In this document: positions 1 to 64,000 of the stretch, in pieces | How the letters are laid out: every line of letters begins with the position of its first letter | Numbering within the stretch: the stretch's first letter is position 1 | DNA from: Delphinapterus leucas | Taxonomy: Eukaryota; Chordata; Mammalia; Artiodactyla; Monodontidae | Reading direction: 5' to 3' | DNA length: 64,000 bases | Assembly: GCF_002288925.2 (NCBI RefSeq) | Contig: NW_022098030.1 | Span: 8,469,532-8,533,531 of the forward strand | Program-made: the position numbers and the translations under genes | The notes under the pieces: generated by a model | Told to the model about the DNA's origin: nothing | The model's database searches: none | The model's input: only the letters and a program-made list of their open reading frames with translations

Positions 1-480
1 GAATGGAAGGTCAACTTAAACGCAATCTCTTACATTAGCTCGCAGCTCCTGCTCCTGGCAGCTTAGTGGCAATAAACTAAGTTGAGGTTGTCATAAGCTA
101 GCTCAAGCTCAGCTGTCCACAGTACCATCTGTTAACTGAATACTCTTGTATTCTGGATGTATCACTGTAGGGGAGGAAAATTCTTTCCTCTACTCATCTT
201 AAAGTTCAACTCTGGCTCTGTAACAAAAGACAGATTAATGAAAAGCATATAAATTTCAGTCTTAAGTTACAAGGAAGCCCTCTTAAGGAAATGAAGACCC
301 AAAGAAGTGGCAAAATTTAAACGCTTTTAAAATAGGTTGAACAAAGAGAGGCAATTGTGGAAAAGTAACTAAAACGTATGGGGAGGCTAAAGGAAGGTAA
401 GAATCATTTTCACAAGGTCTGTTTGTATAAAATTCTCTTAGTCTTAACATCCCTTCCCTGATGATAAGAATGTTTCTTTT
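1..480. other. Unassigned non-coding sequence
   Basis: AT-rich sequence with no recognisable gene, repeat family or RNA gene. No long open frame is present on either strand. Confidence 0.5.
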
Positions 481-487
481 CTCCTAG

Positions 488-926
488 TATACGGAGGGCA
501 TATTTCATATGAGAGTTTTATCTCCTGTTTTCAGGAAGAAAAAAGGAGATCAGAACACTCTTCTTGCAGCTGCTGTCTTTCAAGTGCCTTTAGCTCAAAA
601 TGATTCTTGTACTGAAGTGGCATACTTTGGAGTAGCATATTCTGCCACCTTTCGTCACATATCCCCACCACCAACTCAGATTTTTTTCTTGAATTCCTTT
701 TTGTCCGCCTTGAATAGGGCTGGAGACAGAGCAACAACAGGCTACAAAAGCTTATGGGAAAATAATGTGGAAAACCCCAAATTCTATGAGAAACTCTTTG
801 TGAGGCCCCTTCTCTTAGTTTCAAGAAAGAGAGAAGAAAGTTACCAAGAACTCAGGTTGCCCAACAGTTTTCTTCTCCATTAGCTTGCCACTTTCTTTTT
901 CAGGGTTGACCTTAAATTACTGGAAA
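488..926 (+). other. Exon-like stretch with a 124-codon open frame, not recognised
   Basis: A plus-strand open frame of 124 codons runs from 509 to 883. Polypyrimidine tracts ending in AG occur just before 488 and 534, and a good donor (GTAAGT) begins at 927, so an exon of about 390-440 bases could be drawn. The opposite strand is also open for 97 codons over much of the same stretch, which argues that the openness is chance. The translation shows no recognisable domain, signal peptide or repeat. It may be a lncRNA exon, an unidentified old repeat, or nothing. I do not call it a gene. Confidence 0.15.
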
Positions 927-2066
927 GTAAGTGATGCTATCAGGGCTTGTTCTACTACTCCTTAGTCATTTCTGCACAGGAATGCCAAGGCACCCTGATG
1001 GCTGTCTTTTCGATATGGAGGTAGGTAGTGACTTTTGTGATCAGCTTTGCAATTTCACTAAATATTTTGTATTTTATATTTCAATTTTATATACTTTATA
1101 TTTGTTGAAATTCTGTAACTTAACATCCTGTTAAACTTTAAAGACATGCAAAATTAATATGGACTATATTGTATATGACCTAAAATGTAATCAAAGTCAG
1201 TGCTTAGGAAAAAAATTAAGTTAGAAATCATAAAGCTGACTTCCTGCTTAGATTTTTCAGATGAAACTTAAATTGAATTAAAGAAAAAACTGAAAGGAGA
1301 AAAACAAACAAATGTCTCCCTTGACCCCACAGTTCTTCTCATCACTATTTCTTTACTCTCATTCATAGCTGTAATTCTATACAGGTTACTGATTATGCTG
1401 TCTTCAGTTTTTTCACATATAAATATTTCCATTTATTGATAATTTTTATAAAATGTAAAGGAGCCTAAAGAAACTAACATTAGAGTCCATTAGGTCATTT
1501 TAAATATGAAAGTAACAAAACTTTGCAACTAAAGTTGAAGTACACTTTGAACCATACACACTGACCCATTCAAAACTACTCTGTTAATACTAAAGTTACC
1601 ATAATCCTAAATTCGTTGTGCATCCATCCTGTTTTTTTCTTTTACAATTTACATAGAATATATATATATAAAATTGTATTATAGTTTGGGGTGTTTTTAA
1701 TTGGATTATAGATATCTGAATTCCATAACTGTCCTTCTCTTGGGAGTATATTTTGGCATAAATATTTTGGCATAAATAAGTTAGGCAACAATAGACAACT
1801 GATACACCACATATTAATATTTATTTCAAATCATTATTAATCTGCTCCAACTGTTGTAAGTTTCCCAACCAAAATTGTTTATTAATAAATCTGGTCTAAG
1901 CAAGTATATGGTATAATCCTTGACTGGAAACGGGTTTGTAATAATCACTAAGAATGACATTATTGGCATCCTGAAAAAAAAATAATGGGATTATTAGGAG
2001 TGGATATTACTCTGGTTATGCAGGCAATTTTCTTAGAGATACGAAATCATTAAGGTATTTGTATTT

Positions 2067-2370
2067 GGGGCTTCCGTGGTGGTGCAGTGGCTAAGAATCT
2101 GCCTGCCAATGCAGGGGACCCGGGTTCGAGCCCTGGTCCAGGAAGATCCCACATGCCGCAGAGCAACTAAGCCCATGCGCCACAACTACTGAGCCTGCGC
2201 CCTAGAGCCTGTGCTCTGCAACAAGAGAAGCCAGTGCGATGAGAAGCCTGTGCACCGCAACGATGAGGAGCCCCTGCTCGCTGCAACTAGAGAAAGCCCT
2301 CGCGCAGCAATTTAGACCCAACACAGCCAAAAATAAATAAATTTATAAAGAAATAAAAGGTAAAAAAAAA
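2067..2370 (+). mobile_element. CHR-type tRNA-derived SINE, long form (cetartiodactyl)
   Basis: A full-length tRNA-derived SINE. It starts with the 'cttccgtggtggtgcagtgg' A-box region, continues through a B-box-like ggttcgag at about 2122 and a middle part of repeated 'ccacaactactgagcc' type, and ends in an A-rich tail. The 10-bp sequence atttgtattt at 2057-2066 is repeated at 2371-2380 as a perfect target-site duplication. The element would have been copied by L1 machinery from an RNA polymerase III transcript. The family occurs in whales, hippos and ruminants. Confidence 0.9.
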
Positions 2371-2380
2371 ATTTGTATTT

Positions 2381-5295
2381 ACTTTATTTACTTTGAAATA
2401 ATTATTTAAAGATGTAGATAAAGCAAATACAGAAAAAATTATAATTGTTAAATTTGGATGTTATGCAGCATTATACCATTTTATATACTTTTACTGTTTG
2501 AATTTTTCCTTAATGTTTTTTAAAATGTGCTGTCCCTCCCTCTTTCTATTGAAAATGATCTTCACTGCTAATAAATCCTGAGACACAGACTAGTTTCTGT
2601 ATTTTCAAACTGGAACATACTCATAAGGTGGCTCCATCCAAACTCAAATACAAATGGCTTATCATGAAATGCCAAGAACTAAGAGTGAATAAAATGACAC
2701 ATTTAACTTCCTTTTGTCTCTGATAGTAAAATATCTTTATCTTAAATTTCAATTCCTTGTATTCAAATGGAAGATTAAATCATATACATCAACTTCTGTT
2801 GCTTCCGTAGGTCTAATTTATTATGTTGTTCCCTTCCCCTATCCCAAATAAATTATGTTCGTGGTCCAATCAGAGCTAATGGACCTTATTCTCAGTGCTT
2901 TCAAATCATCAAATACCTATACAAATCTTCATATACACTAGATTTGGGTTAAAAAATACAATGTGATAGGGATAATATTTATCTCATATGCTTACACTAA
3001 GCATGAAATGTGATATGCATTGAAAGTTTAGCCTAGTGTTTGGAATATAAAATGAACACTAAACAAAGTAAAGTTATTATTTTCATGGTTAATTCTATAG
3101 AATTACTATGTGATCATTTGGTTCATTTAAACAAATATTAATTGAATAATGACTATGTGCAGGTATTACTCAATATTTTGTTGCAAAATTTTGTAGTAAT
3201 AGAAAGCTATGTCCTTAATATAGTTTCATAAATATCTATATATTAAACAGGATGTAGTAAGTTTAGAATAATGTGCCAATAAAGTATCATGAGGTTGTAT
3301 TTGAGAAAGGACATTCCCAGAGCTCCATTCTGAACTGACTGCTTCTTTACCTAACTTTCTTCACCTCTTGGCTAAAGTGCCTCTGTCTTAGAATATGTAT
3401 TTTATTTGGTCATTCATTGACCATGTCTTAGTCATCTTTGATTCCCTAAAGTGTTGCATACAGAGCACAGGTGTTTCAAACCCAGGTGAGGAAGACAAGA
3501 CTTTCTAAGCCCAGGTAACTATTTATTTTCTTGTCTAAAGAACAAAATGGTTACACTAGGTGATTGTTAAGATGCTCCCGTGATCTAAGATTCTATTATA
3601 TCTAAGAAATTGGAAAAAGCTGTAGTAAATGGAATAATCTTTAATAGCAAAGATGTGAAACTTGCCTCTACTCACTGATATATGGGTCACATTTATAGAG
3701 TCCCTTATGCCTTACCAATAAGATGAAGATAGACCCCAGAATGTTTCTGTCTTCATTTTTCTTTGTTTTGTTTTGTTTTCAGGATTAAATGACTTAAGTA
3801 TTTTTGAAAGCAGTTTGTAAACTATGTGATGTCAAGCCGATATTAAATCACATTAGTGTTGTTATAATGATATCTAGGAAAAGAGTAAAAGTATACAGGA
3901 AATTGTGGGTATTATAGAGAAACCATGAGCTTGGCCAAGCCAACAAGCGTTATGCTTCTTTCCCAAGCATAACTCTGGGAAAGAAGGCCTGAAATGTGTT
4001 ACCTGTTATAGAAGGCCTTGAATCCCAGGGTATAGAATTTTATGTAAGTGTGTAAAGGTTAATATTTTTTGGTTTGGTTTAGGGTAGATATAATCAGAGC
4101 TGAGGACAAAAATTATTAAGATGACAGTCATAAACTTAGCAGGGCTGATTGGGAAAAGGAAAAAAGAAAACTATAAGGACCTCTGGAGAAACAGAAATGT
4201 TCAGCAAGCACATGCATGTATAAAAAATAAAAACTGAACTAAAGTTTTAAAACTAGATAGGATTGAAAATTATTTTTACAATCTGACAATGAAAAATATC
4301 CTGGCCATTTTACAATCTGATAATGGAGTGAATGTAAGATTTACCAAAAGTTATGAATTATTATAATTTTATTGAACCTATATGAATTGATTGTTAATTT
4401 TGTATAATTAGAAAAGTATAATCATGGAAAATTAATTAATGGATTTCACTCTACTGATAGCATTCTCTAAACAAAGAAGCAAAACAGCTAGTATGCATAA
4501 ATGAGCATTCTAAGTTCCAAGCCACAGTGACAAAATATATATTCTACTGGTTCCTGAAAACTCATTAACTTGTATTTGATTCTTCTATTTGTTTACTGAG
4601 GAACTGGACATCCCCCAGCATACTTAAAACTATGCTTTCTATTACTCAGCAAAGATCCAACAAAATCAGGCTTAGCCATTTCTAGAAAATAAAGTCACTT
4701 AAAAATAATTGTGAAATTGAAGAGGAGAACCGTCTTACTATTCACAGGATGCAAATTAGCACTTGTAGTAATTTAACTGGTTAACCAGGAAAAATTATTA
4801 GTTTGGAATATTCTCATAAAATCCTATTATTTTTAAATATCCTTGCCTTGAGCAAATGTTATCTTTGAAAATATGCTTTTAAGTCACAAGATATTTCCAT
4901 CACACAATTTTATGCCAAAGCTTTTTAGTGATTTTTTAAAAAATCGATTTCTTGTCTCCCTCATTGAACAGTTTATATTCAGGTTATTCACTGTTTATAT
5001 TGTCTTGCAGTTTTTCTTATTTTAGGCCTTTTTATTTCCTGAGCTGCCCCAAAACACTCATGAAGATACTTAACTTTTCATCTATATCCATTGTAATTCA
5101 AAATAAATAAAATTAGATTCCAAACATTGCTTCCGAAATGCTATTTAAGAATTTTTTCATAAAGCTATAAATTAGTATTTATTCTTCACTGTTTGGTGAC
5201 TCACATTGATTTCTTAATATACAACTTGTAGGTTAATAAAAAAATTATACCTGAAAATGTTTTCAATCTATCTTAAGTCAGTTTATGATATGGCT
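2381..5295. other. Long AT-rich stretch without assigned features
   Basis: About 2.9 kb with no gene or clear repeat copy. A weak L2-like resemblance was seen around 3330-3470 but is too degraded to call. Short homopurine and homopyrimidine runs only. Confidence 0.5.
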
Positions 5296-5389
5296 TAATT
5301 TTTAATAGATAATCATAATCTATGCAATTCAAGATTATTCAGAGCCACTTCCTTTTGGAAATTCAATCTTTCTCAATAACTGCTCAATC
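5296..5389 (+). repeat. 94-bp direct repeat, copy 1
   Basis: This block recurs at 6223-6316 in the same orientation, with equal length and no gaps. I count four mismatches, about 96% identity. The sequence is not a recognised repeat family. The two copies flank an L2 fragment and about 230 bases of unassigned sequence. Confidence 0.9.
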
Positions 5390-5519
5390 AATATTCTCCT
5401 GCCTTCCATGAATTTTATCTTCTTCCCAGGTGATATTTGGACTTAGGAGGCCTAAATAATACCAAGATTTGGGGATATGTAGTGTTATTTTTGCTCACTG
5501 GCTTTTACTGGCCCTATTA

Positions 5520-5985
5520 GATCTCACCTTTTTCTACTTGCCCCCTCTTCACTCAACTCTACCCACACAGGCCTCCATGCTCTTCTTTGTATCCTCTTAG
5601 CATACCCCTCCTCCAGGGCCTTTGCATTTACTGTTTTCATGTTTCTTCCGCCAGATAACAAGTGACTTACTCTCGCACTACCCTTAGGTTTCTCCTCAAT
5701 TGTCATTTTATTAGTGAGGCTTTCCCCAAACAGGTTATAGGATACAATAGCAAATGCTCCCTCCCCCAGCACCCTTACATCACGATTTATTTTATTCCAT
5801 ACCACTTACCAAGATCTGGTATTTTATCTAGTTACTAATCTGTCTATGGGTCAGCCTTCCCCCAAGGATGTAAGCTCCATGAAGACAGAAAACTTTAGTC
5901 CTGTTCTTTGCTATATGCTTAGCACCTAGAAGAGTTTCTGGCACATAGTACATGCTCAATAAACACTTGTTGAAAAAAAATGACT
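5520..5985 (+). mobile_element. L2 LINE fragment (3' end)
   Basis: The sequence has the pyrimidine-rich character of L2 3' regions. It ends with the usual L2 tail signature, 'ggcacatagtacatgctcaa' followed by taaacacttgttgaa at about 5940-5973. It is a very old mammalian LINE relic. The 93-codon minus-strand open frame inside it is a chance frame. Confidence 0.75.
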
Positions 5986-6222
5986 GAACAAGGAAGAAAT
6001 TATAAATGAAAAGGATTTGACATGACTTTTGTTTCTACTACATCTGCTGTTTATATCCACAGACGTTGCCTCTTTATTTCCTCTTCCATAACATTTGCTC
6101 TCCACTTGGCTTCTGTGTCTTTCAGCTGTTCTGGACTGAATCATATGTGTTACCATTGTGCTCTAGGGAGGCAAAAATTTTTCAATGCCAATTTCCAGGT
6201 CCATGCTGCATCAGGGCTTCTG

Positions 6223-6316
6223 TAATTTTTAATAGATAATCACAATCTATGCAATTAAAGATTATTCAGAGCCACTTCCTTTTGGAAATTCAATCTTGGT
6301 CAATAACTGCTCAATC
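6223..6316 (+). repeat. 94-bp direct repeat, copy 2
   Basis: Second copy of the block at 5296-5389, ungapped, with four differences. Sequence on either side of the two copies does not continue to match, so this is a short local duplication. Confidence 0.9.
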
Positions 6317-6989
6317 TGTAAGAGTCTTGGTCTCTTTTCAGGATAAATCTTGGGAAATTTACTCCTCTTCTCTGAGGTCTCCCCTGAAGAATCTGCTGCT
6401 TACCTCACAAATCTCTCACATATAATCCCTCTGTACATCATCATCTAGATTCTCTTATCTTTTGCCATCCTTTTTAAAACTCTTGGTCAGAAAGAATTCA
6501 TATCTTATCTCTTAGTAGCGAGAAAATATAGGTTGTCAGAAATATTCTTTTCAATTCTCTGCTCTGAATTATGTGGATCGCTCCCTCTCTATTCAAAGCT
6601 CTGTGCTTCAGACCTTGCTTCCAGTCTATTTCTGTGACCTTGAGTTTCATGAGCTATCCTCTGTGCCATTATAATACAATAATACTATTTATTATTTATG
6701 CTTATCAGTATAATAATTAATATAATGAATACTATTTATCAATTTATTAATAAAACAATATAATAAAATAAAAACCATATGTATCTCCTCCCAGAGATTT
6801 TTGTCACTTGCAGCCTTGAGTACTAGACACTATGGAAGTGTAAGTTATTAAGAGATAATGTCTTTTAACAACATTAAACTTAAAAATCATTTAAGCAAAT
6901 TATGAGTGCTTCTGCATGGCTTACCACATGACTGCAGGTTTAAAAAGCAACTACCATATTTAAAAAACAACCTCCAAGGTCGATTGTCT

Positions 6990-7188
6990 AATTCTTAATT
7001 ACAACTTTAATGCATGTGTAATCTTGGGCAAACTATTTGTGCTTTGATTTATTCATCTGTAAACTGGGATTTTTTTTATAGTATCTACTTCTTAAAGCTT
7101 GTTCAAAGACTGAGATATATGTATAACAATCTTAGCATGGTACCTGGCACATTATAAGTGTATTATAGATGTCAGTTATTACTAACTG
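6990..7188 (+). mobile_element. MIR SINE fragment
   Basis: It follows the MIR layout: a 'cttgggcaaactatttgtgc' core, then a 'catctgtaaactgggat' segment, then 'ggtacctggcacattataag' and a terminal ttattacta. The copy is degraded. A TA-rich microsatellite follows at about 7190-7227. Confidence 0.75.
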
Positions 7189-7425
7189 CTGAATATATAT
7201 ATAACATTATATATATATTATATATGAAATAAATATATACATATGCTTGAGAAAAATTTCAGAATTTTTAGAACTCCTATTCCTCCTTCTGTTGGAGCAC
7301 TCACCACTGGGGTAATCCTTAGGGGGACACTGAGCCTGAGCCACATTTTTCTTGGTCTTTTTGCCCCTCAACATAAACAGGCACACAGTAATACACATCC
7401 AAAGTCAATCTAATAAGCAGGAATT

Positions 7426-7635
7426 GGGCTTCCCTGGTGGCACAGTGGTTGAGAGTCCACCTGCCGACGCAGGGAACACGGGTTCGTGACCTGGTCCGGG
7501 AGGATCCCACATGCCGCGGAGCGGCTGGGCCCGTGATCCATGGCCGCTGAGCCTGTGCGTCCGGAGACTGTGCTCCGCAACGGGAGAGGCCACAACAGTG
7601 AGAGGCCCACGTACCACAAAAAAAAAAAAAAAAAA
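7426..7635 (+). mobile_element. CHR-2-like SINE, short young form
   Basis: A compact GC-rich tRNA-derived SINE that begins gggcttccctggtggcacag and ends in a poly-A run of about 20. The 11-bp sequence aagcaggaatt at 7415-7425 is repeated exactly at 7636-7646 as a target-site duplication. The intact tail and perfect duplication suggest a fairly recent, cetacean-lineage insertion. Four minus- and plus-strand open frames of up to 121 codons overlapping it are artefacts of its GC-rich sequence. Confidence 0.95.
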
Positions 7636-8329
7636 AAGCAGGAATTATAAGAGGTACATTTAAAATCAAATTTCTGACACACATCCGTAATTAAAATCAA
7701 AGGTTAAAAGCTAACTATCTGTATAAAGGCTCGTGATGCTCTCTTAGCTCCAAAATTTAGATCGATCATCTGCCTCCCTACCCTCACCCCTGCCCCAGCT
7801 GCACTGCTTCTTCAAAGACTGGGGCCTAAACTGATCATCTGATTGCACTGTAGCCTCTGAAAGTCTCAGCATTATTATTTTTTGATAAAAATATTGTACT
7901 TAAGTTAGCTTGTAAAAATGTATAAAACACCATGATGAAAATCTGTAAAATCTCCTACGCCTTATATCCTAGACAATAATTACACCTCATGATCAGCACA
8001 TTGGAGGGAAAGGCAGAGGATAGGGACAAGTTTGACTATGTCTTTTTATGGTTGGGGCCTAGCAGGCAGCAGTGAATTTACTGTATCTAGACCATTCTTC
8101 AGTTATCTTGAGTTACAAATACAAATATGTTAATTACTACAGAATGTCTTGTTAAAAAAAAAAAAAAGCATTTTTGTCTATGTATTGTGGGCATTGTTGC
8201 CACTGAAAATTATTAAAAGAAAGTCTAAGTTGCAATATCTTTTTAAACTGGCCCCATGTAAACATCAGAAAAGAGTGGCAAGGTATCAGTAAGAAACAAG
8301 TCTCAGCAAATGGCACTCCAGAAATCCTC

Positions 8330-8700
8330 CTAAAATCTCTAGCTTGAGCTTCACTGAAATCAAACAGTTAATGGCAGTGCCATCACTGCCTCCTCTGAGC
8401 CAAACAGACCTATTTCAGAACTGCGACAGATGTGTGTATATCGGGAGGAGAGGGATGGCATCTGTGCTGTGCAGCACTGTATATTTTCCTTTGAAAACCT
8501 GAGTGTGGTCTCATTCTGACTCTGTTATGTTTTTGTGTTATGGCGCTCTGTCGACACTAGAGCACAATATTTGGAAAGCTATTGTTTCCACAGCTTGCGC
8601 TGATTTATGCTTCATTCTGTTCAGAGGCCTTTGTAGTAGCTCAAACCTGAATGTCATGTGTAGCAATGTACTACAGGATTGCTTCTCACTCCTTTAAGCC
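8330..8700. other. Non-repetitive, mixed-composition block, function unknown
   Basis: This stretch is less AT-rich than its surroundings, has several CpG dinucleotides and no repeat signature I recognise. It contains a 64-codon open frame at 8503-8697 with no recognisable domain. It could be a conserved non-coding element or simply unique sequence. Nothing in the sequence alone decides this. Confidence 0.2.
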
Positions 8701-10547
8701 ACATGCTGTTAGATGATCTAAGATTGTTTTGTTAACTGGACTTGGATTATCATTTACAAAAGAAGTTTCAAGAGATTCAAATAAATGAAGGGAATTCCGT
8801 CTAAAGCTGTAGGTATGAATGCATCTAATCTTCTCTAGCCTGGCAAAATAATAAAAGAATTGTGAAAGAGTGTAAAACTTCTCTTAACAACATGTTCTTT
8901 GGGGCAGGGTTTAATGAAATACATGATTTCAAAACTATTTTCACCCTAAAAATAAATTAACCTTCTAAAAATAAATTAACTTCCTATAATGTTAGTCAAT
9001 TTTCTTTCCTTCTTAGAGATGGTTACAAAAAAAATTATGCACAAATTTTTTTAGAAGCAAAGATAACACATTTTCTACACTTAAAAACATTACTTTGAAG
9101 CTAACAGGGAGGCAAGGAACCATCTAGACAAAGTCCTCAATTTCCAAAGGCACATATTTTACAGAATTCACCAGTGTAAAAATCACACCCTCTCAATAAT
9201 CTCTAATGAATTCAGACAGTAAAATCAGTCATTTTACTGCTGTGGTTGACTCTGCTTAAAGATTATTTCTATGAACCAAGACAATCAATCCATAATTATC
9301 AATGCCATCTTTGTAAAAGGTACTTTTCTGACCAAGCCCTACAGTCCTGCTTAGGGGATTCTGCGTGCACAAATCCAGAGAATCGCTTTTCTCTTCAGCT
9401 AAATCACCAGCTTTCAATTTTAGCTTTCCAAATATTTCTCTTATATGGCTGGCTATTTTATTTAATACCAGAGTCTTTTATTGCCTTATGATCATACATT
9501 TTTCTTTATGCATGAGACATAAGCAGGTGATTAATAAAAATGTGTTTATTGAACAAAATCAGGTGCATACATGGTCAGTGAACTAAGATGAAATGTTACA
9601 TGGTAGGTGATTTATTGTGATCTCATGATGTACCCAATGATAATAGTTGAAATAATTTCCTGTGCCTAAGATGGAGCTGCTTTTGCCTGGGTACTACGCC
9701 AACAAAACAAAATTTAGATAACTTGTGTGTCCCTGTAAATGCTCTGCTTGACCAGAAACACGGTATATCCAGTCAACCAATCCCCAAATGCCAGGCCAAC
9801 TCAGGGCCTTCTCACCCCAAAGTTGACTATGTGGCAACAGCCACTTAAGATATTTTCTATTTTTCTCTTCCTTGTTCTTTACTTCTAAGAGCTTGCTGCC
9901 TTCTGCCCCATTTGCAGTTCTCCTAAAGGAGACCATCCACTTCTTTAATCATTTTTAACATAGTATTACACTCCAAATACTATACTCAAAACAAACTGCT
10001 TCCAATTTGATTTTATTGACCTGGGCTGAATACCTTTCATGAAAATATCAATAGTAGAATAGTCTGGATGGTTCTGAGGGAGAGTCATAGGAGAACTATT
10101 CATTAATAACCTGCATACAGTCAACATGTGTATTTTATTCCATGTTCTAACTTAAAATTATCAAGATATTGTAAATTCAGCTTTGTTTTTATACAGTAAC
10201 TTAACATGTTAACATTTTAATTCACTAAGTTTTTTAGAAAGTTAATTTATTGTCAGTGTATTAACGAGTAATTTAGTATATGTGAAATAATAATGCAAAA
10301 AAAAATCACTACTAAATATTTACAAGTATGCTAAAAATATTAAAATCCCTAAAATTAAAAGTTTAAAATGGTATGTCTCTATTTTCACACTTGATCAATA
10401 TTCACATCTTAAAGGACCTTTTAAGTATCTATACCATATATTGAATACCAAAAAACATTAATTATTGAATATGTTCCATGCCTTTGTTCCTCCTTCCTAC
10501 ACAAGGTCAGGAAGAAAATCCTGGCTTGTGTATTAAAATGGCCAATC
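8701..10547. other. Unassigned AT-rich sequence
   Basis: No gene or confident repeat. A short direct repeat (taaaaataaattaac) occurs twice between about 8946 and 8981. Open frames of 60-81 codons here overlap each other in several frames and show no domain. Confidence 0.45.
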
Positions 10548-10560
10548 AAAAGCCTGGGGG

Positions 10561-10767
10561 AGGGCTTCCCTGGCGGCGCAGTGGTTGAGAGTCCGCCTGC
10601 CGATGCAGGGGACACGGGTTCGTGCCCCGGTCCGGGAAGATCACACATGCCGTGGAGCGGCTGGGCCCGTGAGCCATGGCCACGGAGCCTGCGCGTCCGG
10701 AGCCTGTGCTCTGCAACGGGAGAGGCCACAACAGTGAGAGGCCCGCATACAGCAAAAAAAAAAAAAA
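10561..10767 (+). mobile_element. CHR-2-like SINE, short young form
   Basis: Same subfamily as the copy at 7426, in the same orientation, with a pure poly-A tail at about 10754-10771. A 12-bp target-site duplication with one mismatch lies at 10548-10559 and 10768-10779 (aaaagcctgggg and aaaagtctgggg). Open frames within it are not genes. Confidence 0.95.
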
Positions 10768-11639
10768 AAAAGTCTGGGGCATATGAACATGGAGATTTAT
10801 TGAACTAAAGCAGTGGAAAGCAGCAGCCATAGTACATCAGTCTTACAACAACAATTAAAACATAATGTTTATAAATCCTTACAAGCCTTACAAATAAATG
10901 TGTTAAAACATTCCCACCATAAAAGGCAGTTAAGTCTTTTATGAAATGCAATCTTCTGTAAATGAGAGATCAGCAACAGTAAAACAAGTTTAAAGTTGCT
11001 TTTACTTTATAATCCATTGGTTCTAATCTAATCTTAATGCCTTCCACCTGCTCCACAAACTGGGTGAAGCTTGTGCCTCTATTTGAGAACAATGAAACTA
11101 AATTTTTATGTTTTCTTCTTTGTAAGTTTTTAAGTCTAGTCTCCTGATAAATAAATGAATCTCCCTGTGCTGCACTTTCTTTGACTAATGAAAGCTTTTA
11201 ATTTATATGAAATGTTTGGTTCATTTAAAAAGAAACGAAGTGGTTTAACTATGAGCATTTTTTAAAAATTTCCCTCTCAATATTTTCAATAGTTTGAGCT
11301 TTTGTAAAATAAATATGTATCATGATTAAAAGTCAACCCAAACTGCTCTAAAAAGTAAAGTCTGTTAAAAAGTCAACCCAATTTTACATTGAAACTCAAA
11401 ATTTAAATTTTAATTGAAAGTATAAAAAAAACTAATACAATATTGAATTCTGGCCACAATAAACACTTCTGTATAACTCAAGAGAAGGGAGTTTACTTTC
11501 TGCTCTGACAATGATTAAACTCTCAGGGTCTGAACGATGACTGGCTAACCCATGATCCAAGGAGGAAGATGAGAGATAGCTGGAGCTATCTACTATACCT
11601 GTAGATTGCTCTATTTCTTTGTCATTTTTTTGTGCCATG

Positions 11640-12050
11640 CATTTGAAACTCTATAATTATTGCACACAAGTATTGGATTGCCACATCTTTTTGATAAATT
11701 GATCCCTTTTCTGTTATTAAATGTCTCTCATTACTCCGTTAATACATCTTGTTATAAAGTTTGCTTTTTTAGCTTTTAATATAGAATACTTCAGCTACCT
11801 TATGTTTAGTATTTGCATGGTATATATTTTCATGTTTTAACTTTTAACCTTTTTGCGTCTTTATAATTTATGCGAATTTCTTGTAGACAGCACATAGTGG
11901 CATTTTTATCCAATCTGGCAAAGTGTCTTTTAATTGGAGTGTTTGGGTTATTTGCATTTAATGTAATTATTGACATGGTTGCTTTAAATTTATGATCTAT
12001 GTGTTTGCTATTTTTCTAATCATTTCTGTTGTTGTTCTGTATTTCCTCTG
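11640..12050 (-). mobile_element. Old L1 LINE fragment (ORF2 interior)
   Basis: The plus strand reads as the reverse complement of L1 ORF2 interior, with the familiar 'tttttatccaatctggcaaa', 'cttttaattggagtgtttgg' and 'catttaatgtaattattgac' blocks at about 11900-11975. Many stops are present and the fragment is a relic. The adjoining 12060-12480 looks repeat-derived too but I could not assign it. Confidence 0.7.
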
Positions 12051-12891
12051 GCATTTCTTCTGAATGTACAGGTAATTTTAAGTCTCTCTTCTCAGACTCA
12101 CTGGAAGTGGAATATCTTCCCATCCTTTGTGAGCTCTGGGAACAATTTATCCTGCAGCTCTCAGTCATTTTTGCCCATTCATGCAATTTCACCCTACATA
12201 AGTGTAACTTCATTTTCAGCAATAGATTCAAAGAGAATGCATATGCAGATCTTTGGAGATCTTTCTCTGAAGAGTTTCCTCCTCTCTGGTGTTCTGTCCC
12301 ATAAATTCTAGGTACCTCTGCTGTCCTGAAATTGAATTCGTCTAATTCAGAAAGACCACTGTGTTCTGCTTCAATAACTATACTTGCATCAGGGTCTAGA
12401 AAATATCTTTAGGCAGGAAGGCAGGTGATTAGAGACCTTATCTTGTTTGTTTCCTACTCTTGGGGATCACAGTCCTGTGCTACCTGTTTTGTGGTATCTG
12501 AAAAAAACTGTTGTGTATATTTTGTATAGTTTTCTAGCTACCTAGTTTTAATACTTTACCATGGCTAGTAGAGGGAGTTCTCATTAACCATTCTGTGACA
12601 AGAACCTATGTAATGCATGTTACTAATAATTTTAAGATAATGATTACGCAAAGGAAAAATAGTACTGAAAAAATGAAGTAACAACTGAATAGGTTTTCAA
12701 AAGAACATTAACATAAGCAAAATTAGCCTATTATAAGTCAAGATGCTGGTTATCTTATGCAGTTAGAAGGAAGCATGAGTGGGTTTACTATGGTGCTGGT
12801 AATCTCTTCTTCTTTTATCTGTGTGCTGATTACATGAGTACATTCATTTTGTGCAAAAGTCACTGAGTTGCACACTTTGAATATGTGAATT

Positions 12892-12935
12892 ATATATACA
12901 TGTGTACACATGCATATATGTGTATATTACACTAT
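12892..12935. repeat. Degenerate (TATG/CA)-rich microsatellite
   Basis: Interrupted alternating purine-pyrimidine tract of ta, tg and ca steps, partly palindromic. Confidence 0.7.
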
Positions 12936-13880
12936 ACAAATGACTAGAGAAAAAGTAAATTTAAAGGCCTTGCAGTGTATATGGAAAGAAATGGAAAAGA
13001 GATACACCACTAGTAAGTATATAACATTAAATGCCTGAAAGTATTTTGAGAAAAGTAACACTAAATTTCAGTTACTGAAATAATATATTAATAGAAAATT
13101 CAAATAGACACTGGAACTCATTAAGGGCTAAGGAAATGAATCAAGAGGACAGTGAGTTGCTATGACAAACTGTAAAATAGTCTACACACTTAAGTAAACT
13201 TTAAAAAGCATGTTGGAAGCACCTAAATAGAAATATTAATGGAGTAAGAACAGAGAGCAAGGACAATCTAAGGCATTTAAAATTAATTAGTTTATTGTGC
13301 AGGTGACACTTCTAGTCAGTAAAGGATGACTATACATGAAAAAAAGAGTGACAGTGACCTGAAACATACATAGAATATTCTCAGATATGTAAGTTTTTAA
13401 TTATTATTTCCCTTCCAGTATGTAATTAGTTTTATTACTAGTGTGTGTGTGGGAGAAGAGTTTATTTCCAAGTTTACAGGCCCACTGAATTGAAGCCATG
13501 GCTCTTTTTGTTCTATTGCAATATTTACCTCCATATTTTCATCTAGAGAAATTCTTTATACAATAGAAATATTTATCCTTTGGTTACAAAATATGTTGTT
13601 ACTAATTTTTAGGGTTTTTTTTAAATTGTACATATCAAGTTTAAGTGTGTAGGTATAGATATGTATGGTATTATATTTCAATACTTTGTATTCATCAATA
13701 TTTTCACTCATAGTATCATTATTTTTTATCTCAATCTACAATCATGCATCTGTGATCTAAATTTTATTCTCTTATGCTTTTATTTCTTAATACCTACATT
13801 TAACATTTTAAGCAATCTGGCATTTAGCTTGCTAATATAAGACGTGAAGTAATGATATAACCTTTTTTTCTTTTTTTCAG

Positions 13881-14023
13881 GATGCTTTTCGTACTAAATG
13901 GGTTACAGTTTGAGGTAGTTTCCTAAAACGTAGAGGCCACCTGCAATATTACAGCCTAGCACCTTTTCTTTAGAAGGTAGTTGACATGTGCAGGTTCTGT
14001 GGAATTTCTACACAAAGATTCCT
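13881..14023 (+). other. Candidate non-coding exon or pseudo-exon
   Basis: A strong acceptor (polypyrimidine run of about 18 ending in CAG at 13880) is followed 143 bases later by a near-consensus donor (CCT|GTAAGTA at 14024). All three plus-strand frames contain stops inside the block, so it cannot be an internal protein-coding exon. It could be a lncRNA exon, an untranslated exon, or an unused pseudo-exon. No repeat family was recognised in it. Confidence 0.25.
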
Positions 14024-14977
14024 GTAAGTAAAATCATTGCTATTTTTTTTTCTTATTTTGATTGTTTAAACCATGGCATTTTCCTTATCCTTCAAACGTT
14101 TTTGGAGTTTCTTCCAATGATCTCCCTGCTACATCACAGTGACTCTCCTCCATAAAAGAGGGAAAGTACCAGTCAGTGACCTCCTCTAACTTCTAACCTA
14201 CTATTTTCTTACTTTAATAGGGGTTCTTTAAAATTTCAGCCTCCTGTGTAACATCTTCCCTTCTTGTCAGCAATATTAAATGCTATTTTTTTTGTTTCCT
14301 CCTCTTTTATATTTTTCCATCTTTAGTGATTGCTGTTTCCTGGGTACCTGGATACACCACTAATGGAGTCCAATTGAGGTAATATTTTTAGATTTATTTA
14401 ATTACACCACGTCATCACAGCAGTATAGAAAGCAAATATAATTTTCATCTGCTTTTGTAGTGTATTACTGAATTACAAACATATCCAGTAATTATTTCAT
14501 TAGCTATTAAATAATTAGATAACTTTCTTTAACTTTGCATTTTGTAAATTTTCAGCTTATGGAGGAGTTGCAAGAATGGTTCAGACAGCCCCCATGGACC
14601 ATTCATCCAGCTTCTCCTAATGTTAACATTTCACATAACCATTCTGTATTTATCAAAACTAAGAGAGTAACATTGGTACAATACTACTAACTAAACTACA
14701 AACTTTATTTGGTTTTCACTGGTTTTTCCACTGATGTTCTTTTTCTGTTTTAGGATCCAATCAAGGATTCCACATTGCACTGTAATCAAAGCACAGTTCT
14801 CAATTCTGTGAAGTCTCTTATATCTTTGTCTTTCATGACCTTTCTTTCTTTTTTTTTTTTTACACTTTACTTAATCTAATTGTAACTAGGGATTTTGACT
14901 TATCAGCTCATTTTGCATATCTGTACATAAAAATAAACTAAATTTTTCTCAGGGTGAGAGCTAAGCATTAAATTTAA

Positions 14978-15090
14978 GTTTCTGGCCACACCCCACGGCA
15001 TGTGGGATTCTAGTTCCCCGACCAGGGATCAAACCCACGTCTCCTGCATTGGAAGGCAGAGTCTTAACCACTGGACCACCGGGGAAGTCC
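14978..15090 (-). mobile_element. CHR-type tRNA-derived SINE, 5' part, reversed
   Basis: The plus strand reads the reverse of the SINE head, ending in 'ccaccggggaagtcc', with the reversed B-box region near 15020-15045. A probable target-site duplication, attaaatttaa / actaaatttaa, lies at 14967-14977 and 15097-15107. The copy is only about 113 bases, so it lacks the distal part of the element. Confidence 0.85.
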
Positions 15091-16060
15091 TTAAGAACTA
15101 AATTTAAAACCCACCCATTTTGACAGGATGCCATGCTTCCTTATTTTATTTTGACCATTGTTACTATATAAGCAGTCTTTCTTTCCCCCACCCTTTTTTG
15201 CCTTTCCATTCCTTGTACTCAATTTCAGTAGCTTTAATTAGCTTAGGATTTTTGTATGGTTTTAATAGTATTATTGTATCTGGTGTTTTTATTGTATGTA
15301 GCTTCAAACACATCTAAAAGTAGGCAAGTTGTAAATAAGTAGTTAATAGAAAAATTGGCCAGTACTGAAAGATCTAGAGAATAAGAAGTTGGGAAAGGTT
15401 AAAAGGAATAAAGGATATCTCTCAAAGCCTATCTATTTCTAGCCTCCCCAGAAAAGCTAGGTAGCTGGGTTTCTGTTACAAACAGCTCTAGTTCGTTGGT
15501 TTACGTATAAAGACACTATATTCACAACAAGCAAGTAGATGGTTTTTATTTTTTTACTTCATTGTTCCACAGAACATATTCACTGATATAACCATACTTA
15601 AAATATATTTATCTCTTATTCAAAAGGTATAAATATAAAATTATCTCATCTGCATATAATACATATATTTATGATTGCAGCTTTTAGATCATTTGCATTA
15701 CTTTCTTCCTTCTATATTTAATATGAAACTATAGTCTGTAAATTGTATTGAAATAATAGAACATATACAAGCACGTGTTAATATTCAGGCAGTCTTGCAA
15801 AGTAAATGTCAACGATATATTGTAAAAGTCAATGATATATCGTGAGATGTGAATTAATCAGTTTAAATTGAGTTGTTATAGGGAAGATACTAACTTACTG
15901 TGGACTGCTAGATGGTGTCAAATAAAATATTTAAACAGTTCTAAATATTCTTTAAAATCAAAAGTAAAGCTTGTGTTTGAATATGTGAAATCTTTGAAAG
16001 GATTTCTGAACTGTCTGCCCCAAGAATTAAAGGATTAAGAATACTTAAAAATCATTTCTT

Positions 16061-16462
16061 GGAACTTCTCCGGTGGCGCAGTGGTCATGAATCCGCCTGC
16101 CAAGGCAGGGTACACGGGTTCAATCCCTGGTCTGGGAAGATCCCACATGCCGCAGAGCAACTAAGCGCGTGCACCACAACTACTGAGTCTGAGCTCTAGA
16201 GCCTGCACGCCCCAACTACTGAGCCCACGCGCCGCACCTACTGAAGCCTGAGCACTCTAGGGCCTGCGTGCCACAACTACTGAGCCTGTGTGCTGCAACT
16301 ACTGAAGCCTGTGCACCTAGAGCTAGAGCCCACGCTCTGCAACAAGAGAAGCCACTGCAATGAGAAGCCCATGTACCGCAACGAAGAGTAGCCCCTGCTC
16401 ACCACAACTAGAGAAAAAAAAGCCCGCATGCAGCAATGAAGACTCAATGCAGCCAAAAAACA
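16061..16462 (+). mobile_element. Long CHR-type SINE with expanded internal repeat
   Basis: The tRNA-derived head (about 16061-16160) is followed by an unusually long middle. There, a 'caactactgagcc' type unit recurs several times between 16168 and 16320, making the element about 400 bases against about 300 for the copy at 2067. A 24-bp target-site duplication with one mismatch lies at 16037-16060 and 16463-16486 and defines both ends precisely. The 3' end is an A-rich stretch without a pure poly-A run. Confidence 0.92.
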
Positions 16463-16994
16463 AAGAATACTTTAAAATCATTTCTTAAAATATAAAAATA
16501 AAAGTAGAGAATACTAATAAGATAAATCAGAAACTGGCACAGCAATTAAACTCTTCTTGCCAGCCTGCAGTGTTTTCACTGAATTATTATAAACAGAATA
16601 GTCTATTCATCCATGTTTAAAAAAAGAAATACTATGCCTTAAAAATTAAGAAAGGTATCACAACACTCTGCTACCTTTAACAATGTCCATACGTAAAAAC
16701 AAACAAACAGTGCAATGTATGAGAATTACTATGCCAGGATTACTTTAAATGTCTACATTTTCATAACATTATTCATGGGCTTTCAAAAACTAGTGCCTAT
16801 TTAGTCCAATTCCAGTTACTCCAATTAAGACCAGAAGGGTTAATGAAAACACAAGTTTACAAAGTATAACAGAAAGATCAGAACTCTATTTTAACTATAA
16901 TTGTCATAATGTCTTTCCACTATGTCAGGTTTTATTTAGTGTTTGCCATGAAACATAGAAATATGCATATAGGTTATTTCTATTATTAGTTTGA

Positions 16995-17210
16995 AGTATG
17001 GCATGCAAGCTAAGTACATGGGCCCTAACATATACAGTCTGGGTTCAATCCTATTTGTTCCAATTTAGCAGTGTGATCTTAAGTAAATTAACCTAAATCT
17101 TCCTAATTTTCTCACCTGAGAAATGGGCATGACCATGGTACTTACCTCATTGCTCAGTTTTGGTGATTAAATTATAAAATATGTGTAATGTCCTTAGCAT
17201 GCTTCATAAA
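16995..17210 (+). mobile_element. MIR SINE
   Basis: Nearly full-length MIR. It has a tRNA-like head with 'ctgggttcaatcc' at about 17039, a core with 'gtgtgatcttaagtaaatta', then 'ctcacctgagaaatgggcat', 'tacttacctcattgctcag' and a degraded 3' tail. Confidence 0.8.
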
Positions 17211-17524
17211 ACAATTTAAACATACAATACGTAATATGGTAGTAAAAATAATGTAAATGAAAATAAAGTCACCAAAATTTTTTTTAGCAAATAAATCTTT
17301 ACATTGATCTGGAGAAAAATTTCAATGAAATAGAAATAATGGCAAATAGATTAAACTGTCAAAATCACATAAACTGGCTCAATAGTAGTAGCAAATTTGA
17401 CATGTTGCAAGTGTATCATATTCGAGGTAGAGTATATGTAACCTCACTCAATACAAAAAGCAAAGCTTAATTGGCATTCAATACATAAATAATCAATTTT
17501 ATAATGAACTAATTGATAGGTATA

Positions 17525-17950
17525 TTAAGGTTCCCCAGAGAAACAAAACCACTGCAATGTGTTGTGTGTGTGTATGTATGTGTATGTGAAAGAGAGAGAG
17601 ACAGAGAGAGAGAAAGAGATTTTAAGGAATTAGCTCATTCAATTGTCTGGGCTAGTCCCAAATCTTCAGGGTAGGCCATCAGGCTAGAGACCCAGGGAAG
17701 AGTTGATGTTACAGCTTGAGTCAAAAGACAGTCTGTAAGCAGTGTTCCCTCATCCTTGGGGACCTTAAAGTGTTTTCTATTAAGCCTTTCAACTGACTGG
17801 ATGAGGTCCACCCATATTATGGAGGGCTATCAGCTTTAAAGTCTACTGATTTAAATTTTAATCTCATCTAAAAAAAAAAATCTTTACAGAAATATACAGA
17901 TAAAATACCTGGGTACTGTGATGTACACAAATTAACATACAGAATAAGTC
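17525..17950 (+). mobile_element. Ancient mammalian interspersed repeat, probably an old L1 3' UTR
   Basis: It starts with a 'ccccagagaaacaaaaccac' motif, passes through a (TG)n/(GA)n tract at about 17560-17620, and contains 'ttaaggaattagctcattca' and 'ccacccatattatggagggc'. It ends near 17955 with a 'catcacaat' motif. I recognise this as a common mammalian repeat but am not sure of the family. Confidence 0.5.
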
Positions 17951-18379
17951 ATCACAATAGGTCAACCCAAAATTGCTCTTTAGCAATACTCATTCATTTC
18001 TGAAGCTAGAAAACTGATCATCTTCTCCTTCTCCTCTTGTCTTTATGAATACATAACCCCCTTGCCTCCTTCCTTCCCCTTCACCCATTATATCCAAGAA
18101 ATAAGTAAGTTCCCTTGGCTGTAAACTCTCCCACAAAGATTGCCAGAAAAATATTTTCATCAAATAAATTTGAGTTTATTAAACTTACTTCAGCAAGGAA
18201 GAATGCCACCTTGAGTCTCAATAGTCTCAGAAGAGTCAAGTTATTTAGGAGTTATTTAAGAGTCAAGGTATTTAGAGAGTTGGGGTCTAGGTTGAAGGTG
18301 AAAGTAATTATTGGTCTACAGAATTACTTTCCTGGTAAAGAATTTTCTGGAATAAATCGTTAAGTAATGTTGACACAAG

Positions 18380-19290
18380 TGGTCTGGATTTTCAGTTACG
18401 TCTCCTTTACATTCTCTTTCTTTTCTGCCCCTAGTCATCATCTACATTTCTTCTTCCTCTCCCTTGGATGCTTAAAAATGTTTATGTAGGGACTTCTAAC
18501 CTCCCATTCAAACCTACTTCTACAATATTTTCTCCAATTTTTTTGAAGAAAAGTAAAAAATGCCAAACTTATCCTGCAATTCTCACAGTAAATTCATTGA
18601 CTGTCTCTAGTCTCCAAGTCACCAGAAATAAAAATCCAAACTCATGACAATAGTCCTCATTGTTTGACCTGGTTTATTTCTTCAATATCTTCCCCAGCCA
18701 AACATCTACATATAATCTTTGCCCTAGCCATGACAAACTTAGAATTTCCCCAAACTCCATGTTAATTTCAGGGAGATTTACTTTTGGGATCCCACTACTT
18801 TTCCCCAAAATAATGACTTTTTCCCACCTGAATAACTACTAAACCTTTAAAGCCTACTATAAGCATCTCCTCCTCTTATGAAACATTTTTTTGATTAACC
18901 CCCATCAGTTAATTTCAGACAGATTTGCCTTTGGGATCTTGCTAGTTTTCTCTATAATAATGCCTTATAGCTTTCCCTATAATAATGCTTTTTTCCCTCA
19001 CCTGAATAACTACTAATCCTTTAAAAGCCTACTATAAGTATCTCTTCCTCTATTAAACATTTTTTTGATTAACCCTATCAGAGTTGATCAATCCATTGTT
19101 TGCTTTACTATTGCATCTAGGGCACAGGTCTTTTAGCTCTTACATGTAATTATTTATGTTCAACATATTTATTTTATTCTATTTAGACTGACAGCATCCT
19201 GAAGTACACAGCTCTGTATTTCTCTTTCTGTCCTCAGTCTAGCATGTATTTGGCAAAGAGTAGGCACAAAATATTTGTTGAATAAATTAT
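18380..19290 (+). mobile_element. L2 LINE relic containing a tandem duplication
   Basis: Pyrimidine-rich L2 3' sequence, ending with the typical 'tggcaaagagtaggcacaaa' and atatttgttgaataaa tail at about 19250-19287. Inside, a block of about 147 bases starting at 18761 is repeated in tandem from 18908 (see the separate entry). Confidence 0.7.
18761..19081 (+). repeat. Tandem duplication of about 147-174 bp
   Basis: Unit 1 (about 18761-18907) and unit 2 (about 18908-19081) share 'gttaatttcag', 'atcttgctag/atcccactac', 'cacctgaataactactaa', 'aagcctactataag' and 'acatttttttgattaaccc' in the same order. Unit 2 is longer because a 'ctctataataatgc' element is itself repeated at about 18951-18990. 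The duplication lies within L2-derived sequence and has diverged clearly. Confidence 0.85.
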
Positions 19291-19924
19291 CAAAGGGATC
19301 TTTATAAAAACAAATTTAATAGAGTGAATTCTTTTACTGGTAGAAGGTCTCTAAAACACATTTATCAGTAACAAGATAATGCAGATATATGTGAGTACAT
19401 CTGTATTTTGGGGATGAAAGTGATCAAATCTATCCATTATATTCACTCTTCAAGGTCTATATTTTTATCATATCATATTCAGATTTCCATTTTATATTGG
19501 AAGATAACTAGAAAACAATTGTTTCAATATGTTATATAACACATTATTCTGTCCAAAAGAAGAAAAATCTTCCCAGATGTAGAGGAAGTTCGAGACTTTC
19601 CTTTAAAGAAAATCTAGATTACAAAGCATACTAATGAAGCCTGATATAAATTCAGATATTTTGATAACCTATCATATGCTAGAGTTCTAATTGTACATTT
19701 CATATAATCTTAAGGGTCAACTTGAATTTATAAACAATTGATTAGTCTATATCGTTGAGTGTTTACTATTTGTCAGGACTGCAGCTCTGTGCTTTGCAAG
19801 ATGTATCTATCAACAAAACATCTAAAAAGCTTCCTCAAAAGTAATCTTTAGATATATTTACTGTGTCTGTGTCTATGTGTCTGTGTGTGTATGTGCACTG
19901 ATGTTGGGTGTAGACAAAGAGTAC

Positions 19925-20150
19925 AGTTGATCTTTGAAGAACTTGGGGGTTAGCATCGCCAACCCCAAACACAGTGAAAAATCCACATACAACTCTGCAG
20001 TCAGCTTTCTATATCCATGGCTCTGCATCCACGAATTCAACCAGCTGCAGATTGTACCGTACTGTAGTGTGGATTTATTTAAACAGATCAGCTTACAAGT
20101 GGCACTGTACATTTCGAACCCTGTTGTTCAAGTGTAAACTGTATATTTTG
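19925..20150 (+). mobile_element. Ancient interspersed repeat, family not certain
   Basis: It carries the well-known mammalian 'gttgatctttgaagaacttg' followed by ggggttagc motif and then 'caaccccaaacacagtgaaa'. Overlapping plus- and minus-strand open frames of 67-85 codons are repeat-derived. Probably a DNA-transposon or similar relic; I cannot name the family. Confidence 0.45.
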
Positions 20151-20229
20151 AAAGAGTTAGAAACATGCAATAAAGGAAAGAATGACCTGAGTGAGGAAAT
20201 AAAGCCTAGTTATAATCCTTTTAACTTAT

Positions 20230-20345
20230 AAAATTTTAATTGAGTTATAATTCATATACATAATTAAATTAGTTTCAGGTGTACAAAATAGTGATTTGAT
20301 GTTTTTATAAATTACTAAGTAATCACCATATATATATATGGTATG
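20230..20345 (-). mobile_element. Old L1 3' UTR, first part (interrupted)
   Basis: Reads as the reverse of an old L1 3' UTR ('gagttataattcatatacat', 'tagtttcaggtgtacaaaat'). It breaks at about 20345, where a plus-strand L1 end begins, and resumes near 20836. Confidence 0.65.
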
Positions 20346-20820
20346 TTATATATAATGTATACAGACACAATGCAATATTACTCAGCCATAAAAAATAATG
20401 AAATATTGCCACTTGCAGCAACATGGATGGGCCTAGAGAATACTATCCTTGGTGAAATAAGTCAGACAGAAAAAGACAAATATTATATCACTTATATGTG
20501 GAATCTAAAAGATGATACAAATAAACGTATATACAAAACAGAGACAGATTCACAGACATAGAAAACGAACTTTTGGTTAAGAAAGAGGAGAGGGAGAGGA
20601 GGAGCAACAAATTAGGGGTATGGTATTAACACATGCAAACTACTATATATAAAATAGATAAGCAACAAGGACTTACTGTATAGCCAGGGAATTATACCCA
20701 TTACCTTGTAATAACCAATAATGAAATATAATCTGCAAAAATACCGAATCACTATTTTGCACACCTGAAACTAACACAATATCATAAATCAACTACATTT
20801 CAATGTTTAAAAATGATGAG
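20346..20820 (+). mobile_element. L1 3' end (ORF2 C-terminus plus 3' UTR)
   Basis: A 5'-truncated L1. The first part (20343-20561) reads the last part of L1 ORF2 with the characteristic 'YYSAIKNNEI' and 'WMGLENTIL' stretches. The 3' UTR then shows 'acaaggacttactgtatagc' and 'cacacctgaaactaacacaa', ending in 'catttcaatgttta'. This layout is typical of cetartiodactyl L1s. It lies inside an older L1 of the opposite strand. Confidence 0.85.
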
Positions 20821-20835
20821 AGATTTAAATTTAAA

Positions 20836-21110
20836 AGAAAAAATAATTATCACAATAAGATCAGTTACCATCAGTCATCATACAAAGTTGTCACAGTATT
20901 ATTGACCTTATTCCCTATAGGTACATTATATCCCTGTGATCTATTTATTTTGTAGCTGGAAATGTGTACCTCTTAATCCCTTCATCTATTTTGACCAACA
21001 CCCCATCCACGTCCACTCTGGCAAACACCAGCTTTTTCTCTGTATCTGAGTCTCTTTTAGCTTTGTTTTATTTTCTTTGTTTTCCTTTTTAGATTCCACA
21101 TATAAGAGAC
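20836..21110 (-). mobile_element. Old L1 3' UTR, second part
   Basis: Continues the minus-strand L1 3' UTR interrupted at 20345, with 'catcagtcatcatacaaagt', 'ctgtgatctatttattttgt' and 'ccacatataagagacatcat' at about 21097-21117. Confidence 0.65.
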
Positions 21111-21119
21111 ATCATATGG

Positions 21120-21960
21120 TATTTGTTTTCTCTCTCTTCACCTTCTGGGACCCCAACAGTGCATATGTTGTTATGCTTGATGTTGTCCCTTAAACTTGCC
21201 TCATTTTTAAAAAATCATTTCTTCTTCTTGCTCTTCTGATTTTCACTATCTTCCAGATCACTGATGCATCATTCTATTTGCTGTTGATGTCTTTGTAGTG
21301 TATTTTTAAGTTATTTTATTCTTCACTTCTGATTGGTTCTTTCTTATACTTTTTAAGTCTTTGTTGAAGTTCTCACTGAGTCCCTCCATTCCTCTCTGGA
21401 GTTTAGTAATCATCCTTATGACCATTTATTTGAACACTTCATCAGGTGAATTACTTATCTTTCATTAGGGTTTTTTCAGGATTTTTTGTTCTTTTGTTTG
21501 AAAACTATTTCTCTGTCTCCTCATTTTGTTTGACTGGCTCCTCTGAGGGCTCCCATAGAGGGCTCCAGCAGTCCCCTGTCCAACTGGCAGAAACTCTAGG
21601 GTTTGTAAATGGATTTCCTTCTTGTATAGTCTAGGTTCCCTTTAAACTGCTGGGGGTTTTGTTTTGTTTGGGATTTAAAAAAATTTTTTTTTCTGTGTCC
21701 CAGGGCAGGTAGTCTGCACTCTACCCCTCAGCTATATGCCTCCCTACTGCAGGTCACTGCATTGAGGTGGGGTTTCCATGGATACCATGTCTCCATTTTT
21801 TCCACCTGTTTCTATGTGTTCTTCTATATGCAATAGCTGTTCAATCAGCTCTCGAGTCTTCTTCAGGAGGAATTGTTCTATACACAGGTGTAGATTCAGT
21901 GTGTCCATGGGAGGAGATGAACTCAGGGTCTTCCTACACTCCATCTTAGACCCCTCTCTA
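21120..21960 (-). mobile_element. Old L1 5' UTR/ORF1-region fragment
   Basis: The reverse strand shows blocks typical of old L1 5' regions: 'aaatggtcataaggatgatt' and 'ctcagtgagaacttcaacaa' (plus-strand positions about 21360-21440). It is next to the 3' UTR pieces of the same strand, so either one L1 with a large internal deletion or two separate insertions explain the arrangement. Open frames of 60-73 codons here are not genes. Confidence 0.6.
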
Positions 21961-22751
21961 ATCATTTTTAAATATTAGGGATTTCTTATATATGTGACAG
22001 CCTTGAACTTTTTTTACTGCCATCTCACATTTTAAGAGATACTGTTAAAAAAAATACTCCCCAGTTATTTACAGGCATCAGAAAACTATATTTAAGTGAA
22101 ACAGTAAAGTATAAAAAGATTATTTCTAAGTTTTTCCAGAAATTCAGGCCTAGTTTCATTAGGATCTACATGAGAGTAATGAAAATGAGACTGGAAAAGA
22201 AGAAGTGCAATGTATACATATTGTAAATGATAACCAGCAGTTCCTTGGGGGCTGAAAGTGAAGGAGGCATTAACTATGAATTTCAGGATTTGATCTGGAA
22301 TACTGGCATAATACCTACAGCATTTACCAAAATTATATAAGAAAAAAATCCCTTTTGTGAGGGAAAATGCTGACTTTGTTTTTGATATTATGAATCTGAG
22401 GTGACAAAGATCCTGCATTAGAGTCTTCTATTGTCAAAAATGAAAATAAGACTTAAGGTTAATTAGTAGTAGTAGCACATGCAAAAAATATTTCTATAAA
22501 TGCACAGCCTGAAAACGTGAGAGAATATTTCTCACAGAAAGAAGAACAGGAAAAGAACAAAAGACCATGCCTTTGGTCTTACAAGATTCCCATGATTGGG
22601 ATCAAGGTGAAGAGGAGGAGGTGGTGAAGAGAAAAAGAAGTGTTTAGATAAGAGGAGAAACAGGTTACTGCATTGTCAGTGAAACAGTAACATAATAATA
22701 CTTAGGTACTAATGTAGGACTTAAATTCAGTTCAAAATTTTCTCAATTAAG

Positions 22752-22754
<3 letters not shown>

Positions 22755-22795
<41 letters not shown>
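22755..22795. repeat. (TG)n microsatellite with short (TA) tail
   Basis: About 16 uninterrupted GT dinucleotides followed by tatatata. Long enough to be polymorphic. Confidence 0.97.
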
Positions 22796-22999
22796 TTTTA
22801 GGGCAGTTAAGATTTCTATTCTCATATTTCTATAAGATTAGACCTGAAAAATAATCCACATTAAGAAACACAGGTTTAAGAACAGTGAGCTTTTATAAAC
22901 ACAACTGTTTATAAATCATGCTTATTTTCCACTCTTGTGTAAAAGTAGAAGGTAAAATAAAAGCCAAAAAGATGGAATGTGTTTATGGAAGGGTAAAAA

Positions 23000-23063
23000 T
23001 ACCAATGTGTATTACAGAGAAAGTACCAATGTGTAATAGAAAAGTACCCATGTGTAATAACTC
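23000..23063 (+). repeat. Three-copy tandem repeat of about 21 bp
   Basis: The unit 'agtaccaatgtgtaatagaa' type occurs three times in a row (about 23000, 23021 and 23042) with a few differences. It lies inside a 74-codon open frame (22918-23142), where it gives a repeated VPMCN-like residue pattern. The frame shows nothing else recognisable. Confidence 0.8.
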
Positions 23064-24199
23064 TGATACCAAATTATCTCAGGAGCATAGTGAGTTTCTA
23101 TACCACCTGAAGCAAATGCTTTTGGATGAACTATCTGACTAAAAACCTAATATTCATATTTGTATATTTCCATGAAAATTTGATATTTAAAACGAGGAAG
23201 AGTGGGAAAAAAAACTCATTGACTTTCTTCTCTAAACCTGACCAAACTATTGACAAGCAATCAGAAAACTGGTCTAAAAACCATTGGTCAATAGAAGAAG
23301 TGAAAGTGGTTTTAAACCAAAGCAGAGCAAAAAGTGACAAAGTTGATAACTCTTACATAAAAGTTTTGCTCTAACAATTTAGCTAATTCCCTGGCTATAT
23401 CAACTGTTACTTATTGGGCATTTACTGTATACAAGACACTTTGCTGGGCACTGTGTGGCTTACAGTGAGTGGCATTTTATTCACAGTCCCTTCCACAAGA
23501 AATTTACAGCCACGTTGAAAAATAAGCCAAAGGCATTTATAAATGTCAAGGATTTAAATCTAGAAGGAAGTTTAGTGAACATCTATTAAAATTATTTTCA
23601 GAAGTCTCAAAAATATTAAGTACAATAGATTCTTAACTACTTGCAGAGTTGGGCTTATTTTTATATGATCTTCCTTTTCATTAAGAACATTTAAAAATAA
23701 ATTATGAGTTGACAGTATTAATAATACTAAAAGTAACAACACAATATATATTCCAAGATGACACATGATTAACTCCTAAGGTAATAATATGTAAAACCAG
23801 TGCTGTTAGTTTAGGAAAGGAAAAAGAAAACATAATAAAAAACCTTCAGTGCAATAATGAAGATATAGGTTTGGGTAATTTTTGAGTTGGATGAAATTTC
23901 ACATTTTACCTTTCAAATTCATTATTGTTTGCTGTTAAATTATGAATAAAACTTAAATGGAAAATTAAATCAAACCATAAGATGCAACTGAAAATAAAGA
24001 ATTTATCATTAAATCAGTCCAAACTTATATCAAGAATACAAAGATTTTTGAGCAGATAAAAATTTTGTACAACAGTATTTTAAACAGTCTTTCACACACG
24101 CAGGGAAACATCCCCGTTCAGGGATGTGTGCTTTTATCACAAAGAGTTAGACCATAAGCTTAGTCCACATGCCTTGTACCTCTCCATACTTGTACATAC

Positions 24200-25630
24200 A
24201 TTATTTGGTATTTAAGTAGCACTTTTTTGTGATGAATTCAGTGTGGTCATTAAACCTTATTCAGTTTTGAGAAGTAGCTTCCATTTTTGGAAGGTTTGTG
24301 CAAAGCTCACAATCTTGTTAGGCATCTGGAGAGAGTGACACAGAAAAACTGAAGAATATGATAGAAATATTATTAAACATTCTGTCTCACTGGGGTCACA
24401 ACTTTTTTCTCATCTACACAGTATATACCAAACAGATGGAGTGTGAAAACAAATCTGTGCTGTGGGTGGCCTTATCTTTTCAGCCAAAACAATCCATACA
24501 TACCCACAAAAGACATGTATCCAATAAGTCCTCTGAAAAAACTATTTCAGGGATTTTCCTCAAAATATTTGTCTAATTTCTTTCTAACATTCAACCACTT
24601 TTCAAAATAATCTAATTCTGGAAACTATTGTTTTAAAAAAGAAAATACTGGCAAAATATTCAGCCTTATTTATATTATTAAAAACATACTGCCATCTAAG
24701 TGTCCAACAATAGAATAGCTAAGGAATTTATGTTTCATGAAATTGACAGACTTAGCCAACTATCAAAATAGGGTTATGAAGAAAAATGGAATAGTGTTTG
24801 CCCTGTAAAATTAGGTAGGAGAAGTATATATATGATTTTATGTATATTGTGATTATAACTGTGAAAGACATACATGGAATTATAGGAAAGCTAGAACTAT
24901 GATAAAAAAAAAACTCTTGGCTTCAGTATAATTTTGTTCTTTACAAACATAGTTTATGTTGCCATAGTCTTCTCTGTATTATAACCAAAACTATAGTTAA
25001 ATTTTATTTTTTTTTATTTTAAAAAACATTTGGCTTTTGTCTCAGCTCCTCCGTTATTTTTCTGATCACAGCTCTTGTACCACAATGAGCTGACCTAAGT
25101 AAAGTGAATAACATGTGAGTGGATTGTAAGCCTGTTAACACTTTGTCTTCCAACTGGACTATTGTTTACTGAGTTATGTTTGTCAAGATCTCTAGTTCAT
25201 TAGAGTGTTTTGCAAAGACTAATTGTTACAAACAATTAAAAATATTTAATGCCTCAAGAAATGTCATTGTAATTTGCAAAAGGCAGTTACTGGAAAAAAC
25301 AGATCTCATATGAATTTTTAGTTATAAGACTGATACAAAGTTCCAAACAATAATTTATTTAGTGAGGGATGTTTGCAAAATTCTGCAAGAGGCATTAGGA
25401 AGAATGTGAAATAATATCAAGCTTTGTATAAATTTGATTTTGTACAACAATAAATAAAGCCAAATTTTTGTTTTTCAAACAACTTTTTTCAAAAGTGTCA
25501 AGGAAATGATACCTGGAGGGCTTATTCATCTCATATAAATGGACTGCCATGTAATTAAACCAAGATTACAATATAAATAAGTGCTTTTTATTCTAATATG
25601 TTCATGCTTCCTCTCAAAAGAAAAAATAAA
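24200..25630. other. Unassigned AT-rich sequence
   Basis: No gene and no confidently assigned repeat on either strand. The 72-codon open frame at 24358-24576 has no recognisable feature. Confidence 0.45.
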
Positions 25631-25639
25631 ATACAGAAC

Positions 25640-26168
25640 CTGTGTAGTCCCAGGACCTTCACCCACTGGTGTTAGTTCCATGAGTTCCATGAATATGTCA
25701 TGTTACATGGCAAAAGGGACTTTAGAGGTGCAATTTAAATTACTAATCAGTTGATCATAAAATAGGGAAATATGAATTATCCAGTGGACCTAATCTAATC
25801 ATATGGACCCTTAAAAGTAGAGACCTTTCTCTGGCTAGTAGCAGAAGGAAAAAGAGAGATTAAAAGCATGGAAAGGATTTATCTCCTGTGGCTTATTTGA
25901 CAGTCAGGAGGACCACATGGAAAGCATGAGAAGGAAATGAATTCTGCCAACAATCATTGACTTTGGAGGTGGACTACAAGACCCGGATGAAAACTGCAAC
26001 CCTGGCTGGCACACTGATTTTAGCCTGTTAAGACCCCGAACAGAGAGTCCAGTCAAGCTTCTTTAAACTTCTCACCTACAGAAATGTGGGATAATCAATG
26101 GGTATTGTTTTAAGCCATTATATTTTTGATAAATTGTGGTAATGGCAGCAATAGGAGTTAATACAGTA
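25640..26168 (+). mobile_element. MLT1-like MaLR LTR relic
   Basis: It resembles mammalian MLT1 (ERVL-MaLR) LTRs. There is a 'gttccatgaatatgtcatgt' type early region and a 'gacctaatctaatcatatgg' middle. The end is very typical: 'ttttaagccattatattttt', then 'tggcagcaataggag' and ttaatacag, finishing near 26166. No internal retroviral sequence accompanies it, so it is probably a solo LTR. It is heavily decayed. Confidence 0.65.
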
Positions 26169-26663
26169 CCTGTCCTCCTGACCTTGCATAAGGAAAATGG
26201 AAAAGTAAAGAAAGTTATACAATTAAATTTAATTAACTTATACCTTATTTTTCTCTATGATTCTTACTCTTGTTGTTTCCCTTTCTTTCTGAAGTCATCA
26301 GAGGACAACTGGCAGTATTATAGTCCCCCAACTAAGGACAGTTCTCTCAAGATAAATGCACCTGCTGAAACTCAACCCCATCAAAACTTTCTTTTTCCTT
26401 AAGTCTGGCACACTAGAGAGAAAGGTAGGAATTGCTTCTCAGATTTTTCCAGTGGTATTTCCATTTCAGATTTGGATACATGAAGAAACAGCTCAAAAGT
26501 AATGAATATGAAATGAGGTGTTAAAACTCTGGAACATGATTCTATTGCCCACCCTATCAAACACACTGCTATTCTGCCCTCTTAAAGGAGTAGTTATCCA
26601 TGAAATCCTCTCTATGCATACCTTTAATATGAAATCATGATAATGTATAATTGTCTGAAGTCA

Positions 26664-27065
26664 AATAAATAAATATTTATTTATTTTATTTAAAAATTAT
26701 TTTAAATAATTTTATTTATTATTTTTATTTATTTAAAAATTATTTTATTTATTTATTTATTTGGCTGTGTTGAGTCTTGGTTGCTGTGTGTGGGCTTTCT
26801 CTAGTTGTAGCAAGCAGGGGCTACTCTTCACTGTGGTGTGCGGGCTTCTCATTGCGGTGGCTTCTCGTTGCAGAGCATGGGCTTTAGGCACGTGGGCTTC
26901 AGCAGTCGTGGCACGCAGACTCAGTAGTTGTGGCATGCGGGCTTAGTTGGTCCTCGGACTTAGTTGCTCCTCGAAATGTGGGATCTTCCCGGACCAGGGA
27001 ATCGAACACATTTCCCCTGGATTGGCAGGCAGATTCTTAACTACTGCACCACCAGGGAAGTCCTG
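26664..27065 (-). mobile_element. CHR-type tRNA-derived SINE, long form, reversed
   Basis: The plus strand reads the whole element backwards, ending in 'ccaccagggaagtcc' (the SINE head) at about 27062. On the SINE strand the tail is the AT-rich (TTTA)-like tract at 26664-26760. A probable 8-bp target-site duplication, tgaagtca, lies at 26656-26663 and 27068-27075. Confidence 0.9.
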
Positions 27066-27604
27066 GGTGAAGTCATTTTTAACATTATTTTATAATCTGT
27101 AAACAAATCTATATGACTGTATTTTAGATACAAATAAGAGAAAACCCAACTCAAACAGGTCAAACAAGAGAGGAGTAAAATTGATTTCATTGCACTTCAG
27201 ACCAGTTGGTCTGACTTAAGACCAGTTTCAGCTGGGTTCGTGTATCTAAATTTCTGTGACTCTCTCTCATGAATGCTTTATGTATATTTGGTTTTCTCCA
27301 GGTGTTTGCTGCCCTCATGTCCCCAAGGTGACTCTCAAAAATTGAAGGTAGATTCCTTCTACCTCCCTGAGCATATTTGTTTGGTTGGGAAATGTCCTGT
27401 ATTGATTAGCTTAAGGTCATGTCACCACCTGTCTCTTATCCCTGTGATAGGGTCTGGGGTGTGGGAAGATTACTGTTACAGGCTTACACAAATCAAGACC
27501 CACCCAACAGATGAGGCACTATGGGGGAAGTGTTTAGTAAGACTGTAATCTAGTCCACCACTCTTGCCAATCTTCTAGGAAAAATTGAGAAATTTAGTCA
27601 ATCA

Positions 27605-27660
27605 TCTAAATTTTGAACTTACCATCACCCAACTCTTGAACTTACCATCACCCATACCTA
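27605..27660 (+). repeat. Short tandem duplication of about 24 bp
   Basis: 'ttgaacttaccatcaccca' occurs twice about 24 bases apart, with a short linker. Confidence 0.8.
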
Positions 27661-27899
27661 TTTTCTACTTTTTGTTCAGTTTGCTCTTACCCACCACAAG
27701 CGCTATTTTATTACTATTTTACTCAATTAGTAATAAAAAGTTCAATCTAAAATATCATTCAAAACTCTGAGCTTTCTTTAAAGTTAAATAACCTCTCCTT
27801 GTGTAGCTTGGACCAGCTTTTGGCTGCAAATTCACCATAGGAAAAGGGTGCATGTGGTTGGTGTCTTCTCTAAATTTTCTAAAAAGGAAGAGGAATGGC

Positions 27900-29100
27900 C
27901 TTATTTTAAATTGATAGTGCCTTAAACTGGGTTTGTACTCTGTGGAGCTAGTAAGTATTTCAACATGATTTTGTTATGGAATATTTTCAAGCAATCCTCA
28001 GAAGGTCCCCCACTAGGCTCCCCATCCTGAAATTCTTTTAACCCTGGAATGCTTTTATTTTCTTCTGGTACTCATTTTTGGCTCCTTCCTCAGGCTCTAG
28101 AAGTTCACATCTAGGCTTTTGCTGATAGAGTGCCTTCACCTTTCCAGGAAGCATGAAGGATAGAAGACCATCCCACAGAGTCATATGGGACTAGTATATC
28201 TTCCATGAGAAATGGTCATGCATACCTGTATGCTACAAATTCTGGGAGTTCAGCCCAATTGATCCCAGCAAAGCAGCATTCTAAGGGTTCCAAATTCAAA
28301 GTAATTCTCCAGACTGTCTCTAGTCATCTTAAATTTCTTTAGCAGGAGTGAGATCTTCAGAGCAGTGCATCTTCAATCTACATGAGACTCATATTAAGTA
28401 TTCTGAGTAGCTTAACAGAAGTCCCACCCTCACTTTCTTTGAAAGGTAGATACTACCCCCAACAAAGTGGGATGGAAAAGGGGCTTACAGCCCTGCTTTT
28501 CTCAAAGATATCCTACTCACAAAAACCTACTTTATTCAACTCTCTCATTCTTTTTACATTCTCAAAATGTGGTAGGTGGGAAGGGTATGTTCTAGGATGC
28601 TGGAGTCATGAATGAGTAGCAGGCCGTATCCTTAAAAATCTGTGCATTACAGATTATACATAGCATTGCATGTCAAAGCTACTGTACCTAGTTGAAATTT
28701 CAACTTTTATGTCTTACTGTATTTGTGATGATTAACTTCAATAGTTCTGATTTACTTACCTTTCATATTTTCATTGTGAAATATACAGATGCTTGTTTAA
28801 AAGTGTGTAAAGCATTTTAGAACAATCTTCATGAAATTTTAAAAACATATTCATTAATAGTTTAAAAACACTGCGTGAACTAAAGATCAGTGTTCTTTTG
28901 ACAATTTCAATGACTCATTATAAAGATAGTTTTGTTTACAAATTCAATATCTATAATATTATAATATTAGTATAAAATAAGCTTTGTATTAAATTATCTG
29001 GGACATATAAACTATACTACCAATATATTCATTTACAGCATTAAAGTTAACACTTTTTGATTTACATGTGCATTTTGAGAAGAATGGGGCTAGTGGTAAA
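27900..29100. other. Unassigned sequence
   Basis: No gene found. The 77-codon open frame at 28382-28615 has no recognisable feature. Some of this stretch may be very old repeat, but I cannot assign it. Confidence 0.4.
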
Positions 29101-30124
29101 AAAAAACATAGACTGACACTGATTTAGTTGTTACTCTTTTCTAACATTTCTGGCAAAGAGTAGGTACTCAAAGAATGTTTTTGAATACAATGACTTAAAA
29201 GAATATCTTAAAGGTATAACACAGATTTCTGCCTCAACTTATTTCAACACACACATTTTTTTCCTCATTCTCATCTTCTCCCTTCTTAAAAGAAACCAAT
29301 AAATTTTTCAGGTCCATGGTTTGCCGGAAGAAGGAAATCATTGAATTGATCACAAATATTAGTCTAAATACACTCAACCCCATTTAAACTGACACTAGCC
29401 GAATTCATTCAGAATGTAAATTCTGTAAAAGTACAATCAAAGAAGGACAAGAGAATCATTGCTTTAAAAATGCTGAATATTTACATGCATTTTAATGAGA
29501 CTTGCATTTAGATGAAGACAATTAAGAAAGAGACTCTTAAACAGGTTGGAACTCAATAAACGCTTCTGAAACTTTTCAAAAATGTAATTTGCTTTTCAGC
29601 CAAGTTCTTCCCTGGCAGTTTCTCTATCAGTTCTGAGCAGCATATTCAGTGTAGTCAATGAGCCAATTCAAAGATATTTCAGGAACCTAGTTTGTGCTTA
29701 GAGGCGGCATTTCGATAATGAGAACTTCTAGTCTACACAAGTGGAACTTATTAGGGAGAGTATTTAAAGTGGCTTGAGCAGGTAGAACTATTTGTACTTA
29801 TTTTCTGAGCTGCCAATATGTTAATCTAACATCTGGTGGGGAGGGGCAACTTTCTCTGTTCTGCCTCTAAACTTATCTTTGTTTTTGCTTTTCTTACAGA
29901 ACTTACTGTTCTTTACATAAGTACATTGCTAATGCATATACTTCCCGAGATAGTATTTCCTTTCATTTTGATCACCACAGTGTTAGTAATTATGGTAGGC
30001 CTTGCACATAGCACCTCTTTAATGTATACAGAACTGAATTAAACTTCTGAATTGTATTATATTCAAGCAGCCATGGATATCTGCTAAGTTCATGATTTTA
30101 AACAACAAAAGTAAAAGCAATAAG

Positions 30125-30335
30125 AATAATAATAGCTAATATATTATTGAGCACTGAAAATAAGTCACCCACTATTTCAATCGCTATGTATTAACTAATC
30201 CTCATAACAAATCTATCAGTAGGCAGATTTTTTTTCTTGCTTACACAAGTAGAAGTTGAGATGATATGAGATTAAATGACTTTTTCTTGGTCATGTATAC
30301 AGTAATGGGTGAATTCAAGATTCAAAATCAAGCAT
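30125..30335 (-). mobile_element. MIR SINE, reversed
   Basis: The reverse-MIR order is visible: 'attgagcactgaaaataagt', 'tattaactaatcctcataac', a degraded 'gaagttgagatgatatga' block, then 'gaattcaagattcaaaatca'. Moderately degraded. Confidence 0.7.
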
Positions 30336-30734
30336 TCTACCTTCACATAATTTGTATATGGAAATAAATATTAAAGTAAGAGGCATTTCTGCTTACTGTT
30401 AGGATGGAATAATTTGCAACAGAGCAATGCTTACATACACACCAACTATAAAAGCCAAATAAAACAAAGAAATAGTTTACTTAAAACATCAGAGAGCTGC
30501 AGAAACAGGGAAGAGTAGAAAGGCTAAGATTTTGGAAAAGAGAGGTTCCTGAAGGGCAAAGCTTATTATTTGCAGTTGCTTTTTTTCCCGGATTATGTGC
30601 TAATTCTGGGCATGGGCAAGAGGCTGAGAGTACAGAGTAAACCTGGACAGAGGACTGTACCTTCAGATTAGAGAAACCAGGAAACTTGAATCAGATAGAG
30701 CAATACTGCTGAAACTTAAGACACCTAATATACC

Positions 30735-30926
30735 TAAATGGTGTATGTACATTGTTTTTTAAGACATAATATTATTGCATACTTAATAGACTAGAATATA
30801 GTGTAAACTTAATTTTTATATGCACAGGGAAACCAAAACATTTGTGTAACTTGCTTTATTCCAATATTAGTTTTATTGTGGTGGTCCGGAACCAAACCTG
30901 CAATATATCTGAGGTATGCCTGTATA
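30735..30926 (+). mobile_element. Tigger-like (pogo/Tc1-mariner) DNA transposon end
   Basis: The end of the block has 'gtggtggtccggaaccaaac', 'ctgcaatatatctgaggtat' and a terminal gcctgta, which matches the terminus seen in Tigger-type elements. Upstream, 'gtatgtacattgttttttaa' and 'cacagggaaaccaaaacatt' fit the same family. It is non-autonomous or a fragment, since no transposase was found. Confidence 0.7.
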
Positions 30927-30929
30927 TGT

Positions 30930-31010
30930 ATATCAAAACATCAAGTTATATACCTTAAGTCTATACAATTTTATTTGCCATTTATACCTCAAAAAAAGCT
31001 GGGGGAAAAA
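30930..31010 (+). mobile_element. L1 3' terminal fragment
   Basis: 'gttatataccttaagtctat', 'acaattttatttgccattta' and 'cctcaaaaaaagctggggga' are the last bases of an old L1 3' UTR followed by an A-rich tail. Confidence 0.75.
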
Positions 31011-31554
31011 GAAAAGATATTCTAAAACTATTCCCTAAATAGTGCTTTAAATTGGGTATTAAATAAATGTTTGAAGAATACAGAGTTTTTCTATGAGAAC
31101 TAATTCAAAAATTTTATTTGTCAGTGAAAGTATGTCTCTGTACATAAACACAGTGTATATCAATATTCTGGCATTTGTAGGAAAAATGAATAAATATTTG
31201 TGGGTAAGTTAAAAAAAGTGGTATCTGTTAAAGATGTTTCCACATAATTCTCCATATGTTTTGGTCTATGGCTGGGGTTAGGTGAAAAAGTTATGTTTAA
31301 TTTTAGGTATTACTCAAGGTCCAACATCTAGAAAGTAGTATTAATACATTTGTGTCATATGCAAGTACACATAAAAGAAAACTATAATATATGATTCAAA
31401 ACATTTCATGTGATGGAATTTTAAAGCTGTTTTCTTCTTAGATTCTGAGGAACAATCCATTTTAAAACAGTAGATATACAATTATTGAATATTTAAAGGT
31501 AGTTCTAGGGAAAATGAGGATCACTCATTTCCTGAATTGGACTATTTTTAAGTC

Positions 31555-32078
31555 TACAAGCTTATAAATTTCTAGAAATCCATCCTAACTTCTCCTTCTA
31601 TACCCTTTTTCCTGAGGTGAGCTCATTCATTCCCAGGGCTTCTAATTTTAGTCATCTGCAAATAACAACCAAGTATTTATCTTGAGCCTTCACTTTTCCA
31701 GTTGACTACTTTGCAACTCCCTTTGGATGTTTTGATATATCAAAGACATCTAAAATTCAGCATTTCAAAACAAAACAAAACACATCTCAGCACATTTCCC
31801 CACAAAACATGGTCTACATGCAACATTACTTTATGAGCAGTTGCCAAATATCTATCTACTTATGCAAAAACTATCTCCTCCCCGCCCCCAACCTTATTCA
31901 CAACCAGTTCAACACCAAGAATTTCTTTATTATCTCTTATATATCTGTTGAACTATTAGATGGAGTTTTATAAGGACAAACTACACTTAATTTTGCTCAC
32001 TGATATATACTCAAAACTCTGTTTGGTACCTAATGCCAAAGAAGTACTTAAATGTTTGTTGGATGAATAAATGACTTA
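31555..32078 (+). mobile_element. L2 LINE fragment (3' end)
   Basis: Pyrimidine-rich L2 3' sequence ending in 'ttaaatgtttgttggatgaa' and taaatgac at about 32047-32075, with 'catctaaaattcagcatttc' further upstream. Confidence 0.7.
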
Positions 32079-32149
32079 TATAGACATTTTGGTATATAAC
32101 AATCAGTAAACTTACATAATGTTTCTATCATTCAGGGTCAAGCAAGAGA

Positions 32150-32975
32150 AACAGAAACCAGTATTTAAAATAGAGGGACATTCAGAATGGCTTTCATCAA
32201 AAAGACCACAAATAACAAATGTTGGTGAGGATGTGAAAAAGAAGGTACCCTTGTACACTGATGATGGGAATGTAAATTGGTACAGCCATTATGGAAAACA
32301 CTATGGACGTTTCTCAAAACACTAAAAATAGAACTGCCTTATGATCCAGTAATTCCACTCCCAGGTACTTATAAAAAACAAACAAACAAACAAACACTAA
32401 TTTGAAAAGGTACACGCACATGTTCATAGCATCATTATTTACACTTGCCAAGATATGGAAGCTTCCTCAGTGTCCATCAACAGATGAATGGATAAAGTAG
32501 ATGTGGTACATATAAACAATGAAATACTACTCATCCATAAAAAGGAATAAAATTTTGCCATTTGCAGCAATATACATTGACTTGGACAGTATTGTGCTAA
32601 ATGAATACAGACAGAGAAAGACAAATATTGTATGATATCACCTATATGTGAAACCTAAAAAATAAAACAAACTAGTGAATACAACACAAAGAAACAGACT
32701 CACAGACACAGAGGACAGACTAGTGGTTACCAGTTGTGGGGGTGGGGGGGGCAAGGGAGGCACAGGGGATTAAAAGATACAAACTATCAATACTACATAT
32801 GAAATAAGTAAGCTACAAGGATGCATAGTACAACATAGGGAATATAGCCATTATGTTATAATAACCATGAATGGAATACAACCTTTAAATATTGTGAATA
32901 ACTATGCTGTACACTTGAAATTTATATAATATTGTACATCAACTATACCTCAATACACAACATAAAAAAATAAAA
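32150..32975 (+). mobile_element. L1 3' end (ORF2 C-terminal region plus 3' UTR)
   Basis: A 5'-truncated L1. The first part carries typical ORF2 sequence ('gatgggaatgtaaattggta', 'ccagtaattccactcccagg', 'gtgtccatcaacagatgaat'), including a surviving stretch of open frame at 32119-32325. The 3' UTR ends with 'tgtacatcaactatacctca' and an A-rich tail. An (AAAC)n run occurs at about 32373-32396 and a G-rich run at about 32738-32752. Confidence 0.85.
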
Positions 32976-33714
32976 AAGAGGGACACGATGATAGTGAATT
33001 GGTTACACAGTTGACAGAAAATCTGAGAAGCTAACTAAGAACAGTAAAGAAAATTAGAGATGTCGAAGAGAAGAAGCTGCTAACTCCTAGGCTAGAGGAA
33101 CAAAAGGAGGAGGTAAGTTTACATAAATAGAGAGACTAGTGTCATGAACAGCATCTGGATGTCACAAGTGTATTCTGTATGTCCTGGAGCCATAGAGGAA
33201 ATGTAAACTTTTCCAGAGATGACAGGTGAGGCAAGGAGATGGGGAGGCCTACCACACCATCTCCAACTGATGCCTGCTAATATCCAAATAGCCTAAAGCA
33301 ATATGTCACAGGATCTAGGGAATGTAGCTTCCATGTACTACTATATATTAATACAACATAATAATATTAAGAAGAAGAAGAATATGTATGTATGCACAGA
33401 ACACAGGAGAACACAGTGAGGTAAGGATGAACTTAATATTAAAATAGTCTAAAGACTGGCAGGTTGTCTACATATATGAGAAAAAGTCTGAACTCTTCAC
33501 TGAGCACCTGGACAAAAGTCATTTAACAATGTTTGATCACATTGACTATGAAGAGATATATTTCTCTAAGTACAATAATTAGTATTAAAGTCCATAAAAT
33601 GTTATCTGAAAACAAAACAACAAGTAATCATTCACACTAATATTCATTAGATAACAGATGGTGTCTAAAAGTTTTGTCTTTCACTTAGTTAATTTGTTGG
33701 GCATCAAACTCCGT

Positions 33715-34140
33715 ACTTGGCAGAGAAAGACAAATACCATATGGTATCACGTATACGTGGAATCCAAAAAGTCATACACAGAGAAACAGAGAGTTGGAAT
33801 GGAGGTTATTAAGGGCAGTAAGGTGAGGAAAATGGGGAGATGTTGGCCAAAGGGGACAAACTTTCAACTATAAGATGAGTATAGTTCTGGGAATCTAATG
33901 TACAACATCGTGACTATAATTAATAAAACTACATTGTACACTTTATATTTGCTGAGAGAGTAAATCTCAAGTGTTCACACCATACACATACACTAAATAG
34001 TAACTATGAGAGATGACGGATGTGTTAATTAACTTGATTGTGGTAATCATGTCACAACATATATCAAATCATCATGTTATATACCTTAAATATATACAAT
34101 TTTACTTATCAATCATACCTCCATAAAGCTGGGGAAAAAA
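33715..34140 (+). mobile_element. L1 3' UTR fragment, older subfamily
   Basis: 'agagaaagacaaataccata' and 'tggtatcacgtatacgtgga' begin the 3' UTR. It ends with 'tcatgttatataccttaaat' and 'tcatacctccataaagctgg' before a short A-rich tail. The 71-codon open frame here is repeat-derived. Confidence 0.8.
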
Positions 34141-34799
34141 AGATCTCTGATGCCTTTGACAAAAATATAACTTATAACTTTAAATCTATTTTGTGTCATT
34201 GCTTTATCTCTTTTCTTTCTCCTCTTCTTACCTATTTTCTATAGTCAACTTTTACAATCAATTTTTTGCATGTTCTTTTTTCCTCTTGTAACTCTCCCAT
34301 TCCAGTTACTCTGTTGATCTTAAATCCAGGTTATATCTACCTTTTGTATGTCCGCACTGGCTTGAGCAAAACACAATGGCTTTGACTGGTCTAACTTTGA
34401 CTAGCCTCTCTTTAAAGTCATGGCAAGGTAGCTCAAGGATCTTTAACGGTGCCCAGCAATCATACTTTCTTACTCCCCAATATCAGATGTAACCATTTAA
34501 TCCCCTCCGCTGAAAACTCCAACCACTACTTCTCAACATAAATGCTCAGTTTATTACCTGCCCGCTATCTTATTGAGAAAAAAGAAACAAAGTTGAACTT
34601 CAATAGACTCCCACTCTCATAGCTACCCACACACTCTTACCTTTGTGTGGTAAACTACCCACACTCCTATCTATTGTCAGTCTTTCTGTGTGTCTATTAC
34701 ACAATTTTGCAACTACAAGACAGAGGGATTACCTGATGTTTTTGCTATATCATGAACCTAAGTATATTTAGCTATTCTATTTGAAGTAATTGCCTAAGA

Positions 34800-36730
34800 T
34801 ATCAGATATCAGAAGAATGTGATATTTTTGTTGTATCCTTTTACGACTTTTAAGTTAGAATAATCACTTTAAAAACTCACTTTAATTTTGAATTAAGGAA
34901 AAATAATAAAAATGTAATATTCTGTCAACAGAAGTAGGACTTAACACAAATACAGAATGCCAGTTTCTGACCATATCTTAGGAAAAAATAATAATAAAAC
35001 TAACCATGTCTGTCTGCCTACATGAAACCCTAACATGGAACACCAGATTGTTTCTAGATACACCTAAGGGAGATGGAAAAAAAAACTGTACTTCAACCAT
35101 CTTGACTGGTTTAGGATTATAAATCTCCCCTTCATCCCCCCAAATTTTCACTAATAAAAATGTCATCAGATGGGAAACATTTTTTTAAGACTCACAGAGA
35201 AAAAATTTTAAGTATTTCATATAAATATAATGATATAAGAGTACACTTCCACACCTCAATCAATCCTTTTTTAGATGGCATATAATCCAAATTCATTTTT
35301 AGATTCAAGCAGTGTTGTTGTGATTTCAGTTTATCAATAACATCTCTTCACTTTTAGGAAATATGCAATTGGGACTCATGCAAAATCAAACTCTCTGTCC
35401 ATGAAATTCTTCAGAGTTTATCTTGCATGAGAAAGTAGGAAATGTGCTATAAATATTCATAAGTTGGCAGTTACCCATTGCTGAGATATATTTGAGGTAT
35501 GAAAATAAAAGCCCATAGAAAAATTCAACCTGATTATTTAAAATTGAGGCAGGAACTTTTCTCAGGGCTCATGCATGATTAATGTGTTTATTTTAAACAG
35601 CCCCTTTTAGTCTGTTATTTTCTGTTTTATCCAGTATTAATGTAAAATAATTTCATGTAATAGATATTATGCCTTTCATTGAGTACTCTGCTATATTGAT
35701 CTTTTTGCTTGGAGGTTGTGATAAATAGGAAAATATTTTTTTATACACCCTGTCAATACTTAGCAAAACCTCCACATTGTTATTTATCATCCTCACTTCT
35801 TTATGTGATGTCTGCCAATTTTCTAGTTTTACCTAAACTTCCAATTTACATTTATTATAAATTTACCAAAATCAAGGTTTTTGTTATTTACCAAAAGAAA
35901 TACTTAATATAGAAAGAAAATAATTCAGAAATTGTCTTTATAACTTTTTATAAATATATACATACCAGGTGATTGAGAGGATTATCACTTTTGTGAAAAG
36001 CACTGAAAGATATTGCTATAATTATCACATTTGGAGTACTGCAGGATTCTGAGTTCATTCCCACTGACTCAAAGGAAACTTATGCAAATGATACAAGTAA
36101 ATGTTGCAATTCCCCAACTAAACTGAGCAATATAAAAAGGTCCCTTATCATTAAGAAATTAAAAAATTGTCTAGAGGCTAGACAATTTTAAACAAAACGT
36201 ATGCATACTACCATATATTGTCATTTTAAATATGAAAAATAAAATATATGACCAATGTATGTTCTTTTTATTGTATCAAAGCTATTCTGAAGATAATATT
36301 ATCTTTGGTATTCTTATTTACAATTATCACAGTCTCAGAATTACTCTTATAACTTACATTAATAAAAGAGTTGGACTTTTGTTGCACAAGAAATAATTTT
36401 CTCTGGCAGGAAATTTTTGAAATTAGTATGTATATGTTATGTTAATAAACCAATTTAGTAATGCTTTGGAGTGGAATGTTTGAAAAATGTGACTATTACT
36501 TTTGTCTAACTTCTAGGAAAAGAAAGAGACCATTGTCTATATGAAAGTGGTTGAAATAAATCAGATCAACTCTGGCTATTTTTCATGACTGTACATCTTA
36601 ATATGACCCAGAAGTATCAGATCAATTTAAAAAATTTCCTTAAGATTGTTTCTAGGATATCAGACCGTTTAAATATGTTCTTCCATATTGAATCTAGTCA
36701 CATCATGTAGACTCAGCAATAAACTTTTAT
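34800..36730. other. Unassigned AT-rich sequence
   Basis: No gene or confident repeat seen. A short palindrome, gtctagaggctagac, lies near 36169-36183. Confidence 0.45.
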
Positions 36731-36734
36731 ATCC

Positions 36735-37075
36735 AGCTTGTTTTTAATTGAGGGAAAATTTCTATACAGACCATGAGGGTGCAATTCATGTTCTGATAAA
36801 TATATATGTACTATAGCTGTGTAACAACTCTCCCTACCAAGATGTAGATGATTTACATCACCCTGAAAATGTTCTTGTGCCTTTCAGTCAAAATCAAGCC
36901 CCATCAGTTAATACTCTTCTGAGTTCTATCATCATAGATTAATTTTGCCAGTTTTGAACTTCATATAAATGAAATTATATAGTATCTACTCTTTTCTCTC
37001 TGGCTGTTCTCACTCAGTAAAAAGTTTTGAGATACAATGAAGTTATAACATACACTAGTAGTTTATTCCTTTGTG
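36735..37075 (-). mobile_element. Old L1 fragment
   Basis: The plus strand resembles the reverse of an old L1 region ('cttcatataaatgaaattat', 'ctctctggctgttctcactc', 'gtagtttattcctttgtg'). Strongly degraded. Confidence 0.5.
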
Positions 37076-37084
37076 TTTGTGTAG

Positions 37085-37497
37085 TGAAGAATTAAGCTGT
37101 GGTCTTTGCCCTTCACTCCTGAGATGATGCCTAGATCATTAGAGTGTCACATAGGTCAGGAATATCTTTGTTTGCATGAGGGCTTTGGCTACCAGACAGT
37201 CTATCAGCATTATTTACAATGGGAGCTTTGAGTCATGCAGTATCAGTTCTTTCCAGAAGGACTGGAGAATAAATTTATCAGCCAAACCTCTGGAAGGGCC
37301 AGAGATGGCAGGATGTGATCAAGCCCCAATAAAAACTCTGGGCACCAAGGTTTGAATGAACTTCCCTGGTTGATAATACTCTTCTGTTTTATCACACATC
37401 AGAACAGGAAAGTAAGCCATCCATGATTTCTCAGAGAGAGGCTAGTGGAAGTTCTGCGTTTCTTGGACTCTGACTCTGTGCTCTACTTCCCTTGGCT
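37085..37497 (+). mobile_element. ERV-type LTR fragment
   Basis: It resembles a class I-like ERV LTR: 'gtgatcaagccccaataaaa' with an AATAAA signal, 'actctgggcaccaaggtttg', 'aacttccctggttgataata', and a downstream 'actctgtgctctacttccct'. It stops abruptly where a minus-strand L1 begins at about 37498. No retroviral genes were seen beside it. Confidence 0.55.
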
Positions 37498-37965
37498 AAT
37501 TTTTTTCAGCTTTATTGGGGTATAAGTGACACATGTAAATTGTATACATTGAAGGTATACAATTTTGAAATTTTGATATACATATATATTGTGAAGTGAT
37601 CACCACAATCAAGCTAGTTAACATATCCATCAACTTCTCACATAGTTATCTTGTGTATGTGTGCATGTGTGTGTATGTGTGTGTTGTGTGTGTGGTGGTG
37701 AGAGCACTTAAGATCTACCCTTTTAGCAAACTTTAAGTATACAATACTGTATTGTTAATTATAGTCACGTTGCTGTACATTAAATCCCCAGAACTATTCA
37801 TCTTGCGTAACTGAAATTTTGTATCCCTTGAATAATATGTCCCCATTTCCCACACCCCTAACCTCTGGCAACCATCATTCTGTGCAGTCTTTCTATAATT
37901 TGACGATTTTTGATTCCACACTGAAAGTGAGATTATGCAGTGTTTCTCTTTTTGTCTGGCAATAG
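37498..37965 (-). mobile_element. L1 3' UTR, reversed
   Basis: Reads backwards as an L1 3' end: 'cagctttattggggtataag', 'gtgatcaccacaatcaagct', 'gtatacaatactgtattgtt', 'ctgtacattaaatccccaga' and 'ttccacactgaaagtgagat'. A (TG)-rich tract at about 37655-37700 sits within it. The 82-codon minus-strand open frame is repeat-derived. Confidence 0.8.
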
Positions 37966-38273
37966 CTAAATACAAGAACACGAAAGAAGCTATACCTTTT
38001 TGTTTATAACAGCATAAAACACAGCATCTAGTAGTAGCCTCTCAATAAACATCAGTAGAATAAAGCATTAATTTAAATGCTGATTCAGAAGGATCGCATA
38101 CTCTGCCCTAATTTCTCACAGGATACTATCTGGGTACAAATAAGGGGGTGATGAGATATTACAAACACAGAACTTTGAGGTCAGTTATTTACTTAGTATC
38201 TTAAATTTTCAGTAAACTAGGTTATGGTAGCCAACATTATTCTCTTCTGCAGGAAGGATACCTATTTGGTCCA

Positions 38274-38275
38274 GA

Positions 38276-38343
<68 letters not shown>
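38274..38343. repeat. Compound (CATA)n(TA)n microsatellite
   Basis: About seven CATA units run directly into about 19 TA dinucleotides. A tract of this length is expected to be unstable and can form cruciforms. Confidence 0.97.
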
Positions 38344-38349
<6 letters not shown>

Positions 38350-38499
38350 CTCTCAGAAGATAGAAGGTAACGCCATGGATAAAAACTGCTCTGCTCTTGA
38401 GGATCATCCTTATCTTTGGGCTCACAAATTTGGACAATTTAGAAAAGTCTTTGTGTGACTGGCACTAGCTTTGGCTTTCTTTGAGAATTTGGCTCATCA

Positions 38500-41400
38500 G
38501 CAATAGTAGTATCTCACACTTCATGCTAGATATATCAGCACAGGTGCCTACCTCCCAATTCTATGGACTTAGCCAAGCACACATATCTTGCTGAAAAAGT
38601 ATCTAAGAGCAAACATGATCGTGACCATGACTCCAGACCCTGATTAAAACACAGATGAGCACTGGATCAAAGGACAGACATGCTATGGTTCTAGCAGTTT
38701 AATATAAAGCACTTGCCAATTCTCAACAATGATTTCTAGCAAAGCTCGTAGGAATATTTTCAACTGAGTGGCATAAAATCAAACATCCAGTTTATAATGG
38801 GAAAGAAGATAGGTACAGAGAGAGTTATTGATTTATGCTGATGGCACAGCACTAAAATACCTATCCAAAGCCTGCAGCCTTGAATTCTGTGTAACCTGTT
38901 TGCATTCCTGAAAAGTTCTGGACCTTATCCTTATAAGGTCACATCCTTATCCTCTGCATAGCTCTAAAATTATTCTCTTATTACTTAAAATAATTTGTGT
39001 GACTCTCTGTTCCTTCTGACAAAAAGCACTTAATTAAAATACTTTTGCATGGAGCTCACACTTACCTAGATGACTACTCCTACATTACTGACACCCTGGT
39101 TATAAACTATGATGTGATTTCTTCGTCCCTTCACTTCAATTTTTCCTGAGTCATAATTAAATCTTTTGGTATTAAAGAAAAATATCCCATTTTATTTATT
39201 GAGGAGACCACTCTGTTGTCATCTGCATCCCCAAATTTGTGCCTTGCCCCCAATGCATCTTCTTTAGAAATTCTCTGCATCACTCTTCCCCAATCCCTTC
39301 CTTACTTGGTGAATGTCTTCTTATTTCATTATTGCTTTACCTCGGTTAGGAATGTATTATATTCTTTTGCATCTGAAATGAGAATCCTCTTCTGTCCAAT
39401 GTTTTTTTCTCAAGATATTATCTGTTTACCATCACATTTCTTAAAAGAAAAATCTAGATTCATGTTTTCTAATTCTTCGGGGAGCATTCATGCCTCAGTT
39501 CTTCTGAAATATTGCTCCTACTCAACTTCTCTGTTATAAATTCTCTTTCATATCACTAATGACCAAGTATTCACAAATAAAATGCCTTTATTTTGGCTTT
39601 GTGCATAACTATATTGAAGTATATGATACAACTGATAATGTGATTTATCTTCTATATATTCATAACTTATCCCCAAGGGCCAAGGGCAGGAACAGATGAG
39701 ACAGAATGGAATAGTACAGCATCCTATGGGGACAAGGATAAGAAATATACCCTTTTTCTTGTTTCTTAAATAACAAGAAAATCTTCTGCTTGTCTCAAAG
39801 TTTGGTGTTCTTATGAATTTTATCCTCAGAACTCTATTTTTTCACTCTTTATCCTCTGAATGTATATCTTTTGTGTGTTAACCTTGGGAAGAATCTTAAG
39901 AAGACAGATTGCTGCTAAACACCAAACTTCTGTGTGCATTCTTACAAACCCTTCTCCATTCTTCTGTATGTATCAGGAGGCTAACCTATTCGATCTACAT
40001 TAACGAACTCACTTATCCTACAGTTTATGGTTAGGTTTGGCCAATGAGTATCACTAACAGAAGGTTAAGGAATATAGGAAGGTAAAGTTCCAGTACGTAT
40101 TCTACTGTCTTTCCTCCAGGAGGGATTTCCAATGCTGGTAGCACCCCTAGACAGTCCATAGTTTTTATCTGTTGATCCTCTTTAAACAGCTGTTTTACTC
40201 TGAATTCTGGGAGCAATTTCCTCTTCTTTAGAGTTAGAGGCATAAGTAGATTTCAGCTATTACTAATCCTGGGGTTAGTATCTCTTCTAGTTTTCATAAA
40301 CACTTTATTAAACTCCTCTCATATTACCCAGTTAAAGAATGCCATCTCTTTCTTCTCAGGGCACTAACAGATATATCCAAGAATTTTAATTTTCAGTAAT
40401 GTTTTTGGGTTGTTTTCTTTTCCATGTCTACCCCCGAATGATAAGCAAATTCTCATTTCTCTTTACCGTAACTCTGGACTAATAAATGCATCTTAATCAC
40501 CTGAGCACCTTGACATAAGTAGTAGAAGAAATGAGCCAAAGGTAGAAAATGCCCTCTGTTCCCATTTTGATCTCCATTTACATTTATTTCACTGTTCTTA
40601 TGCTCATCTGGCTCTAATATTTATGAATCACACCTTTGTATAGTGGTTTTGCTTTTGGCCACATAAACACATCTCCGTTTTTAAGAAAAGACACTTTCTC
40701 CCTTGCCCAGCCACTTGGAATTCCACTGATAGTTCTAGTTTTTGCCATCTGATTTCTACACAAGTAAAAGGGTTTGGTCAGGCTTAATAATCAGCCCTCT
40801 TTTCTCACCAAATACACTCTCCCTTAGCAATTATATACACTTCACAAATTTAACTATCATCTCTTTGGATAACTTTCAAGTATATGGGACATGTTTAACT
40901 CTTTCTTTGGTTCTTTCTCTAAACTCTAATTTCTTCATCTATCTATATAAGGTATTCATTACACAAATAATAAATCAATTCATGTAAAGAATATAGTTCC
41001 AGCCCTGGTATAAAACTAGCATTTGATTAATGACAGCTAGCAGTAGTAGTAGTATTTACAATGGACATTTAATGAGAATCTAAATTCCACCACACTCAAA
41101 ACTGAATCCATTATCTTCTTCTGCAAACTTACTCTTCCTGAGTAGTGGACACTGAATAAATTGGACTGATAATCAAGCAGAAGTAATGGTCTTTGTCTTC
41201 ACTGAAGCCAAAATATTTAGCTGGATGAAACTCCACACTCTCCTTCTTTACAAAGATCTCTAGACCCTCTGTATGAATGAAACAGATCTGATGTCTCACT
41301 TCCATCTGGTGGGGTGGCAGATAATCTGCCTTAACCTTCAGAAAGAATTACATACATTTGAATGATCCAATTCACATGCTTAAATAACATATTTTTGGGT

Positions 41401-41790
41401 AGACCAAGTCACAAAGAGTGGGGCTATCTCCAGGGTTCATCTCCAAATGTAGCCTTTATTACATGGTGGACCAGGGTCTTAGGTCTGGGATTATCAAGAC
41501 AGAGACCCGTACTGGAGGAGATATTTGTTAAATTATTCTATTGTAAAGATGAAAACTTGAATTTTCCTAGAGATGGCTTAGTTATAGGAAGACTATAGTC
41601 CGTCTCTTTGCTCTCCTTAATAAGCAATGGTCTAGAAATATGTGACAAGCATGTTGAATGGAAACTTGGAAATCATGGAATGGTTTTAAAATACTTCCAT
41701 TTGAAGGGAGGACAAGATGGACTTGGTGCCATCAAAGAATGGCAGGCTATATTATTGATAATTATGCTCACAGTCTGTCCCAATTTTTAC
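38500..41790. other. Unassigned sequence with scattered repeat-like pieces
   Basis: No gene recognised. Open frames of 66-107 codons (the longest at 39216-39539) have no domain, and their pyrimidine-rich composition fits degraded LINE sequence. A minus-strand frame at 40031-40243 lies in sequence that looks like an old repeat which I cannot name. Confidence 0.4.
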
Positions 41791-41799
41791 CTTTATAAA

Positions 41800-42118
41800 A
41801 GTCCTTCTACCTAGAATTCCCCCCTTCTCCAGCTAAATTTTTTCTGTTTTTTGAAACTAGTTCAAATCATTATCCTCCTCTAAGAAGCCATTAATGATGT
41901 CCACAAATAGGACAAATCTTAATAAATTCACATAACACTTTGTAATTACATTATATGTTGTCTGACAACTTGTACTTATGTTTCAATGATTATTTATTTA
42001 GAATCTGTCTCCTCTTCTTATCTGTGTCTTCAGAAATCACATTAAGTTCCATTAATCCAGAAACAAGTAAAATGTCAAATGTAGATACTCAAAAGAAACT
42101 TGTTGAAATAAAATGCAC
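41800..42118 (+). mobile_element. L2 LINE fragment (3' end)
   Basis: 'ctagaattccccccttctcc', 'ctcctctaagaagccattaa' and the tail-like 'cttgttgaaataaa' at about 42099-42112 fit L2 3' sequence. Confidence 0.65.
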
Positions 42119-43839
42119 TTTGTATCTAATATGTAGTTCTTTATAGAGTGATTCTCGCTTATGATAAAAAGAAATTTTTGTCTTTGTCCCTTATTTGTAT
42201 GTTATTTTTCATCATAACCCTTTCTAAAGACAATTATAAGAACAGAGACTGTTGCATCATTATCCTAGTGATATTCCTTAAATATCTGATCATAAGGTAG
42301 TGCTTCTGGATAATGATAATATAAATCTACATAAGAAATCTGGCCATCTCTAACTCAATAAAGACATACACCCACTTATGTCTGAATATATCATTCCTTC
42401 AAATTGCAGTCCACAGGAAGTAAAACAAAGTTCTCACAAATCAGAGTGAATAATACTTTTTTGAAATTATTTACGTAATTCTTACCAGATTCAGCTCTCA
42501 GGATGATTTTCAAACAGAAATTCTTCACCTTTCATATATCTTGAGCTAGTCTATTTTATATGATGCATACCTTTGCTCTGTATTTTTAAAAATACTGTAT
42601 GTGTATTTCATGCTAGAATAACATTTTCAAAGATGCAATATAGAGTTTTTGGTTTTAACTATCATCATATCTGCAATATTATTTCAACCTAGTAAACCAT
42701 CATATTCCACCAATTTTATAACTCCTTAAATTTTTACACTAATAATTAGCACTTTGAAAATACACACAGATTTTATTTTTTTATAGTTTCTTCTCGACTT
42801 GTCAAGTCACTGACCTCAGAGGATGTTATGTTTATTATATGAGTTGCAATTCACAAGGGCTCTTCACAATTAGAAAATTAATAACATGAAGAAACCAACA
42901 AAAAGCATGCCTTACTTCCTTTTAGTATATATCTTGGAGAATAAACCAATTTCTTTACATTTAACTTAATCAAAATTGAGATATTTAATTTTTAGGAAGG
43001 ACAATAAGATATCAACTCTGCTTATAGTAGGCTTAAATGTGTCAAGTCATGGAATTTGATAGAAACTCTTCTCACAAAACAGGTAAATTATAGGTGGAAA
43101 AAGCCTTCTTTTGTTTGCTAATAAATGATTGCTAAAAATAGTGAATGTTTCATATTTTTTCTAGAATCATTAAAGCACATCCATACACTTTCCTAGTAGG
43201 GATTATTGCAACTTTTTTCAACTTGCTTTCTGTGCCTACATGTATGTACTATAATTTTAAAATATTAAAATGTAGAAAATCATATCAAGAATAATTTAAT
43301 AAACATATTGAGCTATATCAAATTCCTGATTAACTCTAAGCTAAAACCTCCATATTTCTAAGATCTTTGAATTCTAAAGCAGTTTGAAAAAGTATCCCTC
43401 TGCATGGAATGAAAATATTTAAAAGGCAATCAAAAGATGACATTCTTATATACTTTAATTAATTAAATTTCTGAGTAGAAGTAAAGGTACACCCTGACCT
43501 GGCAGGGATTCAGCAAAATTATACTGAGCTTCTAGGTGCTAGATACTAGGAATAGGATGGTGAACCAAAAACGTGTAGAGTTTATATTCTAATGTGAGAG
43601 ACTGACATTCAACAAACAACAGGTGCACAACAGTGTACAGTCTAAGAATTTCAATAGCCATTAACATCAGCCCTGCAACTCAGAAGCACATGCAGAAAAA
43701 TAAGTTTTTTTTAAGTTCAACTTCTCTACTAAACTCTAGACTCACATCAAATTGCCTAATCAAATCTCCGTTTGACTGTCAAATAGATCTTTCTTACTGG
43801 ATACATCTAAAACTAAATTCTGTATTCTCCCAAAATCTG

Positions 43840-44295
43840 CCTTACCCACAACTTTTCTCTCTGCTGATACACTGGATGTTGTACTCGCTGCCAAGATCCC
43901 TCACAAGCACGGAGGCACTCATTCCCCCAGGTGCTAGGAGTGTTGGCTGCTTAGAGATCACAGCTGAGTTCTTCTCCCAGTGTTTCCTGATGCGAATGGA
44001 TGGAAGCGCATGTGGCAAGATTATGCCCCATTTCCAACAGTAGTTTACATCCAATGAATATTCAATGTAGGGACAACAAGGCCCAACACTCTTGCCTAAA
44101 CTTTGGACAACTCAGAGGGTCCATCTTAACTCCAGAATTACTAGTAGCATCAGCTAAGGCCTCTGTTGTAACTGAGTCATATTTCTAACTCTGCTCTACC
44201 CTGCTTCCCTTATTCCTTACAGTCGTCCATCTCCCATGATAAACCGCCTGGGTGAAATCTCCATTTCTGATTCTGCCTACTGGAGATTTTGACTG
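43840..44295 (+). mobile_element. MLT2-like LTR of an ERVL-type provirus
   Basis: The stretch has the look of an MLT2 LTR. Its late part carries 'cttacagtcgtccatctccc', 'gggtgaaatctccatttctg' and 'attctgcctactgg' near 44217-44283. ERVL-like internal sequence follows directly, so it is probably the 5' LTR. It is old and degraded, and its 5' boundary is uncertain. The overlapping 136-codon plus-strand and 70-codon minus-strand frames are not recognised proteins. Confidence 0.5.
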
Positions 44296-46364
44296 AAGGG
44301 AGTTGGTCCAAAGTGTGGTCTTAGAAGCAGACTGTAAAATGGGATTTTGGAGCTGAATCACCAACTGACTGACTGGCATGAATACGCTATCACTGGTGGT
44401 AGAGTACTGATAGCCCCTGGTAAATTCTCGTGGTGACATTGTTATATATTTCACAGACATAAAATAATATTAGTAAAAGAGAACACAGTCTTGTATACAA
44501 TATATCAGGTATTTGAGAAATTAGAGAAAATACTAACTATATAGGACAATGAATGCACTGGAGGAAAATAATGAAGAGCTTAGTGTAATTACTCAGTAAT
44601 TTAAGGTGAAGTGTAAAAATTAGAAGACTTTCTTGTCAGTATATGAAAAGATCCTCTTCTCCCGGAGCTAAGGAACAGAAGAAGTTGAGGCCAAGGGACA
44701 GAATGTCATTATAAGGGTAGCAGAGTTTCAGAGAAGGTTTAATTCTCGATTCAAGCATTAACTGGGATGGAAGGTAATCTGCAACTTGGGATGTACACAT
44801 CTGGCTCAATGCACTTGAAAATCTGCAGATGTGACCCAATTTCTGACTCTTGTTTAACAATAATCCAGAGGTCTCTTCCTTGCAAGACCACACGTGCACT
44901 CCTGAGGATATACTCCTTCCTTCCTTCCTTCCTTCTTGGTCACTAGACCAGTAACTATGGTTGAGTCACAACATTTCCCAGGGAGTGCTGAGCTTCCCGT
45001 GGTGAAAGGGAATGAATTTTGAAAATGATGAATATAGGGCAAAGGGACAGGAAGTTGAACAAAGGAGAGTTTATCAATAAAGGAGCATTCTTTGCAGTAC
45101 TTAACTCTGTAGCAAGGACCTCAGAAAAATGAAATTAATATGCTGCTTCTAAGTTGGGGTTTGGAAACTGGAAGCTTGCTGAAAGGGGTGTCCCACCTTA
45201 AATGTTGTAGAAAGACCAGAATAGATGTGGCAGATGGTAGAGACAAGGATAAAAAACCACATAGAAGTGTGCATACTAGAGTGAATATACCATATAACAT
45301 CAGAAAATTTCAGCCAATTATCTTCTATGGCACACCCTAGAATATACAATTTTCCAAAGCAATAAGGCTCTCCCCTGTAGACAATAGCATCTCTGAAGGA
45401 GATGCTGTTATTGAACTGGGCTCACTGATAGCAATGGCATGATAGAATCCTGAACTGATAGAGACCAAGTGGTAACACTTAGCCTTCAAAGAAAAATAGG
45501 CCCAATGATAACAAAGAGTGGAAACATTTGAAGGCAGCAGGCAGTCCTAACTTCAGAGAACTATGGCGACAATTAACAGAGGATAGGTCAAGATAGATGG
45601 GTAGCCAACAATAGATCACCACAGTAATATAACAAAAAGAAATCAAGGATGAATAATTGGGATTTCGAAAGAAACTAACCCAATAAAAAGTCTATGGAGC
45701 TATCATACCTCATTTCATTCCTCCTACTATAAAAAGAAGATGAATAGTAGCAGACACCAATGATCAAGCTTTGCCATATAGAACCCCAGTTGAAGCTGCT
45801 ATGGCAGATGTGGAATCTGCTAGAAAAAAATGAACAAAGACTCAGGTACATAGTATGGGGTCATTGATCTGGCCAGTACTTTCTTTTTTACCTCTGAAGA
45901 AGGAGAATCAGAAAGCAGTTCACAATCAAATAGGATAAAAATAGAGCACACATTTACAACTTTACTCCAGGCTAAGTTAACCCTTCTGCCGTCTGTCATA
46001 ATATAGTCCAAAGAGACCTAAACCACCTGGACATTCTGTAGAATATCCATTTTACCAATAACAGAACATTGACTGGATATAATGAACAAGGAAATGTCAA
46101 ATAAATTGGAAGCCTTAGTAAGAGGAAAAGACATAAACACTATGAAGTTTCAGGGGCCTGCTGCATCAGTGGAGTACTAGGGAATTTAGTGAACCTCAGG
46201 ATGCTGGGATATCACCTCCAACTTAAAGCATATATCATTGCATCTCACACAGGCTAATAATTAAGGAGGAAGCACAACACCTGACAAGCTTCTCTGGGTT
46301 CTGAAAGCAGCCTATTCATGCTTGACGATACTTCTCCAGCCATACACCAAGTGACAAGAAAAGC
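44296..46364 (+). pseudogene. ERVL-type endogenous retrovirus internal region, decayed (through pol)
   Basis: Sequence after the MLT2-like LTR follows ERVL internal organisation. The 5' leader region has 'aaaatgggattttggagctg' at about 44337. Pol-like sequence then runs from about 45540, including 'gtcattgatctggccagtac' (about 45862), 'gtctgtcataatatagtcca' (about 45993) and 'ttcaggggcctgctgcatca' (about 46149), continuing to 46364. Stops and shifts occur in all frames, so no protein can be made. ERVL elements lack env and are old residents of placental genomes. A (CTTC)n run lies at about 44910-44936. The pol sequence is broken at 46365 by an inserted LTR and resumes at about 46709. Confidence 0.75.
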
Positions 46365-46708
46365 TGTTTGTAAAAATTAATAAACAGAAACCTCAATTAA
46401 ATAGAGGTGGGAGACCAAAGGGGGGGGTGGGAATCTCACACCCTGTGATAACAGCAGAGCCCAATGGAAAAAGAAAGATTCCTCTTCTTTCCTGACAATG
46501 ACTCAGCCAATGAAAAGCCATGGGCTCTTTGTTTATTATGACCCTCCCAACTACCTTTTTCTCTCTATAAAATCTTTCTCCTTCCCTTCCCATGCAGGGA
46601 CTTGAATGTGGCTCATGTGGTTGCAGACTCTGAATTGCAACTCTCTGCTGATTCCAAATAAACTCATCTTTGATGGAGAAATATCTGCAGTCTATTTGCT
46701 TCAGGCCA
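46365..46708 (+). mobile_element. Solo LTR inserted in ERVL pol
   Basis: A 344-bp block that starts TG and ends CA, placed within pol sequence that resumes after it. It has LTR promoter parts in order: a CCAAT box at 46507-46511, a TATA box (tataaaa) at 46566-46572 and an AATAAA poly-A signal at 46657-46662. Flanking bases (aaagc and gcagc) are compatible with a short, degraded target-site duplication. No internal retroviral sequence is present, so LTR-LTR recombination probably removed it. The family was not identified. A 121-codon minus-strand frame across it is artefactual. Confidence 0.7.
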
Positions 46709-46890
46709 GCAGCTCCACAGCATGAATGAATTCTGCTGCAGGTCCAGCCATGGCACAAGAAATCCTGCCACTTGGGTCATATGACTTGGCAGGAATTATG
46801 GCACTAAAGGTACCTCTGATGGGAAAAGGTGCTATTTGGAGTTTATGGCATGCTCCAATAGGAGAATCAATCACAACTTAAATAAAATCT
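46709..46890 (+). pseudogene. ERVL-type pol relic, continuation after the LTR
   Basis: Pol-like sequence resumes with 'ctgctgcaggtccagccatg' (about 46734), 'cctgccacttgggtcatatg' (about 46766) and 'ggtgctatttggagtttatg' (about 46829). It ends near 46880, where L2 sequence starts. No 3' LTR follows, so the provirus is truncated. Confidence 0.7.
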
Positions 46891-46894
46891 AAAT

Positions 46895-47435
46895 TCTTAC
46901 AATAGCTTATGAAGTTTTGCATTATCTGTTCTCTGTCCTCTCTCTGACCTCATCTTCTGTTATTATTCCCTCAACACTATTCATTCCAGTCACACTAGCC
47001 TCTGTGTTGTTCCAGGAATGCTCCCAAAACAGGGAGTTTGCTAATTTCCCGGCTGCCTAGAAGGCTCTTCTCCCAGATGTCTGCACGACCAATTCCCTCA
47101 CTTCCTTTAAATATTTGCTCCAAGTCACCATGTTAATAAGGTCCATCTTGTATCACAGCCTGCACTCTTGCTCCAACATTCCTTACATCCAATATTCCCA
47201 ATCTCTAGTATCCTTCATTATTTTTCATTTTTTAAAATAGCACAAGGTCTTATATCTTCAATATTTTACCTATTTTTAGGTATTTTTACCTGTCTTTGCT
47301 TTCTTGTTTTGGTTTTTGTTCGTTTGTTTTTGTCTCTCTTCACTGCTAGAATATAAGGCAATGATTTTTATTTTGTTTACTGACAAATGCCTAGAACAAT
47401 TCCTGGCATAGAGTAGGTGCTCGATAACTTTTATG
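46895..47435 (+). mobile_element. L2 LINE fragment (3' end)
   Basis: A long L2 3' stretch: 'gaatgctcccaaaacaggga', 'ctgcctagaaggctcttctc', 'aaatatttgctccaagtcac', then the ending 'ctggcatagagtaggtgctc' at about 47402-47421. Confidence 0.8.
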
Positions 47436-48789
47436 GCATGAACAGGGAGAAGAGAACAATCACTGCTCTGATTATAATAGCCTTTGAAATGATAGTCCTT
47501 TTACTTCAGAAAAGTACTGAAGGCAGGGATGAAAAATAGTAAATACATCTGAATAATTCCAAAGGGCATCTGTTAACCAGAGTGGAGACAAACAATTCAA
47601 ACCTGTGAGGAGAAATTGATACAGTTGGTAAAACAATTATACGCTAAATTAGTCAGTCCTCTGAAACCTTGTTAACATATACAGTTTCTTATCTACAGCA
47701 CAACATAAATATTATTGTTCATAGCAATAACTTGAGATTCATAAAGGAAATGCTGCTAAAATACATTCCATGTGTACTCTTAAAAGTTTGGAGAAGATAA
47801 TGCATTTATTCATTATTATTCATTTTGTATAACTGAAAGCAGTTTGAACAGTAAAAAAAAAAAAAAAGCATAAGTGGTTAATTTCTCAGTTATTTAGAAA
47901 ATCCTGATGTAGATTAGCACCCTGGCCAGTGATTCTAAATAAAAGAGGAGATGCACAGTGTCACACTGTGAAATCTCAATTATCAGTGTGTAGTTTTTCC
48001 AGTCTGTGGATTCTGCAGATTATGTACCATGTGTTTCAAATCACAGAGCAACTGCTCTGCACTACACAGAACATTTCTGACTGTCAGATTCTGTCTCCAT
48101 CTCTAACCTCTGCCTATCCAGGTGCTCCCACGTGTGTAGGTTACCACCTGCAGATTCTGGAATTGGCAACAGTCTAAAACTAATTCAGACCCAGCTGAAT
48201 CCATAGGAGATATTTCCATCCTGAGGCAATAACCTAATAAAATCACTAGTCCCACAGGGGGCCTTAGATACCATCTAATCATAGGGCACATAAGCAGAGC
48301 CCTAAGTGGGCAGTTCTGAGTACCAAATGAGTGGCATAGAGTGTTGACTTAAAAGGCTGAATTTTTCTAGTCTCCTTTAAACAGAACATATCTGTTTTAC
48401 TTATATTTCCTGAGGTTCCACTTGAGACATTTTTTTTCAACCAGAGTTTCAAAGATTTTTTTTTGTTAATTAAAAACACTACCAAATTTTATTCTTTACA
48501 GATAAAGAATCAAAATTCCAGAGAGTGGAAAGAGCCCCATGACTCAGGCACAAATGTTCTTTTGTTTAATTCATGCATGAAACCATTTTTTTATACTATA
48601 GTCTAAGTATTGGAAAGGTTCTGTAAATTTCCTGAGGTTAATGATACAGAGCCAATGTAAGTGGTGGGAAAGTCTTTGGAATTCAAAGTTTAAAAAACAT
48701 AAAATCAAGGAAGCTTTAGGTTGTAAAAACCAAAACTGAGAGGAGGAGTAGCACAATGCCTTGAGGATCAATAAAAGCAGAGTTATTAA

Positions 48790-49490
48790 GATATATGGGC
48801 TACTCTAAAATCTACATCTCCAGTTCTTAACTTTCTTTTGAACTCCAGCTGTCTCCTTGACCTCTCCACTGGATATATAAGAGGATTCTTAAACTTTAAT
48901 GCACCTTCCTCAAGAAAACTCTTATTTATCTCCTTCAAATTCTTCTCCCTCAGTCTTTCCCAACTCTGTAATTAAAACTATAGACCCAGAACTCAAGCAA
49001 AATATCTAGTGTTTTATCCTGGCTTCCCTCTTTCTTAGTTCCCTCATTAAATATATGAGTAAATCCTCTCAGTACTATCCCAAAACATAGCACCGATATT
49101 TTTATTTTCTCATTTTCACTAACCTAAATCTAGTTCAAGCTACCACTTTCCTGCAAGTGACCATTGTAAAAGCATTTATAGCTATCACTGCTATTATTCT
49201 GTCACCTATTACTGACATAGCAGCCAGAGAAATCTGCTCTGGCCATCTAAAGTGATTATTCAGTTATTCTCAATTACCTCACTTTATTTTAATTTTCTGG
49301 CTTGTACTCATCATTATTTGATATTTGTTGGCATTTACGTGTGTGTTTCATGTTCACCTGCTTGTGGTACTTAATGAAATGAAACATTGAAGGGTCATGT
49401 CTATCTCATTCTCACTAGCATCTAGAATATGGCCAAGAACATGATAGTTGCTCAATAAATATTTGTTGAATAAACAACAAAAAAAATCAA
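48790..49490 (+). mobile_element. L2 LINE (3' end)
   Basis: 'ctccagctgtctccttgacc' (about 48843), 'gcaagtgaccattgtaaaag', 'atctgctctggccatctaaa' and the tail 'gttgctcaataaatatttgt' followed by tgaataaa (about 49446-49475) give a clear L2 order over about 700 bases. Confidence 0.8.
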
Positions 49491-50554
49491 ATTATGTGAC
49501 AGTATATCCACGGCTTGATGCTTTTAAATTCCTATTTTCTAATTCTTCTGTAACCATGTTGAGTCTTTCTTAACACGATCAACTTCACCAAATACAATAT
49601 GAAATGTGCAGAGTTCAGAATACTGCCAGATAGAGTATCACTTGTTTTCAGACCTACAGTGGCTGATTATACAGACAGTGATAATTAATGATGATGTTAT
49701 TTTTTTAACAGGAAAGGAATCTTTCCCAGTGACCGCCTTATCCATTCTTAAGTTTCCTTTTTGGGAGGAGCAATACATGGTGTAGATAACATTAATCCCA
49801 TTTATATTTGCTTTAAGATCCCACATCTTTTGGGTGTACTTTGGTTACTTCTTAAATTATATTTTACATATGTTAGTGGTAATTTTATTTTATTTGAACA
49901 GCACATCTAATGATGTCATGAAGAGTCACTGCCCATATTGGCACTTGGAACCTAAGCCATAGCCATTTGGGGAATATGTCCAGAGTTAAGAGAAAAAAAA
50001 AAGCTAAGATTAAAAATAAATTTTGTTTATGAGTAAAAATTAAATCTGCTACATTTAAAAAACTGTTTCATCAGTTGACCACACTACTTCTAGGGATTAA
50101 ATCACCTGCTCAATTTCTCACAGCTATCCAGTGACTTACTTGGAACTGGAAATAAGAACCTCAATTAAAACCCAATGCTCATTACACTGCATTATCTGCT
50201 CTATACATATATCTATTCATTAAAGCCATTTCATGATCATCCTCTATATTTTAGGCAAAGTACCTAATACTACAGGATACTGCAGAAACATTGAAATTAA
50301 CACAGTTGTCTACAGCTATGGAACAGTTAAAGAAAAATACATTTCAAAGTTTGCTTGTTACTGGTCAAACTGCTTGGCCTCATGCTGACTCCCTGAACTT
50401 TGCATCTCACTACCTTGGAAAAATTTCTTCCTTCCTACTTACTCTTACTCTTACTTTTACGCCCTGATTCAGTGACTGCTTGCCAGACAATTACTCCATT
50501 TACTAAAATATTTTGTTATATTCTTGATATAATTATATTTATTATTCATATCAA

Positions 50555-50702
50555 ACCAGTAAGCTAGCTATTATGAATCTCATCTTTAGGTGATGAAACT
50601 GAGATTTATATATTATACTTAGTAAGAAGCTGAGCTAGGTTTGGATCCCCTATCTCTACAGCTTATGCCTCCACACGTTCAGTTACGCCATGCTGTCTTA
50701 TT
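50555..50702 (-). mobile_element. MIR SINE fragment, reversed
   Basis: 'taggtgatgaaactgagatt' followed by 'ctgagctaggtttggatccc' fits the reverse MIR core and head. A smaller MIR-like piece lies just upstream at about 50095-50205. Confidence 0.65.
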
Positions 50703-51627
50703 ATTATCTTCCCTTCATCTTTAATACTTGAATGTTTCCTAATTTTTAACTTCATATTTTTTAATTTCAATCTATATAAGAATTTTGGTCTCTAGATTTG
50801 CACTATTTTCAATATAGGTTTTTAATTTTAAGTCCTTGCCCAGGAATTATTTTTTCCAGTCTTTATCTATAACCTTTCCCCCACAACCAAAGCTTGGGAC
50901 CAAGTGCTGCCACTGACATTTATCCAAAAGGTATTTTGGGTGTACCAAGAAATAATATGATTTTAGTATTAACATACACCAAAATAATTATAAAGGTGAA
51001 TGATCTATCAAAACACATTTAAGTTACTTTTATAATACACATAAGTGACTTGGTTCCACTGACAATAGTTGAGATGAAGGACCAGCACAGAGAAAGATTG
51101 CCTTTCTGTTCTAAGATAACCTACTGTTAACCATTATTATTGCTATTGTAATTGTGATCACAAATATTGAAAGCATCACTGATACTCTTTTCCATAACAG
51201 ACTTGTCAGGTTGTACCTGGTGAATCTACTCTTTAAGATCAACAAGAAAAGAAGCCCTGCCCAGCCTGTCTCCAACTTGGTGTTTATCATTGCAGAGAGT
51301 AACAGAGATGGAGTTTCTATGCTTATATCTATTTTATTTTCAATTTATCCATGGCTTTCAGGTGAACCTCAATATTTGGCTTTCATGACCTTCTATTTAT
51401 TTTGATTTTTTTTTTGGCATTAGCTTTGCTAATTAATATATACTTCCCCATCTTAAACCTCCTTGGCTTCTGGAGACAGTTCTAAACATTGACTTCAGGA
51501 CTCATGCATTGACATGAAACATCATCACTCATAGTCCCTGCTCTCCTGAGTGAGAAGAGAGAGATGATTCCATGTTAGAATGGTGATATTTGCAGTGTGA
51601 CTTAGGAATTATTTTCTCTCACATTTT

Positions 51628-51906
51628 TTTTTTTAATTTATTTTTGCTGTGTTGGGTCTTCGTTTCTGTGTGAGGGCTTTCTCTAGTTGTGGCAAGTGGG
51701 GGCCGCTCTTCATCGCGGTGCGCGGGCCTCTCACTGTTGTGGCCTCTCTCGTTGCGGAGCACAGGCTCCAGATGCGCAGGTTCAGTAATTGTGGCTCACG
51801 GGCCCAGCCGCTCCACAGCATGTGGGATCCTCCCAGACCAGGGCTCGAACCCGTGTCCCCTGCATTGGCAGGCAGATTCTCAACTGCTGCGCCACCAGGG
51901 AAGCCC
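51628..51906 (-). mobile_element. CHR-type SINE, reversed, intermediate form
   Basis: The plus strand runs from a T-rich tail (51628-51648) to the SINE head 'gccaccagggaagccc' at 51891-51906. The perfect 14-bp target-site duplication ttctctcacatttt lies at 51614-51627 and 51907-51920. The distal half on the SINE strand is GC-rich, giving open frames up to 114 codons that are not genes. Confidence 0.95.
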
Positions 51907-52019
51907 TTCTCTCACATTTTGAGGGCAATGGGAGGAAACCTCAGTCTTATAAATAACAAAGAGAAGAGGGGTCTTTATTCTGACATGTTATGAACATAGT
52001 AAGTAGTCAGTAAAACAAT

Positions 52020-54080
52020 TCACTCTTTCTACTTGTTTTTCCATTAGGCAAGTGCTCTGTGTCTTTAAATTTTAATGCATTCTTAAAATAGTAAAAAATT
52101 AAATAACTACAGCAACAAAAATGCTCGTACTCACAGACTCCCTACATATCAATAGATGCAGGGGATAATTAAAAGTTCAAGGAATATTCTTTTGAATTAT
52201 CTCTTATCTCCCCATATTCACTGATCTGAATAAAATGCCTTTAAAATTCAGTTGAGTCTGAAAACTCATATAGCGGATACTAAAAGTAAATAAATAAATA
52301 CGTCTTTCAGTCTTTCTCTTTCCAATTTGAGTTTGCTGTTAGTTAGACACAGAGTCAGAGACAAATATAAATGTATTTACAATAACTGACTTATGAAAAA
52401 TGCACAGGACAATTTCACTTCCCCTTTTTAGAAAACTGTCAAATAAACACATCAAACTGAAGACCCAGGTCATATTATTTTAACAACACCTATTTGCGAC
52501 TTATCTTGAATATGTTCAGTTTCACACCAAGTGTCTGGATAATTCGACAGCCCACATACAGAAGGTTTCTGGCCACATAAAACACACAGCCAGGACACAT
52601 TTCCTGTTCACTTTTAGAAGCAATTTAAGCACTGATTTTAATGTTTAAAGAGGGTTTGAGTTCCAGATACCCAGATGCCTAATTTTTATGCTGCATTTTA
52701 TTTTTTAATGCTGCATTTTTATAAGAACATGGTTCGATTTATGAGTTCCTGTGAAAAAGTTCTCAATTTGATTTTTGGAGAAACAGACAGATAAACTTTA
52801 GGGGCCCAGGTGTATGTGTGTTTTAAATGGTGCCTTGTTATTGTGAATTATCTTCTGGTAAATTTCATGATCTTATTATTTGTTTGACAATCAGTATATT
52901 ACAGACACCTGCAACTTATTTTATACTTAATACCTAGACTGATATATTTACCTAAAGTAATAATATCATAATACTAAGCAAAAATATTAAATTTTACTTT
53001 ATCTTTTTCTCAAATTGTATATTATACAGAGAATTGGTATTAGGAAAATTACACTAAAATTTTAAGCAAGGACATCTGTGAAACTGGAAAACAACTGAGT
53101 TCAATTCTAACCATGTTCCTACATGAATGTTAATGGAATCTAACTAGAAACCAAAATTCCTATTCCATTAAATCAACTATTACAGTGTAAGGCTCAATGT
53201 TTCAAGCTAGAAATCACACCACAATACGATTGATGAAGGAAAATTCCTGTTAACTTCTCATTCAGGGCCTTGAAAACATGAATAGAAACTTGCAAATCTA
53301 TTTTTGGATTTCCCACAGAGTTTGAATAAATATCAGATTCAGTACAGTAAAACAAGTTTCTAATGTTCTATATCCATTCCTGAGCAGACATCAAAATCCA
53401 AATTTTACTTTGTAAAACTACTTTATTTGGTCTTTGAAACATATATTGTGGAAGTATCAAAGGAAATGTCAATACGTAAAAGCACAATGCCTTCCAGCAT
53501 ATGGCAGAAATAAGTACTAAATGCTAACACTAACTTGCCTGACATGCACTGGGGCTATGGCTCCTAACTGCCTCTACTCTCAGATCAGTTTTGGAATTTG
53601 GGATAACCAATTAGTATATTCTTAAATAGTTATATTTGATCTAGATATGGAGGCTTAAATCTGGACCCAAATGGTTTCTAAATGTAGTAAAACCACTTAA
53701 CTATATATCAGATTTTATATTTTATAACAGAAGTAAAAATACATTTTATATACATGGAAATATTATGAGAATAACATTTAGAAAAAAGAGGTGTATTTCT
53801 GTTATTACTTATTCAAGGAATCTATTCTTATAATGGCACCTTTTATCCCAACTAGAAGATATCTATTTTTCTCTCATTGTCAAATATCCCAGTGGTCCCT
53901 TTCAGAGAAGAACAAAAGCAATATGGTCTAAAATATTATGAAAAGCCATTTAGATCATGCTATGAACGGAATTTTAAAAATCTAATTATACAGCAGATAT
54001 AGTATTGGGGAAGAGATTTAATAAACAACTATTAAATATTGGATTTCTTGTGGCAATTTTTTTTTGTATATTACATAATT
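52020..54080. other. Unassigned AT-rich sequence
   Basis: About 2 kb without an open frame above 60 codons or a recognisable repeat. A short direct repeat (atgctgcatttta / atgctgcattttt) occurs at about 52689-52722. Confidence 0.5.
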
Positions 54081-54094
54081 GTTATGGTTTTCAA

Positions 54095-54240
54095 ATCTCC
54101 ACATACACTTTCTTATTTAAAGCTCACAAACTCACAACAACCTTTTCAATAGAACAGTTACTAATACTACTAAATTTTAAAAATAGATAACCTAGAATCA
54201 GAAAATTTAAGTAATTTGTCACAAACAACCAAGATTTATC
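54095..54240 (-). mobile_element. MIR SINE fragment, reversed, weak
   Basis: 'aaagctcacaaactcacaac' followed by 'gataacctagaatcagaaaa' and 'agtaatttgtcacaaacaac' is consistent with a degraded reverse MIR core. Confidence 0.45.
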
Positions 54241-55444
54241 ATAGACACTGACTGGGACACATTCTCCTCTTAGAAATAAAAGCTACAAAACAATCTTAAG
54301 ATCTTTCAACTATTTTTTTTTTCTCTTTTTCCACAGTTTTAGAATAAATTAGAGTGACTAACAGCAGAGTCAAAAGAAGGGGTTCAGCTAAACAATGATG
54401 TAAACTTTGGCACCAAGAACTCTTCTAGTAAACTTGGAAAAAGCAGACCAAAAATGTAGAATATTCTTTCTACTAGCAAACCTCTGACTCTGCTTACAAT
54501 GTAAATGAAGAGAGTGCAGAAGATTCTCCCAGGATTATTCTCTGGTTCACTTCATTGCTAACACACCAGGTTCTGTATGCATAATAATGAGTGTCATTGG
54601 CAATGGATTTTGTATATTCTATAACCACAAGAAATAAGTCAAATCCTTTTAAAGCCTATGAAAAAGTAATGCTTAACAAAAGAAGCATAGTGATTCTGTT
54701 ATTCAGTCCTGGATTTGGTTCATTTGTTCTCCTTTGTTATTTCAATCTGGTAAACATTTTCTTCATGCTCCTGCACTTATCTACTATATCATGAATTTAT
54801 TTTGTCCTCTTAATTTAAAACTGAACAGTGTGACATTCTCTTTAGGTCTGATACAGTGTTGCACAGGGTTTTTTTTTTCAGTTATTTTGCTTATTTCCTA
54901 ATATTGGACACTGTTATTTTACATTTAATCAAGTCAGTGTGAATCCAGAACATGAATATTTTATAAATACATGCACTGAAAGTAGATTTTTGAGAAAGTC
55001 ACAAGGTAGGCATAAGAAAGAAATTGTGTAATTTAACATTGTCCTTCACATACTTCTAGTCTCAATGCTGAAATAGCCTTAGTCCCTCCTACACTATATT
55101 TCCCCATGATACTAGGCTAGTTTAGATGCACATCCATTCAACGGGGACTCTTTCATATACTGCTGGCAGTTGTTTAATACAATAATTTAGAAAAATATCA
55201 ATATGGAATTTTTTTATTCAAGTGCTAAAAAACAAGCTTATGTTCTTTAAATCAGAATAGACACTTCTAGGCACCTAAGTCATGGAAATATTCTGAACCA
55301 CAAAGAGGAAAGCTTATCCAATGTTTATCTCAAAATTATTCATGTAAAATATTGGAAAGAATATTAATGTTCAATATCAGCCAAATGTCAAGTGCATTAT
55401 AAAACATCTAAAATAATGGGTATAAGGACTATTTAGTCACACAG

Positions 55445-55634
55445 GAATCTAGTCTAGTGGTTAAGAGTGCAGGTCCCATTAGGCTTTCTGAGTTCTTCTA
55501 CAACCTGCACCCACAAAATATCTTCCACAAACTACTAGTTGAGTAGTTTGGGAAAAGTTCTTTCTTTTCCTTTTTTGCTCAGCCATTAAACAGGGATGGT
55601 AACTACCTCACAGGTTGTTGTGAACACTTAATCC
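55445..55634 (+). mobile_element. MIR SINE, left half (split by the MULE element)
   Basis: MIR head with 'agtctagtggttaagagtgc' (about 55451), the central part, and 'gtaactacctcacaggttgt' (about 55599). The element then stops inside the 'tgtgaacacttaatcc' part, where the MULE terminal repeat begins. The missing distal part is found about 2.46 kb further on, at 58100-58180. Confidence 0.85.
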
Positions 55635-55640
55635 TTGCAG

Positions 55641-55745
55641 GACATTTCATCCTGTCCAACATGTTCATTGAGAAATGTGGTCCATGATTCGTTAAACAAT
55701 ACAAACATTTAACTTTGCCAAAATGTCTTTAATTTGTCCTGTCAT
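55641..55745 (-). repeat. MULE terminal inverted repeat, left side (about 1.5 subrepeats)
   Basis: Reverse-complemented, this contains 'gacaggacaaattaaagaca' with ttttggca, then about 26 unrelated bases, then 'atggaccacatttctcaatg' with aacatgttggacagga. These match the 59-bp unit of 57831-58090 in order. The inner copy overlaps the end of the transposase reading frame (stop at 55729). Confidence 0.8.
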
Positions 55746-56965
55746 TGCTTTTATGTTTGTCTTGTATCACTTCAATAAATCTCCAAGTTAAAGGGTGATG
55801 CACTACCATCAGCTTTTGAAATTTGCTATGCCAGCCTTCCACTGCATTGTTCATCCTATGATTGCTATTCAGTACTGATGTATAATCAATAAGTTTCTGG
55901 TTGAAATCTTGGAGCTTCTTGTTTTCTTCTCTCTCTGCTACACCTTTCATGGACTTATACTGTCTCAACATAATACAATAGGTCATCTAAATGTTCTTCT
56001 GCATTCTCCACAATGTATTTAGAAGTTTCAATTATATCTTCCAAAGCCACAAAAAAATGGAAGTCCAAACAACATGGATGCACTTACATGTGTTATTTTC
56101 CATTTTTATATACTCACATGTTAGAGCTAAATAAGATATTTTTCACCACAGTGACTGTGAAAAGTGAAACGATCAACATTTACATGTGCATTTAGTAAGA
56201 ATAGTCAAACTGCATTCATATTTGCAATCTCAAAATCCGTCATGCATAATGAAGGGTTAATGCTGAGATTTCTTTCTTATGCAAATGCAAATAATTTTTC
56301 AAACTTATATCTGTAAGTGTCTTCTGGCCTTTTCATTGTTAGTACATAAATCAGTGGCATACTGTAATCCAATACTACACGGTGCACATACATAACTGAG
56401 TGAACTGTGTTGGTGCCATTGTGAAGGTGCCATTGCTAAATAGTGTGGTATTGGCACTTAAACATCAAATATTGTCATAAGCTGTGTAAATAATTCTTTC
56501 ATCATCTTGAGCACTGGAATCATGCATAAAAAATGCTCCACATCTGGTCACTATACACTCCTCTGGAATTTAAATTCCGTGCAAAGATTGTTGTCTGTTT
56601 TGAATTCTATTTACTTGCTACTTTAATGAGTTTCTTTCTGCCCTTCATCATGAATATCATGGAGAGTTCTTTGAAGTAACTGTGATGGTACTGCGTTTGG
56701 TCCTTCTTCTGTCTGTCATTTTAACCTATTCAGTCTTCCTTACTTCCTCTTCAATACCAACTTTGTGCTGATGCTTTCCTGTCCCATCTAGAATGATTGT
56801 AATATTATCCAAATCCTGACTAGTTGTACACTGGACATTGCAGGTTCCCCTCTCTTTACAACTGTACCTTTTACTCCTATCTCTGTTAAAGAAATAGAAA
56901 AGGTAACAAAAGCCATTATAAGGTAGCATTGGCTTTTCTTTTTGTGAGTATACTATTTCTGCCAT
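55729..56965 (-). pseudogene. MULE transposase pseudogene with N-terminal FLYWCH finger
   Basis: This encoded the enzyme that would cut and move the element in the nucleus. An open segment of 79 codons (56965 to 56726) has the FLYWCH pattern: a G-F-x-Y start (residues 18-21), Cys36 and Cys42 as first zinc ligands and His65-x-His67 as the last. The usual Trp of the RYW-C part is missing (reads RYSC). The DDE core follows with frame breaks and stops: FSNGTFTMAP at about 56411-56440 is the first catalytic block, with Asn (56432-56434) where Asp is expected, and MTDFEIA at 56223-56243 holds the second Asp, about 66 codons later, as usual for MULEs. A second open segment of 85 codons (55986 to 55729) carries NNAVEGWHSKF at 55819-55851, the conserved MULE C-terminal motif, then a HPLTWRFIE stretch. 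At least two frameshifts and several stops make it non-functional. Confidence 0.85.
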
Positions 56966-57830
56966 ATTCCACTAAGAACTTTCAAATAAAGATGTCCTAT
57001 TGACAAGCAACAGAAAAATGGTTATGGATGGATGGATGGATTGCCTAGGTAGGAAAAACCTTACTAATGTCTTATGGATTCAACTCCAGGTTCATCTGGA
57101 CTGAATCAGCTAGTAAGTAGGTACCAACCAGTGATGGTCCATGCTGATTAGCAGGTATGTGTGGGAGTCACACCCACTAAAACCTCTCTGAACAGCAGCA
57201 CTTATTGTGGTCTACTGCTATCATACCTTTATAAGACATCAACTCAAGGGAAATATTGCCCATTAATCTTGGGAATGATTGTAGAAGGATTAATTAGATG
57301 CCCCGTATCACCCTCAAGGTGTCTATTACACTCAACCACTAAGGAGTAGGAGAGCCATACCCATTCTCACTCCTCCCAAACAAGTGAGACTCTCTGTAAA
57401 GTGTTTAGCTCAATGTGTTTCCAGCCCATTTTACATAGCAACTTGACCAAGTTCCTCCTTTTAAACTCTACACTTATTGAATGATCAAGCCACATCCAAA
57501 CAAATGCCCAGTAGCATTTACACATCATGCATTGTGAGATCCTGTCCTGGACTTGTTGTCCTGTGTGCATTTCTCAAACTGTAGGACTCTTCCTCAGTAT
57601 ATATAGTTAATATAAATTACAATCTTCTGCAAGATTCAAACCCTGACCCATCTACTTAGCCCTACATGTGATTACCAAGTCTACCAAGGCAAGAAAGGTT
57701 ATTATTGGCAATACAACCACAACACAATTATTGGACCAATAAAACATAATAGTATTTATGTATTAATCCTGTCAACAAAAAGTATAAATAAATGTTAGGG
57801 GCTATTTGAACCCAGGGATGTTTTCTAAGC
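56966..57830 (-). other. MULE 5' region upstream of the transposase frame
   Basis: Sequence between the FLYWCH segment and the inverted-repeat array, belonging to the element by position. A (TGGA)n run of about five units lies at 57023-57041. A 67-codon minus-strand frame (57570 to 57367) was not recognised and could be a leftover of an upstream exon, a promoter region, or chance. Confidence 0.45.
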
Positions 57831-58090
57831 ATGGACATTTTTAACAGGCTCAAATATTAAGGACAATTTGTCATGGACCAAATATGCTCATGGATGTTTT
57901 TGATAGGACCAAACTTCAAGGACATTTTGGCATAGACCAAATGTCTCAATGGACGTTTTAGACAGGACCAAATTTCAAAGACTTTTTGGCATGGGTCAAA
58001 TATCTCAATGGATGTTTTGGATAGGACAAAATATCAAAAACTTTTTGGCAGACCAAATGTCTCAATAAACGTTTGGACAGGACCAAATGT
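57831..58090. repeat. 59-bp tandem subrepeats forming the right MULE terminal repeat
   Basis: Units start at 57831, 57890, 57949 and 58008 (lengths 59, 59, 59 and 57), plus a partial unit at 58065-58090. Each has an 'atgga(t/c)gtttt' start, a 'gataggaccaaa' block, a 'gacattttggcat' block and an 'accaaatgtctca' end. Units differ at several positions. The same unit occurs inverted at 55641-55745. Confidence 0.92.
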
Positions 58091-58099
58091 AGCTAATCC

Positions 58100-58180
58100 G
58101 TTTAATAAATTAATGCACATTAAGCTCTTTGACCAGTGTTTGGAAGGTAATTAATGCTCAAAAGAGATGAGCTATTATGA
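58100..58180 (+). mobile_element. MIR SINE, right half (split by the MULE element)
   Basis: Continues the MIR begun at 55445: 'aaattaatgcacattaagct', 'ctttgaccagtgtttggaag' and a terminal 'gatgagctattatga'. These are the parts expected after the break point in the left half. Confidence 0.8.
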
Positions 58181-59470
58181 GGATTTTATTTTAACTCTAA
58201 AGTAATATCTTAACAACTTTGAAATAAACAAGAATAAAACATTAAAATAATTACTAAATGTAATTGACATACAATGATAATATACCTTGATATTAACAAT
58301 GATGGCTTTATTTAAAATTTATTAACTTCATTTTTAAAAATTTTTTAAATATATTTACAAATAAACCAATATTTTACAATAAAAATTAGAATTGTGAAAC
58401 TATACTTAACAATTAATGTAAATGATAAAAACCATCACTGATCACTGATTTCTAGATCCTTTGAAAAACTGTGGAAGCAGACTTCCTACAAAACTATTTC
58501 AGCCAGATTAGCTGGGTTACACTGTACTTTAAAAAACAGAACAAAACAAAACAAAAAAATGAAATATTATCTCGAACTAAGGGGTTTAAAACAACAAAGG
58601 TGTATTTTGTGTTTTATTACATGTCTATAACAGGTCAGCAGGTGGGAAGAGAGTGCTCTGCTTATCTTAGTTTCTCAGGAACCCAGACTGATAGAGCAAC
58701 CACCATCTCAAAGTTCCATTGATGTGCAAGAGTAAGAAAAGCTCTAGACGACCTTGTACTGGCAATTAAATCGTCACACTTCCTGTAACAGATCATGGAT
58801 CAGAACTTGCCACATGATGACACCAAACAATGAGAGACCCTTAATGTGGCCAAAAGGATTTTTTTATTCTTTCATAAAAGCATGCTAAGGGCTAGGAAGT
58901 TAAGGAAAATGTCCAGCCGTCTGAGATTTAAATGTCAATTGGCTAATATTCTATCATGTCATAAGAATACCAGTCTTACCTGTCAAAATGAGGTGCTCAG
59001 TAAAACTGAAACAAGAGGAATTACAAGGGGTCAAATGATCAAAAAGAGGCTGGTAAACTTCAGATTTAATTAAGAGGTCAAAGGAAAAAATTTCAATATG
59101 CCACCAAGTTCTACACTTAAGAGTTTAGTAGCAAATGTCTAAAATCAAGCAGGGAAAATATCCCTCCCCCCAAAATAACATAAAAAGCAGATGAGATAAT
59201 GAGCACAGTATGAAGTAACAGTAACACAAATCTCCCCAAAAAGTGGCTGTTTCTGTCTCAGAGCTATTTTAAAAGGGCCAGGAACAATCTCCTCTTTCTT
59301 CAAGTGCCAGAAAATTTTATTTCCATATAAGTAGATTGAGAATTAATTATCTGGCATTGTTGGACATGTAGTTTTAATTTGTAAAATAATTTTATTGTGT
59401 TGAATAACATAAGATTCCCTTGAATTTGACAATTCTGAACTAAAGGTTTAGATTAAAATCAGTTCTCTAT
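58181..59470. other. Unassigned AT-rich sequence
   Basis: No confident repeat or gene. Open frames of 83 and 75 codons (58471-58722 and 58846-59073) have no recognisable feature. Confidence 0.45.
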
Positions 59471-59479
59471 TCCCCTTCT

Positions 59480-60465
59480 CCCCGCTCCATTAGTAAGAGT
59501 TGATCACTCACTCCCACCTCCTGTTTTCATTCAATTTTCTGTAACCCATGGTCTCATTGTCTTTCTTCTATGTTTTTAGGGTCTCCTTCTGAATCATTTG
59601 TTTATTCCCAAACCCTACAAGTTGTTGGGCCCAGAGTTTATCTCTTCAGATTTCTTTTTCATCTACATTCTAATTTCTATCAAATCTTTGGTGAACTCGT
59701 AATTGCTTTAAATATACTGAAATCTCCTAGATTATTATCTCAAGCCCATAGCTCTGTCCTCACCTAGCTCATGTAACCAACTTAATTACTCAACATCTCC
59801 ACCTGAATATCTAATAGAACTATTAAACCAATATACTGAAAACTGAGCTCCTGACTATTCCACTACCCCACCTCCCAACGCAAATCTATTTCTTCATCAT
59901 CTCTGCAAAAAACAATTTTATTTTCCAAGTTGCTCAGGGTGAAAAACTCAGAGACAATATGAAGCACAGTAAATTATTTGGTAAGTTACAAAATCCTTGC
60001 TTTTTAGGTAGATCACTCAAAGGTAGTGACGTAGAGCTTAGCATAAGCAACTCCATTTTGGCCCTGCTGTCTTGTTTTCAACATCTACTACTATCCTCTT
60101 GGCTCACTTTGACCTCTTAACTGTTCTATGCCTCAGGACATTTGCACTTCTGTTTCCTCTACCTAACATGTTCTTCCTTCATAGACTTGCATGGCTGACT
60201 CCCTCTCCACCTTCAGATATTTAATAAAATGTCACTTTTTCAATGAAATCTTCCCTGACTGTTCTATTTAATTTTGCAAAACCAGTATTTTCTTTTATTC
60301 AACTCCCTAACCTCCTTCTAAAACCTCTCTTATTTTTCTCTTTAGTACACATCACCATTTTTCATACCATTATGTTAACTATTCCTTGCTTTTTACCTAA
60401 TTTTCCCACTAAATGAAAGCTCCTATAGGCAATGATTTTTTTGCTTGTTTTGTTCATTGTTATAG
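59480..60465 (+). mobile_element. L2 LINE (long 3' portion)
   Basis: An unusually long L2 stretch: 'caacatctccacctgaatat' (about 59791), 'actgaaaactgagctcctga' (about 59835), 'cctcaggacatttgcacttc' (about 60132), 'caatgaaatcttccctgact' (about 60241) and 'ctaaatgaaagctcctatag' (about 60409) in the expected order. Confidence 0.8.
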
Positions 60466-60539
60466 CTCCTTTGCCAAGAAAAATGTTGGTATATATTGCT
60501 CTTTTGTGTTGACTAATCAAATTGATTATTTATAGTCAA

Positions 60540-62050
60540 CAGAAATATTCTGAACTGTGATGGGAATACAGTTTCTTTACATCTTATTTAAAATTTTATA
60601 TTTGATTTTAGAGTGTTTATGAATATTTATTTTAGCTGCTTCCATAGTGTTTGAATTTATAGACAAAGAATAATTAGTTAACTCTATCAATGAGGTTATA
60701 ATATTAAATCAACTTGCTATTAACTAAAAGGCCTCAGGTTTGGAACTCTTGAAAAGTATAAAATAACAAAAAAAAAACAACTAAAAAACACAATTGATAC
60801 ATTTTCTTATATTATTGAAAATTTTTACATTTTTTCTGTAGTGTTGTACATTAGTAAAATGTTGATCAAAAATTATGTTGTTTTACACAAATGTTGAATT
60901 CCAACCCAGAGGTGACTCATTTTACCTTATTAGGTTCTAAAACAAGTAGGTACAGCACATATGGTAAAAATTTCCCTTCATAATTTTATAAGTAACCCTT
61001 GAAGTATAAAATCTAGCCTGTTGAGTGATATTCTATATAAATTAATAATATATAAACTGACTTGTAGTATTTAGCAGAATATATATGCAAAGTCTAAGTG
61101 TTTAAAAAGATAGATATAAGCAAGTGATCATATATAGCTGACTTCAGTTAAAAAAACATGTTGTAATGCCACTGTTCAGATACGGGATATTCATAATCTA
61201 AAACACTTGGATTATTTCCTAGAAATTTTACAAATGATTCAGATCTCTGAATATGATTCAATCGACTAATATAAAACTTTTAGTTAAAATAATAAAACAT
61301 AAATTTCTGCTAATTGACAATATCTTTAAATGACATAAAGAGTTTAGTAATCCATTTTGTATAAATAATGATTTAAAACTGTTTCTATAAAACTACATAA
61401 TATTTGATTTTTATCATCAAATTTTTACATCTGACCACCAAAATTGATTTTAGTGTGGCTGATCACATCAATGCTTACTTATACGCAGTATTTTCACAGA
61501 TCTTACTTGGCAATTAATAGGGCCTTTCCACAGAGGCAAAAAAAAATTTCATATTCAATATTAAAGTTGTTTAATATAACTATATTTTCATTGAGGCCAG
61601 TTTAACAGATCGTTGTTTAATATGTTTAAAGAATTACTTAAATAAGTCTACATATTTTAAGGTATTTTCTCTGGCTAAAATTAATTTAAAAAGCTATATT
61701 TCAAAAGGTTGTGAAATTTGCATTAAAAGACATTAAAATCACAGGATCTTATTTCATTATGTAATGCTGTTAATCTTTTAAAAGCAGAATTGGTATGTTA
61801 GTTCCTTTATAACATATTAAAGGATTAATAATTGGCCAAGTTCCTTTATATCATATTAATCTGAAAAGCCACATAAATTGTACACTTGCAACTTGGCACC
61901 TTAGAGTATCTCTCCCAGTCCAAATACTGTTATCCAAATAGTGTTCCACACAGACTTAAAAACTCATAAAGATTTTTAAACTCAGTTGGTGGTCCCTGCA
62001 TCTTCCAGTGGCTCCATTCCCCATATATTAAGATTGTAGCCAAGGTAATT
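60540..62050. other. Unassigned AT-rich sequence
   Basis: No gene or confident repeat. A short direct repeat, 'agttcctttata', occurs twice at about 61800 and 61838. Confidence 0.45.
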
Positions 62051-62059
62051 CACACAGAG

Positions 62060-62255
62060 AAGAGTAAGAAACCAATATATGCAAAGACCTATGTCAGACT
62101 TTATCCTAGGAGCATTATATACACTATCAGTTTAAAATCTTCATGAAAATCCTTAGAGGTAGTAAATTTACTCTGATTACACAGATGACTAGATTAGAGA
62201 CAACTCACCTAAACCAGGCTGTTGGGGAAAAGCCTCAAGTCCTGACTAGGTTACT
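62060..62255 (-). mobile_element. MIR SINE fragment, reversed, weak
   Basis: 'atgtcagactttatcctagg', 'atacactatcagtttaaaat' and 'ttacacagatgactagatta' follow the reverse MIR order but are degraded. Confidence 0.45.
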
Positions 62256-62279
62256 TGTTTCAGTGTTTCTACCATTAAG

Positions 62280-62480
62280 AATAATAACAGTAAAAGTGAT
62301 TCGGTACAAGGCACTGGGCAGTATGGTTTACACACTTTATGCTATTTATCTATCTCAATAACCTTAAAAGATAAGTGCTATTATTACCCTCATTTTTTAG
62401 AGAATGAAACTGAAAGATTACATAAATTTCTCAAGGTCACAGAAACAGAAAATGAAAGTGTGAGCACCTTTCACCTTGCT
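62280..62480 (-). mobile_element. MIR SINE, reversed
   Basis: 'ttcggtacaaggcactgggc', 'tttatctatctcaataacct', 'ctattattaccctcattttt', 'aaatttctcaaggtcacaga' follow the reverse MIR core clearly. Confidence 0.75.
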
Positions 62481-62939
62481 CAACCTAAAAACACAGCTAG
62501 TGGGTCTACCTCCCTTAGAAGCAAAAGTGCTTAATGGCTAACTCAGAAGATTCCAACTACGTGAACCTGAAAATTATAGGAGAAAAACAGCCCAGGATTT
62601 TTTACTGCTGTGTGACCAGAGGAATGCCACTTTCTTCATATTAAATAGGAAAAGAAAGAATTCATTCCTTAAAAGATTATTATGGGGGTTAAGTAAGGAA
62701 TTCATTTAATGTACTTAGCACAACATCAGTGAGGTACACGCACCCCACCCCTTCCGCCAGCAGAGGAGTAATAAAAACTCTTTCCGCATCATGGTGAAGC
62801 CTAAAGACAAAGTTGTTGTCTTAAGCTTTGCCACAGATTCCTCCCTAAGTGAACCGAGCTTAGAGTTACATAATTGGTTAGAAAGCATAAATTCACCAGG
62901 GACACAGCACAGAGAATAATAAAACAAAACCACAGAACA

Positions 62940-63885
62940 CCAAGAATGTAAATCATCTCATAATGATAAAAATACCAACCATCTGGCTTTAGAATTTCAT
63001 TAGAAACTTTACTAAAGAATGTATCTCAAATAATATCTCAAGTGCATTTTATAATTAGGAAATCTGTTTTTTATTTAGTAATATAATTTGTTAGTATAAC
63101 TGAAAAGTGAACTTATCCGTTTATTAATTTATATGACAATTCCCCATTATAAATTGACTACATAAAGCAAATGACAGAATTTCAGACAATAGTAATGAGT
63201 TTCTGAGACAAAGAAACCTTAATTATTGTTTTATTTATTCATAGATCACCAAGTTCCAAATATATTTAACATTTAAGCCTTCTTATAAACTATGTGAAAC
63301 AAAACAAAATGAAATAAATTATGTGTTTATGAAAACAAAAACTTAAAATATTTCAAATAGCTTTACATATGTGACACCATACTTATTTTGCTAAAGGATT
63401 AATTAAACTTTTACTGAAAACTAACCACTCTGTGTTATGCAATAATTTTCACAGGATATTTATTTATTATATTATTTTGGCTAAGTTGGTTTTTATTCTC
63501 AAAACAAATTAATAAATGAAACAACACAAAAACTCTTCTGCTTTTCTATCTGATAAGTAGTATCTGTTTTGTTTTTTACAGTTGAAACTACACTTCCATG
63601 GCAATAGAAATTTTAATGAAAATTTAATAAATATTTATTGAGTTCCTACTAGAGCAAGACATTTTGCCAGATCCTGAGGGAGATAGAAAGGTAAATAAAA
63701 TTTGGTTTATAACCTCTAAGATTTTCCCATATTATTTGTCAGGAATGTAGGTTATATAATGTGATGGAATAGAAAATTAGATTGAAAGGGAGGCTGGGGC
63801 CAGATCATGACAATTCTTCCATATTGTGATAAAGATTTTGTATTTATTTATACCATCAGGAGGTTTAGCATCAGACAGACCAAGT
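62940..63885. other. Unassigned AT-rich sequence
   Basis: No gene. A short repeat-like piece at about 63630-63695 ('attgagttcctactagagca') resembles a common mammalian repeat motif but is too short to assign. Confidence 0.45.
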
Positions 63886-63887
63886 TC

Positions 63888-64000
63888 TTTTGTTGTTATT
63901 TATTGAAGCATAGTTGATTTACAAGATTATATTAATTTCAGGTTACAGCATAGCGATTCAGTATTTTTAAAGTTTATACTCCATTAAAAGTTATTACAAA
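63888..64000 (-). mobile_element. L1 3' end, reversed, cut by the window edge
   Basis: 'tatttattgaagcatagttg', 'cagcatagcgattcagtatt' and 'actccattaaaagttattac' are the reverse of a cetartiodactyl-type L1 3' UTR. The element continues beyond the window. Confidence 0.75.

What the first reader, a model, noticed from the sequence alone, without database searches (positions are those of the whole stretch)
55635..58099. A FLYWCH-finger Mutator-like transposon relic in a cetacean-type genome
The minus strand keeps a FLYWCH-like zinc finger, a MULE transposase core and the NNxVEGWH C-terminal motif in the correct order, inside inverted repeats. FLYWCH-MULE fusions are best known from invertebrates, and autonomous-type MULE copies with a readable transposase are unusual in mammals, where short non-autonomous relics such as Ricksha dominate. 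FLYWCH domains also occur in mammalian host proteins (FLYWCH1), which are thought to come from such elements.
Basis: partly seen in the sequence, partly recalled or inferred. Interest (0 to 1): 0.85.

Follow-up and report, generated by a model that had tools for sequence, protein, structure and literature searches.

The report
Whipworm-like jumping gene in whale-type genome
The stretch is the worn-out remains of a Mutator-type jumping gene, one of dozens of copies in this mammal's genome, and its closest relatives found here are jumping genes of whipworms, which suggests an old transfer of DNA between very distant animals.

Summary
Minus strand 55633-58098 is a decayed FLYWCH-MULE DNA transposon. 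It has an 81-aa FLYWCH frame above Pfam's cut-off, a MULE transposase broken by 10 stops in its aligned part and at least three frame changes, inverted ends and a 59-bp tandem array in its 5' end.

It is not a singleton: 17 other copies with at least 300 readable transposase residues lie in this genome, and a 207-bp palindromic derivative has 40 places (40 of 197 candidates scored). Target-site duplications are 8-9 bp (0 of 2000 permutations over 11 copies). Mean divergence between copies is K2P 0.28.

The nearest database proteins are Trichuris suis transposases. The 18 copies form a star-like clade (100/100) within a copies-plus-Trichuris clade (100/100), nearer to one T. suis family than that is to another. 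Horizontal transfer is the best reading; direction and route are open, and nesting inside Trichuris is not secured. A second, unrelated FLYWCH-MULE family, possibly RICKSHA_0, is in the same genome. Whether Dfam/Repbase holds the window family could not be checked.

The parts
55633..58098 (-). whole element, 2466 bp; 5' end at 58098 (GATTAG...), 3' end at 55633 (...CAAGG)
   Evidence: tips shared among copies; read
58099..58106 (-). 5' target-site duplication, attaaacg
   Evidence: read by eye with the boundary; 6 of 8 identical to the 3' copy
55625..55632 (-). 3' target-site duplication, attaagtg
   Evidence: read by eye with the boundary
57831..58098 (-). 5' terminal inverted repeat built into a tandem array of about four 59-bp units
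55633..55745 (-). 3' terminal inverted repeat: one unit, interrupted by about 33 bp
56765..56953 (-). FLYWCH zinc finger in ORF 56726-56971
   Evidence: Pfam PF04500, 27.3 bits, profile 2-62 of 62
55738..56968 (-). transposase relic, residues 36-451 of T. suis P0001, in frames -1, -3, -1, -2; ATG at 56965 aligns with residue 1 of P0006 and P0007
   Evidence: tblastn; 10 stops in 398 aligned residues
56136..56440 (-). MULE core, from (N)GTF past the second Asp (TDFE); the first Asp reads Asn in this copy
   Evidence: which residues are catalytic is recalled
55828..55851 (-). C-terminal NNAVEGWH motif, inside frame 55729-55986
55715..55742 (-). junction where this copy lacks about 230-245 bp that several other copies keep (end of the transposase frame)
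   Evidence: hit spacing; 15 of the 17 other copies of the tree reach residues 475-516 of P0001, L003 and L011 end at 450 and 432

Best explanation
A dead autonomous-type copy of a Phantom-like (FLYWCH-MULE) Mutator transposon. While alive, its transposase is inferred to have bound the repeats in the ends with the FLYWCH finger, cut the element out with the MULE core and reinserted it with 8-9-bp duplications, also mobilising short palindromic derivatives. Shown: domain order, inverted ends, duplications, multi-copy family, short derivatives with the same ends, star-like copy tree, age class. Inferred: the binding and cutting steps. The family most likely entered an ancestor of this mammal by horizontal transfer from a lineage of elements shared with whipworms (Trichuris), made one burst and decayed. 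Direction, and whether whipworms were a direct partner, are open.
For: FLYWCH above Pfam cut-off. tblastn hits of 34 related proteins confined to the element. The 5 database hits of the read-through (569 candidates) are all T. suis, best E 5.2e-98, 42% over 97%. TIR. TSD over 11 copies, 0 of 2000 permutations; 9/9, 8/8, 8/8, 8/9 in 4 of 6 short copies. 94 matches in the genome from 40 scored of 180 candidates; 89 matches of P0001 from 83 of 123 candidates. Tree: copies 100/100, copies plus Trichuris 100/100; path from the base of the copies to T. suis P0001 0.44, between two T. suis families 0.90. Grouping with the thrips clade is rejected, p 2.3e-8.
Against: Nesting inside Trichuris is not secured: the branch has 93/66, 42/0 and is an open fork; Trichuris as one clade is not rejected (p 0.30; p 0.19). 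The protein database is uneven, so unsampled hosts may lie between. No nematode DNA could be fetched, so worm ends were not compared. Pfam does not reach its cut-off for MULE. The rows for the tree were fitted to P0001, which leans towards it. In 2 of 6 short copies the duplication is poor (6/8) or not found.
Confidence: 0.8

Rival explanations
1. A MULE inherited vertically in both nematodes and mammals since their common ancestor and lost in many other lines; no horizontal transfer.
For: Trichuris sequences as one clade are not rejected; animals are patchily sampled in the database.
Against: The base of the mammalian copies is closer to one T. suis family than that is to another T. suis family, which does not fit a host split of over 500 My (recalled). 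PMC9004415 (passages) lists MULE-MuDR among TE types of the human genome never found to be pre-amniote.
Confidence: 0.1
2. The family is a RICKSHA subfamily or another entry already in Dfam/Repbase, so that only its whipworm kinship is unreported. (Compatible with the best explanation.)
For: RICKSHA, RICKSHA_0 and Ricksha_a are listed as MuDR elements of the human genome; 374 of 437 MULE-MuDR protein fossils of the human genome had been found by RepeatMasker; the age class fits.
Against: A second, unrelated family of this genome has about the size and TIR length described for RICKSHA_0, and its ends differ from those of the window family.
Confidence: 0.45
3. A pseudogene of a host FLYWCH gene such as FLYWCH1, not a transposon.
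For: FLYWCH domain present.
Against: MULE homology follows in order; inverted ends, duplications and many copies.
Confidence: 0.01
4. Nematode DNA contaminating the assembly.
For: Nearest proteins are nematode.
Against: The 18 copies of the tree carry 5-15 stops each and sit on many contigs; this one lies in a window with recalled mammalian SINE cores.
Confidence: 0.01

Closest known systems
FLYWCH-MULE transposases of Trichuris suis (P0001, P0003, P0004, P0014) and the second group P0006 (T. suis) / P0007 (T. trichiura)
   Same: domain order, start codon position (P0006, P0007), C-terminal motif; 33-57% residue identity of the 18 decayed copies to P0001
   Different: the worm proteins are frames of 226-516 aa on long contigs; the mammalian copies of the tree are all broken; worm ends not compared
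Phantom subclass of Mutator (Marquez and Pritham 2010: recalled, and as cited in PMC6446971 and PMC3169594, passages; the paper itself is not held)
   Same: FLYWCH plus MULE, TIR, 8-10-bp TSD
   Different: PMC6446971 says that the horse report rests on a FLYWCH alignment only; here transposase relic, ends, copies and short derivatives are shown
Tm1 of root-knot nematodes (PMC3169594, passages)
   Same: FLYWCH-MULE, foldback-like ends with internal repeat units, asymmetric tips outside the inverted repeat, 9-bp TSD, short derivatives
   Different: about 14-bp units against 59-bp here; its best BLASTP hits are aphid and mosquito proteins
RICKSHA / RICKSHA_0 of humans (PMC1431705 and PMC5753468, passages)
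   Same: old MuDR elements of the human genome with inverted repeats (79 bp)
   Different: the second family of this genome, not the window's, has about the size of RICKSHA_0; sequences could not be compared

Membership tests
Mutator-like (MULE) superfamily | MULE transposase | tested here: met
   homology to MULE proteins over 56968-55738, E 7e-61; Pfam alone below its cut-off
Mutator-like (MULE) superfamily | target-site duplications of 8-11 bp | tested here: met
   8-9 bp; 11 copies, 0 of 2000 permutations; 4 of 6 short copies
Mutator-like (MULE) superfamily | terminal inverted repeats | tested here: met
   28-109 aligned columns in 10 copies measured
Mutator-like (MULE) superfamily | intact catalytic residues | tested here: not met
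   the first Asp (recalled as catalytic) reads Asn in this copy, as can be expected of a relic; the related fragments P0024 and P0038 have Asp there
Phantom subclass | N-terminal FLYWCH plus MULE | tested here: met
Phantom subclass | place among named Phantom elements in a tree | not tested
   no row named as Phantom was in the trees
RICKSHA | match to the Repbase consensus | not testable with these tools
   no Repbase or Dfam sequence at hand
FLYWCH1-type host gene | single host gene without transposon ends | tested here: not met
   inverted ends and many copies

The most novel reading that the evidence does not exclude
A FLYWCH-MULE transposon passed between ancestors of whipworms and of placental mammals, perhaps through the parasite-host contact itself, in roughly the Cretaceous to early Tertiary, and left an autonomous family plus palindromic short derivatives in mammals. 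Both partners would still be readable today.
Probability: 0.4. Interest if true: 0.75.

Novelty: new member of a known kind. Interest (0 to 1): 0.55.

Why it matters
[quoted passage not shown] Here one mammal genome has two unrelated FLYWCH-MULE families with transposase relics, one of them with 8-9-bp duplications shown over many copies. The kinship of that one to whipworm elements makes a transfer of a MULE between very distant animals, possibly parasite and host, testable with public genomes.

Tried and rejected
Rejected: host FLYWCH gene pseudogene; contamination; chance motif; grouping with the thrips clade (p 2.3e-8); common origin with the second family (AU p 1e-7). Viral carriers: a viral-contig scan with A1 gave 62 stretches with a pattern, none encoding a relative. 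Solved structures: no hit for the FLYWCH frame; the profile A1 matched 12 sequences at chance level, best E 0.13. Rfam: no match in the window. NCBIfam: only chance-level matches for the two frames tested. One search failed through a wrong program option and was redone.

Rows left out. Tree: 7 of 34 proteins dropped (P0002, P0005, P0019, P0029, P0032, P0033, P0034). One search read 26 of 30 loci (four were second loci of the same copies); the tree used the 18 with at least 300 readable residues, and 21 proteins. Tree: 6 of those 18 copies and 9 of 13 second-family loci. K2P: 17 copies, 135 of 136 pairs (at least 500 shared columns). In one search the script placed the 5' end of the window copy one base off, so the 6/8 duplication given for it is read by eye, and L018 lies in AT-repeat flanks that match easily. 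The last locus piece tested for the C-terminus of the second family gave no Pfam match.

Papers named in this report were seen as passages found by term; none was read whole. Other papers were seen only in search listings.

Full report
What was checked. On the minus strand the block reads, in order, an 81-aa frame with a FLYWCH domain (Pfam 27.3 bits, cut-off 23.6), a MULE core, and an 85-aa frame with NNAVEGWH. Pfam does not reach its cut-off for MULE: 17.9 of 27.6 bits on the core read through with X at breaks, 14.9 on the whole. Homology settles it. Two database searches gave 34 proteins; as tblastn queries each has hits below E 0.01, all within 56968-55726, the best at E 7e-61 (P0001), while the lowest E elsewhere in the window is 0.12. 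The frame runs -1, -3, -1, -2, with 10 stops in 398 aligned residues.

Ends. The 5' end is an inverted repeat inside a tandem array of about four 59-bp units at 57831-58098. The 3' end carries one such unit, interrupted by about 33 bp. Their alignment scores 64, against at most 45.5 in 1901 random placements. Other copies share the tips GATTAG (5') and CAAGG (3') with it, outside the inverted repeat. This puts the window element at 55633-58098 with an 8-bp duplication, attaaacg against attaagtg, 6 of 8, read by eye; from this copy alone that is weak evidence. Over the 11 copies with both ends, the summed match of 5' and 3' flanks was reached by 0 of 2000 permutations; L007 has 9 of 9. Of six short copies, 207-419 bp long, L034 has 9/9, L031 and L036 8/8, L033 8/9, L035 6/8 and L032 none by the test used.

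The family. The window lies in a 2.35-Gb genome. The element gives 94 matches from 40 scored of 180 candidates; the copies that span most of it (L002-L007, L017) are 67-76% identical to it. P0001 gives 89 matches from 83 of 123 candidates; the ten strongest all hold stops, and matches without stops are at most 85 residues long. A 207-bp palindromic derivative gives 107 matches at 40 places, itself included, at 81-100% on the better strand (40 of 197 candidates scored). By the tool's own note such counts are lower bounds. Mean pairwise K2P is 0.28 (sd 0.054; 135 of 136 pairs of 17 copies), about 0.14 from a common source. With neutral rates of 1.2-2.2e-9 per year (recalled) this is very roughly 65-120 My. 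The window copy lacks about 230-245 bp before its 3' end that several other copies keep (hit spacing), which removes the end of the transposase; 15 of the 17 other copies of the tree reach residues 475-516 of P0001.

Kin. The read-through finds 5 proteins at E <= 1e-3 among 569 candidates, all Trichuris suis. The profile finds 34 among 5085, from Trichuris, thrips, whitefly, rotifer, ctenophore and unnamed metagenomes. In the first tree (28 rows) the relic with two short metagenome proteins (83/92) joins Trichuris with 100/100. A further search (14 proteins among 3120 candidates) added short metagenome frames. P0033, P0039 and P0040 match the relic partly in its wrong frames, and P0040 also matches its non-coding leader; I infer that these, and probably P0020, P0024 and P0036-P0038, are other decayed copies of this family. 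In the second tree (39 rows) 18 genomic copies form a star-like clade, 100/100, stem 0.18, next to the T. suis P0001 group; all Trichuris rows plus the copies are 100/100. From the base of the copies to P0001 is 0.44 changes per column; from T. suis P0001 to T. suis P0006 is 0.90. Against my reading: the branch that nests the copies inside Trichuris has 93/66 there, 42/0, and is an open fork; Trichuris as one clade is not rejected (p 0.30; p 0.19). So the copies are whipworm-like, but a whipworm donor is not shown. The T. suis proteins P0001-P0004 are frames of 317-566 aa on contigs of 111-407 kb, which argues against pig DNA in the worm assembly.

A second family. Ten loci with low-scoring P0001 hits were fetched. 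Nine share parts of another element; the tenth, L060, is a fragment of the window family. Seven of the nine measured 0.9-1.6 kb between their ends, and L059, 1217 bp long with inverted ends of about 90 bp, gives 81 matches from 40 scored of 142 candidates. A frame of L053 passes Pfam's FLYWCH cut-off (29.2 bits); a frame of L054 matches MULE below it (17.8 of 27.6). It is not one clade with the window family (AU p 1e-7). PMC1431705 (passages) describes RICKSHA_0 with 79-bp inverted repeats around a stretch whose graph edge is 855 long, so about 1 kb by my sum; sequences were not compared.

What is known. PMC6446971 (passages) found limited evidence of MULEs in chordates, noted a horse report resting on a FLYWCH alignment, and asked whether MULEs are really absent from vertebrates. 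PMC9004415 (passages) counts 437 MULE-MuDR protein fossils in the human genome, 374 of them previously found by RepeatMasker and the type never found to be pre-amniote; so MULE fossils in mammals are not new, and the window family may be catalogued. Transfers involving nematodes and vertebrates are reported for RTE elements (PMC6542046, PMC4844689) and for a horse sequence shared with Parascaris (PMC6063916), and suggested for the hookworm transposon bandit (in PMC6542046); all seen as passages. Searches of the held library for Trichuris with horizontal transfer, transposon and mammal (5 papers), Mutator-like elements with vertebrates, nematodes and transfer (54, 25 listed), Trichuris suis with transposable elements and Mutator (2), DNA transposon transfer with nematodes, mammals, whipworm (143, 20 listed) and MULE with FLYWCH and Trichuris (0) showed no listed title or abstract with this link.

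Verdict. A real, well-delimited Phantom-like MULE relic, member of a multi-copy family of a known kind. As a fossil transposon it is ordinary; its interest lies in its whipworm kinship and in showing, for one mammal, that MULE transposases did live there.

Noticed in passing
L053-L059, L061-L074 (places): Second FLYWCH-MULE family in the same genome, some ends reading GGTTCTAGGTA, unrelated to the window family in the tree; may be RICKSHA_0.
   Followed up: partly
L031, L033-L036: Short palindromic derivatives of 207-347 bp with the ends and repeat units of the window family; one of them has 40 places in the genome. Worth comparing with catalogued palindromic mammalian repeats.
   Followed up: partly
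database protein P0013: A thrips protein named alanine--tRNA ligase (Frankliniella fusca) aligns with 89% of T. suis P0001 (39%); the name looks wrong.
   Followed up: no
database proteins P0002 and P0005: T. suis gene models that appear to join MULE transposase pieces to unrelated N-terminal parts.
   Followed up: no
window 2283-2299, 26792-26808, 51674-51690: SINE core GCAACTAGAGAAAGCCC (recalled as CHR-type) three times, 0.16 expected; fits a cetartiodactyl host.
   Followed up: partly
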